Below are positions 1 through 64,000 of a DNA stretch of 64,000 bases, one piece after another. The DNA is from Acidobacteriota bacterium (GTDB lineage: Bacteria; Acidobacteriota; Terriglobia; Terriglobales; Acidobacteriaceae). The notes below the pieces were generated by a model. It was not told the origin of the DNA, searched no databases, and was given only the letters and a program-made list of their open reading frames with translations. Positions within the stretch are counted from its first letter, which is position 1, and the number at the start of each line of letters is the position of its first letter. Location: NCBI GenBank assembly GCA_021790995.1, contig JAJYFA010000003.1, positions 1 through 64,000 of the forward strand, read 5' to 3'. The position numbers and the translations under genes are program-made.

Positions 1-75
1 CAGTGACCAAAGTCGCTGGAAAGACGAGTGCGCCGTAGCGGCCGCACCTGCATCCATCCAGCCTGCATTGGCTGG

Positions 76-915
76 CTAATCCAGAAATTCGCGCACGAAC
101 GCGTCCTGGGAGTGCACGAGTTCGCGGAGCGAGCCGTCGAAGATCAGCCGGCCCTCGTTGAGCATGAGAAAGGTGGTGTCGCGGTTGGTTTCACCTTCAG
201 GTAGCGGAACCATACGCTCCTGTTCGCTGTCAAAACGATGCGTGCAGATCGTGAAGGCGTCCTGCAGGCGGTGCGTGACGACCAGCGCCGGAGTTGCCCG
301 CACGTCGCGTTGCTTCACGATAAGTTCGATGATGGTGTTGGAGGTGACGGGATCGAGACCGCCAGTGGGAGAGTCGTAGAGAATCAGCTCCGGCTGATGA
401 ATCATGGCGCGGGCAATGGCCACTCGCCGCCTCATGCCGCCGGAGAGGCTTGCGGGATAGAGTGCGAAGGTTTGCTCCAGGCCGACGAAGCGCAGAGCCT
501 CGTGCACGCGGGCGTCGATCTCTTCGTCTGGCGCGCGCTCCTGGATCAACTGGTAGGCGACGTTGTCGCGCACCGTCAGCGAGTCGAAGAGAGCGCCTTC
601 CTGAAAGACCATGCCGGCTCGCGCCCGCAGTGGAAAGAGATCCTCCTCGGGCATGTGCGAGATGTCTTCGCCGAAGAGCTGCACGCTGCCTTCGAGGGGG
701 CGGAGCAGCCCGATGATGAGCTTGAGCAGGACGCTTTTGCCCACGCCGGCCGGGCCCAGCAGAATACGCGTCTCCGTCGGCGCTACCGTAAAGCTTACCT
801 CCTCGAAAACCGGCCGGCCGTCGAAGCCTGCGGCGGCATTGTGCAATGCCACGACGTGGCCGGCATTGGAGGCGGCAATCGTCGGGTTGGCCGTTGCATG
901 GGCGGAGTCATTCAT
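76..915 (-). CDS. mlaF: ABC transporter ATP-binding protein, MlaF-like
   Basis: Translation from MNDSAHATANP; Walker A GPAGVGKS, signature LSGGMRRRVAIARA, Walker B ELILYDSPTGGLDP; adjacent to an MlaE permease. The 571-aa track ORF extends upstream in a shadow frame. Confidence 0.88.
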   Translation of the reverse strand: MNDSAHATANPTIAASNAGHVVALHNAAAGFDGRPVFEEVSFTVAPTETRILLGPAGVGKSVLLKLIIGLLRPLEGSVQLFGEDISHMPEEDLFPLRARAGMVFQEGALFDSLTVRDNVAYQLIQERAPDEEIDARVHEALRFVGLEQTFALYPASLSGGMRRRVAIARAMIHQPELILYDSPTGGLDPVTSNTIIELIVKQRDVRATPALVVTHRLQDAFTICTHRFDSEQERMVPLPEGETNRDTTFLMLNEGRLIFDGSLRELVHSQDAFVREFLD

Positions 916-1700
916 GAGGGCAGGACAGGAAGAATCGAGAGCAGAACGTGCGTGATCAGAAAGTCGACAAAGATGATGAGCACAGACGAATTGACCACAG
1001 CCGAGATTGTCGAGCGGCCCACGCCCTCTGTGCCGCCCGTCGTCCTCATCCCGTAGAAGCAGCCTACTGAGGCGACGATGTAGCCAAAGAAGATCGGCTT
1101 GACGAGCCCCTGGAGGATGTCGGCCAAGCCTAGATGTTCGTAGGTCATGTGGAAATACTGCGTGCCGTTCTGGTGGTTCAGGAATACGGTGACTGCGGCG
1201 CCGCCGATGATGCCGAACGCGTCGGCCACAATGGTGAGGAAAAGAAGCATGACGATCGTCGCGAAAACGCGCGGCGTCACCAGCTTGCGCATGGGATCGA
1301 CGCCTAGAGCCCGCATGGCGTCGATCTGTTCGGTCACGACCATAGACCCAAGTTCGCTCGCCATCGACGACGCGTTGCGGCCCGAGACCATGATTCCGGT
1401 CAGCACCGCGCCTAGTTCGCGGATCATGGTGAGGCTGACGAACTGGCCCGTGACGGCGGTAGCCCCGAAGGCCGAAAGCGTGGCCGCGGACTGCAGCGCG
1501 AGCACGCCCCCGGTGAAAAATCCCGAAAGGACGACAATGGGCAGCGAACCGACGCCGATAATGTCGGACTGAATCAGGAAATCCGTCCAGTAGATGGGCG
1601 GCCGGAAGAGATTCATGAAGGCGTGCCACGCAAACAGGGAATACTCCTGGAGGGTAAGCACGATTTGCTTGGCGGTACGGTCGATTGTCTGGATCGCCAT
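912..1700 (-). CDS. mlaE: MlaE-family ABC permease
   Basis: MAIQTIDRTAK...; MlaE signatures GFFTGGVLALQ, RELGAVLTGIMVSGRNASSMASELGSM, EQIDAMRALGVDP; 4-bp overlap with the ATPase. Confidence 0.9.
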   Translation of the reverse strand: MAIQTIDRTAKQIVLTLQEYSLFAWHAFMNLFRPPIYWTDFLIQSDIIGVGSLPIVVLSGFFTGGVLALQSAATLSAFGATAVTGQFVSLTMIRELGAVLTGIMVSGRNASSMASELGSMVVTEQIDAMRALGVDPMRKLVTPRVFATIVMLLFLTIVADAFGIIGGAAVTVFLNHQNGTQYFHMTYEHLGLADILQGLVKPIFFGYIVASVGCFYGMRTTGGTEGVGRSTISAVVNSSVLIIFVDFLITHVLLSILPVLPS

Positions 1701-1914
1701 CAGAGGCCAGCCTTCCCATGGAGACGATTGCGGCGCTTCCCAGCTCAGAATAGCGCATGGCAGAGACCGCCATGGTGGCTGACTCCGGCAAATTTCCTCT
1801 TCAGCATCTGCAAGGCAATGAAAATGCATTCTGTTTTACGCGATTGTGCCTGTTCTTCACGGGAAGCAAGGCGCAGACGGCATCGGATTTCGCTGTATCC
1901 TGAAAATAGCGCTC

Positions 1915-4038
1915 ATGGTTCCCCTCGGCGGCAATCGCGGTGAAAAACTCTCCACGTTCAAGCTGGCGGTGGTGCAGTACGGCATTTTGTTCATGATGCT
2001 GGGGCTGGCCGCCGGTTTGTGGCGGTTGCAGGTGCTTGACGTGGATAACTACCGGCAGCTCGCCCAGGAGAATCGTATCCGCAAGGAGCCGATTCTGGCC
2101 CCGCGCGGCAAGCTCTTCGACCGCGACAACCGGCTCGTTGTGGACAACTATCCATCGGTCACCTGCTTCCTGGTGCGCGAGCAGAGCCGGCATGTGGATG
2201 CCGATCTGCCGCTGATTGCCAAGGGCCTGGATCTCGATTTCGAACAGTTGCGCGCAACACTCTATCGCTACCGCCATGAACCTGGTTATCAGCCCATCCC
2301 CATCAAACAGGATGTCACCGCCGACGAGCAGGCGTTTATCGCGGCTCATCGCAATGAGCTGCCCGAGCTGGAGACCATCGACGAAGAGCGGCGGCTCTAC
2401 CCGCGCGACGGTTTTGCCTCGCACCTGATCGGCTACGTGGGCGAGGTAAGTGAGGAGGATCTGAATAATCCCCGCTTTGCCTATTACCAGCCGGGCGATG
2501 TGGTGGGCAAGGCCGGCGTGGAAGAGACCTACGACGAGCTGCTGCGCGGGCAGGACGGCAGCCGCGAGGTGGTTGTGGACAGCCACGGACGCGAGGCGGG
2601 CTTTCTGGGCATCGAGCACGCCATTCCGGGGCAGGATCTGCGGCTGACCATCGACAACGACCTGCAGCAGGCTGCCGAGCTGGCCCTGGGCGATCGCGAG
2701 GGAGCAATCGTGGCGATGGACCCGCGCAACGGCGAGATTCTGGCCATGGTCTCGCACCCCAGCTTCGACCCCAACGATTTTGCGGTGAAGATCAACCGCA
2801 CGGAGTGGAACCGGCTGGTCACCGACCCTGAACATCCGCTGATGAACAAGGCCATTCAGGCGCAGCTTGCGCCGGGATCGACCTTCAAGATTCTCATGGC
2901 GGTTGCCGGGCTTCAGGAAGGCATCGCACAGAACATGCACATCGTATGCAGCGGCGGCTGGGGCCCCTACGGCTACTACCACCACTGCGACGAGAAGCAC
3001 GGCGCGGTGGATATTCACAACGCCATTCCTTACTCCTGCGACACGTTCTTTTACATGCTGGGCGACAAGCTGGGCATCGATCGCATTGCGAAATACGCCA
3101 AGGAATTCGGATACGGACAGAAGACGGGAATCGACCTGCCCGGCGAACAGCCTGGACTGATGCCTTCGCAGCAGTGGGTGATCCGCAACTTCCACCACCG
3201 CTGGTACCCCGACGAGACGCTGGACGTCTCGATTGGGCAGGGAGCGGTCGAGGCCACACCGCTCCAACTGGCGCGCATCATCGGCGGCATCGCCTCGGAC
3301 GGGCATCTGGTGCGGCCGCATGTGGTCTTCCCCGACCAGCTTCCCGAGGATTTCCGCAAGTCGCTGCTTGACAGCTTTCCCGGATCGGGCGACGCGTATG
3401 TGCCCATCGATCCCGATACCTGGCAGACCGTTACTGACGGAATGGCCGATGTGACCGAGCCCGGTTTGTATCATACCGCCGGATCGGCGCATCTTGAGGG
3501 CATCGACTTTGCCGGCAAAACCGGAACTGCGCAGCAGATGAGCCACGCGGCGCTGGAAAAGACCAATAAGGGCCGCAGCACCAATCCCAACGTCTGGTTC
3601 GTTGGCGTAACGCCGCGCCGCAATCCAGAGCTGGTGGTGGTGGTTCTGTGGCAGCATGGCGAGTTCAGCTACTACGCTGCGCGCATCGCCGCCAAGGTGG
3701 TCACGGCCTATGTGGACAAGAAGCGCCGCGAGGCGGGCAATCTGCCGCCGCAGAAAGCTGCCGCTCCGGTCGAGGTGGGCGCGATCTGGTCGGCGCCGCC
3801 CGTGCCGGACGCAAAAAGCGCCGAGGCTGGCCAGGGCCAGATTCAGGGCGGGCATTTCTTCGTCGAGAACGGACAGATGATGGCAGCGAAAAAAGCCCCC
3901 GCACAAGCCAGTTACCAGCCGGCGAATCGGCTGGCGCGCTTGCCCGGAGTTCATCCTTCTAGCCGTCCGGACGAGATCTCGGCCGCGCCGCCCGAACGCA
4001 GACCCCGGCTGAAGTCCCAACCGAGGAAGGACCCGTAG
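1915..4038 (+). CDS. mrdA: Penicillin-binding protein 2 (elongasome transpeptidase)
   Basis: N-terminal TM, PBP dimerisation region, SxxK (PGSTFK), SxN (SCDTF region), KTGTAQQ; followed by rodA. Confidence 0.92.
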   Translation: MVPLGGNRGEKLSTFKLAVVQYGILFMMLGLAAGLWRLQVLDVDNYRQLAQENRIRKEPILAPRGKLFDRDNRLVVDNYPSVTCFLVREQSRHVDADLPLIAKGLDLDFEQLRATLYRYRHEPGYQPIPIKQDVTADEQAFIAAHRNELPELETIDEERRLYPRDGFASHLIGYVGEVSEEDLNNPRFAYYQPGDVVGKAGVEETYDELLRGQDGSREVVVDSHGREAGFLGIEHAIPGQDLRLTIDNDLQQAAELALGDREGAIVAMDPRNGEILAMVSHPSFDPNDFAVKINRTEWNRLVTDPEHPLMNKAIQAQLAPGSTFKILMAVAGLQEGIAQNMHIVCSGGWGPYGYYHHCDEKHGAVDIHNAIPYSCDTFFYMLGDKLGIDRIAKYAKEFGYGQKTGIDLPGEQPGLMPSQQWVIRNFHHRWYPDETLDVSIGQGAVEATPLQLARIIGGIASDGHLVRPHVVFPDQLPEDFRKSLLDSFPGSGDAYVPIDPDTWQTVTDGMADVTEPGLYHTAGSAHLEGIDFAGKTGTAQQMSHAALEKTNKGRSTNPNVWFVGVTPRRNPELVVVVLWQHGEFSYYAARIAAKVVTAYVDKKRREAGNLPPQKAAAPVEVGAIWSAPPVPDAKSAEAGQGQIQGGHFFVENGQMMAAKKAPAQASYQPANRLARLPGVHPSSRPDEISAAPPERRPRLKSQPRKDP

Positions 4039-4042
4039 CGTC

Positions 4043-5149
4043 ATGCCACTTCGCCGTTTCTTGAGCTTTCGCGACTTCGACTGGTGGCTGCTGCTGCTGG
4101 TGCTGATGCTCTGTACGGTTTCGGTGGTAGAAGTGCATTCAGCCACGCTGCACACCCGGTTTTCGAGCTTTGGTACACGGCAAATCTTCTGGGTCGCGGC
4201 TGGCGTGGTCGGCATGTTTGCCTTCGCCAAGATCGACTATCATCGTGTGATCGACTGGGCCCCGTGGGCCTATGGAGCCGGTCTTCTGGCGCTGGTTGCG
4301 GTGCTGTCGCCACTGGGCCACAAAGCCCTGGGCGGACGCCGCTGGATCAGGCTCGGTCCCGTGCTGGTGCAGCCCTCCGAGTACGTCAAGCTGGTGCTGG
4401 TGCTAATGGTGGCGCGCTATTTTGCCAATCTCGGCGGGCGCAACGTGACGTGGAAGGAGATCTTCAAGGCTTTTGCCCTGGTCGGTCTGCCCATGCTGCT
4501 GGTCTTGAAGCAGCCCGATCTCGGGACGACCCTTACCTACATGCCGATTCTGGTGGCCGGCCTGTTTCTGGGCGGGCTCAACCTGCGTCAGGGACTGATT
4601 CTACTTCTCTGCGGTGCTGTGCTCGCCGGAGGAGTGTGGTCAAGTGGAAGGTTTTTGAAACCCTACCAAAAGGCTCGCCTGACCAGCTTCGTCAATCCCC
4701 AGAACGACCCCCGCGGCGCCGGCTACCAGGTGCTGCAATCGGAGATTGCCGTGGGGTCCGGTGGGATATGGGGCAAAGGATCGGAGAAGGGCACCCAGAC
4801 GCAGGGATACTTCCTGCCCATTCCCTATACGGACTTCATCTTTGCCGCCCTGAGCGAGGAACATGGCTTTATCGGCGCGATTTTTGTGCTGCTGCTATAC
4901 TTCCTAATATTGATGCGTTTGATTCAGAACGCGCAAACAGCCTCCGACCTGCCCGGTTCTCTCATTATCATGGGGATTGTGGCTGTGTTGACCTTCCAGA
5001 TCGCGGTCAACGTTGGCATGGTCATAGGGTTGATGCCCGTCACCGGAATCCCTTTACCTTTATTGAGTTACGGCGGATCTTCGGTGTTGTTTACGTTCCT
5101 GGCGCTGGGCGTGGCGATGAATGTCCGCATGCGCCGGTTCGTCAACTGA
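4043..5149 (+). CDS. rodA: Rod shape-determining protein RodA (SEDS family)
   Basis: Multi-TM; GGRRWIRLGPVLVQPSEYVKL, KQPDLGTTLTY, SEEHGFIGA, GGSSVLFTFLALGVAMNV. Confidence 0.93.
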   Translation: MPLRRFLSFRDFDWWLLLLVLMLCTVSVVEVHSATLHTRFSSFGTRQIFWVAAGVVGMFAFAKIDYHRVIDWAPWAYGAGLLALVAVLSPLGHKALGGRRWIRLGPVLVQPSEYVKLVLVLMVARYFANLGGRNVTWKEIFKAFALVGLPMLLVLKQPDLGTTLTYMPILVAGLFLGGLNLRQGLILLLCGAVLAGGVWSSGRFLKPYQKARLTSFVNPQNDPRGAGYQVLQSEIAVGSGGIWGKGSEKGTQTQGYFLPIPYTDFIFAALSEEHGFIGAIFVLLLYFLILMRLIQNAQTASDLPGSLIIMGIVAVLTFQIAVNVGMVIGLMPVTGIPLPLLSYGGSSVLFTFLALGVAMNVRMRRFVN

Positions 5150-5712
5150 CGCATCTCGATCCGAGAGGGTCCAGGTGTTGTCAGTCGCAGGTATTGTTGT
5201 GTGCGGCCCGCGAGCGATTCAAGATTGCTTCGGGCTGCAAGAGCAGGATTTTTCATGTATTTCGCCGGCTCTGGTCCCATGGATCGCGCCTGGCAGGATT
5301 GGATTTATGAGCACGCAGAGACGGGAAAGCCGCTCCGCTCCAGCGACCGGAATCGGTCGTAACGAGATGCGAGACGGCTCGCGGCTTGCCGAGGGCAAGG
5401 ATCGCGCAATCCGGTCGAAGCAGGCGGGCGCCACGACGAACTTCCCTGCGCACGCTTCCGATCGAACGGCCCGCACGGCATATTCGCCGGCCGTGGCCGC
5501 CCGAATCGCTCTGCATCAGGATGACCGCAACCAGCAACTTGTTCGGCTTTTGTGCCCCGGTTCGCCGCCTATGAGGCTGGCAGCCGCGCATCGGCCGTTC
5601 TTCGATCGCCCAAGCGGTTCTCTGCTCATCGCCTCGCCTGCCATCTTCGCGCGCGTCCATTGAACCTTGCCGCAGGCTCCGGCCGCCTGAGGCTGCCGGA
5701 CGGAAAGGTACG

Positions 5713-8658
5713 ATGGCAAAGGAAATTTGTATCTCCAGCACGCCGCATGAAACGCGGCTTGCAATTCTGGAAGACGATCAACTCGCGGAAATCTACTACG
5801 AGCGCGAAAACGAGTACACCCTGGCGGGTTCCATTTACAACGGGCGCGTGACGCGGGTATTGCCGGGCATGCAGTCGGCGTTTGTCGATCTTGGCCTTGA
5901 GCGCGATGCGTTCCTCTACGTCACCGACTTCATGGAGCTCGAAGACCAGGAAGAGACCGACGAGCTTGAGAAGGCTGCTGCCACTGGCCACGCGCCGCGC
6001 GAGGTGCGTCACCCGCATGGCGTTCCTGAAAGCAGCGGCCGCGAGGGCTCGCGGCAGGCAGAACGGGCTCAGGGCGAGCGCGGCGGGCGACGTCAGGAAT
6101 TCCGCCATGAACGTGGCACGCCGGAAGAAATCACCACAGAAGCGGTTGCTTCGGAACCCGCAACGATTCCCGCGCCGGCTGAGGCCGGGCAGAAGCAGGA
6201 AGCACAGGGCGGACGCCGCTGGCGTGGACGCCGCCGTCGCCGCGGGCGCGGCCAGGGCGTGGCTCCGGAGGCGGTTGCCGAGGAGGAAACAGGCTTCGCT
6301 GAGCCGGCCGAAACCGTTGAGATCAAGCAGGAAGCCCACCGAGAGCAGGAAATCGCGCCCGAGCCTTATGAGGCGCCGGCAAAGCAGTCTTACAAGGCTG
6401 CTGCGGCTTTTGTGCTGCCAGGTGAATCACTTTCGAAGTACGGCGGCACGCCGTCGCCCGAGACGCAGAATGCGGCTGCGGAGACCGCGGCGCCGACGCG
6501 TCCCTTCTCTACCTCAAAGCCCTCCACGCTGATTGAAGCGCCGATCACATGGGACGGAAGCGGCCTGTTGCCCGGCGAGTCGCTCTCGCGGCATCGCGAG
6601 AGGCTGGCTGAATCCGCGGTTGAGACCGAAGCGCAAAGCGAAGCCTCCACTGCGCCTGAGACGGAGCAGACGGTTGACGAAGAGTTCGAGGAGTATGCGT
6701 CCTCGCCTGAAGAAGCATTGCCAGTGATGGAAGCACCGAAGCAGGCGGACTTCGAGTTCGAAGAAGAGACCGCCGAAGCGGGCGCGATCGGGGAGTTTTC
6801 GCAGACAAGCGAAGTCGAACTCGAAACGGACGAAGACGAAATCGCGGTCGAAGACGAGTTTGAGGAAACAACGGAGTCGGCTCCAACGGAAACCGAAGCT
6901 GTAGCCGAGTCCCCTGCCACCACGCACCAATCGCCGGGGGAAGCCGAGCCGGAAAAGAACGCACAAAACGCCTCTGCCTCGCATCGCGTCGATCCCGCGT
7001 CACCCACTGGCTTCCGGATCTTTGGCTTTGGCAAGAAAAAGAAGGCCGAGGAAGAGGAGGCCGCAAAGCCTGCTGCCGCTCCGGCTTCAACCTATGCGCC
7101 GGGCGTGGGACTTGTGGAAGAGGAAGTCATCGAGGGCGAGGAGATCGATGGCGCGCACCACATGCGTCGTCACAAGCCCGAGGCGCACGACCTGGACGAC
7201 TACGAAGAGGAGACGCTGCCCACGCATATGCGCAACGGCGATTTTGGCGAGATGCTGCAGGAAGCGCACCTCGATCATCGCATCCAGCGCAACTTTGACG
7301 AGCCGAACGGCGAGGAAGAAGAGACGGCCGAGGAAGAGGAGACCGCACCAAGCGCGCGGCCTTCGCGCGGCCGTGATCGCCGCGATCGCGGGCAGCGCGG
7401 GCGCGGACAGCAGCGCCGCGGCCCCTCGCGCCGCTCGGCGCAGACCTCCAATCTGCCCATCATCTCCGACCTCTTGAAGTCTGGCCAGGAGATTCTGGTG
7501 CAGATCGCCAAGGAGCCCATCGCCAAGAAGGGCGCGCGCATCACCAGCCACATCGCCCTGCCGGGCCGCTTCCTGGTCTTCATGCCCACGGTGAGCCATG
7601 TGGGCGTGAGCCGCAAGATCGCCTCCGACGAGGAGCGCCATCGCCTCAAGCGCATTTTGCTGCATGAGCGCGGCGAGGCTTCCGGCGGATTCATCGTGCG
7701 CACCGCGGCCGATGGCGCGTCGGAGGATGAACTCCGCGCCGACCTGCGCTTCCTGTTGAATCTCTGGAACGACATCAAGCAGCGTTCCGAGTCGTCAAAG
7801 TCACCCGCGCTGATTTATCACGATCTCTCGCTGATCGAGCGCATCCTGCGCGACCAGGTGAGCGACAACTTCTCAAATATCTGGGTCGATTCCGAGGCCG
7901 ACTACGAGCGCATCGTGCGCTTCCTCAACCGCTTCTCGCCCTCGCTGGTGCGGCGCGTCAAGCTCTACACCAAGGAGACGCCGCTTTTCGAACACTTCGG
8001 TATCGAGGACGAGATCTCGAAGGCCCTGCGCTCGAAGGTCTGGCTCAAGTCTGGCGGTTCGATCGTCATCAATCAGACCGAGGCGCTGGTCGCTATTGAC
8101 ATCAACACGGGCAAGTATGTCGGCAAGAGCGCGCGGCTTGAGGATACGATCCTGAAGACCAACCTCGATGCCGTGCCGGAGATCGTGCGCCAGATTCGCC
8201 TGCGCGACCTGGGCGGCATTATCGTGATCGACTTCATCGACATGGACGAGCGCAAGAACCGCTACAAGGTCATGGCGGCGCTCGAAGAGGCCCTGAAGAG
8301 CGACCGTGCTCCAACTAAGGTGTTGCAGTTCAACGACTTTGGGCTGGTCGCGATTACGCGCAAGCGCGTCAAGCAGTCGCTGGAGCGCACTTTAAGCGTG
8401 CCCTGCCCGACCTGTCAAGCGACCGGCATGGTCAAGAGTTCAACCACCGTTTGCAATGAGATTTACATCGAGTTGCGCAAGATGCGCAAGCACTTCGAGA
8501 ATCCTGATGTGATGCTGCGCGTGCATCCGGAAACGGTGAAGGTGCTCAAGAGCAATAACGCCCGCTGGCTGAACGAGTTTGAGGATCTGATTGGGCGCAA
8601 TCTGCTGCTCAAGAGCGATCCCACCCTCCATCCCGAGCAGTTCGATATTCAGGGATAG
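5713..8658 (+). CDS. Ribonuclease E/G with a large insertion in the S1 domain
   Basis: N-term SGSIYNGRVTRVLPGMQSAFVDLGLERDAFLYV; C-term catalytic AIDINTGKYVG, GGIIVIDFIDMD and Zn-link CPTCQATG; the two S1 halves are separated by ~500 aa of acidic and Arg-rich sequence. Confidence 0.93.
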   Translation: MAKEICISSTPHETRLAILEDDQLAEIYYERENEYTLAGSIYNGRVTRVLPGMQSAFVDLGLERDAFLYVTDFMELEDQEETDELEKAAATGHAPREVRHPHGVPESSGREGSRQAERAQGERGGRRQEFRHERGTPEEITTEAVASEPATIPAPAEAGQKQEAQGGRRWRGRRRRRGRGQGVAPEAVAEEETGFAEPAETVEIKQEAHREQEIAPEPYEAPAKQSYKAAAAFVLPGESLSKYGGTPSPETQNAAAETAAPTRPFSTSKPSTLIEAPITWDGSGLLPGESLSRHRERLAESAVETEAQSEASTAPETEQTVDEEFEEYASSPEEALPVMEAPKQADFEFEEETAEAGAIGEFSQTSEVELETDEDEIAVEDEFEETTESAPTETEAVAESPATTHQSPGEAEPEKNAQNASASHRVDPASPTGFRIFGFGKKKKAEEEEAAKPAAAPASTYAPGVGLVEEEVIEGEEIDGAHHMRRHKPEAHDLDDYEEETLPTHMRNGDFGEMLQEAHLDHRIQRNFDEPNGEEEETAEEEETAPSARPSRGRDRRDRGQRGRGQQRRGPSRRSAQTSNLPIISDLLKSGQEILVQIAKEPIAKKGARITSHIALPGRFLVFMPTVSHVGVSRKIASDEERHRLKRILLHERGEASGGFIVRTAADGASEDELRADLRFLLNLWNDIKQRSESSKSPALIYHDLSLIERILRDQVSDNFSNIWVDSEADYERIVRFLNRFSPSLVRRVKLYTKETPLFEHFGIEDEISKALRSKVWLKSGGSIVINQTEALVAIDINTGKYVGKSARLEDTILKTNLDAVPEIVRQIRLRDLGGIIVIDFIDMDERKNRYKVMAALEEALKSDRAPTKVLQFNDFGLVAITRKRVKQSLERTLSVPCPTCQATGMVKSSTTVCNEIYIELRKMRKHFENPDVMLRVHPETVKVLKSNNARWLNEFEDLIGRNLLLKSDPTLHPEQFDIQG

Positions 8659-8681
8659 ATGCGGCGGGTCTGCGAGTCCGC

Positions 8682-8711
8682 CAAAGGCCGGAGCGACCGC
8701 TTCGGCCTTTG
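8682..8711 (+). terminator. Stem-loop downstream of RNase E/G gene
   Basis: CAAAGGCCGGAGCG-AC-CGCTTCGGCCTTTG, near-perfect inverted repeat 24 bp after the stop; no clear U-tract. Confidence 0.5.
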
Positions 8712-8869
8712 AAGTTGCGGCGCCTCACCGGATCACCAGGCGCCGGCATGGCCATTGTGGCTGCTCCAGGAAGATTCCGGGCAACCTTTGGCTGGATTTG
8801 GGTTCTAACTTATTGACTGGGAGAGTGATCTCCCTGATGATAAGAGAGACTTGTCGTGAGGTAAATGCC

Positions 8870-9742
8870 ATGACATACACGCGTCGGAGGCCACTCATTC
8901 GGTGCGCCAGCGTTTTTGCGGCAGTGGTTTTGTGGGCAGCCGGTGTTGCAATCGGGCAGTCCGCCTCTGCCAACAACTCCAATGCTTCAGAAGGTTATTC
9001 TTCGAGTCAGTCGGGGATGACCGAGCTTGCGAGCCTTTCCCTGCCTGATGCTCCCGCGCCGGCCTTCGGCGCCCGGGGTGGAGCGGCTGCGGGCCAGTAC
9101 GGGAACGGCAAAGGGTATACCAGTGGAAGTAGTGGGCTGTGGCACCGCTTTACCTTTGAAGCCGGCGGAGGCGTCAGCGCCCCGGCTGGCGACAAGGCCG
9201 ATATCACCTGGGGCGGCGGTTTCCTGCTAGGTGGCGGCTTCAACATCACCCAGAACCTGGCCGCCTTCGTCGAGTACCAGTTCCTCGACAACAAGATTCC
9301 CGGAGCTGTCATTGCAGAGACGGGAGCCAACGGTGGCCACTACCATATCTGGTCGTTCACCATCGACCCGGAATACGATTTCTTTCCCAAAGCCAGCAAC
9401 GACTTTTACGCCGTGGGCGGCGGCGGCTTCTACCGCAAGCTGACAGACTTTACGAACCCGACCATAAGCTGCGGGTACTTCTACTACTATTACAGCTGCG
9501 GAACCACCAACCAGGTGGTCGGCCACATCTCCTCGAACCAGGGTGGCTTCAATATCGGCGGTGGCTACCAGCACCGCTTTGGCGGCATGTACGGTCAAAG
9601 CCGTACCCGATTATTTGCCGAGGTTCGTTACTTGGATGTGCTTTCGCCAGGAATCAAGTCCAAGTCGGCCAATGGCCTGGCTCCAGTCAGCATCGACCCA
9701 GACACCAAACTGCTACCGATCACAATCGGCATCCGATGGTGA
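8870..9742 (+). CDS. Outer-membrane beta-barrel protein
   Basis: Signal peptide (MTYTRRRPLIRCASVFAAVVLWAAGVAIGQSA), alternating aromatic strands, C-terminal ITIGIRW. Confidence 0.75.
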   Translation: MTYTRRRPLIRCASVFAAVVLWAAGVAIGQSASANNSNASEGYSSSQSGMTELASLSLPDAPAPAFGARGGAAAGQYGNGKGYTSGSSGLWHRFTFEAGGGVSAPAGDKADITWGGGFLLGGGFNITQNLAAFVEYQFLDNKIPGAVIAETGANGGHYHIWSFTIDPEYDFFPKASNDFYAVGGGGFYRKLTDFTNPTISCGYFYYYYSCGTTNQVVGHISSNQGGFNIGGGYQHRFGGMYGQSRTRLFAEVRYLDVLSPGIKSKSANGLAPVSIDPDTKLLPITIGIRW

Positions 9743-9810
9743 CAAGCCAGCGATTGAGTCCGCGAATGCCGACCCTGGGCTTTCGACTGCTTGAAGATCA
9801 ACCTTTTGCG

Positions 9811-9847
9811 CCCATCCTTTCGCCTCTTTGGGGGTGAAGGGATGGTT
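9811..9847. repeat. Palindromic (REP-like) element / stem-loop
   Basis: CCATCCTTTCGCC-TCTTTGGG-GGTGAAGGGATGG: 13-bp stem with G-U pairs. Confidence 0.55.
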
Positions 9848-10008
9848 GGCGCCTTACACCGTCAACCGGTTCGCATGTTCCGTTTCCAGGCTCCGATTGA
9901 TGGCCCTGCTGTGTGGTGCTCCACCGAAAACGAGCGCCATAGGGTTCTTCCTCTGTGAAAGCAAAGCCGCCATTGCGTCGCTTCATCCCCTGTGAGATTT
10001 CATCTCCA

Positions 10009-11973
10009 ATGCATTGCGCGCCGGCAACTGCGCGCACAGTCCGCACCTTGATTGTGCGCCGTGGGGCATTCCTGTTGCTGGTCTTCGCGGCTCTTCTCGC
10101 GGGGTGCAATGCCCAGTTCCAATTGACGCAGCCGCAGACCAAAAACCCCACTCCCACGCCTCCATCGGGTCCGCCTCCCGGCAGCGGCCAGAGCGGCTCC
10201 GTTACTATTTCGCCGCAATATGTAGCGCTGGCGCCGGGGCAGACCTTTCAATTCAACGCCACCGTTACGGGAAGCGGCCAGACCGAGTGGCTCGTGAACG
10301 GGGTTCAGGGCGGAAGCACGGCCACGGGCACTGTCAGCGCCAGCGGAAATTACACCGCCCCGGCTTCCATCACGCAGAGCGAAAACGTCACTGTCACCGT
10401 GGCGCTCTCCGGCTCGGCGCAGCAGAATTATGCCACGGCAGTGGTGTCCATCATGCAGCCCGCCGTGGTTACCTGTCCCTTTCAACTCGGCAATCCGCTG
10501 GTGGCGCAGTACTCGCTCTACCTGCCTTCTCCGGGCAAGATGAGCGTCGAGTTCGGAACCACCACCAGCTACGGGCTCGAAACCTGGCAGGTCCCCACCC
10601 CTTCGACCAATGGCGGGGACGTGCAGATCTACGTTGCCGGCATGAAGGGATCGACGCTCTATCACATGCGCGCCCAGGTGACGCTCTCGAACGGGGCCAC
10701 CTACACCGACGCCGACCATACCTGCTACACGTCCGTGCCGCCTGTCACTTCACCAATCAGTGTCACTGCAACCAGCGGATCGACGCCTCAATCCGGCATC
10801 GAGATGTGGAATACGCTCGTTCCGCCGACCGACACGCAGGCCTTCGCCACCGATCTGAATGGCAACGTCATCTGGACCTACGCCTATACGCACGGGAACA
10901 ACGATTTTTTGCAGGGCATTCAACTGCTCCCCAACGGCAACATGCTGACGCTGATCTCCTATCTTTCCTCGATGAATCCAGTTACGCTGCCCAGCGGTAC
11001 CTTTAACGAGATCCGCGAGATCGACCTGGCGGGCAACACCGTCCAAAGCCTGACCATGGATCAACTGAACCAGAAGCTGGCCGCGGGGAACTGGCGTGAC
11101 GCCGAGGGTAACCTGATGCAGTTGGGCAGCTTTCACCACGATGTATTGGCGTTGCCCAACGGGCACTTTGTCCTGCTGGCCACGTACATTCGGAACATCA
11201 GTAATCTGACGGGCATCACCGGCACTGTCCCCGTGATCGGCGACGCGCTGGTCGACGTGGACAAGAACCTCAACCCCGACTGGGTGTGGAGCGCCTTCGA
11301 TCATCTCGACGTGAATCGCCATCCGATGAACTTCGGCATCACCAGCAACAACGTGACAGTCTATGACTGGACGCACTCGAACAACATGCTTTATTCCGAT
11401 GACGGCAACCTGCTGCTTTCGATGCGCCACCAGAACTGGATCATCAAGATCAATTTCCTCGATGGCAGGGGATCAGGCGACGTCATGTGGAGACTGGGCT
11501 ATCAAGGAGATTTCAAGCTCGTGGGCGCTACCGATCCCACCGATTGGTTCTACGCGCAGCACGGTATGAACTTCTTCACATCCAACACCAGCGGCGTCTT
11601 CCGCATCGGGATGATGGACAACGGCAACGACAGGACTTTTCCCTCGGGTCAGGTGTACTGCAAGCCATACGCGCCTTCCAGTGCGCAGTGTTACTCCACG
11701 ATGCCGCTGCTTGAAGTGAACGAAAGCACCATGACGGCCACCATGATTCAGCACTACGTGCCGCCAGACACATACTTCAGCTTTTTCGGGGGTAACGGCG
11801 ATCTGCTGGCCAACGGCGACTACGAAGTGGATTTTTGCGCACCGACAAAGGGCGCCATCGTGCAGGAACTTGACCCGCAAAAGCTGCAAGTGCTGTGGCA
11901 GGCCACAACGCCGAAAGCTGACCAGTACCACGCCTATCGCATGCCCAGCCTCTATCCCGGCGTACAGTGGTAG
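10009..11973 (+). CDS. Aryl-sulfotransferase (ASST)-like lipoprotein with N-terminal Ig-like domain
   Basis: Lipobox LLAGC; Ig-like repeat (VTISPQYVALAPGQTFQFNATVTGSGQTEW); ASST-type beta-propeller (DLNGNVIWTYAY, GNMLTLISY, HHDVLALPNGHFVLL, YSDDGNLLLSMRHQNWIIKI). Confidence 0.72.
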   Translation: MHCAPATARTVRTLIVRRGAFLLLVFAALLAGCNAQFQLTQPQTKNPTPTPPSGPPPGSGQSGSVTISPQYVALAPGQTFQFNATVTGSGQTEWLVNGVQGGSTATGTVSASGNYTAPASITQSENVTVTVALSGSAQQNYATAVVSIMQPAVVTCPFQLGNPLVAQYSLYLPSPGKMSVEFGTTTSYGLETWQVPTPSTNGGDVQIYVAGMKGSTLYHMRAQVTLSNGATYTDADHTCYTSVPPVTSPISVTATSGSTPQSGIEMWNTLVPPTDTQAFATDLNGNVIWTYAYTHGNNDFLQGIQLLPNGNMLTLISYLSSMNPVTLPSGTFNEIREIDLAGNTVQSLTMDQLNQKLAAGNWRDAEGNLMQLGSFHHDVLALPNGHFVLLATYIRNISNLTGITGTVPVIGDALVDVDKNLNPDWVWSAFDHLDVNRHPMNFGITSNNVTVYDWTHSNNMLYSDDGNLLLSMRHQNWIIKINFLDGRGSGDVMWRLGYQGDFKLVGATDPTDWFYAQHGMNFFTSNTSGVFRIGMMDNGNDRTFPSGQVYCKPYAPSSAQCYSTMPLLEVNESTMTATMIQHYVPPDTYFSFFGGNGDLLANGDYEVDFCAPTKGAIVQELDPQKLQVLWQATTPKADQYHAYRMPSLYPGVQW

Positions 11974-12175
11974 CAGCGGATTCCGCTCTGATATGAAGGA
12001 AGTTGCGCAGCCTAAGCTCATCTTCTGCAGTTAGCGGCGCAATGCGCGGCGTAACAGCATCGCTCTTTTCTTGGAGGTTCTCTGATAGGGACCGGAATCC
12101 ACCGAATTCCTCAACGAAAAGTTGCGACAGAGGCTTTTTCGGGAGAATGATGAAGCTTAAGTTGCTGATTCTATT

Positions 12176-12249
12176 TGGCTGCCCCCCAGGGATTCGAACC
12201 CCGATATGCTGATCCAGAGTCAGCTGTCCTGCCGTTGAACGAGGGGGCA
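12176..12249 (-). tRNA. tRNA-Gln (anticodon CTG), encoded CCA
   Basis: Minus strand TGCCCCCTCGTTCAACGGCAGGACAGCTGACTCTGGATCAGCATATCGGGGTTCGAATCCCTGGGGGGCAGCCA; cloverleaf folds, anticodon loop CTCTGGA, TTCGAATC T-loop. Confidence 0.95.
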
Positions 12250-12430
12250 ACACACGCGCTCTGACTGCGATGACTTGCAGCCATGTGGGTAGTCCTGGCG
12301 AAAAACCCACCACGCCATCTTCTCCATCTTAAGGGGCGCTCGCGGGCGAGGTCAACGTCGCTGGTTACGATCTTTCGACGGCGCACCCCCAAAGTCGCCA
12401 ATCGATTCCCAAGGCACGAGGACATTCCCC

Positions 12431-12460
12431 TGGAGTGGACGGGGCTGGAGTGGACGGGGC
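12431..12460. repeat. Perfect 15-bp tandem duplication
   Basis: (TGGAGTGGACGGGGC)x2. Confidence 0.9.
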
Positions 12461-12675
12461 CGGCGGGATTCGTTCTGGTCAGGCAGACTTGACGTGCGCC
12501 CCGCTTTGCATTGGGCCGCCGCCGAAGTGGTTCTCCCGAAAGGCCACAACTCCTGGAAGCGAGATCGCCCCGGCCTGAGAACATTCTGCTGATAAGCTGG
12601 GGATGAGATTCTCGGGAATCGAAGGTTCCATGCCGGAGCCAGGTGCTTCCCGGAATTTGCGCACCGAGTCCTTTC

Positions 12676-14532
12676 ATGACAACATCGCCGAATCCCCCCC
12701 AGCATTCAGGAAATGCACACTCACGAGTCCTCAATCGAGCGAGACTCACGGTTATTGCGGCTCTGGTGACGCTGCTTGCTGTGTGTCTCGCGAGTTTGTG
12801 GGTGACTCGGGGCGCCATGGCTCATCTTCCATTTCTCCTGCAAAATGGAAAGGCCAATAGCCCCGGCGGTAATGCGGCGGTTCTCGTTGATTTGCGTCCA
12901 TGGCAGACGGCGCAGGCATTGGCTCCACTGGCGGTAACTCAGGAGGAGTACGAATACGCCCGCGCGGCCGAACGCCTGGCCGACCATGAGGTCGATCAAG
13001 CATTTGCGACCGCTCTCCGGCAGGCCAACCTGGCAGCCGAGCATCGCACATTTGCCGGCAAGGCTCTTGTGCTGGCGCAGAAGGTCCAGCAACTGCAGCA
13101 GCTTGTTGTTCAGGATCAGGCGGCGGTGCAGCGCCTCACGGATTCCGCCACATCGCAGGGCGCAAAGGGAGATCAAAGCAGGAAGCCTGTTGCCCACAGT
13201 AACGAACTCGCAATCGCCAAGGCGCAACTCGGGCTCGATTCGGATGAACTGGCCGACGCGCAGCGTAATCTTGATCGGGTATCAGGCGACCATCGGGAAG
13301 AAATCCAAGGCGAACTTGCCGCGCACGAACAGTCCATGCGCAAGTATGACAGCGAGGTGAGTCAAGGCGGGGAGATCGCTGTGATCGCGGTAGCCCGGCA
13401 GGGAACGCTGGCGGGCCGCTTGAGGGGTTGGTTCAGCCAGAAGAACCGGTATCAACTGCTTCAGCAGGCTCTCCAGGGAGCCGAAGACGACATACGCGCA
13501 CTGACCGCCCAGTACAACGCTCTTGAGGCGAAGGCCAACGCTGAAACCGGTACAGCAACGAGCCAGACTTCTACGCTTGCCAGCCTGAAAGATCGCAGCG
13601 TGGAACGCGAGATTCTTAGTATTTATGACGACCGCATTGAGACCGAGCAGCAACTGGCCACGGTTTATCAAAAGTGGTCGGCTCAGGTCCTTCTGCAACA
13701 TCGCATCCTTTTCCATTTGATTCTGCAGTCTCTGTCGCTGATTCTCTTCATTCTCGTGTGCATGGTTCTTGGCGATGCCTTGGTGAGGCATCTCACGGCC
13801 ACTTCCGTGCTGGGCCGCAGACAGATGCACACGCTCCGCAGCATCCTCGAGCTAGGCATTCAACTGGTGGGGATTTTGTTGATTCTGTTGGTGGTGTTTG
13901 GCTGGCCACGGCAGATGCCCACCATTCTAGGTCTGGTCACGGCCGGCATCACGATCGTGTTGCAGGATTTCATTCTCGCGTTTTTTGGATGGTTTGTTCT
14001 GATGGGCAAGAATGGGATTCACGTGGGAGATCGCGTTGAAATCAACGGAATCACCGGAGAGGTAGCCGAGATCCGATTGATGAACACGACCCTGCTGGAG
14101 ACCGGAAACCCCGCCGATATGGGGCTTCTGACTGGCCGCCGTATCTCTTTCAACAACAGTTTCGCGATCCGCGGCCAATACTTCAACTTTTCCACGGATG
14201 GCCAGTGGATGTGGGACGAAGTCTCGGTGAGTCTGCCGTCTTCGGCTGATCCCCGCATGATGATCAAGCGCGCGCAGGAGATTGCCACAGAGGAGACGCG
14301 GGAAGGCGCAGCCATCGCCTTGCGGGAGTGGGAACACTCGCGGCATCGCGCGCATCTTGCAGGTCTCAATACAGATCCGGTGGTGAGTCTTAAACCGACG
14401 TCGATGGGATTCGACCTGCACGTGCGCTACGTTACGCGGGCATCGGCGAAATCTGAGGTCCGGCTTGCATTATATCGGCGCGTATCCGACCTGCTGCTGG
14501 AGCCGAAGAATACTCCCCCACAGAGCGCATGA
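12676..14532 (+). CDS. MscS-family mechanosensitive channel with periplasmic coiled-coil N-terminus
   Basis: Coiled-coil region then TM helices and MscS core (GLVTAGITIVLQDFILAFFGWFVLMGKNGIHVGDRVEINGITGEVAEIRLMNTTLLE). Confidence 0.88.
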   Translation: MTTSPNPPQHSGNAHSRVLNRARLTVIAALVTLLAVCLASLWVTRGAMAHLPFLLQNGKANSPGGNAAVLVDLRPWQTAQALAPLAVTQEEYEYARAAERLADHEVDQAFATALRQANLAAEHRTFAGKALVLAQKVQQLQQLVVQDQAAVQRLTDSATSQGAKGDQSRKPVAHSNELAIAKAQLGLDSDELADAQRNLDRVSGDHREEIQGELAAHEQSMRKYDSEVSQGGEIAVIAVARQGTLAGRLRGWFSQKNRYQLLQQALQGAEDDIRALTAQYNALEAKANAETGTATSQTSTLASLKDRSVEREILSIYDDRIETEQQLATVYQKWSAQVLLQHRILFHLILQSLSLILFILVCMVLGDALVRHLTATSVLGRRQMHTLRSILELGIQLVGILLILLVVFGWPRQMPTILGLVTAGITIVLQDFILAFFGWFVLMGKNGIHVGDRVEINGITGEVAEIRLMNTTLLETGNPADMGLLTGRRISFNNSFAIRGQYFNFSTDGQWMWDEVSVSLPSSADPRMMIKRAQEIATEETREGAAIALREWEHSRHRAHLAGLNTDPVVSLKPTSMGFDLHVRYVTRASAKSEVRLALYRRVSDLLLEPKNTPPQSA

Positions 14533-14702
14533 CCGCCGTCGGCGTGGCGCGCGCGGCAGGGATCAATGGAGCCTGTTCGCATCCTGCAGAACTGCCGCAC
14601 CCTCTTCACGCTTCCGCGCCGAACACGAGAGCCGATGCACCGTCTCAGTTTTCCAGGCGAGCCGGATGGTGTAAAAACATCTAAACGGCGAAAACAACCA
14701 TT

Positions 14703-16241
14703 ATGACTCCAGAAAATCTCTCGCGCCGTGCTTTTATCTCTGGCGCCGCGCTTTCCACTCTTGCCTTGCGCACTGCCGGTGCTGGCACGCTCGCACCCGC
14801 TTTACCCATCACGCTTCGCACGCCTCTTGGGTCGCTCGAAGGCGAGGAATCCGCCGGTGTTCGCGTCTTTCGTGGTGTGCCCTTTGCGGAGCCGCCCGTC
14901 GGTTCGTTGCGCTTCCGCTCACCGGTTGCCGCCAAACCGTGGTCCACTCCGCGCAATGCCACCCGCTTTGCGGCAGCCGCCGTGCAAGCGGGGGCTGCCG
15001 ACGTTCCGCACAGCGAGGATTGCCTCTACCTCAACGTCTGGGCCCCGGCCGCCAAAGGCTCCTATCCGGTTTATGTCTGGATTCACGGCGGCGGCTTCGT
15101 CGGCGGACGTTCCTATGTGCCAATTTTTGACGGAACCCTGCTGGCCGAGGAAGGGATCGTCTGCGTGACGGTTGCCTATCGGTTGGGCGTCTTTGGTTTT
15201 CTCAATCTTGGCCCGCTGCTCGGTTCCAGCTACGCGGGCAGCGCCAACAATGGCCTGCGCGACGTAATGGCCGCGCTCGACTGGGTGCAACAGAACATCG
15301 AAGCCTTCGGCGGCGATCCGTCGCGGGTTACGGTCGGCGGTCAGTCCGCCGGCGCCAAACTCACCGACATCCTGATGGGCGCTCCCTCTGCGCGTCCGCT
15401 CTTTCGGCAGATGGTCTCCGAAAGCGGCGGCGCGGAGCGGGTTTGGACCGCGGAGCAAAGCGCCGCCGTGGCTGAAGGCTACGGGAAACTCTGGCGAGCC
15501 AGTACCGGTGATCCCATCTCCGCACTGGCCACGGCGCCCGCTCAGTCGCTCATTCCGGCGCAGACGCAGCTTATGCAAACGTGGCCGCATCATTTTCCGC
15601 TGCGCTCCGAGATTGACGGCTCTCTGTTGCCGCGCCTGCCGGTTGAAACCATCGCCGCCGGCTCCAGTCGCGGCAAGCGCCTGCTCATTGGCACCAATCG
15701 CGACGAGAGCGCAGCCTTTATCGGCCCGCATCCGGAGCACGATGCGGACGCGGTGGATCTGGGCAACATGCGTCCCTCGCAATTTCTCGATGTCTACGAA
15801 GAGTACAAGAAGATCTATCCGGAGATGACGGTCGAGCAGCGTCGCATTCGCGCGCTTACGGCCGAGGAGTACTGGATACCTTCCGTTCGCGTCGCCGAGT
15901 CGCACGACAATGGTGGTGGCCAAACCTGGATGTACCGGCTCGACTTCCACGAAGGCAGCGGACGCCTGGGCGCCTTCACGCCGCACTCGCTCGAACTGCG
16001 CTTCGTCTGGGAGCATCCTTCGCCCCAGGTGGCCAACGCCGCCGCTGAAGCTGCTCTCGCACGCCAGATGCACGATGCCTGGTGCGCATTCCTGCGCGGC
16101 GAAGCGCCCGCCGCTGCGGGGCTTCCCCGCTGGCCGGCTTACACGCCCGGCGAACGGCGTACGATGATCTTCAACGTCGAGAGCCGCGTGGAAGCCAATC
16201 CTCAGGCCGCCGAACTGCGTCTTTGGCGAGGAGTTCTCTGA
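14703..16241 (+). CDS. Carboxylesterase type B with Tat-type signal
   Basis: SRRAFISGAAL signal; HGGGFVGG oxyanion motif; GGQSAGA nucleophile elbow; SEDCLYLNVW. Confidence 0.88.
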   Translation: MTPENLSRRAFISGAALSTLALRTAGAGTLAPALPITLRTPLGSLEGEESAGVRVFRGVPFAEPPVGSLRFRSPVAAKPWSTPRNATRFAAAAVQAGAADVPHSEDCLYLNVWAPAAKGSYPVYVWIHGGGFVGGRSYVPIFDGTLLAEEGIVCVTVAYRLGVFGFLNLGPLLGSSYAGSANNGLRDVMAALDWVQQNIEAFGGDPSRVTVGGQSAGAKLTDILMGAPSARPLFRQMVSESGGAERVWTAEQSAAVAEGYGKLWRASTGDPISALATAPAQSLIPAQTQLMQTWPHHFPLRSEIDGSLLPRLPVETIAAGSSRGKRLLIGTNRDESAAFIGPHPEHDADAVDLGNMRPSQFLDVYEEYKKIYPEMTVEQRRIRALTAEEYWIPSVRVAESHDNGGGQTWMYRLDFHEGSGRLGAFTPHSLELRFVWEHPSPQVANAAAEAALARQMHDAWCAFLRGEAPAAAGLPRWPAYTPGERRTMIFNVESRVEANPQAAELRLWRGVL

Positions 16242-16624
16242 CCTGCGCCGCGGACCGCGGCGGGCGCGGTCTTCACGGGCTTCTTCGCCGCCTGCTTTCG
16301 CGACTTCTTCTGCTGCGGCACGACAGAAAGGCTCAGGCCCATCGTGTTCAGCACCGCGACCAGCGTCTTGAGCGTTGGATTGCCCTTGGGCGAAAGCGAG
16401 CGGTAGAGCGACTCGCGGCTGATGCCAGCTTTGGCGGCAACGGCGCCGAGCCCGCCGTAGGCTTCGGCGAGAGCGCGCAGCATAATCAAGCTTCCACCGC
16501 GTTCTTCGGGGTTGTCGAGGGATTCCAGAGCCACCCTCAGGTATTCGACGGCGAGTTCGCAGTCAGAACGAAGGAGTGCGACCTCCCACTCGTGGTATGA
16601 GGACCCGGCCTTGTATTGTTTCAT
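16202..16624 (-). CDS. Addiction-module antidote protein (HigA-like HTH antitoxin)
   Basis: LRALAEAYGGLGAVAAKAGISRESLYRSLSPKGNPTLKTLVAVLNTMGLSLSV, classic COG3636-type antitoxin; overlaps toxin gene by 4 bp. Confidence 0.88.
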   Translation of the reverse strand: MKQYKAGSSYHEWEVALLRSDCELAVEYLRVALESLDNPEERGGSLIMLRALAEAYGGLGAVAAKAGISRESLYRSLSPKGNPTLKTLVAVLNTMGLSLSVVPQQKKSRKQAAKKPVKTAPAAVRGAGQRTPRQRRSSAA

Positions 16625-16944
16625 CCCTGCCTCCGCTTCCAATCGGCCCAAAACTCTTTTGCCCGCTCGATGTCTTTCTGCTGGCTAGCCTTATCGCCGC
16701 CACAAAGCAACACCACGATTACTGAACCGTGACGTCCGACATACGCCCTGTATCCCGCCCCTACATGAATCCGCAGTTCAAAAACGCCTTCGCCGACCGA
16801 TGCCCAGTCTCCGAAGTTGCCAGCCTCGAGTTGGCGCATGCGAGCGAGAATGCGCGTTTGTGCAATCCTGTCGCGCAGCGATCGAAGCCAATCATCGAAT
16901 GGATACTTACCTGAATCCTGGCGGTATCGAACGATCTCAAACAC
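16621..16944 (-). CDS. RelE/ParE-superfamily (HigB-like) toxin
   Basis: FDDWLRSLRDRIAQTRILARMRQLEAGNFGDWASVGEGVFELRIHVGAGYRAYV...VLLCGGDKASQQKDIERAKEFW. Confidence 0.9.
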   Translation of the reverse strand: MFEIVRYRQDSGKYPFDDWLRSLRDRIAQTRILARMRQLEAGNFGDWASVGEGVFELRIHVGAGYRAYVGRHGSVIVVLLCGGDKASQQKDIERAKEFWADWKRRQG

Positions 16945-16952
16945 GAAAAAAG

Positions 16953-16970
16953 TGTAGCATAAAGGCTACA
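16953..16970. promoter_or_regulatory. Probable TA operator/promoter palindrome
   Basis: TGTAGC-ATAAAG-GCTACA perfect 6-bp inverted repeat 8 bp upstream of the toxin start; minus strand reads TATGCT (possible -10). Confidence 0.6.
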
Positions 16971-17000
16971 TTTCCTGCGGACTGGTACACTAATTTTGCA

Positions 17001-17439
17001 ATGGATGCATCTGTAACCGTCTCGATGATTTCAGGCGCAGCGAGCATAACGATCGCTGCGGTGAGCTATTTCTTAGCGAAGAAGAAGGACCGAGAGGCGG
17101 ATTGGAGAAAATACAAGTTCGAGCAGTACAAAGAGTTTCTAATATCATTAAGCAGGATCATTGGTCAGGAGCAAAACACCCGACGACCAACGGCGCTTTG
17201 CTGAAACATGCAACACACTGTACCTGATCGGCACAAGTGGCGTGCTAGAGGCACTCCAAGCGTATCGCGACACAATTTGTCCCTCTCGCGGCCAGTCCGA
17301 CATGGAACATAATCGTAGATTGTCGACGCTGATTTGGGAGATTCGGAAAGATGTCGAAATTCCCGGAACTCCAAATGCGTCCGACTTCTCTGCTCGTCTT
17401 TGGCCCTCTGGTCTGAACTTTCCGATATCAAGCAGTTAG
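17001..17439 (+). pseudogene. Frameshifted small membrane-anchored hypothetical protein
   Basis: Frame 1: MDASVTVSMISGAASITIAAVSYFLAKKKDREADWRKYKFEQYKEFLISLSRIIG; continues in the +1 frame as RSKTPDDQRRFAETCNTLYLIGTSGVLEALQAYRDTI...IPGTPNASDFSARLWPSG. Confidence 0.6.
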
Positions 17440-17456
17440 GATTCTCGGAAACTCCT

Positions 17457-18518
17457 CTAGTTCAGAAACATCGTCCGGTAAAGCGTGTCGCGCTGGACGG
17501 GCTTGAATCCGGCGTCGCGAATGATACGGCGCAGTTCTTCTTCCGTCGTGCAGTTCGACGTGCCCGCTGCCTTCACGACGTTTTCTTCAAGCATCACCGA
17601 ACCCACGTCGTTGCCGCCGAAGTGCAGGCCCAGCTCCAGCACCTTCAATCCCTGCGTGACCCAACTGGCCTGCACGTTCTCGATGTTGTCGAGAAAGAGG
17701 CGCGAGATGGCCAGCACCTTGAGGTATTCAACCGAGGTCGCTTCGTCCCAGCCGCGTCCGCCGAGCGCCGTATGTTTCGGCTGAAAGCTCCAGGGGATGA
17801 AGGCCGTGAATCCGCCGGTCTCTTCCTGCAGGCGGCGCACCACTTCGAAGTGATTGATGCGCTGCTCGAAGCTCTCGCCCACGCCAAACATCATGGTCGC
17901 GGTGGTGCGCATGCCCAATTCATGCGCGGTGCGATGTACGCTTACCCAGTCGCCCGTCGAACACTTCAGGCGCGCGATGCGCTGCCGCACATCGTCATCC
18001 AGAATCTCCGCGCCGCCGCCGGGGATCGAGTCGAGCCCCGCGTCGCGCAGCCGCGCAATGGTTGTGCGCAGGTCGAGCCCTGAGTACTCGGCGATGGCCA
18101 GCACCTCGGAGGCAGACAGGCAGTGCAGCCAGATTCGCGGAAAGCGTTCCTTGATCCCCTTGAACAGCCGCTCGAACCAGTCGATCTTGAGATCGGGATG
18201 GATACCGCCCTGCATCAAGACGCCTGTGCCGCCCATCTCAACCGTCTCGGCAATCTTCGCGTAGATTGTATCGAAGTCGAGGATGTAGCCCTCATCCGAG
18301 CGCGGGTCGGGTTTGCCGGCGCGCGGCAGCGGGCGAAAGAAGGCGCAGAAGGTGCAGTACTCGGTGCAGAAGTTCGTATAGTTGATGTTGCGGTCGATGA
18401 TGTAGGTGACCACGCCCTCGGGGTGCAGGCGACGGCGCACCGCGTCCGCCTCCATTCCCAGACCGATCAGGTCAGAGGAGCGGAAGTAGTCAATGGCTTG
18501 CTCGCGCGAGATCGGCAT
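17457..18518 (-). CDS. mqnC: Cyclic dehypoxanthinyl futalosine synthase (radical SAM)
   Basis: CTEYCTFCAFFRP radical-SAM cluster motif; GGTGVLMQGGIHPDLKIDWFE; IPGGGAEIL; IPWSFQPKHTAL. Confidence 0.93.
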   Translation of the reverse strand: MPISREQAIDYFRSSDLIGLGMEADAVRRRLHPEGVVTYIIDRNINYTNFCTEYCTFCAFFRPLPRAGKPDPRSDEGYILDFDTIYAKIAETVEMGGTGVLMQGGIHPDLKIDWFERLFKGIKERFPRIWLHCLSASEVLAIAEYSGLDLRTTIARLRDAGLDSIPGGGAEILDDDVRQRIARLKCSTGDWVSVHRTAHELGMRTTATMMFGVGESFEQRINHFEVVRRLQEETGGFTAFIPWSFQPKHTALGGRGWDEATSVEYLKVLAISRLFLDNIENVQASWVTQGLKVLELGLHFGGNDVGSVMLEENVVKAAGTSNCTTEEELRRIIRDAGFKPVQRDTLYRTMFLN

Positions 18519-18820
18519 AGTTCAATTTTACAGGGAACCGGGAACAGGAGGCTCATCGAGAGCGGAAAAGGAAGATGCCTCGCGTGTGCAACGGCCGTCC
18601 CTGCGTGCGCTCCAGATTCGAGGCGGTAGAGATACCGCTGAACAGGATCAGAAAATCGAGAAACGCCCGCCAGAAGCTTTTGCTTTTATCGGGCGCCATC
18701 GGGGAAGAACCTCACAAGAACGGAGCTTATTGAGCACTCGTGGATGATCTATTCGATGGCCGGAAGAGGCGCGCGGTTGCAGGATTGCCCGCGCTTCCGC
18801 GTTCTCCAGGTTCCAGCTAC

Positions 18821-19324
18821 TCAAATCCAAACGAAGGTCGCCCGGTCTTTATCCTTGCGCGCACGGCTGACGGGAAAGACCTGCCCGTGCATCACAATAT
18901 AGACACCGGGCGCGACCAGACGCGCGGCCAGCAGACTCTCGGTCAGGTTTTGCAGGCCGTCCGATCCCTCGAACCCGAGTGGCGTCATGGCTCCGGTCAG
19001 CACAATGGGAACCTTGAGTCCGGGAAACGATGCCTCAAGAAAACGGCCCGTCTCGACCATTGTGTCGGTTCCGTGCGAGATCACGATGGGCGCGCCCTCG
19101 GGCAGTAGCTCCGCCACGCGATCCCGCACCTGGGCGCGGTCCGTGTCCGTCATCTCCAGGCTGTCTTTGTTCATCAGGTGTTCGGCGTGGATTTCTGCGT
19201 CGGGCAGCCGCAGTATGTTGAGATAGCGGTCCAGCTTGGCGGCGCGATTTTCCACCACGCCGCGCTGTTCGGAGTAGACCTTTTCGATGGTCCCCCCCGT
19301 CGATAGCAGATAAAAGCGTTGCAT
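18821..19324 (-). CDS. Asparaginase domain protein (short)
   Basis: LLSTGGTIEK, VISHGTDTMVETGRFLE, VPIVLTGAMTPLGFEGSDGLQNLTESLLAA. Confidence 0.85.
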   Translation of the reverse strand: MQRFYLLSTGGTIEKVYSEQRGVVENRAAKLDRYLNILRLPDAEIHAEHLMNKDSLEMTDTDRAQVRDRVAELLPEGAPIVISHGTDTMVETGRFLEASFPGLKVPIVLTGAMTPLGFEGSDGLQNLTESLLAARLVAPGVYIVMHGQVFPVSRARKDKDRATFVWI

Positions 19325-19351
19325 CTCTGTTTCCTGAAAGACTACGTGATT

Positions 19352-20365
19352 CTACGCGCGATAGCGCTTCTGGTGCCAGATCCACGCGGTACGAATGATC
19401 TCGTCGAGGTTCGTGTATCTGGGCTTCCATCCCAGCTCGCCCATGGCCTTGGCGGAGCTGGCCACCAGCACGGCCGGGTCGCCAGGCCGGCGAGGATGAA
19501 TCTCGGCCGGAACAGGGTGGCCGGTGACACGCCGAACCGACTCGATAACCTCCCGCACGCTGAACCCCTTGCCGTTACCAAGGTTGTATATGAGCGGAGC
19601 TTTCTTTCCCGCTCCGGCGGCCAGGGCTTCCAGCGCCAGCAGGTGAGCGTCGGCCAGATCCGCGACATGGATGTAGTCGCGAATGCAGGTACCGTCCGGC
19701 GTCGGATAGTCGTCTCCGTACATGCGAATCGAGGCGCGCCGGCCCAGGGCCACGTCGAGAATCAGCGGGATCAGGTGCGTTTCCGGCTCATGCGACTCGC
19801 CGCGCACAACACCCTCGGCGCCCTCGGCCGCGCCTGCCACGTTGAAGTAGCGCAGCGAGGCGTACTCAAACCCATGAATGCGATGGAGCCAGGTGAGCAT
19901 CTGCTCCACAAGCAGCTTGGACTGGCCGTAGGCATTGGTCGGCGCAAGGCGTGCATCTTCTTGAATCGGAACGACCTCCGGCTCACCGTATACAGCCGCG
20001 GTTGAGGAGAAAACCAGGCGCCGCGGGCCGCAGGCGAGCATCGCCTCCAGCAGCGAAAGTGTTGAGGCAGTGTTGTTGCGGAAGTAGATTTCCGGCTTCT
20101 GCATGGATTCGCCGGCTTCGATGAGTGCGGCAAAATGAAGGACAGCATCAAACGGCTCATGGGCTTCACGCGCGGCGGTAAAAATCCGCTCCAGGTAGGC
20201 GCGGTCGCTCAGTTCCCCCTGGACGAGTTCCACGCCCGGCGGCAGCAGCTCGCGGCGGCCATGGCTCAGGTTGTCGTATGCAAGAGCTTGATGTCCTTTC
20301 TCTTTCAACAGTCCCGTAACGGTACTACCGATATACCCTGCACCGCCGGTAACCAAGATCTTCAT
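19352..20365 (-). CDS. galE: UDP-glucose 4-epimerase
   Basis: MKILVTGGAGYIGS; YGQSKLLVEQML; TPDGTCIRDYIHVADLADAHL; NLGNGKGFSVREVI. Confidence 0.94.
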   Translation of the reverse strand: MKILVTGGAGYIGSTVTGLLKEKGHQALAYDNLSHGRRELLPPGVELVQGELSDRAYLERIFTAAREAHEPFDAVLHFAALIEAGESMQKPEIYFRNNTASTLSLLEAMLACGPRRLVFSSTAAVYGEPEVVPIQEDARLAPTNAYGQSKLLVEQMLTWLHRIHGFEYASLRYFNVAGAAEGAEGVVRGESHEPETHLIPLILDVALGRRASIRMYGDDYPTPDGTCIRDYIHVADLADAHLLALEALAAGAGKKAPLIYNLGNGKGFSVREVIESVRRVTGHPVPAEIHPRRPGDPAVLVASSAKAMGELGWKPRYTNLDEIIRTAWIWHQKRYRA

Positions 20366-20731
20366 AAAAAGGCTGTCCTTTCCGCGACAGTTTGGGTTAC
20401 TTTGAGTCTATAGGAACAGTGCCTGGCCGGCGGAGAGAGCTGGCCGGTGGCCGCTGCCGATACCCCACGCGAAAGCAAGCTCATGGGTCATGGAGCGCTT
20501 CGCGGCTGAGGGGCCGGGATTTCCGATGCAGCTCTTCGAAGTCTTCGCATTCGTATGAGGCAAAGGCTTGATTTTTTGGCAGTTGCTTTGGCAATCGAGT
20601 GGAGGAACTGAATGGCCGCAGGCTGGCCAATGGGGCGTTTCGGAAATGGGTTTGGCAGGGCGAAGGCGCACCGCGAGAGTTTCTCGTGTGACTATGGGAT
20701 GCCTTTGTGCACTGGTTCCATAACTAGTTAC

Positions 20732-20760
20732 TCTACAAGGACTTGGGGCGAACGTATAAT
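20732..20760 (+). promoter_or_regulatory. Putative sigma70-type promoter for tonB leader
   Basis: TCTACA - 17 bp - TATAAT (consensus -10). Confidence 0.45.
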
Positions 20761-20799
20761 TTGTACTTTCCCCCCTTCCGTTCGGAATCTTGTCTCCCG

Positions 20800-20827
20800 A
20801 GGGGTCGACGGGCCGGATTCGACCCCT
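20800..20827 (+). other. Leader stem-loop in tonB 5' region
   Basis: AGGGGTCGA-CGGGCCGGAT-TCGACCCCT, perfect 9-bp stem. Confidence 0.55.
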
Positions 20828-21064
20828 TTGATTCGGAGAATGCGGAAGATGCAGGAAGGTCAGGAAAGAGGGATTGTAAGAACGAATCGGTGTTCTTGCG
20901 TCTTACCTTTTAGTGGGAGCGATCTCAGGAGGGCAAGACAGTCATACGCAATGCTCAAAGAGCGCATGACGAATCCATCTGGGATATTCGCCGTTGTTCT
21001 TGCCGTAGTTTGTCAGGAAAGGTTCTTTGCGCCGCTCGTGGCGGCCGGTTGTGAGGATTGAAAC

Positions 21065-22105
21065 ATGTCAACGAGATATTCCCCAGGACAGACGAACTTT
21101 GGCCTCCTGCCCGAGCCGGAGGGGAGGTTGTCTTCCTTTGTCATCAGTTCGACGGTCAATATGGCAATTCTTGTCACTCTCGTCGCCACTGGAATGATGG
21201 CCAAGCACGTGATCCAGCAGCACTTTGAGATGACGGAGTTGATTGCCCCCAGCACGCCTCCTCCTCCGGAGCACATCAAGCAGCCGCCGCCACCGCGGTT
21301 GCCTCCACCGCCCGAGCAGCCAAAACTGGAGCTTCAGCCCCGCCAGATAGATCTGCCCAAACCGAAGCCGGCACCGAAGCCCATCCAGATGGAAGCCAAG
21401 CTGAATGTCCCGGCGATGCAGGCCAAGCCGCAGCAGATTACGCTGGCGCCGCAGCCGAAAGCCGCGTTTACTGCCGCCATGCCGGCACAGAACGACCGGG
21501 TCAAGGCCAGAGTGGGAGAGGTGCATCTGGGCGAGACCTTCGGGGTGACGCCTAATCCCAATGCGGCCCGCCCGGCGACGGTTGCGGCCATTGGCAATCC
21601 GTACGGCGGCATGAGAGGTCCGGCCGTTGCTCCGTATGGCAAGGTGGGATCGGCAGGCATCGGCAACGGAACCAGGGTTGGTTCCAACTCCGGCGTGGTT
21701 GGCCGGGTTGCGTCGGCGGGCATTCCGGGCGAAGCCGGCAGGACGAATGCAGGTTCGAATTACGGAAGAGTTGCTTCGGCCGGGATTCCTGCGGCCACCC
21801 AGGTTGCGGCCGCTCCCCGGCAGGTTTCGGCGCCGGTCTCAACCGATCTTGTGGTGCTTTCCAAACCGCCCGTACGGTACACGGCGGAGGCGAGGCAACT
21901 GAAGATTCAGGGCGACGTGATTCTGCGCGTTACGTTCATGGCTTCGGGCCAGGTGGTGGTTGACGGAGTGGTGCACGGGCTGGGTCACGGGCTCGATGAA
22001 GAGGCGCGCCGCGTGGCGCAGCAGATCCGTTTCCGTCCGGCGACACGTGACGGCCGTCCGGTCAGTGTCACGACGACTATTACGATAACCTTTCAATTGG
22101 CGTAG
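21065..22105 (+). CDS. TonB-family energy transducer
   Basis: N-term TM, Pro-rich PPPPRLPPPPEQPKLELQPRQIDLPKPKPAPKPI, internal G[RK]V(A/G)SAGI repeats, C-terminal TonB domain (GDVILRVTFMASGQVV...RRVAQQIRFRPATRDGRPVSVTTTITITFQL). Confidence 0.85.
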   Translation: MSTRYSPGQTNFGLLPEPEGRLSSFVISSTVNMAILVTLVATGMMAKHVIQQHFEMTELIAPSTPPPPEHIKQPPPPRLPPPPEQPKLELQPRQIDLPKPKPAPKPIQMEAKLNVPAMQAKPQQITLAPQPKAAFTAAMPAQNDRVKARVGEVHLGETFGVTPNPNAARPATVAAIGNPYGGMRGPAVAPYGKVGSAGIGNGTRVGSNSGVVGRVASAGIPGEAGRTNAGSNYGRVASAGIPAATQVAAAPRQVSAPVSTDLVVLSKPPVRYTAEARQLKIQGDVILRVTFMASGQVVVDGVVHGLGHGLDEEARRVAQQIRFRPATRDGRPVSVTTTITITFQLA

Positions 22106-22207
22106 CATCGAGATTGTCGATTATAAGTGGCCTTGGCTCAGCCGTGGCGCGCCGAAAGGTGTGATTGCGGAGACAAAAGCCAGCAAGTATTTCACCAGGA
22201 GTCGCAC

Positions 22208-24049
22208 ATGAAGTTTCGGAAGATCCTCTTTGCCCTGCTGATCTTCAGCCTCAGCGCCGGCTTGGCATATGCAAAGAAGCAGCCTAAGTATGAGCAAGCC
22301 CGCCAGCTTACCCCAGAGCAGGCATCGCTGGTCCGGAGGGCTATCGCCCAGGAAAAGATCCTGATCAAGAACATCCAGCAGCGCACGCCGCTTGTGGAGA
22401 CCTACATTCAGGACACCCGGCCGGACACGAAGCTCTACGAGATCCCCGTCGCGGACCACTACATGCTCAGCCGCGTCGACTTCGGCAAGACCTTCTTCGA
22501 CAAGGTTTATACGCCGAAGCAGGTGGCAAGGCACGGCTTCTTCAAAGGCTCGATGGATGCCATTACTGGGTTGACCAAGGCGCTGCATCTCGATACGCAG
22601 TTCACCTACTCCGACACCGGGTTTATGGAGATGATGTTCGTCGACCCCACCGGCTTTGACCAGCAGCACTACGTCTTCAGCTTCGTCCGGCGCGAGTTTC
22701 TCGGCTCGGTGCGCACCTGGGTCTTCGATGTGCATCCCCGGCCGGAAATCAAGGGGATGGGCCGCTTCTACGGGCGCATCTGGATTGAGGACCAGGGCGG
22801 CAACGTGGTGCGCTTCAACGGCACCTACACCGGCCCCACGGATCCGGACTCCTCCAAGCATTATTTCCACTTCGACAGTTGGCGCATGAATCTGCAGCCC
22901 GGCATCTGGCTGCCCGTGGCCGTTTACGTGGAGGAGACACAGCGCACCGAGACCGACAAGAGCGTGGGTCTGAAGGCGCAGACTCACTTCTGGGGCTACT
23001 CGCTCAAGCTGCCCACGCGCGACAGCGAAAGCGTGAGCGTTACTGTGGACAACGCCGTGGACAAGAGCGACGACTCGCAGGATGTGAGTCCGCTGCAGGC
23101 CTCGCGCATGTGGATTACGCAGGCTGAGAACAACGTCATCGACCGCCTGGTCGAGGCCGGCCTCGTTGCGCCGTTTACTCCCGGCGGCTATGAGGACAAA
23201 GTCCTCGGTCAGATCGTCATCAACCTGGTGGTGCCGAACAACCTGGCCTTCACCGATCAGATCCATTGCCGCATCCTGCTCACCGACACACTGGAAGCCA
23301 CCACAGTGGGCAACACCATCCTCATCAGCAAGGGGCTGATCGACACGCTGCCCAACGAAGAATCGATCGCCTCGGTGATCGCCATGGAACTGGCGCACAT
23401 CGCCATGGGCCATCACATTGACACCCGCTACGCCTTTAACGATCGCCTGATGTTCCCGGACACGGCCACCTTCCAGCGCATCGACATGAACCATTCGGAC
23501 CTGGACAACACGACGGCTGCCAAGCGGGCGATGCAGTATCTCGGGAACTCCATGTACAAAGACAGGCTGGCCACCGCCGGCCTCTACTACAAGCAGCTTT
23601 CCGCGCGCGCCAAGGAGCTGAAGGCGCTTAATTCGCCCCGGCTGGGCGATTCGCTGCTCCAGTCCGACGGCACGCCGTGGCTGGCCGATCTGATGCACCA
23701 GGCGCCCGCAATCAACTGGGACGATTTGGGGCAGACGGCGGCCCTGCCGCTGGGCAGCTGGCTCAAGACCGATCCATGGGACGATACGGTGCACATGCTC
23801 AACGCGCGGCGTTACGCACCTATGAACGCCCGCGAAAAGATGCCGTTTGAGGTTACGCCGATCTTCTTCAAGCTGCAGCGCTACGAGGTGGCGGCCGTAA
23901 CTCCGCCAGCCGCAGCTCCGGCCAGCGGTGTTCAGCCGGCTGCGGCGCCTGACAATGCTCCGCCGGCACAGCCACCGGCGCAACCGCAGAACGGTCCTGC
24001 TCCGCAAGCCAATCTGCACCAGGGGGCTGCCGAAAATCCGCAGTCATAA
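22208..24049 (+). CDS. M48-like secreted protein with degenerate zinc motif
   Basis: Signal peptide MKFRKILFALLIFSLSAGLAYA; M48-like segment ESIASVIAMELAHIAMGHHIDTRYAF; MELAH in place of HExxH; Ala/Pro/Gln-rich C-terminus. Confidence 0.7.
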   Translation: MKFRKILFALLIFSLSAGLAYAKKQPKYEQARQLTPEQASLVRRAIAQEKILIKNIQQRTPLVETYIQDTRPDTKLYEIPVADHYMLSRVDFGKTFFDKVYTPKQVARHGFFKGSMDAITGLTKALHLDTQFTYSDTGFMEMMFVDPTGFDQQHYVFSFVRREFLGSVRTWVFDVHPRPEIKGMGRFYGRIWIEDQGGNVVRFNGTYTGPTDPDSSKHYFHFDSWRMNLQPGIWLPVAVYVEETQRTETDKSVGLKAQTHFWGYSLKLPTRDSESVSVTVDNAVDKSDDSQDVSPLQASRMWITQAENNVIDRLVEAGLVAPFTPGGYEDKVLGQIVINLVVPNNLAFTDQIHCRILLTDTLEATTVGNTILISKGLIDTLPNEESIASVIAMELAHIAMGHHIDTRYAFNDRLMFPDTATFQRIDMNHSDLDNTTAAKRAMQYLGNSMYKDRLATAGLYYKQLSARAKELKALNSPRLGDSLLQSDGTPWLADLMHQAPAINWDDLGQTAALPLGSWLKTDPWDDTVHMLNARRYAPMNAREKMPFEVTPIFFKLQRYEVAAVTPPAAAPASGVQPAAAPDNAPPAQPPAQPQNGPAPQANLHQGAAENPQS

Positions 24050-24179
24050 TACAATTTCTTCGAGTACAGGCGCGGCGCGTTTCACCTGTTATGCGCGCTT
24101 CGCCCGGCCCCGAGCGTGAGTCCGGTTGGCTCTTGAGCGCCATTCGAAAACTCACAGGAAGTGGATTTTTCTTGTGTTC

Positions 24180-24731
24180 ATGAGACGTTCGATCCTCGCA
24201 TGTTTCTTGATTGCGCTCTTGCCGGCGGCAATCGTCTCCTCTCACGCCCAAACTGCGCCTTCGGCCTCGTCGCGCTCGTTTAATGTTTTTGCCGGAGGGC
24301 TATTTTCGGCCTTTCAGCCCGACTACATGAACACGGGATCTGCACAGACGAGCCCCAATCGCCTTTATGGCTTCGGAGCCTACGCGGATGCGCACTTCAG
24401 CCGCTGGGTGCAGATCGAAGCCGAAGCTCGCTGGCTGCACTTCAACCAGTTTGCCAGTGTCGATCAGAACACCTACTCGATCGGCCCGCGCGTTCCCGTG
24501 CTGACCTTCCACAAATTTGAGCCCTACGGCAAGTTTCTGGTTGGCTTCGGCAACGGCTCTTTTCTCACGTCGAACGCACTGGTGCTTACCTTCGGCGGCG
24601 GCGTGGACTACCGGTTGAGCCGGAAGTTCACGCTCCGCGCCTTCGACTTCGAGTACCAGCGGTGGAGTGTAGTACCCTCTACGATCTGGCCCTATGGCGT
24701 CAGTGCCGGCTTGAGCTACAAGGTGTTCTAG
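24180..24731 (+). CDS. Outer-membrane beta-barrel protein (OmpA/OmpW-like barrel)
   Basis: Signal peptide, 8-strand-like pattern, C-terminal GVSAGLSYKVF. Confidence 0.7.
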   Translation: MRRSILACFLIALLPAAIVSSHAQTAPSASSRSFNVFAGGLFSAFQPDYMNTGSAQTSPNRLYGFGAYADAHFSRWVQIEAEARWLHFNQFASVDQNTYSIGPRVPVLTFHKFEPYGKFLVGFGNGSFLTSNALVLTFGGGVDYRLSRKFTLRAFDFEYQRWSVVPSTIWPYGVSAGLSYKVF

Positions 24732-24908
24732 CCGCATGAAGACGGACCAGACAGGAGAGTAACGCCGGTCTCCTGGCCCACGCTTTGTGTATCAGCGTTG
24801 AACCTGGATCGAGCGAACTCTGCAAACCCCGCCCGCTCCGATGACGCGCCGTCCCGCGCTCACCTCCCCGCGTGCGATACTCACCATAACGCTCATTTCC
24901 AAACTCCA

Positions 24909-25619
24909 ATGATCTGGTCTCTGCTTTTTCTCGGCAACATGATCGTTCTGGGCATCCCTTCGGCCCTGCTTTTCATCCCCTGGTGCTGGCTCACGGGCAA
25001 CGTGCTGCCGCTCTACAAAGCCACGCGCTTCATGCTTTCGTCGAGCTGCCGCATCGCTGGCGTGCGCTTCCGGCCCGAGGGCCTCGACCGCATCCCGCGC
25101 GACCGCGCCTGCATCTTCATGTCGAACCACGTCTCCAATCTCGATCCGCCGGCGCTCGTCTCGCTGATTCCCGGCCGCACCTCGGCATTTATGAAGCGCG
25201 CGCTCATGAATCTGCCTGTTCTCGGCGCCGGCTTCCGTCAGGGCGAATTCATTGCTGTCGACCGCACCGGCAGCCGCGCCGACGCGCAGCGCAGCGTCGC
25301 CGATGCGCAACGCGTGCTCGCGAAAGGCGTTCACATCACTACGTTTGTCGAAGGCACGCGCTCGCCCGACGGCCGCATGTTGCCCTTCAAGAAAGGTCCG
25401 TTTTTCCTCGCCATGGCCTCCGGCGCTCCCTGCATCCCGGTTTCGATTTACGGTACCGAGGCGATTCTGGGTAAAGGCAGCAAGCGCATCCATCCCGGCG
25501 ACGCGCATGTCATCTTCCACGATCCCGTCGCCCCGGCCAACTACGCAACGCGCGAAGATCTGATGCAGGCCGTTCGCGCCGCCATTGCCAGCGGACTGCC
25601 GGAGTGGATGCGCAGTTAG
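24909..25619 (+). CDS. plsC: 1-acyl-sn-glycerol-3-phosphate acyltransferase (PlsC), copy 1
   Basis: NHVSNLD (HX4D), VEGTRSPDGRMLPFKKGPFFLA, PCIPVSIYG. Confidence 0.9.
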   Translation: MIWSLLFLGNMIVLGIPSALLFIPWCWLTGNVLPLYKATRFMLSSSCRIAGVRFRPEGLDRIPRDRACIFMSNHVSNLDPPALVSLIPGRTSAFMKRALMNLPVLGAGFRQGEFIAVDRTGSRADAQRSVADAQRVLAKGVHITTFVEGTRSPDGRMLPFKKGPFFLAMASGAPCIPVSIYGTEAILGKGSKRIHPGDAHVIFHDPVAPANYATREDLMQAVRAAIASGLPEWMRS

Positions 25620-25664
25620 CCGCGTCAATGCCATACTCACCATGAACACTCGCACACACGCCGC

Positions 25665-26375
25665 ATGATCGTATCGCTTCTCGTTTTCGTCGTTATCGTA
25701 GCCCTCGCCCTGCCCGCGGCGCTGGTGCTGATTCCTTTCACGCTTTTGAGCGGTAACGTCAAGCCGCTCTATGCAACAGGCATCTGGATCGCCCGCGTTG
25801 GCATCCGCGCGGGTGGCATCCGCGTGCGTGTCGAAGGCCGCGAGAATGTGCCTGCCGGCCGCGCGTGCATCTTCATGGCCAACCACGTCTCAAACCTCGA
25901 CGCGCCCGCGCTCATCTCGAACCTCCCTGGCCGCACCTCGGTCTTTCTCAAACGTTCGCTCATGAAGCTGCCCATCCTGGGCTACGCGTTCAAGCTCGGC
26001 GAGTTCATCCCCGTCGACCGCGACGGCGACGCGGAAAGCGCGCGGCTCGCCGTCGCCGACGGCCTGCGCGTTCTCTCTGACGGTTTGCACATCACCACGT
26101 TTGTCGAGGGCAGGCGCTCGTCCGACGCGCGTCTACTGGCCTTCAAGAAAGGTCCGTTTTATCTCGCCAAAGACTCGGGTGCGCCCTGCATTCCCATCTC
26201 CATTTACGGAACGGAGCAGATTCTTCCGCGGGGAAGCTCGCGCATCCAGCCCGGCACGGCGCACGTCGTCTTCCATCCGCCGCTCGATCCGGCTAACTAC
26301 TCCACGCGCGAGGAGCTATCGGCGGCCGTCCGCGGCGCCATCGCCAGCGGCCTGCCGGAGTGGATGCGGGGATGA
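25665..26375 (+). CDS. 1-acyl-sn-glycerol-3-phosphate acyltransferase (PlsC-like), tandem copy 2
   Basis: NHVSNLD, VEGRRSSDARLLAFKKGPFYLA, PCIPISIYG; clear paralogue of the preceding gene. Confidence 0.9.
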   Translation: MIVSLLVFVVIVALALPAALVLIPFTLLSGNVKPLYATGIWIARVGIRAGGIRVRVEGRENVPAGRACIFMANHVSNLDAPALISNLPGRTSVFLKRSLMKLPILGYAFKLGEFIPVDRDGDAESARLAVADGLRVLSDGLHITTFVEGRRSSDARLLAFKKGPFYLAKDSGAPCIPISIYGTEQILPRGSSRIQPGTAHVVFHPPLDPANYSTREELSAAVRGAIASGLPEWMRG

Positions 26376-26383
26376 GGCTGGAG

Positions 26384-27112
26384 TTACGGCTGAACCTCGG
26401 CGTTGTACCCATCGCCGAGCAGCCTGTTGCGCCAGCGGATGGCCTCGTCCTGGCTTGCGAAGGGCCCAATGCGCACGTGGATCAGCCCATCTACGGGATC
26501 GCGCGCGGCCGTCACCGAGTAGCCGTGCTGGCGCAGCGCCGTGGACAACACGTTGGCGTCGGCGGGATTCGACACAGCGGCAATCTGCACCCGCCACTGC
26601 GCCTGAGAGGGCAAAGCCGCATGAACGCTGGGCGTTGCCCCAGCCCGTGCAGTCGGCGCCGGGTAGCCCGCACCCGGCAGCGCGGGCCGCACCTGCTCTG
26701 AGCTGGCCGCGGACGCAGTTCCCGGAGCTGCGCCGCCCGGAGCATTCGCGACCGGCCCCGTCTGCGCTCCTGCCGGATTCGTGGTCGCGCCATTGCCGGG
26801 CGTAATCGGTGAGGGCGCTGTCCCGGCATCGCCCGGAAGCAGCGGCGGCGCGGGTGCTGTCTCTGCTGCCGAGGGCTTGGGAATCGCAGCGCTGCCCTGC
26901 AATGGCTCCTCATCGGGAGCCGCAGTCGGCGCTTTGGTCGCCACAGTGCGCGCCGTGCCGCGATGTCCCATCGCGTAACCTAAGCCAAAGCAGAACCCGC
27001 AAAGTAACACCAGTCCAAAGAAGAGTCCAAACAGCGCTCCGGTTCCGAGCGTCAGCTCGGTATCGCGCCGCGGCCGCTGAGTTGCTCGTTCATCGTCGAA
27101 GTATCCGCGCAT
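26384..27112 (-). CDS. SPOR-domain membrane protein
   Basis: Single TM, Pro/Ala linker, C-terminal SPOR (WRVQIAAVSNPADANVLSTALRQHGYSVTAARDPVDGLIHVRIGPFASQDEAIRWRNRLLGDGYNAEV). Confidence 0.85.
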   Translation of the reverse strand: MRGYFDDERATQRPRRDTELTLGTGALFGLFFGLVLLCGFCFGLGYAMGHRGTARTVATKAPTAAPDEEPLQGSAAIPKPSAAETAPAPPLLPGDAGTAPSPITPGNGATTNPAGAQTGPVANAPGGAAPGTASAASSEQVRPALPGAGYPAPTARAGATPSVHAALPSQAQWRVQIAAVSNPADANVLSTALRQHGYSVTAARDPVDGLIHVRIGPFASQDEAIRWRNRLLGDGYNAEVQP

Positions 27113-27187
27113 AGAAAACTTGCAGCCCGCATCAGGCAGCAAAAGGCCACAGTTACAAGCTACAAGCTCCGAGCTGCCGGCTACAAG

Positions 27188-27979
27188 CTATTGGCTGCTC
27201 GTCTCCGTCTTGACCGCGCCCGACAGCTTGTTCAACAGCGTCATCATCTCCAGCGGCAGTGGGAAGACAATCGTGGTGTTCTTTTCCACGCCGATATCGG
27301 CCAGGGTCTGGAGATAGCGCAACTGCAAGGTCATGGGCTGGGTGGCCATCAGCGCCGCAGCGTCAACGAGCTTTTGCGCGGCAATAAACTCGCCTTCGGC
27401 GTGGATGATCTTCGACCGTTTTTCCCGCTCCGCCTCGGCCTGCTTGGCCATGGCGCGCAGCATCGACTCCGGCAGGTCGACCTGCTTGACTTCGACCGAG
27501 ACGACTTTGACGCCAAATGGCTCCGTGCGCTGGTCGATGATGGTTTGAATCCGCAGATTGAGCTTGTCGCGATGGCTTAACAACTCATCCAACTCCACCT
27601 CGCCCAGCACCGAGCGCAGAGTGGTCTGCGCCAGTTGCGAGGTCTGGTATACGTAGTTCGACACCTTGATCGCGGCCGCGTTCGGGTCCACCACGTAGAG
27701 CGTCACCACCGCGTTCACTTTGAGGGTGACGTTGTCACGAGTGATGATGTCCTGGGGCGGCACCTCCAGCACCTCCTGGCGCAGCGAGATGCGCACAATC
27801 TGGTCGATAGGCCGGAACACCAGAATGATGCCGGGGCCCTTGGCGACAGGCAGGGCCCGGCCTAGCCGGAAGATAACGCCGCGCTCGTACTCGCGGAGGA
27901 TCTTGATCGAGTTCAGCAGGTAGAGAACGACGATCGCAATGATAACCAGCATGGGTAGTGAAAGATCACCAATCGGCAT
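27188..27979 (-). CDS. Slipin / SPFH-family (stomatin-like) protein
   Basis: [66 protein letters not shown]. Confidence 0.92.
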
Positions 27980-28130
27980 GGGACGTTCCTTTCCACTCAG
28001 CAGGGATTGTACTCCAATGCGGCGCGAACTCATGAAAAGACCGGAAATGAGGTCTTTCGCTGTCTGCGGTGGGTTCGATGGCGGGTAGGCCTTTCATGAA
28101 CACAAAGAAACAGGCAGGATCGCACCATGC

Positions 28131-29513
28131 TCACCCCTGCACGGACCGGCTGATCTCTGATCCCTGACCCGTGATCCCTGTTTCCTGCGGCTCCACCCTG
28201 AGCAGCATCTCGTCATGACCAACCACGCGCAGCGTCGCGCCTGCGGCCACGGGCGCACTGGTCTCCGCGCGCCAGATCTCGCCCTCCACCAGCACGTGTC
28301 CCTGCGGAGCGAGAGCTTCCATCGCCGTTGCCGTTGCGCCCACCATGGCATCGGCGCCGGTTCGCACCTTGCGCCTGCGCGCCCGCACGGCCAGCCGCAC
28401 CAGAAACCATGTGATCCCGCCAAAGGCCACGCTCACGCTCAGCGCGACCCAGGGACTCACGCGCAACTGCGGAATGGGCGCGGCCACCAGCGTCAGGGTG
28501 CCGAAGGTCAGGCACACGATTCCCGCGATAGCCAGCGCGCCGTGTCCTCCCACCTTGGCCTCGAGAATCAGCAGCACCATCGCACCCACCAGCAGCATCA
28601 CCGCGGTGTAGCGAATCGGCAGCAGATTTAGCGCAAAGATCGCCAGCAGCACCATCAACGTGCCCAGCGCGCCCGGCACAATCGTTCCCGGGGAATTGAA
28701 TTCGAGATAGATCAGCAGGGCCCCACCCACCAGGAACAGCAGCGCGATGTTGGGATCGACGAGCCAGCCCAGCAGCTCATCGCGCAGCGTAGGCTTGATC
28801 AGCACGATGCGGGCGCCGGCCACGTGCAGTGTCGTGGTTGATCCGTCCATACGCGTCACCGTGCGTCCATCGATCGCCCTCAGCAACTCGGCATCGCTGT
28901 TGGCAATCAGATCGATCAGGTGCTCATCGAGCGCCTCCTCGGCCGTGTAGGAGTGCGACGACTTCTCGGCTGCCTGTGCCGCATCCGCATTCCGCCCGCG
29001 CTTGGTCACGTAGGAGCGCATGAAGGCTTCCGCGTCGTTTTCCACCTTCTGCATCTCGATGTCGCCGGGCTTGCCCATCTCGAAGACCACGTGCGCCGCG
29101 CCAGCCTCAGTGCCCGGAGCCATGGCCGCCACATCGGCCGACTCAAGAATGAAAAAACCCGCCGAGCCCGCGCGCGCTCCCGGCGGCGCCACGTAGACAA
29201 TCACCGGCACGCGCGAGCGCAGAATGGCGCCGACCATCTCGCGCATCGAGTCCAGCAGGCCGCCGGGCGTATTCATCTCGATCAGCAGTGCCTGCGCTCC
29301 ATCGGAGCTGGCGCGCGCCAGGGCCCTCGTCAGCTCGTCGGCGCTAACCGGCTGAATGGTGTCGTCCAAAACCAGCTTGTCGACAACTGGCTGCTGTGCC
29401 GGCGTGGATTGAGCGGCACGCGCCTGCGCGCAAATGCCCACTCCCAGCACCGTCCACAATCCCGCCGCAATCAGCCCGGCGCTCGTCCAATTCCTTTGCA
29501 TCGCCTGTCTCAT
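28131..29513 (-). CDS. NfeD-family membrane serine protease-like protein
   Basis: N-term ClpP-like (LLIEMNTPGGLLDSMREMV, PPGARAGSAGFFIL), TMs, C-term NfeD OB-fold (GHVLVEGEIWRAET). Confidence 0.9.
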   Translation of the reverse strand: MRQAMQRNWTSAGLIAAGLWTVLGVGICAQARAAQSTPAQQPVVDKLVLDDTIQPVSADELTRALARASSDGAQALLIEMNTPGGLLDSMREMVGAILRSRVPVIVYVAPPGARAGSAGFFILESADVAAMAPGTEAGAAHVVFEMGKPGDIEMQKVENDAEAFMRSYVTKRGRNADAAQAAEKSSHSYTAEEALDEHLIDLIANSDAELLRAIDGRTVTRMDGSTTTLHVAGARIVLIKPTLRDELLGWLVDPNIALLFLVGGALLIYLEFNSPGTIVPGALGTLMVLLAIFALNLLPIRYTAVMLLVGAMVLLILEAKVGGHGALAIAGIVCLTFGTLTLVAAPIPQLRVSPWVALSVSVAFGGITWFLVRLAVRARRRKVRTGADAMVGATATAMEALAPQGHVLVEGEIWRAETSAPVAAGATLRVVGHDEMLLRVEPQETGITGQGSEISRSVQG

Positions 29514-29589
29514 GGCTCGCCTCTTTCCCGGCTGACCTGCTGACTTGCCAACTCGCTGTCGATCCAGACCCGCTCACTCCGCAGCCCTT

Positions 29590-31305
29590 TTACTTCTGTC
29601 CCATCTTCGCCTGAATCTGCTTGAGAACTTCCTGCGCAGTCCGGTTCGCCGGATCGAGCTTCAGGGCGTCTTCGGCTTCGGCGCTGGCCGCAGTCAGATT
29701 TTCGGCCGTCAGATCCAGCTGCGCCAGCACAAGGTACGCATTGGCCGTCGGCCCCAGTTTTAACGACGCTTCAGCCTCCTTGCGGGCTTGCGCGCTGTCG
29801 CCGCTCGACGCGCGCACCTCTGCCAGTCCGGCGCGTGCTTCGGCGCTTCGCTCATCCGCGCGCACTGCCTCGTGATACAGCCTTTCAGCCTCAAGCAGGA
29901 GACCGCGATCGAGGAATCCCTTCGCCTGTGCGCACAGCGCCTGTGCCCGCTGTGGCGGATCGAGCGCCGCGAGACGCTGGGCGTTCATCTCATCCATCAT
30001 CGCGGCTGCCTGCTTAAACGCCGCCGCGTCGAAGGTTCGCACAATCCGTTCAAGCGGATCGCCGCTGGCCTCAGCGTCGGCTACGGCAACGGTCGCGCCA
30101 GATCCCGATTTTGCGCCTTGGGAAGCGGATTGGTTGGCTGCGCGGCCGCCTGTTTTTGTCTTCCATGCCGCCAGCAGCGCCTGCGCCTCGCTGTCGGTAG
30201 GCCGCAGCTTCAGGCACTGCGCCATCTCGGCTGTAGCTCCCTGCGTGTTTCCGTGCCGCTTCAGGCTCACCGCCAGGTTGAAGTGGTAATCAGCCTCATT
30301 TGGATCGGCAGCGGCCGCCTGAATAAACAGGGACGTGCCGTCCTTTCCCTGCCGGCTCACAGCCACGCCCTCGTTGTTCACCACCTCGGCCAGCGGCAAT
30401 ACCCGTGCCACGTCTGTAAACGCCTGCTGGGCCTGTGCGTAATCGCCCGAGAACAGCAGCGAAAGGCCCCGATAGAATCCGGCCTCCAGGCCGTCGGCCC
30501 CGTTGCGATCCACCCTGGCAAAGGCCGCTGCCGCCTCTTCGTACTGCTGCTGGTTGTAGTCCTCGCGGCCCAGCGCCATCCACGCCGAACCGAATCCGGG
30601 GCTCAACTTCACAGCCTGTTGCAGGTGGCGCAGGCGCTCGGCCTGGTCCGGCTCTGTGACGCCGCGAATGTACTGCTCAAACGCATCCACCCGGATCTGC
30701 CTGCCCGCGGCCACAAACGTCGCCTCGGCCACGCCGAACGTGGGATCGAGCTGCCGCGTCAGCTTCCACGCCAAGGCGCTGAAGATGCCCATCATGTCGC
30801 GCATCTCGCCCTGCGCAGTCACGGCCGGCAACATGCGCAGGTTCGGCACGTCCACCAGCGAAGCCGTGGCGGTCAGATTCGTTCCATCCACCGTGTAGCT
30901 GCCCACGACAATCGAGTCTGCGTCAAGCGTCTGCGCCAGTTTGATCGAGCTGGCCCTCGAAGGCTGAAAGCCCTGCGGCAACCCCAGATGATCCAGCGCG
31001 TACATGCGGTCGGCGCGGCTCGTCGGCTCAAATCCAGCCGAAGCGAAGCGCATGGTCAAAATCTCCGCCGCTGCCTCGCGCATCCAATCGAGGCTCGGCT
31101 GCCCCGTACGGTTGTCGAAGGGCAGCACCAGCAACACGCGCTCCCGGCCGGCGTCCTGGATCACGGAAGACCGCGCAGCGTTGCCCGCGGCATCCGCCTG
31201 TCCACGCGCAGCGTCTCCCAAAAACAGGAGGCAAGCCACCACCAGCGCGCCCTTCACAGCCATTCGGCCTGCCGCGCGCCATCGCATTTGCAATGCTTGA
31301 TTCAC
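29590..31305 (-). CDS. TPR-repeat exported protein
   Basis: Signal peptide; FlgO/TolB-like N-term (VLLVLPFDNRTGQPSLDWMREAAAEIL); multiple TPRs. Confidence 0.75.
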   Translation of the reverse strand: MNQALQMRWRAAGRMAVKGALVVACLLFLGDAARGQADAAGNAARSSVIQDAGRERVLLVLPFDNRTGQPSLDWMREAAAEILTMRFASAGFEPTSRADRMYALDHLGLPQGFQPSRASSIKLAQTLDADSIVVGSYTVDGTNLTATASLVDVPNLRMLPAVTAQGEMRDMMGIFSALAWKLTRQLDPTFGVAEATFVAAGRQIRVDAFEQYIRGVTEPDQAERLRHLQQAVKLSPGFGSAWMALGREDYNQQQYEEAAAAFARVDRNGADGLEAGFYRGLSLLFSGDYAQAQQAFTDVARVLPLAEVVNNEGVAVSRQGKDGTSLFIQAAAADPNEADYHFNLAVSLKRHGNTQGATAEMAQCLKLRPTDSEAQALLAAWKTKTGGRAANQSASQGAKSGSGATVAVADAEASGDPLERIVRTFDAAAFKQAAAMMDEMNAQRLAALDPPQRAQALCAQAKGFLDRGLLLEAERLYHEAVRADERSAEARAGLAEVRASSGDSAQARKEAEASLKLGPTANAYLVLAQLDLTAENLTAASAEAEDALKLDPANRTAQEVLKQIQAKMGQK

Positions 31306-31497
31306 AAGAGAAAATTATAGGCGGAATGGCGTTTCCCGGTGCGCCATCCCGGGCAGCAACGCCTGCGCAGCCTCCAGAAGACCATTGGAGACGTTCGATT
31401 TCGCCGGTATCATCGCAGCAGGGCTTCGCGATCCAACTCTCCTGTTCGTGCTCTCATGAGCCGCACGGCGCTGCGGAAAGCCGGCCACGCAGTCACC

Positions 31498-32694
31498 ATG
31501 GAAGCTCACGTCCAAACCGTCACCATGCTGTTGCTGGTAGCCGCCGTGGTGGCTCTGCTGACCCGGCGTCTCCGGCTGCCTTACAGCGTTGGCCTGGTGG
31601 CGGCAGGTATCGTTCTGGCGGCCATTCCAGCCGCGCCCAAGGTCGTCCTCACAAAGGATTTGCTCTTCTATGCGCTGCTGCCTCCGCTGCTTTTCGAGGC
31701 GGCGTTCCATATTCCCTGGGAGGAGATGCGCCGGAACTCTTCCCTTATCGCCGTTCTGGCAACGCTGGGCGTCATGTTGTCTGCCGGCCTCACTGCCGCC
31801 GGAATGCACTATCTCGTGCACTGGCAGTGGATCACCGCGCTCGTCTTCGGTGTGCTCATCGCGGCCACCGATCCGGTGTCGGTCATCGCCACTTTCAAAG
31901 AAGCCGGGACGCGCGGCCGATTGCGCCTGCTCATTGAATCGGAGAGTCTTCTCAACGACGGCACGGCAGCGGTCGCGTTCGGCGTTGTGGTCGCTATTGC
32001 CTCCGGCCAGCGGTTCGACGCTGCGCAGATCGCCGTTCGCCTTCTTACAACCGTTGGCGGCGGAATTCTTTGCGGAGGAATCGTCGCCACTCTGGCGCTT
32101 TTGCTCGCCGGACGGACCACGGACCACTTGGTGGAAACCGCCATGACGACCATCGCCGCCTACGGATCGTTTCTTCTCGCTGGCCATTTCGGATTTTCCG
32201 GCGTTCTGGCCACCATCACGGCGGGTCTACTTATTCGCAATTCCCGGTGGGCCAATACGATCTCGCCCCGCGGCAAAGAAGCTATCCTGACCTTTTGGGA
32301 GTACGCCGCATTTCTTGCAAACTCTTTTGTCTTTCTACTGATCGGGATGCACGAAGCCAGCCAGAATCTCCTGGCTGTGTGGCTGCCCGCGGTCGTGGCC
32401 ATCGCGCTTGTGACGCTGGCCCGCGCAGCCGCCATTTATCCCTGCTGCCTGCTCTTCGTCCGCTCGTCACTTCGCGTCAGCGCCAAGCATCAGCACATCT
32501 TGTTTTGGGGCGGGTTGCGCGGCGCATTGGCCCTTGCGCTCGCCCTGAGTCTTTCCGCCGATGTTCCCCTGTACGAAAGTGTGATCGGCGTCAGCTTTGC
32601 GGTTGTTGCCTTCTCGATCTTTGTGCAGGGCCTTACCATCTCGCCGCTTCTTCGCAGAATGGGAGAGATTCCAGGCGCGCGCCGTGAAAAGTGA
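31498..32694 (+). CDS. CPA1-family Na+/H+ antiporter
   Basis: LPPLLFEAAFHIPWEEMRRN, GVLIAATDPVSVIATFKEAG, LLIESESLLNDGTAAVAF, FWGGLRGALALALALSL. Confidence 0.92.
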   Translation: MEAHVQTVTMLLLVAAVVALLTRRLRLPYSVGLVAAGIVLAAIPAAPKVVLTKDLLFYALLPPLLFEAAFHIPWEEMRRNSSLIAVLATLGVMLSAGLTAAGMHYLVHWQWITALVFGVLIAATDPVSVIATFKEAGTRGRLRLLIESESLLNDGTAAVAFGVVVAIASGQRFDAAQIAVRLLTTVGGGILCGGIVATLALLLAGRTTDHLVETAMTTIAAYGSFLLAGHFGFSGVLATITAGLLIRNSRWANTISPRGKEAILTFWEYAAFLANSFVFLLIGMHEASQNLLAVWLPAVVAIALVTLARAAAIYPCCLLFVRSSLRVSAKHQHILFWGGLRGALALALALSLSADVPLYESVIGVSFAVVAFSIFVQGLTISPLLRRMGEIPGARREK

Positions 32695-32708
32695 ACGCGG
32701 AACGGCCT

Positions 32709-34400
32709 TCAACCGAGCCCCAGCCGGTTCATGGCAACGCGCGGCAGGGCCGAGCCGGATTTTTCCAGTGTCCACTTTGCTGCAAGAGCCCACACGGCGA
32801 CACCGGCGAGGAGGATGATTGCGTCCGTCCAATAGCGCGCGTGACGAAGCGCGGCCACAGCCGGCAGATGGTGCGCGAAAGCCGGGAGCCCCCATGCGAT
32901 CAGGCTCGCGGCGCCGCCTCCGGCGCAACCGGCCAGCAGGCAGCGGCCCATCTCGGCAAAATCGAGGCTGGCGAGCGAGACCATGTGCCGCTGGTGCAAC
33001 AACAGGCCAAGAGTCGCAGCCTGGAGAACGATGCCCAAGTCGGAGGCAATCGCCAATCCTGCAGCGCCCCAAGCGCTGTAACCGAGTCCGTACAGCGGAA
33101 AGGCGATTACGAGGATCACGGTGCTGGCCAGCATGGGAAGCCAGGTAATGCCCGCGGCATAGAACGCGCGGGCATAGATGGCCTGTGCAGACCACGCGAA
33201 AAGAGAGATCGTGTACAGGGCAAAGAACAATGCCGTCAAATCGACGTCGCCGGGCGCGAAATGGCCACCACCGAAGACCAGATCGACGATAGCGTGCGAG
33301 AGCGCAATCATGAGCGAAGAGCCAAGCAGACCCAATGCAATGACGCGCGAGACCGAGTTGGCGACTCCGGTGGCGAACTCGTAGCGTTTTTCCGCCGCCC
33401 ATAGCTGCGCGAAGAAGGGCATGGAGGCAACTCCGGCAGCAAGAGCCAACATCGACATGGGTGCGGAAAAGAGCTGCTTGGCGTTCGCCAGCCGCGTGAT
33501 ATCGCCGGTGCCGCGCGACGCATAAAAGCCGGCAAAATATTGATCGAGAAAAGGCAGGGTGAAGCCAAACATGAGCGGGAGTGTCATGTAGAGCCACATG
33601 CGGATGCCCGGATGACGAAGATCGATGCTCCAGCGATAGCGGATGCCCGCGTGCGCGGCTCCCCATGCGTTGATGACGAAAGAACCGAGGAAGAACCCTG
33701 CGGTAGCGCCGATGGCTAACGCGGAAATGCCAAGCCGGCGGTGAAGCATTACGCCGAACAGAATGATCGACAGGTTATAAAGGATCGGTGTCGCAGCCTG
33801 GTAGGCAAACTGCTTGCGAACCAGCAAAGGAGCTCCGAGCACGCTGCCGGCAAAGAGAAAAATCTGCGCGGGAAGCAAAATGCGCGTCATGTGAGCGCTA
33901 AGAGCAACCTGACTCGGCGGAAAACCGGGATTGGTCCAGCGAATGAAGGGCGCGGCAAGAAACATCAGAGCGATCGACGCGACCGCAAGCACGATGACCA
34001 TCAGGTTGAAAACAATGAAGAGTACCCGCTCGCCTTCGTCTTCTTCGCCGCGTTCGCGGTAGCGGTTGAGGATGGTAACGAAGGTGATGCTGACTGCGCC
34101 CCCGACGAGGAAATTATTCATCAGGTCGGGCAGGCGAAACGCAGCCATGTAGGCGTCGGTGTGCGGGCCTGCGCCGAAGATCCAGGCGATATATTTGCCG
34201 CGAGCCAGACCTACGAGGGCCGATGCAACGGAGGATGCCGCGAGCAGGACCGATGCGGAAAATGCGGAGTGAGCGTGCGTGGGACGAAGCGCGCTCAAAA
34301 GGCGCGCCCAAAGGGAGCGCGCGCGAGGCGACGGTTGTGTTTCCACCCCATCGGCAAGAACCTGTCGCTGGGGGGCAGGATTTGGAGACGAACTTGCCAC
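32709..34400 (-). CDS. murJ: MurJ-like lipid II flippase (MVN family); start uncertain (GTG)
   Basis: ARGKYIAWIFGAGPHTDAYMAAFRLPDLMNNFLVGGAVSITFVTIL...; ~14 TM. The 1030-aa track ORF upstream of this is antisense to the next gene. Confidence 0.85.
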   Translation of the reverse strand: MASSSPNPAPQRQVLADGVETQPSPRARSLWARLLSALRPTHAHSAFSASVLLAASSVASALVGLARGKYIAWIFGAGPHTDAYMAAFRLPDLMNNFLVGGAVSITFVTILNRYRERGEEDEGERVLFIVFNLMVIVLAVASIALMFLAAPFIRWTNPGFPPSQVALSAHMTRILLPAQIFLFAGSVLGAPLLVRKQFAYQAATPILYNLSIILFGVMLHRRLGISALAIGATAGFFLGSFVINAWGAAHAGIRYRWSIDLRHPGIRMWLYMTLPLMFGFTLPFLDQYFAGFYASRGTGDITRLANAKQLFSAPMSMLALAAGVASMPFFAQLWAAEKRYEFATGVANSVSRVIALGLLGSSLMIALSHAIVDLVFGGGHFAPGDVDLTALFFALYTISLFAWSAQAIYARAFYAAGITWLPMLASTVILVIAFPLYGLGYSAWGAAGLAIASDLGIVLQAATLGLLLHQRHMVSLASLDFAEMGRCLLAGCAGGGAASLIAWGLPAFAHHLPAVAALRHARYWTDAIILLAGVAVWALAAKWTLEKSGSALPRVAMNRLGLG

Positions 34401-34469
34401 TGCTGTCGATTCTATAAGGACGCCTGCGGCGCGCGATAACCGATCTTTGCCGGCGCGTATGCTGTTGCC

Positions 34470-36608
<2,139 letters not shown>

Positions 36609-36859
36609 TCGCTGACCACCGTGTATGCCGTCGTGCGTACCCGGCGGAGGTTGTCCGAGCGTAACCTCACGGATTGGATATTTTCCCCGATAAGAGAGAC
36701 AAGGAATCCGCAGCCTCGCATGGAGCAAAGGCCGCCGCGATCTTGCTGCGCGAGAGCAACGGATGACGAACGCTGACCATACAAAGCGTTCGCATTGCTC
36801 ACCGTGAAGTGCAAGCGGAGCGTGAATCTCGAATCCATCGGGCGGCCGGATGGAATTTC

Positions 36860-38263
36860 ATGGGCCTGGAGAAGACAATGGCACAAGTTCAACTCGCGAT
36901 CGGCAACACGGGGCCACAGGAAGAGGCCGCGAGACTTGAGGCTTTAACCGCAACCGGAATTCTCGACACACCGCCCGAGACATGCTTTGACACCATCACC
37001 AGCATGGCGGCCGAGTATTTCAAAGCCGACACGGTCTTGCTGGGCTTCGCCGACGAGAGCCGGGTCTGGATCAAGTCGTACTGGGGCGAGCCGGTGCGGG
37101 AGCTGCCGCGAAAGAACTCGGTCTTTGAGCGCGTACTGGCCGAGGACGGCCCAGTGGTGGTCCCGAACATCAACGACGATCCCGAATGGCGGGTGCGTCG
37201 CCTGCCTCTGCGGCGGCTCGATGCGCTGTCTTTCGCCAGCGCCCCGGTGCGGTCCTCGGACGGCAGGATCCTGGGCGCGCTGACCGTTTTTTCGTGCCAG
37301 CCGCGCCGGCCCATGGCTGTCACCGAGCTGCGCATGTTGGAGAGCCTGGCCGACATTGCCGCCAGCCAACTGGAGCTTCGCAAACTCCGCAAGGCGCTCA
37401 ACAGACACCGCCAGCGGCAAGAGCGCCGCGCACAGCCGGGGACAGAAATCTGGCCGCGCAAAACGGACCTGCACCGGGCGCTCGAAAAAAGACAATTCGT
37501 CCTCTACTACCAGCCGGAGGTCGAACTGGCGACCCGCCGCATCGCCGGCCTGGAGGCGCTGATTCGCTGGCAGCATCCAGATCGCGGACTGGTTCCGCCC
37601 ATGGATTTCATCCCCGTCGCCGAGGAGACGGGACTGATTCTTCCCATCGGCGATTGGGGCTTGTCGGAGGCCTGCCACCAGATCCGGCAGTGGCGTGCCG
37701 AGGATCCTGAGCGCGCCGCGCCGCGCGTTTGCGTCAACCTGTCGGCACGGCAGTTCGCCCGCGAGGGACTTGCCGATCACGTGGAGGCGCTGCTGCGCCG
37801 TACTGGAGTCTCAAGCCAGCAACTCGGCCTCGAAATGACCGAATCGAGCCTGATTCCCGATCCCGACACGGCGATGGAGGTGCTGGGCAGCCTGCGCCGG
37901 CTGGGCGTTTCGCTGCTGATGGACGACTTCGGCACGGGGTACAGCTCCTTGAATCATCTGCACTCGCTGCCCTTTGACGTGCTCAAGATCGATCGCTCGT
38001 TTATCACGCGCATGACCGAGGGCGAACAACCACTCCAGATTGTGCGCACCATCGTGGAGCTGGCGCGTGTCATGGGCATGGACGTGGTCGCGGAAGGAAT
38101 CGAAACCCGCGAGCAGTATGCTCTGCTCCGGCAGCTTGGCTGCCGCTTCGGCCAGGGATACCTCTTTTCGCGGCCCGTATCGGCAACAACGATCAGCACA
38201 ATGCTGCGTCTTCCGGGACGAATCCTGCCCGATCCGGCAGATCCACAAGCCCCGGCAAATTAG
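36860..38263 (+). CDS. GAF-EAL c-di-GMP phosphodiesterase (no GGDEF)
   Basis: GAF region ([29 protein letters not shown]) then EAL domain ([42 protein letters not shown]). Confidence 0.9.
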
Positions 38264-38269
38264 CGGACG

Positions 38270-41200
38270 CTATTGCACGGCCACAGTGATCGCGGCATTG
38301 TGCACGATGCCGTTGGCCGTGCCGGTGACGACAATGCTGTACGTGCCGATCGGAGTCCCATTTGCGGGTGGCGAGCTTGTGCTCTTAAGGCTTCCGCCGC
38401 AGCCGGCCAGGAAAAGCGTGGAGAACAGCGGCAGAAGAAACACAATTGCCATCCAGCGCCGTTTGCCCAGGGGGATGGCGAACCAGAAACAAAAGGCCAG
38501 AGTTGCTCCCGTAGCGAGCAAGCCTGGCTGGCGCCGGCCACGCGCGGAACCGAGGCTGGCGGCAACGCCGGGGCGCGTGGCTGCGATCATAACTGTCGCC
38601 GTGGCTGTGCCGTTGAGCGATGTGGATATTGGATTCACGCTGCACGAGAACAGGCTCGATGAAGGCGTGCATGTGAGGCTGAGCGTGCCGCTGAAGTTGT
38701 TGACGGCGGCAAGATTCAGGCCTACGGTTTCCGAACTGCCCGACTTCACCGTCACCACCGATGCCTGCGGGGCGAGGGTAAAGTTGCCGAGGCCGGTCTG
38801 GTCGGCCGTGACGGTCACTGTGTTGCTCGTGGACGGACCATAGTTCTTGTCGCCATAGAAGATTGCGGTGATCTGGTTGGCGCCGCTGTTTTGCAACTCG
38901 GCCGAGTCGATGTTGAAAGCAGTTGTACTTGTCGCGCCTGTTTTCGCGGCGGTGGGGTAGCTATAGGCAAGAAAACTTCCGTTGTCGTAGAAATCGACTT
39001 CGCCGGTGGGCGCGGTGCCCGAGCTTCCCGAGCCGGTGACAGTGGCAGTCATCAGAGCCTTCTGCGCTCCCAAGATGCTGGTGGGCGAGATCGTCAGTGT
39101 CGTTGTCGATGCGGGCAAAGGGGTATAGCTTTGGACATTGACGTAGGCAATGTAAAAAAGTCCGTAGGCTTGCCAGTTGGCGTCGCCGCTGTAAGTGAAT
39201 TGCGGCATGTAATCCCCGGTTGCCAGGTTGGTAAACGTGACCGTTGCTGAGGAGTATTGGCTATGGATTCCGCTCGGCGATTGAAGAGTGGCTGTAATTG
39301 CGTAGGGCGGGTTGGTGCACGGACTGCCGCCAACATTGAAATTGCTATTCAGGCAGACGGTCACCGTGCCTGTGGGAGCCGCGCCGAATGGGGCCAGACT
39401 GCTCGACGAGGACATGCCATACAACGGGCCTACGGTGACCGTCGCTGTCAGGCTGCCGCCGGGACTCAATATCCAGCGGGCACCTGCCGCGGGTGCCAGG
39501 ATGGACATGTTCACTGATGGATAGCCTTTGCTGACGGTGAAAGTCACTGGCGTTGAGGATGAAGCCTTGAAGCTGGGGTCGCCGGAGTAGCTGGCGCTTG
39601 CGGTATGCGTGCCGACGGACAGGAGCGGCGGTATCCAGCTTGCGACTCCCACGCTGTTGAGCGCAACAGCTGCGGTCGCGGAATCGAGAGCAAACACGGC
39701 AGTGCCGGTGGCTATGCCGTTCTGGGTGACGGTAGGTCCGACGCTGACGCCGGTGGGTTCGATATTGAGCTGAAAGGGCTCGTTGTACGGCACCGAGCCG
39801 CCGGCCGCGATTGTCTTGGAATAGTTATTCATCCAGAAGTTGATATTCGACGGCTCAGGCGTAACGGTGAGCGACACCGGCTGCGAGGTGCTGGCGGCGA
39901 AGGTTCCGTCGCCGCTGTAGCTGCCGGTGAGTTGATACTCGCCGCCGGGCAGATAAAAGCCGGTCGCGCCTGTGCCATTCGTCAGCGGAATGACGGTTTG
40001 CGACGGGCCCGCTGGATAAGCGCCATTCGCCAGCACGGTGACATTGCCGGTCGGCGTTCCGGACCCCGAAGCCGCCGCCACGGATGCAGTGATCGATGCC
40101 TGCGTGCCGTGGACAATGCTGCTGCTGGGGAATTGCAGCGTGGTTGTTGTGGGCGTGAAGGAGATCGCGTTCCAGTTGTTCACCAGAACATTCGCGTCCA
40201 CCGAGCCGAGGCCCGTGGCCATGTCGTATCCGGGGCCGGCCGGGTAGAGCTTGGTGCCGTAGTAACCATTCCACTGCAGGGCGCAGTTCGGATCGGTCGC
40301 GCCCGATGGGTTGCCGCAAGGATAGTAGTAATTACCGCCGAGCGTGATGTCGTGAAAAGCTGCCGGCTTTTGCCTGGCCAGCGGATAAAGCACGAAGTCT
40401 GCCTGACCCTGGCGGCCATACTTTTGATTGATGAGCGCCATGATGCCGGCCATGGCCGGGGCCGATGCAGATGTGCCGCCGACCAGAGTCACCTCGGCGC
40501 TTGCGCCAGATCCCAGAGCGCAGTCGCCCGCGTAGGCGCAGATGGCGTAGGCGCTCAGGTTGGCGCCGTTCGACGCGAACAGTGAAACGTCGGGAATATC
40601 GCGCACGGCATCGGCTGGCACGCCTGCCCCGGCTTGCCACGAGGGTTTGGGATAGCCTGCGACACAGTTGCTCTGGGAATCCTCTGTGGCGCAGTTGCTT
40701 GCCCCGCCTCCGCCCCCTGCAGATTCACCGCGCGCGATGCTGTCGGGAATCAAATTGAAGCCCAAGGGATCGTTCCAGGCCTGCTCGGTCAGCGGAGCCT
40801 TCAACGATCCCAGTTGGGCATCGTTCGCCGAATTCCAGAGCGTACTGGCGCTGGCGCCACCGGAAGCATAATCGGAGTAGTAAAAGTCCGTGCCGCCCAC
40901 CGCGATGTTCCATGCAGTAGAGCTGAGTCCATTCACGGCCGGGTACTGTGAGACGCACGCGGAACCGCTATCTCCTGACGATACGAGAACCGTCTGTCCC
41001 TGGGCGGCGGCCTGCGCCCACAGCGACTCCCAAAACTGGTTGCCCGCCGTGCCTAGGCCGGACTCGCAACTGCCAAAACTCACGCTCAGCACTGAAGCCT
41101 GGTTATCGTCCACCGCGCGAACCGCAGCCAGCGCGAGGGGATCGATCAGATCGCCGGCGCTGGCGATGTACAGGTCTACCGTTGCCTTGGGTGCCACCGC

Positions 41201-42199
41201 GCCGCTTACCTCAACGTCGAGGTAGGCCTCGACATCGACGCCTTGCAGATCGCCTGGATCGTTGCCGTCGATCACCACCCGCGGCGTGGTTCCGTTCAGG
41301 CCAAAGAGTTGCTGAAAGTTCCGGACCAGACTCAGGTCGACGTTGGATTCGTTGATAATGGCGATCGTCTGTCCTGTCCCGTCGATTCCGGCTTGATAGA
41401 GAGGCGCAAGGTCGTACTGCGTGGCGAGGTCTTCGGGAGCGACGGTGAACTCGTAGGGGCTCGATGTGCCGTATTGGTTGGGCGCCGTCCACAGCGGCGC
41501 TTTGGGCCTGGGCCCGCGCGCAATCTGCCCCTGTCCAACGACCTGCAGTTGGGGCTGGGCGCGAAAGTCGTTCATCGGCGAGACGCCCCTGACGAGAGCT
41601 GCCAGCGCCAGAGGAATCCTGACCTCGGTCGCGTTGGCATAGTGCGTCTGGCCATCGACAAGGTACCGGTGAATCCGGGTGTGGAACGCTGCGCGCAAGC
41701 CTCCGGCGGTCCCTGAAAACTCGATGAATTGCCGGCCCTTCGATGCACCCATCACCTGCAATCCGTGCGCCGCAAGCCACTCCGAAGCGGCCTTGAGGTC
41801 CGTATCGGCGGGACCAAACTGCTGGCCGAACTGCGGCGGCGAAAGCCATTTGTGAAAGCTCGGCGAGCCTGGCGTGTGAACGTCCTGAAGAAACTGCTGG
41901 AGCGCGGCTTTCCGCTCGGGCGGGCGATTGAGCAGAAGAAGCATTCGTCCGGTCGCATAGGAGTCGCTCACCGGGCCAAGGTCGTTCGCCGGGCGCGCAA
42001 GCGGATGCACGCTTCCGTGCAGCGTAACCAGCCTGCTTTCGTCGATCGGGCCTGCAAGAAGAGACCTCGGCCCGACCTGCGATGCCGCGGGACTTGAGAT
42101 GACTGCGATGAGTAAAACGAAGAGGGCTTGCTTGATCACGCTCGTACCGCACGGCACTTTTCGGTCTGGCTTCCGAAAATGTGCCTCAAACCAGCCCAC
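38270..42199 (-). CDS. Pro-kumamolisin/sedolisin (S53) peptidase with C-terminal Ig-like repeats
   Basis: Pro-kumamolisin prodomain; EAYLD, SSGDSGSAC, GGTSASAPAMAGI catalytic motifs; several bacterial Ig-like (YSGDGTFAAS / YSGDPSFKAS) repeats; C-terminal TM. Confidence 0.9.
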   Translation of the reverse strand: MGWFEAHFRKPDRKVPCGTSVIKQALFVLLIAVISSPAASQVGPRSLLAGPIDESRLVTLHGSVHPLARPANDLGPVSDSYATGRMLLLLNRPPERKAALQQFLQDVHTPGSPSFHKWLSPPQFGQQFGPADTDLKAASEWLAAHGLQVMGASKGRQFIEFSGTAGGLRAAFHTRIHRYLVDGQTHYANATEVRIPLALAALVRGVSPMNDFRAQPQLQVVGQGQIARGPRPKAPLWTAPNQYGTSSPYEFTVAPEDLATQYDLAPLYQAGIDGTGQTIAIINESNVDLSLVRNFQQLFGLNGTTPRVVIDGNDPGDLQGVDVEAYLDVEVSGAVAPKATVDLYIASAGDLIDPLALAAVRAVDDNQASVLSVSFGSCESGLGTAGNQFWESLWAQAAAQGQTVLVSSGDSGSACVSQYPAVNGLSSTAWNIAVGGTDFYYSDYASGGASASTLWNSANDAQLGSLKAPLTEQAWNDPLGFNLIPDSIARGESAGGGGGASNCATEDSQSNCVAGYPKPSWQAGAGVPADAVRDIPDVSLFASNGANLSAYAICAYAGDCALGSGASAEVTLVGGTSASAPAMAGIMALINQKYGRQGQADFVLYPLARQKPAAFHDITLGGNYYYPCGNPSGATDPNCALQWNGYYGTKLYPAGPGYDMATGLGSVDANVLVNNWNAISFTPTTTTLQFPSSSIVHGTQASITASVAAASGSGTPTGNVTVLANGAYPAGPSQTVIPLTNGTGATGFYLPGGEYQLTGSYSGDGTFAASTSQPVSLTVTPEPSNINFWMNNYSKTIAAGGSVPYNEPFQLNIEPTGVSVGPTVTQNGIATGTAVFALDSATAAVALNSVGVASWIPPLLSVGTHTASASYSGDPSFKASSSTPVTFTVSKGYPSVNMSILAPAAGARWILSPGGSLTATVTVGPLYGMSSSSSLAPFGAAPTGTVTVCLNSNFNVGGSPCTNPPYAITATLQSPSGIHSQYSSATVTFTNLATGDYMPQFTYSGDANWQAYGLFYIAYVNVQSYTPLPASTTTLTISPTSILGAQKALMTATVTGSGSSGTAPTGEVDFYDNGSFLAYSYPTAAKTGATSTTAFNIDSAELQNSGANQITAIFYGDKNYGPSTSNTVTVTADQTGLGNFTLAPQASVVTVKSGSSETVGLNLAAVNNFSGTLSLTCTPSSSLFSCSVNPISTSLNGTATATVMIAATRPGVAASLGSARGRRQPGLLATGATLAFCFWFAIPLGKRRWMAIVFLLPLFSTLFLAGCGGSLKSTSSPPANGTPIGTYSIVVTGTANGIVHNAAITVAVQ

Positions 42200-42493
42200 G
42201 GGGACTTCCTTGCGATGAGATAGAGAAAATTATACCGTCCATTGCGAACCGGGACAGTTGCCTGGCGATGTTCATCCGCGGCGATCGCATGAGCGCGCAG
42301 AGAGAGGATAAATGAGCGCGAATGTTGAAAAGATACGAATGGCTTTGTGTCGATAACCGACGCAACGGTACTCTGGCCGCGAGAACTTGAGGCTCGGTAA
42401 TGCGGAGCACGAAAACCTTCCCCAGCGCCCGAAAGCATTACGTCCGGGACGGCACATCATTGCGACGATTGTGTGCCATTCTTCTGAATGCGG

Positions 42494-43876
42494 CTAAGTC
42501 TCTAGGGCCGCGTGGCCGCCGGCTTTGAGCCAGACATCGAAAAAATCCAGATACTTTCCCCAGTCATAGTCCAGCACATCGTGCCCGCCGGGACGTATCT
42601 GGTAGCTGACTCGTCCTGCGATGGACCTGCCTACAGGCGGCATGGTGGTCGTGCTCAGGCCATCGAATCCCAGAAATCTGTACACCCGCGATGCCAGCAC
42701 GCCCGACGTGAATTCGCCTTCGGGGTCGGAGAGTGTGTCCCCCGCCGCGCTGCCGATGTACAGCGGGCGCGGCGCAATGCAGGAAAGAATCAGGTGCTGA
42801 TCGAAGGGCAGTTCGCGATCCATTCCGTCGTATGCCTTGAAATTGGCGCAGAACCAATATGGGAAATGCGTGTTCAGCCGGTGAATATCCTCGCCCACAT
42901 CGCGGCGGAACAACTTGGCGCCGCCAGCGCCCGACTCGTGACTGATGATGGCGGCGAAGCGCGGATCACTGGCTCCTGCCCACACCGCGGCCTTGCCCAG
43001 GCGCGACCATCCGAACACTGCCACGCGGCTCGCGTTCACTGCCCGGTCGGTCTCCAGATAATCGAGCGCGCGGCTGAGCGACCACGCCCATGCGCCGATG
43101 GCGGCAAAGTTGTCGCCGCGGCTTTGCAACTCCGGATAGGCGTTGCGCAGGCTGGGAACGCGGCCATCGGCGACATCGGGATCAATGTCGCCGCGATACA
43201 TGGTCGCAAACCCATAGCCGCGCGCAAGGATATTCTCCACTGGCCAGCGCCGCGCGTCGATCCCGCGGCAGCGTTCGGTGGCGCGATGATCGACCACGCA
43301 CGAGAGATCGATAAAAGGATTGCGCCCCGACTCGACCCACCGCTCGCTCAATCGAATTCCAGGATCGGAGCAAACCGTCTGGTTGCCCCAGAAGTTCAAC
43401 CCCAGAATCACAGGCGCCCGGCGCACGTGCCGCGGCACATACAGCAAAAGATCGGCCGACGGCCCATCGCTGCTGCCCTTGAACAAGAGCTTCACCTGCC
43501 TGCGCAGCGCGAGACCGCCGAATGCATCGCCGTCTCGCTCCATCACCTCAAAACGCAGGCCACGAGCAGACGGCGCAACTCCGTACATCTGAGCGGTGGC
43601 CGTCGCAAGTATCTCTAAGCGCCGCCGCCGCCAATCGTGAGGATTGCGCACGCGATCGCCGTTGCGAAAGATGAGCGGATCGGGCAAGGTCGGCGAGGGA
43701 GGCAGCGGCGCTGCCGGCCCGTTTGCATGTTGAAGAACGGCCGCGGCTGAAACTGCAACCGGCGCAATCGATTCTGCCGCTGCAAACATGCCGATGGCTC
43801 TCAGTGCAGTACGCCGATCCACGCTGGATTTCCGCAAGTGATTCGCACGTGTGAACGACTGGCCGGAAGCAGACAT
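42494..43876 (-). CDS. CE15-like glucuronoyl esterase / acetylxylan-esterase-type hydrolase
   Basis: RRTALRAIGMFAAAES Tat-like signal; GWSRLGKAAVWAGASDPRFAAIISHESGAGGA; GGHDVLDYDWGKYLDFFD. Confidence 0.8.
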   Translation of the reverse strand: MSASGQSFTRANHLRKSSVDRRTALRAIGMFAAAESIAPVAVSAAAVLQHANGPAAPLPPSPTLPDPLIFRNGDRVRNPHDWRRRRLEILATATAQMYGVAPSARGLRFEVMERDGDAFGGLALRRQVKLLFKGSSDGPSADLLLYVPRHVRRAPVILGLNFWGNQTVCSDPGIRLSERWVESGRNPFIDLSCVVDHRATERCRGIDARRWPVENILARGYGFATMYRGDIDPDVADGRVPSLRNAYPELQSRGDNFAAIGAWAWSLSRALDYLETDRAVNASRVAVFGWSRLGKAAVWAGASDPRFAAIISHESGAGGAKLFRRDVGEDIHRLNTHFPYWFCANFKAYDGMDRELPFDQHLILSCIAPRPLYIGSAAGDTLSDPEGEFTSGVLASRVYRFLGFDGLSTTTMPPVGRSIAGRVSYQIRPGGHDVLDYDWGKYLDFFDVWLKAGGHAALET

Positions 43877-44018
43877 TTCCCGATCATCATAAATCCTGCT
43901 ACTGACCATGGCGTCCAAAGTGCAGAACGCGTCGATGACCGCGCACTCACGGCCGCACGCCATGCAAACAAAATCCCGAGAGCTTAATCTGTTGTTGCGA
44001 CCTCTCCTGCGAGGAAGT

Positions 44019-44486
44019 ATGAGCGTTTTGCAATTGACCAGAGCCGTCTATGATGCGATCCGCGCCCACGGTGAGGAGACCTATCCGCGCGAGTGCTGTG
44101 GCGCGCTGCTGGGGACGCCGGCCGCCGACGGCTGGCGGATCGAGGCATCCGTCAAGGCGCGCAACACGCGAACTGACTCGGCGCGCAACCGCTACAGCAT
44201 TGCTCCGGCGGAACTGGTGAAGATTGAACGCGAGGCCCGCGGACGGGGCCTGAGCATCGGCGGCTTCTATCACTCGCATCCGGATCATCCGGCCGAGTGG
44301 TCGCAGGCAGATCTTGCTGAAGCGCATTGGATCGGTTGTTCCTATGTCATCGTTGCGGTGGCGCTCGGCAAGGCCGCGGCAATCCACTCGTTTCTGCTGG
44401 CGGGTAATGCCGAGGAAGATAAACGATTTGTCGCGGAGCGGATTGAGATCCTTGAGTCGCAGGAGACTCAGTTTGAATCAAAATAA
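44019..44486 (+). CDS. M67 (JAMM/MPN+) metallopeptidase
   Basis: ETYPRECCGALLG ... FYHSHPDHPAEWSQADLAEA (HxH-P-x7-S-x2-D). Confidence 0.88.
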   Translation: MSVLQLTRAVYDAIRAHGEETYPRECCGALLGTPAADGWRIEASVKARNTRTDSARNRYSIAPAELVKIEREARGRGLSIGGFYHSHPDHPAEWSQADLAEAHWIGCSYVIVAVALGKAAAIHSFLLAGNAEEDKRFVAERIEILESQETQFESK

Positions 44487-44662
44487 TGGGTGCAAAGTTC
44501 CTGAATTCCGTTGAAAATATAAACAGGTTCTTCAACGGGCTCCCGCACGAAACGCGCCAAAGCTTCTCTGGAAGTCCAAAATCATTTTGATGCGAGCTCC
44601 ACGATAGACCCCTGGCTGAACTTCAATTGCCAATCGAAATCGCGCAAGTTACAACTGCAACC

Positions 44663-45820
44663 ATGGAACTGCCCGAACTGAGCCAAGACGAGCTTCTGCG
44701 CTACTCGCGCCACCTGATCCTGCCCGAGGTGGGCGAGGAGGGTCAGCGCAGGCTGAAAGCGGCGCGCGTCCTGTGCGTGGGCGCCGGTGGGCTGGGCTCT
44801 CCCCTCGCGCTTTACCTCGCGGCTGCGGGAGTCGGCACACTAGGCCTGGTGGACTTCGACGTGGTCGACGCGAGCAACCTGCAGCGGCAGATCCTTCACT
44901 CGACAAACGACATCGGGCGCAGGAAGCTGGACTCGGCGGCGGAAAAACTTCAGGCGCTCAACCCGGATCTCAACCTCGTCAAACACGACACGAAACTTTC
45001 GAGCGCGAACGCCCTCGACATCCTGAAGGACTACGACATCGTGGCCGACGGCACGGATAACTTTCCCACGCGCTATCTGGTCAACGACGCATGTGTGCTC
45101 CTTGGCAAGCCGAATGTGTACGGATCGATCTTTCGCTTCGAGGGCCAGGCCAGCGTCTTTGCCGCGAGGGACGGGCCGTGCTACCGCTGCGTGTATCCGG
45201 AGCCGCCGCCGCCAAAGCTTGTGCCGAGTTGCGCCGAGGGCGGTGTGCTGGGCGTCTTGCCTGGCCTCGTCGGAGTCATTCAGGCTACGGAGACCGTCAA
45301 GCTGATTCTGGGCAAAGGAACAACGTTGGCCGGGCGGCTGCTGCTCGTTGACGCGCTCAACATGCGCTTCCGCGAAGTCAGGCTGCGCAAGAATCCCGAT
45401 TGCCAGATCTGCGGCGCCCATCCCGCTTTCACCCAGTTGATCGACTACCAGCAATTCTGCGGCATTGCGCCGTCAATACAAGAGGAAATCAGAATCATGA
45501 ATGGAGTTCCCCAACTTACGGCGGCGGAGGTAAAGCGCCGCATGGATGCAGGCGAAGACCTGTTCATTCTGGATGTGCGCGAGCCGTTCGAGTATCAAAT
45601 CGCCAACATCGGCGGAACGCTGATTCCGCTCGGACAGATTCCCCATCGGCTCCACGAGATCGATCGCGAGCGCGAGATCGTGGTGTATTGCAAATTCGGC
45701 GCGCGCAGCCAGCGCGCCGCCGAGTTCCTCCGGCAATCGGGCTATTCAAAGGTCTCGAACCTAGCAGGGGGCATTATGGCGTGGTCCAATGAGGTGGATC
45801 CTTCATTGCCCAGGTATTGA
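44663..45820 (+). CDS. moeB: ThiF/MoeB-type E1 adenylyltransferase with C-terminal rhodanese
   Basis: GAGGLGSPLALYLAAAGVGTLGLVDFDVVDASNLQRQILH, CVYPEPPPPKLVPSCAEGGVLGVLPG; rhodanese DVREPFEYQIANI...VVYCKFGARSQRAAEFLRQ. Confidence 0.92.
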   Translation: MELPELSQDELLRYSRHLILPEVGEEGQRRLKAARVLCVGAGGLGSPLALYLAAAGVGTLGLVDFDVVDASNLQRQILHSTNDIGRRKLDSAAEKLQALNPDLNLVKHDTKLSSANALDILKDYDIVADGTDNFPTRYLVNDACVLLGKPNVYGSIFRFEGQASVFAARDGPCYRCVYPEPPPPKLVPSCAEGGVLGVLPGLVGVIQATETVKLILGKGTTLAGRLLLVDALNMRFREVRLRKNPDCQICGAHPAFTQLIDYQQFCGIAPSIQEEIRIMNGVPQLTAAEVKRRMDAGEDLFILDVREPFEYQIANIGGTLIPLGQIPHRLHEIDREREIVVYCKFGARSQRAAEFLRQSGYSKVSNLAGGIMAWSNEVDPSLPRY

Positions 45821-45856
45821 ACCAGCATCAACGATCGATCCACCCCGAAAACCATA

Positions 45857-45888
45857 CCGGGACGCGCACATCCTTTTGTGCGCTCCGG
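45857..45888. terminator. Bidirectional terminator-like stem-loop between convergent genes
   Basis: CCGGGACGCGCACA-TCCTT-TTGTGCGCTCCGG. Confidence 0.55.
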
Positions 45889-45894
45889 GATCTC

Positions 45895-47382
45895 TCACGC
45901 GGCAGTGCCAATCTGATGCGCGATCGGGTCCGCCTGGCCGGCAAAGTCCCCGGCAGTGAGCGGGAGTGTAATCACGATGCGCGCGCCACCGTCTTCGCGG
46001 TTTGCCGCCTTCGCCGCTCCTCCGTGAGCGCGCGCAACAGCGTCGACGAACGCCAGGCCAAGACCGTGCCCATCAGAGTTGCGTCCTTTGACCCGCCGCT
46101 CGAATACATTCTGAAGGACCGACGGATCGAATCCCGGTCCGTTATCTTCCAGGGTCAGTGAAGCGTGATCGTCTTCCTGCCGCACTGAGATCGTCACTTG
46201 GCAGGCATGAGGCAGGTGCTTCAACTCATTGTCGAGAAGGTTGGCAATCATGCGGTGCAGGAGCGCCGCATCGGCAAGGACCTTGACTTCGCCTTCGCAC
46301 CTGAGCCCGATGGTGATCCCTTTCTCCGACATCGATGGCTCGTACAGATCGATCATCGTCTTCAGCAATTCGTTCAGTGCGATTTCGCTTCGCGAGATGC
46401 GAAGAGCGTCGGCGCGCGCTTCGGCTACATCGAGCGATTTGTTGAGGAAGTCTGTCAGGCGATCCAGTTCCTCAATGGCGGCAACGATTGGATCGGCATG
46501 TTCCTCGTCTGCCATATAGCGGAGCGACATCTCGAGTTTTCCGCGAATTGCCGTGAGGGGGCTGCGCAGATCGTGGGCCAGTGAGTCAGTGATTGTGTGC
46601 AACTGGTGCATCGAACTCTCGATGCGATCGAGCATGACATTGAGGGTGAATGCAAGCTGGCCGACCTCGTCGTTACGCCGCGTGGTTGGCACGCGCGCGG
46701 TCAGGTCGGAATGCCCGATGCGCGAGGCGGCCTCCGTAATCTCCCGAACGTGACCCAGCATGCGCCGCGTGGTAAAGAACACAATGCCGAATCCAAGCAA
46801 AACCAGCAACAGCCACAGCAGAAAGAAGCGCAGGCGCAGTCGATTCAGGACGCGCAACTCATCTTTTTCCGACAAGCCCAGATAGACATGACTGCCATCC
46901 TCGAGAGCAATCGAGACAACGCGAAAGGGAACAGCGATGCCGCCGACATGCAGATCGGTTGGCAGGTCAGGAAGAATCCTGGTTTTTTGAATCGCACGGA
47001 GATAAGGCTCTCCATCTCCCGCACCAACCCACAAAGTGAGAGAACCGTCGCTTCCTGCCTGCAGAAAAAACACCGAATTGCTGGGCACCTTCTCTGTGGC
47101 TCGCCTGTTCGATACCTCGCGCTCGGCCAGCTCCGCTACCTCGCTCACGACGCGGTCGTAAAGCGCGCCCTTCGGCGTCCGTTCGGCTACATCGCCAAGC
47201 GTTTCCACCTCGCCGGACAGCCAGACGTCACTGCGCCGTTGAATGTCGCTGGCAACAAAACGATGAAGAAAGACGAATACCAGAAGAGTGCCAAAGGCAA
47301 ATGCGACAGTCGCCCAGCAGGAGATGCGCCACGCGGCGCTGTGGATCCGCGGCTTAACGGTCTCTGAGGACATAGCCCACAC
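45895..47382 (-). CDS. HAMP-containing sensor histidine kinase
   Basis: Two TMs, HAMP, SLAHDLRSPLTAIRGKLEMSL H-box, NLLDNELKH N-box, GPGFDP and HGLGLAFVDAVARAHGG. Confidence 0.92.
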   Translation of the reverse strand: MWAMSSETVKPRIHSAAWRISCWATVAFAFGTLLVFVFLHRFVASDIQRRSDVWLSGEVETLGDVAERTPKGALYDRVVSEVAELAEREVSNRRATEKVPSNSVFFLQAGSDGSLTLWVGAGDGEPYLRAIQKTRILPDLPTDLHVGGIAVPFRVVSIALEDGSHVYLGLSEKDELRVLNRLRLRFFLLWLLLVLLGFGIVFFTTRRMLGHVREITEAASRIGHSDLTARVPTTRRNDEVGQLAFTLNVMLDRIESSMHQLHTITDSLAHDLRSPLTAIRGKLEMSLRYMADEEHADPIVAAIEELDRLTDFLNKSLDVAEARADALRISRSEIALNELLKTMIDLYEPSMSEKGITIGLRCEGEVKVLADAALLHRMIANLLDNELKHLPHACQVTISVRQEDDHASLTLEDNGPGFDPSVLQNVFERRVKGRNSDGHGLGLAFVDAVARAHGGAAKAANREDGGARIVITLPLTAGDFAGQADPIAHQIGTAA

Positions 47383-48031
47383 CTCGCATCGTCCGAATCA
47401 GCGGTTGCTGGCCCGCGCCGTCCACCTTTCCGCGCAGCCGGTAAATGTGGACATCGACTACATTCGTGTCCGTCTGAATGCGAATGCCCCACACCTGATC
47501 GAGAATCATCGAGCGGGTCACCACCCGCCCCGCATTCCTGCACAGGTACTCAAGAAGTACAAACTCCTGCTGCGTCAGTTGCAGCGTCCGGCCTGCGCGT
47601 GTGGCCTCGCGGCGCAGCAGATCCAGCTCAAGATCGAGCACGCGCAACTTTGTTGCCTCGGCTGGCGACGGACTGTTGCGCTTGAACAGATTGCGCAGAC
47701 GGGCGAGCAGCTCCGCGAGCGCGAAGGGCTTGGTCAGGTAATCGTCACCGCCTTGCTCCAGGCCGCGAACCCGGTCGTCCACAGACCGGCGCGCAGACAA
47801 GATCAGAACCGGTGCTCGAACACCCCGCTGACGAAGTTTGAGAATAAGGTCGATTCCGTCCATATCGGGCAAACCCAGATCGACAACCAGGATGTCAAAC
47901 GCGCCGTCGACAGCTAGCTGCTGCGCCGTCTTTCCATCGGCGGCAATCCCTACTTCGTATCCTGCCTCTTCCAGTGAGCGCCGCAGGAAGCTTTGAATAT
48001 CGATCTCATCTTCAACAAGCAGAAGCCGCAT
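47354..48031 (-). CDS. OmpR/PhoB-family response regulator
   Basis: MRLLLVEDEIDIQSFLRRSLEEAGYEV; DLGLPDMDG; winged-helix (LTQQEFVLLEYLCRNAGRVVTRSMILDQVWG, VDVHIYRLRGKVD). Confidence 0.94.
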   Translation of the reverse strand: MRLLLVEDEIDIQSFLRRSLEEAGYEVGIAADGKTAQQLAVDGAFDILVVDLGLPDMDGIDLILKLRQRGVRAPVLILSARRSVDDRVRGLEQGGDDYLTKPFALAELLARLRNLFKRNSPSPAEATKLRVLDLELDLLRREATRAGRTLQLTQQEFVLLEYLCRNAGRVVTRSMILDQVWGIRIQTDTNVVDVHIYRLRGKVDGAGQQPLIRTMRGVGYVLRDR

Positions 48032-48127
48032 GAGGGGATCTTAGAGCATTTGCTCGGTCATTTGATAGGGTGTCTGGCCGCTGAGGACAGGAGCAGCCGC
48101 GTGCCGAGATTGCAAAAATGAACACAT

Positions 48128-48165
48128 TGTCATTTTGGCGTTCGCGATCTGTCATTTCGTTCGCG
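48128..48165. promoter_or_regulatory. Phased direct repeats upstream of response regulator
   Basis: TGTCATTTTGGCGTTCGCG (48128) and TGTCATTTCGTTCGCG (48150), starts 22 bp apart. Confidence 0.5.
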
Positions 48166-48459
48166 TAGGCTGATTGCAAGGACCAGCGCGCATTCCAATC
48201 GCCAATATCGCCCTTTGATAAGAAGAAATATTACTTTGGCGGCGTTGATGCGATTCATTTCCAGTTCCCTGTCCAGGCAAACCCTGGGCCGCGCAACGAA
48301 AATGAATGAGACTTCATCAAAAGATCATGACTTGCCTGCTTTCCATCAGGACTGTACACACGTCTTATGAGTAACTCGAAGAGGCCGTCGAGTTCCACTT
48401 GTTCACAATAGCCAATTTCCCGGTGCCAAGACGCCGTCATTCAACCCAGGACGTCGAGG

Positions 48460-49407
48460 GTGACAGTGCCATCGCAGCAAGTTATGAATCCATCTCATGC
48501 AAGCTTTTTTGGGGAAGCATTGCGTTCTTCGTTCCCGCTATCGCAGGGTCTCGATCCGAGCTTTGAACGTGCTCTGCGCTTTGTTCTTGGCAACCCCGGA
48601 AGCCTCATCCGCCCACAACTCGTCTTTGCCATGGCGACGGCCTATGGTCTCGGCGCCGAGCGCGCCGAACAGCTCGCCGTGGCGCTTGAGTACTTTCACA
48701 CCGCGTCTCTCTTGTTCGACGATCTGCCCTGCATGGACGATGCGCTGGAGCGCCGCGGCGCAGCCTGCGCGCATCTGATCTTCGGTGAAGAGGGCGCTAT
48801 CCTTACCGCTCTCGCGCTCATCAATCGCGCCTACGCGCTCACCTGGCGCGCTGTGGCGGGCTGCCCTCCAGCGGCGCAGCCGAAGATTCTCGCCTTCGTC
48901 GAGCACTGCCTCGGCGCCGATGGCCTGTTGAACGGCCAGAGTCTCGATCTGCACTATGCGACCTTGCCCCATACCAGAGAAACCACCGAAAGAATTGCCC
49001 GCGGCAAGACGGTTTCGCTGATCCGCCTCACACTGGCGCTGCCCGCCATGCTTGGGAATGCTTCCGCCCGCGAACTTCAGCTCATCGACAGAATCGCAGT
49101 CTACTGGGGTCTCGGCTACCAGATCCTCGACGATCTCAAGGATGTGCTTCAGGATGCGGGGCAATCGGGCAAGACGCCGGCCCGTGACGCCACGCTGGGC
49201 CGGCCCAACCTCGCAACCGCCATCGGAATCGACGCGGCGGTTGAGCGTCTCACGCGCTTCATCGCGCTCGGCGGAAAATCGCTGTGCTGCCTGCTTGCCA
49301 TGCGGCCTGGCCTGGAGTTGCTTGCCCGGCTCGGTGAGCAACTGCAGGAAGAGCTCGACCGCGTCACACGGAGCGTCAGTGCGCAGGTGGAGGAGGTTCC
49401 GGCTTGA
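48460..49407 (+). CDS. Short-chain polyprenyl (farnesyl-type) diphosphate synthase
   Basis: LLFDDLPCMDDALERRGAACAH (FARM), GLGYQILDDLKDVLQD (SARM), GKTVSLIRL. Start GTG 48460 or ATG 48484. Confidence 0.9.
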   Translation: MTVPSQQVMNPSHASFFGEALRSSFPLSQGLDPSFERALRFVLGNPGSLIRPQLVFAMATAYGLGAERAEQLAVALEYFHTASLLFDDLPCMDDALERRGAACAHLIFGEEGAILTALALINRAYALTWRAVAGCPPAAQPKILAFVEHCLGADGLLNGQSLDLHYATLPHTRETTERIARGKTVSLIRLTLALPAMLGNASARELQLIDRIAVYWGLGYQILDDLKDVLQDAGQSGKTPARDATLGRPNLATAIGIDAAVERLTRFIALGGKSLCCLLAMRPGLELLARLGEQLQEELDRVTRSVSAQVEEVPA

Positions 49408-50516
49408 TCTTCCTGAAGCTGATTGTGACCAATCTCCGCCGGCATCGCATCCGCTCTCTCATCAGCGTCACCGGAGTCGCCTTCAGCGTGGCGGCAATGT
49501 TGACGGTGGTTTCGATTCTGCAAGGCGCGATCGGAATGTTCTCGAACATACTTTCCAACGATAGCCAGATCATCGTCTTTGAACGCGATGTCTCCGATCT
49601 CTTCTTCAGCAGCGTTCCTGCCAGTGCTGCTGCGGAAATCTCCAACTTGCCGATGGTGGCGCACGCCAATGCCGTTCTCTTCGGTGTGGTGGCAAGCGCC
49701 GGACACCCCATCATTACTTGCTTTGGCGTCGAGCCAACCGATGCCCGCATCCAAAAGGCAACCTGGATCGCAGGCGATCGGAGCGATTTTGCGCGGAATC
49801 CAGACGACGTGGTGCTGGGCGCGCGCGCGGCGGAGTTTCTATCCGCTTCTGTCGGCAGCCGCGTGCAACTGGGCCACTCCACCTTTCGCGTGATGGGCGT
49901 TGTAAAGACCACCAACGGCTTTGAAGACGGCGGAGTTTTTATGCCCCTCGCCGCTGCGCAAACCTTCTTTCACAAGGAGGGAACGTCGTCCGTGGTCACG
50001 GTGAAGCTGCGTAACCGGGATGAGGCCGCGGCCTTCAATCGGATGGTGCAGGCAAAGTATCCCGACCTGATTGCGCTGAATGATTCGGAGTTCAGCCGCA
50101 CCTATTCGCAGTTCAGAATTCTCAAGGCCACGGCCTGGGCGGTGGGCGGATGCGGCCTTCTGCTCGGCGGACTCGGTGTCGCCAACACCATGATTATGTC
50201 GGTCTTCACGCGGATTCGCGAGATCGCGATCCTGCGCGTCAACGGATTCTCCCACGCGCAGATCGGCGCAGTGATCTTTGGTGAAGCCGCCTGGGTTACG
50301 GCTCTTGGCGCCGCGGCCGGCCTGCTTGCAGGGGTCTGCATTCTTTACGCGCTGAAGTCGATTCCTGCCCTTGACGGCTACATTGACCCGTCGATTCACC
50401 CGCTGCTCATGCTGGTGGTGCTTGTGCTCACGCTGCTGACCGGTGTGGGCGGCGCGCTCTATCCGGCCATCTATGCCATGCGGGTTCGCGCGGTGGAGGC
50501 GCTGCGTTTCGAATGA
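49404..50516 (+). CDS. MacB/FtsX-type ABC transporter permease
   Basis: N-term TM, periplasmic core, GGLGVANTMIMSVFTRIREIAILRVNGFSHAQIGAVIFGEA, C-terminal PAIYAMRVRAVEALRFE. TTG start overlapping upstream stop. Confidence 0.9.
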   Translation: MIFLKLIVTNLRRHRIRSLISVTGVAFSVAAMLTVVSILQGAIGMFSNILSNDSQIIVFERDVSDLFFSSVPASAAAEISNLPMVAHANAVLFGVVASAGHPIITCFGVEPTDARIQKATWIAGDRSDFARNPDDVVLGARAAEFLSASVGSRVQLGHSTFRVMGVVKTTNGFEDGGVFMPLAAAQTFFHKEGTSSVVTVKLRNRDEAAAFNRMVQAKYPDLIALNDSEFSRTYSQFRILKATAWAVGGCGLLLGGLGVANTMIMSVFTRIREIAILRVNGFSHAQIGAVIFGEAAWVTALGAAAGLLAGVCILYALKSIPALDGYIDPSIHPLLMLVVLVLTLLTGVGGALYPAIYAMRVRAVEALRFE

Positions 50517-51220
50517 CTCCTGTTTTGCACGCAGAGGAAAGCCGCAGCATGGTTGTGCGCACGGCAGATCTTTGGAAGAGCTACGACGACGGCGCAGTCA
50601 CGGTCCTCAAGGGCATCGATTTCGCTTGCTTCGAGGGCCACTCTGTCGCGCTTTGCGGTCCCTCGGGATGCGGAAAGAGCACGCTGCTGCACCTGATCGC
50701 CGGATTGGACACGCCCGACCGCGGCAGCGTATGGGTCAACGGCATCGAGGTCGATCGCCATCGCGATCTGCTGAGCCTGCTTCGCCACGAGATCGGCATT
50801 GTTTTTCAACTCCACAATCTCATTCCCGATCTGACTCTTGAGGAAAACTGCCTGATTCCAGCCGTCGCTGCCGGAGTCAATCAGCGCGTGGCAAAGGATC
50901 GCCTGAGGGAGCTTGCGGAGCGTACCGGACTGAGCCATCGGCGCAACCATCGCGTGCAGAAACTCTCGGGCGGCGAACGGCAACGCACCGCGCTCTGCCG
51001 TGCCCTCATGAACCGGCCGAAGATTCTGCTGGCCGACGAGCCAACCGGCTCGCTCGATGAGACCACCGGCGGCATGGTCTTTGATCTTCTTCTCGAACTC
51101 GTCGCCGGCGAAGGCGTAACGCTGCTGATGGCCACGCACGACCGGATTCTCGCCAGCCGCTGCGACCGGATGATGGAGATGCGCGCTGGAAAAATCCATG
51201 AGCCTGTTCTTGCGCACTGA
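50513..51220 (+). CDS. MacB/LolD-type ABC transporter ATPase
   Basis: GPSGCGKSTLLHLIAGLDTPDRG, KLSGGERQRTALCRALMNRPKILLADEPTGSLDETTG. Confidence 0.94.
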   Translation: MTPVLHAEESRSMVVRTADLWKSYDDGAVTVLKGIDFACFEGHSVALCGPSGCGKSTLLHLIAGLDTPDRGSVWVNGIEVDRHRDLLSLLRHEIGIVFQLHNLIPDLTLEENCLIPAVAAGVNQRVAKDRLRELAERTGLSHRRNHRVQKLSGGERQRTALCRALMNRPKILLADEPTGSLDETTGGMVFDLLLELVAGEGVTLLMATHDRILASRCDRMMEMRAGKIHEPVLAH

Positions 51221-52535
51221 AGATTTATTGCCGGAAGGCGAAGCCGTGCCTGTGGCTCAAGCAGCCTGGCACGGGCTGTTCTGGCTTGTTGTCGCCAACG
51301 CCGTGGGCATGATGCTCGCGGCGCTGCTGCTCTTTCCGGCGGGCAACCGCATCCTGGGCGAGTGGACTTACGGCCGCTGGATGATGGTCCACTTGAATCT
51401 GGAGTTGTACGGCTGGACCTCCATGCCCCTGCTTGGGTTTCTCTTCAAGGTGTATGGCGCGGACCGCGGTGCGACTGTGCAGTGGTGCCGTGCGGTTCTC
51501 TGGGTCTGGTCGGCGGCGCTTGGCGCAGGCGCGCTCTCCTGGCTCTCGGGCTACTCCAGCGGCAAGCTCTTCCTTGACTGGAGCGGTTCCATGCGGATCT
51601 TCTTTCCCGGCGCGCTCTTTGTGCTGTGGCTGTTCCTGCTGATCGCTTTTGTCGCCAATCGCAATCGCAAAAAGAAAGCCAGCCTCTGGGCCACGGCGGC
51701 CAGGATCTGCGGGCTTGTGGTGCTGCTCGCCGTTCCCTTTACCATCTACATGGCATCGAGCCCCACCATCTATCCCGCGGTCAATCCCGACTCCGGTGGT
51801 CCAACCGGAGCCAGCCAGTTGGAGTCCTCGCTTGCGATTGTCGTGATCCTGCTCGTGCTGCCCTTCGGTATTGCGCGCCGCAAAGCCGGGCGTTCCCGAG
51901 CCATGGCGTTCTCCTGGATCGTTCTGCTGGCAGAATCCGTACTGTGCGCCGCGCTTGGCCGCGCCGACGTCAGCCATCACCGGCCCAGTCAGTATTTGAG
52001 CCTGGGTAGCCTTCTCGTGTGGATGCCGTTGATCCCCGCTTACTACTCCGCATTCGCGTGGCACGCCAACACGCGCCGCTGGCGATTGGCGTTTCTCTGG
52101 TGGTGGGCAGCGCTGGTCGTTACCGGCTGGATTCTTTTTCTGCCCGGCATCCTCGACCACTTCAAATTCACTGACGGACTCGTGGGCCATTCCTTCGTCG
52201 CCATGGCTGGATTCACCTCCAGCTATCTCATCTTTGTTGTCGTGCAACTGCTCGGCGAGGGTGGCTGGATCTTCAATCGCGCGCGATCCTTTTTCTTTTG
52301 GCATTTCGGTGTCATCGCCTATGTTGTGCTGATGACGGCCGCTGGATGGTTCGAAGGCTCCGATCCTGCTTTCACGATCATTCCCGGCGCGCTTCGCAAT
52401 CTTCTTTACGCGCTGCGGCTGTTTGCGGGGGCACTCATGTTTCTGGCTTCTCTGGACTGGCTTGCTGACGCCACAGAACTGCTGCGCCAACCGGCCGAGG
52501 CTCCGGCCGCCATTCCTCTGGAGAAGACAGCATGA
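51198..52535 (+). CDS. Heme-copper oxidase subunit I (CcoN)-like membrane protein, apparently degenerate
   Basis: Multi-TM; MMVHLNLELYGWTSMPLLGFLFKVY (cf. CcoN helix II), ADVSHHRPSQYLSLG (HH pair), FTDGLVGHSFVAMAG (cf. GHxH helix, second His absent). Confidence 0.65.
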   Translation: MSLFLRTEDLLPEGEAVPVAQAAWHGLFWLVVANAVGMMLAALLLFPAGNRILGEWTYGRWMMVHLNLELYGWTSMPLLGFLFKVYGADRGATVQWCRAVLWVWSAALGAGALSWLSGYSSGKLFLDWSGSMRIFFPGALFVLWLFLLIAFVANRNRKKKASLWATAARICGLVVLLAVPFTIYMASSPTIYPAVNPDSGGPTGASQLESSLAIVVILLVLPFGIARRKAGRSRAMAFSWIVLLAESVLCAALGRADVSHHRPSQYLSLGSLLVWMPLIPAYYSAFAWHANTRRWRLAFLWWWAALVVTGWILFLPGILDHFKFTDGLVGHSFVAMAGFTSSYLIFVVVQLLGEGGWIFNRARSFFFWHFGVIAYVVLMTAAGWFEGSDPAFTIIPGALRNLLYALRLFAGALMFLASLDWLADATELLRQPAEAPAAIPLEKTA

Positions 52536-52942
52536 ACCGTTCCGTACTTCTTGGCTATCAACTGTTGACCGGCATCTCCGACGCCACAACCGGCGCCCTG
52601 CTCATGGTTGTGCCCGCGCTTACGCTGCAGTTGCTGCACCTGCGCGCGCTTTCGAGTCAGTTGGTTTATCTCTCGTTCGTCGGCGCCTTTGTTCTGCCGG
52701 TTGGAATCGCCCATCTCTACGGCGCGCTTGCGGTCTACCGCGGAAACTGCAGAAGAGATTTGGAGATTGTCTGGCTTCTGACCGCCTTCATCCGTTCGAG
52801 CGTTGCCGTCTTCGTCATTTTGCAAGTGCTCACAGGCGATCTTGCGGCCGGGTGGCTTGTTGTTGGCGTCTTCGATGGAACGTGCGCTCTCCTTCAGGCA
52901 ATTGGCCTGAGCAAAGGTTGGTCGATCCATGCCGCGCGATAA
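52532..52942 (+). CDS. Small 4-TM hypothetical protein
   Basis: Four hydrophobic helices; overlaps both neighbours (ATGA and 14 bp). Confidence 0.7.
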   Translation: MNRSVLLGYQLLTGISDATTGALLMVVPALTLQLLHLRALSSQLVYLSFVGAFVLPVGIAHLYGALAVYRGNCRRDLEIVWLLTAFIRSSVAVFVILQVLTGDLAAGWLVVGVFDGTCALLQAIGLSKGWSIHAAR

Positions 52943-54839
52943 GATCCGAAGCTCCGGCTGGCAAGGCGCGGCGCTGGTCGCGATTGTCTATGTCGACTTC
53001 CTCATCTTTGCGCAATTTGCGTTCCTCAAGCGGCTGGCGGCGCTGGGCGTCGCAGATACGCGCCTGAAGGTGGTGATGGGCGCCATGGCGGCCGGCGGAG
53101 TTCTCTTGAGCCTGCTCGCTCCGCGCGTTGGCCGCTGGTCCTCTTCGCGCCTGCGCCTGCGCGTGGGCCTCGCGGCATCGGCCGCGGCGGCATTTTTCTC
53201 GCTCGCTTCGCTCAGTTTCGCCGCTGCCTTAGCCGTTTCCTTTCTGATCGGCGCCGGTCTGGGCTTGCTCACCGTCACGCTCGTTACGCACCTCAAGGAA
53301 TGGACCGGCCGGTGGAATCCGTTCTTCGCCGCCGGCGCGGGAACCGGCGTCGGCTATCTGGTCTGCAACATTCCGCTGCTCTTTGACGCATCGCCTGCAG
53401 CGCAGTCGCTCACGGGGGGAGCCTTTTGCCTCGCCGGCATTCTCGTCACGCTCTTTCCGGAGCGGGCACTCGCTGGTCAGGGCCGCAGCCACGCCGAATC
53501 GAGGTACACGCTTGCTCATGCGCTGCCCGCCTTCACGGCGCTGGTGTGGCTGGACTCGGCCGCGTTCTTCATCGTACAAAATACGCCGGCGCTCAAGTCC
53601 GCGACCTGGCAGGGATCCACGCACCTTTGGTCGAACGGCCTGCTGCATCTGGCCGCCGCTCTCCTCAGCGCCTGGCTCTTGCGCCGCAGTGGACTTCTGC
53701 CGGTGCTGGCCGCCGCGTTCTTCGCGCTTGGCGCGGCCTGCCTGCTGTTGCTCGATCCCAGCCGCGCGCTGCTGGCCTCGATTCTCTATCCCATCGGCGT
53801 CTCGCTCTACTCCGTCGCGCTTGTGGCGTATCCTTCTCTGCTCGCCGCCGCAAAATCCCATGCCGAACGCGGCCGCATCGCGGGATGGATTTACGCGGTC
53901 GCAGGCTGGGCAGGTTCGGCAATGGGCATCGGCATGGCTCAGCATCTCAAGCACATTCCCGCCGCCTTCGTCGCGGCCGCCGGCCTGGTCATCCTGATTC
54001 CGCAAATCTCGTCGCTGCTTCGCCGCCGCGCACGCGAAGTCGCGCTTACCGCGCTGGTTGCTCTGGCTGCGTTTTTCCTGAATCGAATCTCCGCCGCGAG
54101 CCACCCGCCGCAGCCGCTCGCGCAGGTGGAGCGCGGCCGCCAGGTCTACATCTCAGAGGGCTGCATCAACTGTCATTCGCAATACATCCGCCCCCACACT
54201 GCGGACGTTCCGATGTGGGGGCCGGCTGCAACCATCGAGGCGGTTCGCCGCGAGCAGCCCCCGCTGATCGGCAATCGCCGCCAGGGACCGGATCTCTCAG
54301 AGGTTGGCGCGCGCCGCTCGGCGCTGTGGCTCAAGGCGCACTTCTTCGATCCGCCCGAGATGAATGCAGGCTCGATCATGCCCTCATACGGCTTCCTCTT
54401 CCGCGACCACCGCGGCGACGATCTTGTTGCCTATCTCAGAAGCCTCGGCGCTGCCGACGTGATGAAGCGCGCGGACGCCGAGGAGTTCTGGCAGCCGGAA
54501 AAGAGCGCGATCGCTCATGCCGATGCCCGCGAAGGCGAGCGTCTCTTCCAGGGCCATTGCACCACCTGCCACGATGCCCGGGGCCGCACGCGCCTCACCT
54601 GGCAGTCAGATTTCAAACGGCTTCCCACAGACCTTGCTCACGGACCCTACGTCTATCTTCTGCTGCCACAGCCGCAAGACCAGCTCGTCGTCACAGTGGC
54701 GCGGGTCGCCAAATTCGGCATTCCCGGAACCGACATGCCAGGCCACGAATATCTCACGGACCGGCAGGTTGCATCCATCGCTCTCTGGCTGTCGCAAATC
54801 ATCAAACAGCCAGGCTCGAAAACAGGTTTACAACTTTAA
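52929..54839 (+). CDS. MFS-like multi-TM domain fused to CcoO-like and second class-I cytochrome c domains
   Basis: ~11-12 TM region; YISEGCINCHSQYIRPHTADVPMWGP...GPDLSEVGARRSALWLKAHFFDPPEMNAGSIMPSYGFLF (CcoO-like); GERLFQGHCTTCHDARG...GTDMPGHEYLTDRQVASIALWL. Confidence 0.85.
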   Translation: MPRDKIRSSGWQGAALVAIVYVDFLIFAQFAFLKRLAALGVADTRLKVVMGAMAAGGVLLSLLAPRVGRWSSSRLRLRVGLAASAAAAFFSLASLSFAAALAVSFLIGAGLGLLTVTLVTHLKEWTGRWNPFFAAGAGTGVGYLVCNIPLLFDASPAAQSLTGGAFCLAGILVTLFPERALAGQGRSHAESRYTLAHALPAFTALVWLDSAAFFIVQNTPALKSATWQGSTHLWSNGLLHLAAALLSAWLLRRSGLLPVLAAAFFALGAACLLLLDPSRALLASILYPIGVSLYSVALVAYPSLLAAAKSHAERGRIAGWIYAVAGWAGSAMGIGMAQHLKHIPAAFVAAAGLVILIPQISSLLRRRAREVALTALVALAAFFLNRISAASHPPQPLAQVERGRQVYISEGCINCHSQYIRPHTADVPMWGPAATIEAVRREQPPLIGNRRQGPDLSEVGARRSALWLKAHFFDPPEMNAGSIMPSYGFLFRDHRGDDLVAYLRSLGAADVMKRADAEEFWQPEKSAIAHADAREGERLFQGHCTTCHDARGRTRLTWQSDFKRLPTDLAHGPYVYLLLPQPQDQLVVTVARVAKFGIPGTDMPGHEYLTDRQVASIALWLSQIIKQPGSKTGLQL

Positions 54840-54865
54840 TTCACTCATCCTTCAGGAGAAGAACC

Positions 54866-55444
54866 ATGAAACTGTCCGCAAAATCCCTCTTCCTCGTGCT
54901 TTTGCTCTCGCTGGCGCAGGCCGGATTTGCTCAGCGCCAGACCTTCACCGTCAATTCAGGTGCGAGCCAGGTCGCTTTTACTCTTGCCGCCACGGGTCAC
55001 AGCGTGCAGGGAACTTTCCGCGTGCAAAGCGGAACGATCAATTTCGATCCCAGCGCGCAAACCATCTCAGGCTCGATCGTAGTCGCGGCTGCAAGCGGCA
55101 ACAGCGGCGATTCGGGCCGCGACAAAAAGATGAACCACCAGGTGCTCAACACCGGCAAGTTCTCCGAGATTACCTTCGCGCCTAGCAGTTACACCGGCAA
55201 GCTCGCGTCCACGGGCGATTCAACCATCCAGGTCTCCGGCATCTTCACCTTGCTTGGCGTGCAGCACGATCTCACGCTTCCCATGCAGATTCACATCGAC
55301 AAAGGAACGCTGACGGCCAAAGGACAATTCACAGTACCGTACGTCAAATGGGGCCTCAAGGATCCCAGCTTCTTTGTGCTCAAAGTAGCCAAGGATGTCG
55401 ATATCAACCTCAATTTGACCGGCACGGTCGCTGCGGCCAGCTAA
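54866..55444 (+). CDS. YceI-family polyisoprenoid-binding periplasmic protein
   Basis: Signal peptide MKLSAKSLFLVLLLSLAQAGFAQ; FTVNSGASQVAFTLAATGHSVQGTFRVQSGTINFDP...MNHQVLNTGKFSEITFAPSSYTG...GVQHDLTLPMQIHI. Confidence 0.9.
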   Translation: MKLSAKSLFLVLLLSLAQAGFAQRQTFTVNSGASQVAFTLAATGHSVQGTFRVQSGTINFDPSAQTISGSIVVAAASGNSGDSGRDKKMNHQVLNTGKFSEITFAPSSYTGKLASTGDSTIQVSGIFTLLGVQHDLTLPMQIHIDKGTLTAKGQFTVPYVKWGLKDPSFFVLKVAKDVDINLNLTGTVAAAS

Positions 55445-55478
55445 GCAGGCAACCTGCCCCGTGCCCGGTTTGCGGCGC

Positions 55479-56213
55479 TCAGATCCCCTCGCCCATCGAG
55501 ACGTAGACGCGCAGCCGGTCAAGCTCCACGCGATAGGCGGCGCGCTCGAGTTCCTCATGGGCGAAGGGCTTGGTGCGGTCCTCATGCGCGCCGAGGCGGT
55601 CTTCTAGTTCGTCCACGCGCGCCGAGAGCGCGATGAGGGCGTCTGAGAGCGGATCCTTGATCTCGTGCGGATCGGTGATGAGCACGCGCTCGCCGTTGCG
55701 ATAAACGATGTGCGCGGGCACGCCCACCACGGTCGAGTTCGGCGGAACGTCGGTCAGAACCACCGACCCCGCGCCTACGCGTGAGTTCTCGCCTACCGTC
55801 ACATTGCCCAGGATGTTGGCGTTGTTGCCGATGAAGACGTTGTCGCAGATCGTGGGGTGGCGCTTGCCGTGCTGCTTGCCGGTGCCGCCCAGGGTCACGC
55901 CCTGGTACATGGTCACGTCGCTGCCCACAATCGCGGTTTCGCCAATCACCACGCCGGTAGCGTGATCGATGAAGAGCCGCCGCCCGAGCAGCGCGCCGGG
56001 ATGAATGTCGACTCCGGTAAAGAGACGCGCCACCTGCGAGAGAACGCGGGCGAGCAGGCGCAGCTTGCGCCGCCAGAGCCCATGCGAGATGCGGTGAATC
56101 CACACCGCCCACAGGCCCGGATAGCAGAGCAGAACCTCAATGCCTGTGCGCGCAGCCGGATCGCGCTCCATCACTGAGCGGATATCGTCGCGAATTCGTG
56201 CAAACAGGGACAT
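55479..56213 (-). CDS. cysE: Serine O-acetyltransferase
   Basis: [61 protein letters not shown] hexapeptide repeats. Confidence 0.93.
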
Positions 56214-56217
56214 AAAG

Positions 56218-56315
56218 CTAGGGACTAAGGGACTCGGGACTAAGAGACCAAGACGAAATTCGGAGAGACAGCCGCAATTCGTAGGCTCTCTTAGTTCCTT
56301 AGTGCCGAGTCCCTG
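56218..56315. repeat. REP-like imperfect inverted repeat between cysK and cysE
   Basis: AGGGACTAAGGGACTCGGGACTAAGAGA ... TCTCTTAGTTCCTTAGTGCCGAGTCCCT; left arm has internal GGGACTAA/GGGACTCG repeats. Confidence 0.65.
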
Positions 56316-56319
56316 CTTT

Positions 56320-57300
56320 TTACGCCGTCACCGCAATCGGCTCGGCTTGTAACGCCAGCGCCTTCTGGCGCAGCGGTTCAAAGAGCACACTCGACAGGTA
56401 ACGCTCGCCGAAGTCGGGCAGCACGACCACTATCAGCTTACCTTTATTCTCAGGCCGCGCGGCCACCTTCAGCGCCGCCGCAGCCGCGGCGCCAGAGCTG
56501 ATGCCGACAAAGAGGCCTTCTTCTCTGGCCAGCCGCCGCGCCATCTCGATGGACTCGTCGTTCGTCACCTGGACAATTTCATCGATGTTCTTGGTGTCGA
56601 GAATGCTCGGCACAAAACCTGCGCCGAGGCCCTGGATCTTGTGCGGGCCGGGCTTGCCGCCGGAGAGCACCGCGCTGTCGGTCGGCTCAACAGCGATAGC
56701 CTTGAACGCCGGCTTCTTCGATTTAATGAAATTCGATGCCCCTGTGATGGTGCCGCCCGTGCCCACGCCGGAGATGAGAATGTCGACCGCGCCGTCGGTG
56801 TCGTCCCAGATCTCGGGGCCGGTGGTGTGCAAGTGGATGGCCGGGTTCGCCGGGTTGTCGAATTGCTGCAGAATGTAGCCATCCGCAGTATTCGCGAGAA
56901 TCTCGTGGGCCTTCGCGATCGCGCCCTTCATGCCGCCGGGGCCCGGCGTGAGCACGATCTCGGCGCCATAGGCGAGCAGCGTCACTCGCCGCTCCAGGCT
57001 CATCGTCTCCGGCATGGTGAGGATGAGTTTGTAGCCCTTCACCGCGGCCACAAACGCCAGCGCAATGCCGGTGTTGCCGCTGGTAGGCTCGATGAGCGTG
57101 GTTTTCCCCGGCGTGATCTTGCCTCGTCTTTCGGCGTCCTCGATCATGGCAAAGCCAATGCGGTCTTTCACGCTCGATGCGGGGTTCTGGCTTTCCAGCT
57201 TGACGACGACAGTAGCCGGCAGTCCGGCTGCCACACGATTCAACCGCACCAGGGGAGTGCGGCCGATCAATTCAGTAACATTCGCGGCAATGCGCGCCAT
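56320..57300 (-). CDS. cysK: Cysteine synthase (O-acetylserine sulfhydrylase)
   Basis: [55 protein letters not shown]. Confidence 0.95.
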
Positions 57301-57671
57301 GACGATCTCCTTTTCCGGGGCCAATGCCCGGACTTCTCGTGTGTTGGAAATTTGGGGATAGGTGCAGCTTGTCTGGCGAGAAATCGAGCGCGCTCAAAGG
57401 CGCAGTTCAGCATCGGAGCGGCACCAGGGCGGTGTTAGCGACATCGATGCATATTTATAAGGTAGACCGTTGACGCAGGGATGGCAAGAGGAACATCGCG
57501 AAAAACAATCGCGCGGGCAAGCCTGCAACTCAAGGTAAACATGCTCCTAAGGCCTCGAAATCACCCGTTTCCCGTCGGGTGAATCGCTTCCCGCCAGGCC
57601 ACAAACGCTCTTGGCGAAGGGATCTGTCGCCGTATTTCCTGCCAGCGGAATGACTTTTGTCACAGCCAACC

Positions 57672-59456
57672 ATGGTGGCGAGATTAAATCCTGTTCCTTC
57701 AGGAAAGCGAGGAGCCATGCACAAAGCCACAGGACAGGAAAGCTTCGTTCCACAGACAAAAGCCCGACTCACGGGGGCAGAGATCGTATGGGCCACGTTA
57801 GCGGGCGAAGGCGTCACCGACGTCTTTGGCTATCCAGGCGGGGCAATTCTTCCTGTCTATGACGCATTGCGCCGGTTTCCCATCCGGCACGTCCTCGTTC
57901 GCCACGAACAAGGCGCCGCACACATGGCCGATGGCTACGCGCGCGCGTCGGGCAAGGTCGGCGTGGCCATCGCCACCAGCGGACCCGGTGCCACCAACCT
58001 GTTGACCGGCATCGCCACGGCCATGCTCGACTCGGTTCCCATTCTCTGCATCACCGGGCAGGTGTCGAGCCACGTTCTTGGCAACGACGCCTTTCAGGAA
58101 GTCGACATTACCGGCGTCACCCTGCCCGTCACCAAGCATAATTTTCTCGTTGATCGAGCTGAAGACATTGCTCCCGCGCTGCGCCGCGCCTTGCAGATCG
58201 CCCGCTCCGGGCGCCCTGGCCCGGTGCTGGTTGACATTACGCGCGATGCACAGCAGGCAAGCGCAGTCTTTGACTTTGCCGCCACGGAACCCGCTCCCTA
58301 TCGCAACCACCCCATGATTCAACTGAAGGAGAGCCAACTTCAGCACGCAGCCGAAATGATCCGGTCGGCAGAGCGTCCGCTCATCCTGGCTGGCCACGGG
58401 ATCATCGCTTCCGGCGCTATGGAGCATGTGCGTACCCTCGCCGAGCGCGCGCAGATTCCTGTGGCGCTTACGCTCCTTGGCCTGAGCGCATTTCCTGCAT
58501 CGCATCCCCTCAATCTCGGCATGATGGGCATGCACGGGGAATCGTGGGTCAACCGCGCTATCCAGCAGGCCGACCTGCTTATTGCCTGCGGCATGCGCTT
58601 CAGCGATCGCGTGATCGGCACCTCCACAACCTATGCGCGCAATGCCCGCAAGATCCAGATCGATATCGACCCCGCCGAGATCAGCAAGAACGTCAAGGCC
58701 GACCTCGCGCTGACCGGCGACCTGCGTGCGGTTCTGGAGCAGCTTCTGCCGCTCGTTGCCAGCCGCCAGGACACTGGCTGGCTGAACAAAATCCAGGCCG
58801 TGCGCGGCGAAAACGCCGTTCGTGACATTCAGAACTTGCCCGACAACGGCCACCTTTACGCCGCGCATGTGATGCACGATCTGTGGCGCATCACCGTGGG
58901 CGATTGCATCGTTGCGACCGACGTGGGCCAGCATCAGATGTGGGAGGCGCAGTACTTCAAGCACGAGCGCCCGCGCAGTCTGCTGACCTCCGGCGGTCTC
59001 GGAACCATGGGCTTTGGTCTTCCCGCAGCCATCGGCGCCAAGGTCGCTCACCCGGATAAAGAAGTCTGGGCGATCGCCGGCGACGGCGGCTTCCAGATGA
59101 CGGCATCGGAGCTCGCCACCATTGCGCAGGAGGGCCTCAAGATCAACATCGCCATCATCAACAACGGCTATCTCGGCATGGTGCGCCAGTGGCAGGAGTT
59201 TTTCTACGACCGCAACTACGAGGCCACTCCGTTGGTCAGTCCTGACTTTGTGAAGCTGGCCGGCGCTCATGGCATCGCAGGACGCACCGTACGTTCACGC
59301 GGCGCAGTGCGGCCCGCGGTCGAGGAAGCGCGCAAGCATTCAGGCGCGTTTCTGCTGAATTTCATGGTCGAGCGGGAAGACGCTGTCTACCCCATGATTC
59401 CCGCAGGCAACTCTCTGGACGAGATGATCCGTCGCCCCGGTTTCAATGAGAATTGA
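57672..59456 (+). CDS. ilvB: Acetolactate synthase large subunit
   Basis: GYPGGAILPVYDAL, VRHEQGAAHMADGYARASGKVGVAIATSGPGATNLLTGIATA, GDGGFQMTASELATIAQEGLKINIAIINNGYLGMVRQWQE. Start 57672 or 57717. Confidence 0.94.
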   Translation: MVARLNPVPSGKRGAMHKATGQESFVPQTKARLTGAEIVWATLAGEGVTDVFGYPGGAILPVYDALRRFPIRHVLVRHEQGAAHMADGYARASGKVGVAIATSGPGATNLLTGIATAMLDSVPILCITGQVSSHVLGNDAFQEVDITGVTLPVTKHNFLVDRAEDIAPALRRALQIARSGRPGPVLVDITRDAQQASAVFDFAATEPAPYRNHPMIQLKESQLQHAAEMIRSAERPLILAGHGIIASGAMEHVRTLAERAQIPVALTLLGLSAFPASHPLNLGMMGMHGESWVNRAIQQADLLIACGMRFSDRVIGTSTTYARNARKIQIDIDPAEISKNVKADLALTGDLRAVLEQLLPLVASRQDTGWLNKIQAVRGENAVRDIQNLPDNGHLYAAHVMHDLWRITVGDCIVATDVGQHQMWEAQYFKHERPRSLLTSGGLGTMGFGLPAAIGAKVAHPDKEVWAIAGDGGFQMTASELATIAQEGLKINIAIINNGYLGMVRQWQEFFYDRNYEATPLVSPDFVKLAGAHGIAGRTVRSRGAVRPAVEEARKHSGAFLLNFMVEREDAVYPMIPAGNSLDEMIRRPGFNEN

Positions 59457-59462
59457 GGGGAT

Positions 59463-59497
59463 CTCACACGCTCGCGATTCACCACCGAGCGCGTGAG
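59463..59497 (+). terminator. Stem-loop after ilvB
   Basis: CTCACACGCTCG ... CGAGCGCGTGAG, 12-bp stem with one mismatch, a few bp after the stop. Confidence 0.5.
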
Positions 59498-59561
59498 TGA
59501 CCTGGCGAAACAATCCGCACCAACTGTGCGGTCCAGCGGATCCAGCCTGTGGAATGCTCAT

Positions 59562-59906
59562 TTACCGCAGGTTTTCCGCCAGTTTGCCCTCTTCTTCCTC
59601 GCCCCAGGGAACTTGCATGCTGCCCCATTTCTCCAGATAGACTCCGCTGACCACAAGTCCAACCAGAAACACGCCCACCGAACTGAACTCCCAAATGCTG
59701 AGCACGCGGTCTTCGTGCGCTGTCTGGTAGACTGTCACGCCGTGAATGCTGCGGGGTACAACGCGGAGCGCATCAGGCTCCGGCAGACGGGGCATGACTT
59801 CCAAATAGTGGGTGGAAATTGCCGCAGAAGTAATCAGGCCCGCCAGACCGACGAGCAGGAACAGCAGGGCGAAGAATTTTAGAGTCGCTAACCGCGCAGC
59901 CTTCAT
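59562..59906 (-). CDS. Small two-TM hypothetical membrane protein
   Basis: MKAARLATLKFFALLFLLVGLAGLITSAAIS ... FSSVGVFLVGLVVSGVYLEKWG. Confidence 0.6.
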   Translation of the reverse strand: MKAARLATLKFFALLFLLVGLAGLITSAAISTHYLEVMPRLPEPDALRVVPRSIHGVTVYQTAHEDRVLSIWEFSSVGVFLVGLVVSGVYLEKWGSMQVPWGEEEEGKLAENLR

Positions 59907-60124
59907 CGTATTCGCCTCAGGCCGTTGCGCTTCCCGGAATCGAGCCCCCGATCACTGCCGAGAGGCACGTCGATGAATTAACTGTAGTGCAGTTTGTCCG
60001 GGAAACGCCACTATCACAAAAGTACCTACACCTCTGGTTACCCCTTCCGGAAACCGCAGCTACCCAGCGCGGCGCCAGGCTGCATCTCCTTCCCATCTTC
60101 CCGCGGCCCCGCGCTCTACACTGA

Positions 60125-61609
60125 GTGCAACCCATGTCTGCCCAAGACACAGTTACGGAAACCATCGCCGCCATCTCCACACCGCCGGGGCGCGGCGGCA
60201 TCGGCATTGTGCGGCTCAGCGGGCCGCTGGCTGCGTCCATTGCCAGGCAGCTTGTCCGGCTGCGGCATCCACTGGAGCACGCGCGCGCGCGTCTGGCCGA
60301 CGTGCTCGATGCGGACAGCGGCGAAGCGGCGCGCATCGATGAAGCCCTCGTCACATTCTTCCGCGCTCCAAACTCGTACACCGCCGAAGACTTGGTTGAA
60401 ATCGCCGCGCACGGTTCGCCTGTCGTTCTTGATCTGCTGCTGCGCCGCGCGCTCGCGCTGGGTGCGCGCCTTGCCGAGCCTGGCGAATTTACCGAGCGCG
60501 CCTTTCTCTCCGGCCGGCTCGACCTCACGCAGGCCGAAGCGGTCCGCGACCTCATCGACGCGCAAACCCTCACCCAGGCGCGCCAGGCAGCCAGTCAGAT
60601 GGGCGGCGCGCTCAGCCGCCGTGCCGCGCCCGTAAAGCAGGAACTGATCGACCTCGTGGCCCTGATCGAGGCTGGCATCGACTTTGGCGAGGACGATGTC
60701 GAAGTGACCCCGCAGCAGGAGATTGCGCGCCGCATTGCCGGGCTTACACCGCCGCTCGCCGCGCTCGAAGCCTCCTTTGCCCGCGGCCGCGTTGTGCACG
60801 ACGGCCTCACCCTCGCCATCGTCGGCCGGCCCAACGCGGGCAAGAGCTCGCTCTTCAACCGCCTCGTCGAGCGCGACCGCGCCATCGTCACCGCTACGCC
60901 CGGCACGACACGCGATCTGGTCACCGAGCGCATCTCCATCGGTGGCATTCCTATCGAAATGGTCGATACCGCGGGCCTGCGCGAGGGGCGCGAAGAAGCC
61001 GAACAGCTCGGCATCGCTCGCAGCCGCGAGGCACTTGCCGATGCCGCGCTGGTTCTCGTTGTGCTCGACGCGACGCAGCCGCTCAACGACGAGGAGCACC
61101 GTCTGCTGGCCGCGGTCGAGGGCCGACCGGCCATCGTCGCCATCAACAAATCAGATCTCGTGAAATCGCAACGTCCAGACTCGTCGCCTCCGCTCACCGG
61201 CGAAGGCGCTGCGGGCTCCCCATCCTTGGCCGCGTCCTTTGCGGATAAGGGCGAGAATGAATCATGCCCGTTACCCCACAGTGAAATTGAAAATGCTCTC
61301 ACCGCGCTGCCAACCTCGGCGCTCACCGGCGAAGGCATTCCCGCGCTGCGCGAAAAAATTCTCGCTCTCGCCACCGGCGGCGCCGCAGCCGAGCCCGGCA
61401 TGTTGACGAACCTGCGCCAGCACCAGGCCATCGCCACTGCGCTCACCGCACTGGACGATGCAGCCAGAGCCAACGAAAGCGGCATCCCCCACGAGATGAT
61501 CCTGCTCGATCTCTATCGCGCCCTCTTGGCCCTGGACTCGCTCACCGGCCAGACCACTCCCGACGTCATTCTCAATGTAATTTTTTCAAGTTTCTGCATC
61601 GGAAAATAA
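60125..61609 (+). CDS. mnmE: tRNA uridine-5-carboxymethylaminomethyl synthesis GTPase
   Basis: DTVTETIAAISTPPGRGGIGIVRLSGP, GRPNAGKSSLFN, DTAGLRE, NKSD, C-terminal FCIGK. Confidence 0.95.
   Translation: MQPMSAQDTVTETIAAISTPPGRGGIGIVRLSGPLAASIARQLVRLRHPLEHARARLADVLDADSGEAARIDEALVTFFRAPNSYTAEDLVEIAAHGSPVVLDLLLRRALALGARLAEPGEFTERAFLSGRLDLTQAEAVRDLIDAQTLTQARQAASQMGGALSRRAAPVKQELIDLVALIEAGIDFGEDDVEVTPQQEIARRIAGLTPPLAALEASFARGRVVHDGLTLAIVGRPNAGKSSLFNRLVERDRAIVTATPGTTRDLVTERISIGGIPIEMVDTAGLREGREEAEQLGIARSREALADAALVLVVLDATQPLNDEEHRLLAAVEGRPAIVAINKSDLVKSQRPDSSPPLTGEGAAGSPSLAASFADKGENESCPLPHSEIENALTALPTSALTGEGIPALREKILALATGGAAAEPGMLTNLRQHQAIATALTALDDAARANESGIPHEMILLDLYRALLALDSLTGQTTPDVILNVIFSSFCIGK
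61165..61280. repeat. Putative palindromic element inserted in frame in mnmE
   Basis: Contains CCCATCCTTGGCCGCGTCCTTTGCGGATAAGGGCGAG hairpin; encodes SQRPDSSPPLTGEGAAGSPSLAASFADKGENESCPLPHS between the G4 NKSD and G5 TSAL motifs. Confidence 0.5.
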
Positions 61610-61770
61610 TTGCGCTTCCGAGCCTGAGCTGAGGCTCCAGGTGTGCGTGTCTCTGTCGTCCGGCGTCAGACTTATCCTCCCAGGCGCGGCATCGCGGCAT
61701 GAAGAACCGCGCTTGATCTTGGACGAATTGTGGACTCACTGCGCGGAAAACAGGCGGCAAAAACGCCGAT

Positions 61771-62958
61771 CTAAATCCTCACCAGCTCCTGCTGCAAGCG
61801 GCCTGTCACCCACGCCTTTCCCGGTGCGGTGAGCATATTCACCTCGCTGCGCACGCCGAACTCCGGCAGGTAAATGCCCGGTTCGACCGAGAAGCACGTG
61901 TGCGGCAGAATGTGGCGCACATCGTGGGTCTCCAGGTTGTCCAGGTGCGCGCCCGATCCGTGCAGCTCCTGCTCGATGTTGTGCCCCGTGCGATGCGTAA
62001 AGTACTCTCCGAAGCCCGCTGCGCGAATCACGCCGCGCGCCGCATCGTCAGCTTCGAAGCCGCAGATGGGGCGGCTCGCCGCAAACGCCGATTCCACGGC
62101 GGCGATGGCCGCATCGCGCGCCTTGCGCACCGTCTCAAAGACGAGCTGTTCTTTCTCGCTCGGTTCGCGGCCGACAACGCCCGTCCACGTGATGTCGTAA
62201 AAGATCGTTCCCGGTTGATCGAGCCGTCCCCAGATGTCGATCAGCAGGAAGTCGCCCTCGCGGATGGGTGAGGAGTTCGCGGCCGTCGGCTCGTAGTGCG
62301 AGTCGGAGGTGTTGGCGTTCACGCTCACGTCAGGACCGTTCTCCCAAACCAGGCCCTCGCGGCGCATGGCCTCGCTTAACCAGGTCACGATGTCGAACTC
62401 GGAAAGTCCGCCCGCGCGGCCAGCGCCAGCCGGCGGCCGCAACCGCCGCCCGATCTCCTTCCATGCCTCGGCGACGATCGCATCGATGGCGCGCTGCGCA
62501 GTCTGGTGGCTTGCCACCTGCGCCTCATTCAGCACGGCCTGGAACTGGCTCACAAGATCGGCCGAGGACGCAACCTCCTTGCCGATCGAGCGCAGAAACT
62601 CCACGGTTCCCGCATCGACCATCGAGACGTACATGATGTCGTTGTTCGGCGAGTATTGCATCGCGACGCGACGCGCACCGGCGAGCATCGCCTCGATGCC
62701 TCCGCGCAATTCCTGCCAGCTTGAATAGACCGCCTTCGCGCCAGGCAGCGTATCCAGCCGCCCCTGCTCCACGCGATGCGCGAGCTTGCGCGGCTCGCCC
62801 GCAGCGGGAACAAAGTAGTACCAGCGCCGTGTGACGTGGGCGTGAGGGTCCAGCCCAAGAATGCGCGCCGCAATGGGATCGCGGTGATGGTGATCGTAAA
62901 ATAGCCAGCCGTCCAGGGATGCATCCCGCAGAGCCGCTTGAATCGCATCGAGGTTCAT
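61771..62958 (-). CDS. M24-family Xaa-Pro aminopeptidase
   Basis: LLIDIWGRLDQPGTIFYDITWTG (two Asp), HRTGHNIEQELHG, CFSVEPGIYLPEFGVRSEVNM (two Glu). Confidence 0.9.
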   Translation of the reverse strand: MNLDAIQAALRDASLDGWLFYDHHHRDPIAARILGLDPHAHVTRRWYYFVPAAGEPRKLAHRVEQGRLDTLPGAKAVYSSWQELRGGIEAMLAGARRVAMQYSPNNDIMYVSMVDAGTVEFLRSIGKEVASSADLVSQFQAVLNEAQVASHQTAQRAIDAIVAEAWKEIGRRLRPPAGAGRAGGLSEFDIVTWLSEAMRREGLVWENGPDVSVNANTSDSHYEPTAANSSPIREGDFLLIDIWGRLDQPGTIFYDITWTGVVGREPSEKEQLVFETVRKARDAAIAAVESAFAASRPICGFEADDAARGVIRAAGFGEYFTHRTGHNIEQELHGSGAHLDNLETHDVRHILPHTCFSVEPGIYLPEFGVRSEVNMLTAPGKAWVTGRLQQELVRI

Positions 62959-63058
62959 ACGGGTAATGATAACGGGACCTGCAGGGTTGGCGGAGCCGAT
63001 AGCGTGCGCTGGCGCATACGCTGCACGTTCGCAGGTTTGTTCTGCTGGCGCTCCGTGG

Positions 63059-64000
63059 TCACGCGCTGGCGCGGCGGCGAGTTTCCTGCTGCCGACCCTG
63101 AATTCGGATCGACACATGCACCAGGCTCAGCGCCGCCGGCGTGACGCCGGGAATGCGGCTGGCCTGGCCGAGCGTCAGCGGGCGCACACGCTCCAGCTTC
63201 TCGCGCATCTCGCGCGACAATCCGCTGATTGCGCCGTATTCGAGCCACTCGGGAATCGCCACCGACTCGGCTGCTTTCATTCGCTCAATCGACTTTCTCT
63301 GCTGCGCAAGGTAGCCTTCGAACTTGATCTCCGTCTCCACGGCCCGCGCCTCGTTGCGCATCTCGCTGCGTTCGATGGCCGCGCTCCGCGCCGCGGCATT
63401 CCGCGCGGGGTCGGCGACAAACTCGCACAGCAGCGGATCGCGTGCGAGGTCTTCGCCGAGCGCCCCGAGCAGCGGCTCGATCCCGACCTCGGGGCGCTTG
63501 AGCAGTTGCGACCAGGTCAGTCCCGCAACCGCCGGCAGGTCGCCGAATCCGGCCCGCTCCAGTTTTTCCGCACCCACCTTGCCGGTTGCCAGCAGCCGCG
63601 CCAGCGCCGCCATGCGCGACTGCTTCTGTTCGTACTCAGCCCAGACCTCGTCGTTGATGAGGCCCAGCCGTCGCCCGTACGGCGTCAGTCTCCGGTCGGC
63701 GTTGTCGATGCGCAGGTGCAGCCGAAACTCCGCGCGCGACGTAAACATGCGGTAGGGCTCGTTGGTGCCCTTTGAAATCAGATCGTCGATCAGAATGCCC
63801 GTGTAGCCCTCGGTGCGGTCGAGCGTAAACGGCGCCTCGCCCTTCAGCCACAGCGCCGCGTTGATGCCCGCCATGATCCCCTGGCACGCAGCTTCCTCGT
63901 AGCCGCTCGTGCCGTTGATCTGCCCGGCGAGATAGAGACCCGTGAACGCCTTCACGCGCAGCGCGCGATCGAGCTCCGTCGGATCCACCGAATCGTACTC
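63059..64000 (-). CDS. mnmG: MnmG (GidA) C-terminal part; truncated by window end
   Basis: [94 protein letters not shown]; reading frame open to base 64000. Confidence 0.95.

Follow-up and report, generated by a model that had tools for sequence, protein, structure and literature searches.

A 508-residue disordered insert in the S1 domain of an acidobacterial RNase G, a candidate internal scaffold for RNA decay

The closest described counterpart of the locus reported here is the S1 insert of Caulobacter crescentus RNase E (PDB 4OXP), a charged and disordered segment beside the RNA site. A helix with acidic side chains fills that site, and a gating role has been proposed (PMC4245959). On plant chloroplast RNase E, PMC4245959 cites work in which deleting the insert from the Arabidopsis enzyme lowers activity. 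RNase E tails are a model for bacterial RNA-decay condensates; in Pseudomonas, the arginine-rich segment AR1 binds RhlB and RNA and supports foci (PMC11964227). A 2011 survey gave the acidobacterial RNase E/G a length of 511 aa and predicted no degradosome (PMC3071783); the open frames here reach about 950-1300 aa.

We analyzed a 64,000-nucleotide stretch of DNA from an Acidobacteriota bacterium of the family Acidobacteriaceae, class Terriglobia (contig JAJYFA010000003.1, positions 1 to 64,000; the window). It carries an RNase E/G family gene, rng, whose S1 domain is split by a very long insert.

The rng gene and its S1 insert

The rng open reading frame (5713-8658, + strand) is intact and encodes 981 aa with no internal stops. 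Its product matches the Pfam RNase_E_G domain at residues 616-886 (E = 1.2e-103) and scores 483.5 against TIGR00757 (cut-off 326), which places it in the RNase E/G family. Against the NCBIfam equivalog PRK11712 it reaches 494.2 bits, below the cut-off of 594, and the insert breaks this match in two. The features of the enzyme are as follows.

5713..8658, + strand: rng, RNase E/G family ribonuclease (RNase G clade) with a giant S1 insert, 981 aa
5818..5937, + strand: S1 domain, first half (aa 36-75), with F57 and F67 of the uracil pocket kept
5938..7461, + strand: disordered insert in the S1 surface loop, 508 aa (aa 76-583)
7462..7548, + strand: S1 domain, second half (aa 584-612), with KGAR loop 606-609 equivalent to E. 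coli KGAA 112-115
7558..8370, + strand: RNase_E_G domain (aa 616-886), comprising the 5' sensor (R663, T664) and the DNase I part (D796, D840)
8404..8415, + strand: CPTC zinc-link motif (aa 898-901; C898/C901)

These residues were assigned by alignment to 2bx2/2vrt, with the uracil-pocket residues of the S1 domain taken from PMC6538622. The catalytic, 5'-sensor, uracil-pocket and zinc-link residues are invariant or nearly so among relatives, and because all of these positions are kept, the enzyme looks functional as judged from its sequence. F57 and F67 are parted from the KGAR loop by the insert. The product lacks a C-terminal tail, with 2 aa beyond the profile end.

The limits of the insert were set by profile boundaries (S1 N-terminal part, aa 1-75; C-terminal part from aa 584), and the flanks correspond to the first and second half of the N-terminal region of the enzyme, S1 included. 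An earlier note on this DNA had placed a disordered, acidic and arginine-rich insertion of about 500 aa at 5941-7440, in an enzyme without the usual terminal scaffold, and had put the equivalent gap in E. coli RNase G at about 20 residues. We measured an insert of 508 aa whose span contains the one proposed, found termini without a tail, and counted 18 gap residues for E. coli RNase G and 16 for E. coli RNase E.

The insert is rich in glutamate (18.9%), alanine (13.6%) and arginine (8.5%) and only 14% hydrophobic, with 114 acidic residues (D+E) against 58 basic ones (K+R). Its charges are strongly segregated (z = 7.8 against 300 shuffles, none of which scored as high), alternating in the pattern -+-+-+-+, whereas the catalytic part has no patches (z = -0.9). 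For E. coli and three alphaproteobacteria, the charge-patch z values of the RNase E tail were 5-12, so that in its sequence the patterning of the insert resembles that of condensate-forming RNase E tails.

Disorder, which the earlier note had proposed to check by prediction, is what AF2 points to. Confidence was very low across the insert, as expected of disorder, save for islands at conserved motifs: two LPGES segments and a helix at aa 511-527, where it was low to moderate. S1 stayed unfolded in a first AF2 run, probably owing to an insert-dominated alignment. In a second run, with short RNase G proteins added, the catalytic core was confident and S1 still open (mean pLDDT about 40 for aa 590-610). 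Since AF2 did not close S1, closure of the fold is argued from sequence conservation. The significant matches in a fold search were RNase E catalytic domains and 4OXP; the insert alone matched nothing in Pfam or the PDB, neither an intein nor any other domain. The following segments stand out within it.

6214..6252, + strand: Arg block 1, RRWRGRRRRRGRG (aa 168-180)
6409..6441, + strand: LPGES motif copy 1, FVLPGESLSKY (aa 233-243)
6565..6594, + strand: LPGES motif copy 2, LLPGESLSRH (aa 285-294), overlapping predicted helix 291-308
6613..6912, + strand: acidic tract, net charge about -35 (aa 301-400)
7117..7143, + strand: conserved acidic motif EEEVIEGEE (aa 469-477)
7237..7284, + strand: predicted helix GDFGEMLQEAHLDHRI, the GEMLQEA helix (aa 509-524)
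7366..7434, + strand: Arg block 2, RGRDRRDRGQRGRGQQRRGPSRR (aa 552-574)

Both Arg blocks had been quoted in the earlier note and were located at these positions. Its description of the insert as low complexity is only partly apt, because strictly conserved, non-repetitive motifs are also present. Among 62 Terriglobia, L235, P236, G237, E238 and Y243 of the first LPGES copy are invariant, and R171, G172, R173, R174, R176 and R177 of Arg block 1 are each at least 90% conserved.

Occurrence in Terriglobia and assignment to RNase G

Insert length and position were compared across acidobacterial proteins, a check that the earlier note had suggested. Every Terriglobia locus with both S1 halves readable (about 98) carries an insert, of 334-524 aa on the Bryobacterales side and 428-866 aa in Terriglobales. 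Isolates and complete genomes are among these loci, one of them Terriglobus roseus DSM 18391 (L121), and the proteins have 0-2 aa after the catalytic part and no C-terminal tail.

Motif occurrence was taken from direct counts in place of profile searches, since profiles of the single motifs, run against other acidobacterial inserts, yielded no match that stood clearly above the reversed controls. The motif LPGE[ST][LI]xK[Y] occurs in one to three copies per Terriglobia insert, two of them here. LPGE[ST][LI/R] is present in 97 of 98 Terriglobia inserts, the single exception being the variant LPGEF, and the LPGE core in 98 of 98, with about 0 in shuffles. None of 19 inserts from related acidobacterial families contains LPGE[ST][LI]xK[Y]; those inserts hold other motifs. 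At the DNA level, a degenerate LPGES pattern has 2 matches in the window's genome, both in the insert (control, 0). Across 26 genomes of the family (25 genera), each has at least one match, for a total of 40 against 7 with the reversed control, some of the 40 being chance matches outside the motif. Comparison of LPGES with known partner-binding motifs gave no match. The GEMLQEA helix motif was found in 46 of 81 Terriglobales and, in a related family group, in 4 of the 8 inserts.

Other repeats were seen alongside these. In the related family group (L059, L069, L071 and L077 inserts), a repeated FER[IV]xD motif occurs in 7 of 8 inserts, together with a GEMLKDA-type helix that resembles the GEMLQEA helix of the window. 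Another group, with short inserts (L055, L061, L064, L066, L072), has repeated ILP[EDA] motifs, possibly degenerate LPGES.

A tree of 115 RNase E/G proteins, built by a quick method with the insert left out and with E. coli RNase G as a long branch, splits into 28 E-clade and 87 G-clade rows at a starred branch with support 100. On the E side are the RNase E proteins of E. coli and of alphaproteobacteria, along with the acidobacterial copies that bear a tail. The G side holds E. coli RNase G, the acidobacterial copies that are short and every acidobacterial protein with an S1 insert; here the 46 S1-insert rows form one starred clade. Gene order marks the same orthologue.

4043..5149, + strand: rodA (mrdB), upstream neighbor of rng, whose adjacency marks the RNase G orthologue

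Of 90 Terriglobia loci, 87 have rodA next to rng, as do many other loci of the G clade, whereas no E-clade locus does. On this sequence evidence, rng is an RNase G orthologue, separate from RNase E; its product is not RNase E proper, because the tail is missing and it lies outside the E clade. Further upstream in the window, minus-strand ORFs at 76-1829, by eye a candidate MlaE/MlaF-type ABC transporter, precede PBP2 (1846-4038) and rodA.

The earlier note had suggested that the scaffold moved from the termini into the RNA-binding domain; the analysis did not show such a move. Most G-clade relatives have bare termini. RNase E with its tail is another paralogue, which other acidobacterial families possess and this genome lacks, so the S1 loop expanded independently. 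In two-copy acidobacterial families, most of the sampled loci pair a tail-bearing RNase E (tail 87-323 aa) with a short RNase G; each of 78 sampled genomes from S1-insert families has one RNase E/G copy. Examples of two-copy loci are L175, L176, L183-L185, L188, L189 and L192 with their partners, in which RNase G often lies by rodA. In L058, L181 and L191, RNase G has a long extension at its N-terminus (about 290-480 aa, counted from the first Met), a third place for an extension in acidobacterial RNase G.

RNA-decay set, proposed role and alternatives

The window's genome (94% complete) has RNase J, a PNPase split over contigs and a single RNase E/G gene. No RNase Y was found in it, nor was there a match among the sampled members of its family in a survey of 247 phylum genomes. 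Across families, the median insert measures 362 aa where RNase Y is missing and 35 aa where it is present (Mann-Whitney p = 0.0007, shared ancestry not removed), and all 7 families with a median above 320 aa lack RNase Y. Within insert-bearing families the association has p = 0.026, again with shared ancestry not removed. Because the tree shows only about five gains or losses of RNase Y, leaving too few informative pairs for a paired test, the association may reflect shared ancestry, and inserts of 117-311 aa in genomes with RNase Y are counter-cases. We therefore regard it as a lead, not proof. In the same survey, 33 of the 247 genomes gave no RNase E/G match; several of these have RNase Y, including members of families f6 and f27.

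We favor, with moderate confidence, the reading that the expanded S1 loop is an internal degradosome or condensate scaffold on the cell's seemingly sole RNase E/G/Y-type endonuclease, where it probably does the organizing job of the RNase E tail. A surface loop of 16-18 aa in E. coli has grown here into a disordered segment of about 500 aa, in which the Arg blocks may hold RNA, the charge patches may favor condensation, and LPGES and the helix motifs may dock an RNA-decay partner such as PNPase, which is present, or a helicase. The insert evolved in lineages without a tail-bearing RNase E paralogue and is longest in families without RNase Y, as though the main mRNA-decay role had passed to RNase G.

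This reading presupposes that the insert is part of the mature protein. An assembly artefact, a hidden intron or an overlapping gene would mean that it is not, and long ORFs do run across it in other frames; however, the same in-frame insert recurs in the isolates and complete genomes, no intein match was found, and in most pairs synonymous divergence in the insert does not drop relative to the catalytic part, which speaks against an overlapping gene. We judge such an origin extremely improbable: the insert is confirmed as genuine. In close pairs, dN/dS is 0.08-0.28 for the insert and 0.01-0.11 for the catalytic part, with insert dN roughly five- to fourteen-fold higher. Since dN/dS is low and synonymous divergence undiminished in most pairs, the insert appears to be translated and selected; its evolution is in frame, with purifying selection acting on it. 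Its fast divergence (identity is, for example, 50-58% against 91-95% in the catalytic part) and many indels would suit mostly unconstrained padding, a loop that tolerates disordered, low-complexity growth and in which few residues matter. Yet the LPGE core is invariant over about 98 inserts, the Arg and EEET positions are conserved, and both the dN/dS values, well below 1, and a charge patterning far beyond that of shuffles argue against padding, which we find quite improbable.

A better contender, though still an unlikely one, is that the insert serves chiefly to cover and regulate the S1 face that binds RNA, as a gate or autoinhibitor, its acidic tracts mimicking RNA and LPGES or the helix docking back on the enzyme. 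The shorter Caulobacter insert, in the same loop, places an acidic helix in the RNA site (PMC4245959); the tracts at aa 301-400 are strongly acidic, and AF2 confidence is locally raised at the motifs. That confidence stays low to moderate, however, and the insert is far longer than a gate needs, varies between 334 and 866 aa, and has the Arg blocks and charge alternation typical of scaffolds. Emerging next to the RNA-binding face of S1, the scaffold may also gate substrate entry; a gating role at the RNA site is compatible with the scaffold role, and the two may coexist. A more far-reaching version of the scaffold reading is tentative, and we lean slightly against it: that Terriglobia RNase G is the main mRNA-decay endonuclease in place of RNase E and RNase Y, that the entire partner-binding and condensing scaffold lies within S1 as a third place for a degradosome scaffold, and that LPGES is a new docking motif.

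An independently evolved scaffold in the RNA-binding domain of another paralogue would allow a clean test of whether such scaffolds require charge pattern, motifs or position, and the LPGES motif offers a concrete bait for partners in a soil phylum that is abundant and little studied.

Comparison with described systems

We searched the open literature and found no earlier account of the size of the insert, its RNase G setting, its independent origin or the LPGES motif; subscription papers, including RNase E homologue classifications, lay mostly outside the search.

Alphaproteobacterial RNase E inserts occupy the same S1 loop as that of rng, and both are charged and disordered. The known alphaproteobacterial inserts are about 50-150 aa long (69, 140 and 171 aa in those measured), compared with 508 aa here, and they occur in RNase E with a C-terminal tail, whereas the acidobacterial enzymes belong to the RNase G clade and are tail-less. 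Because the former lie in the E clade and have C-terminal tails, the acidobacterial insert is, by its sequence placement, of independent origin. The plant chloroplast RNase E insert, likened here from the literature alone, is likewise charged and disordered and in the same domain but shorter. E. coli RNase G belongs to the same clade as rng, is near rod-shape genes and is also tail-less; unlike rng, it has a loop of 18 aa and no scaffold.

The C-terminal RNase E scaffolds of E. coli, Caulobacter and Pseudomonas share with the insert disorder, alternating charge patches, Arg-rich blocks and short conserved motifs in a fast-changing background (PMC11964227). The two Arg blocks resemble Pseudomonas AR1 in composition, and LPGES is not among the scaffold motifs compared here. 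The RNase E scaffold stands at the C-terminus of a different paralogue, while the insert stands inside the S1 domain of RNase G. As far as the searched open papers show, S1 inserts were known beforehand, and what appears new is how large this one is, that it sits in an RNase G, that it arose independently and that it carries LPGES.
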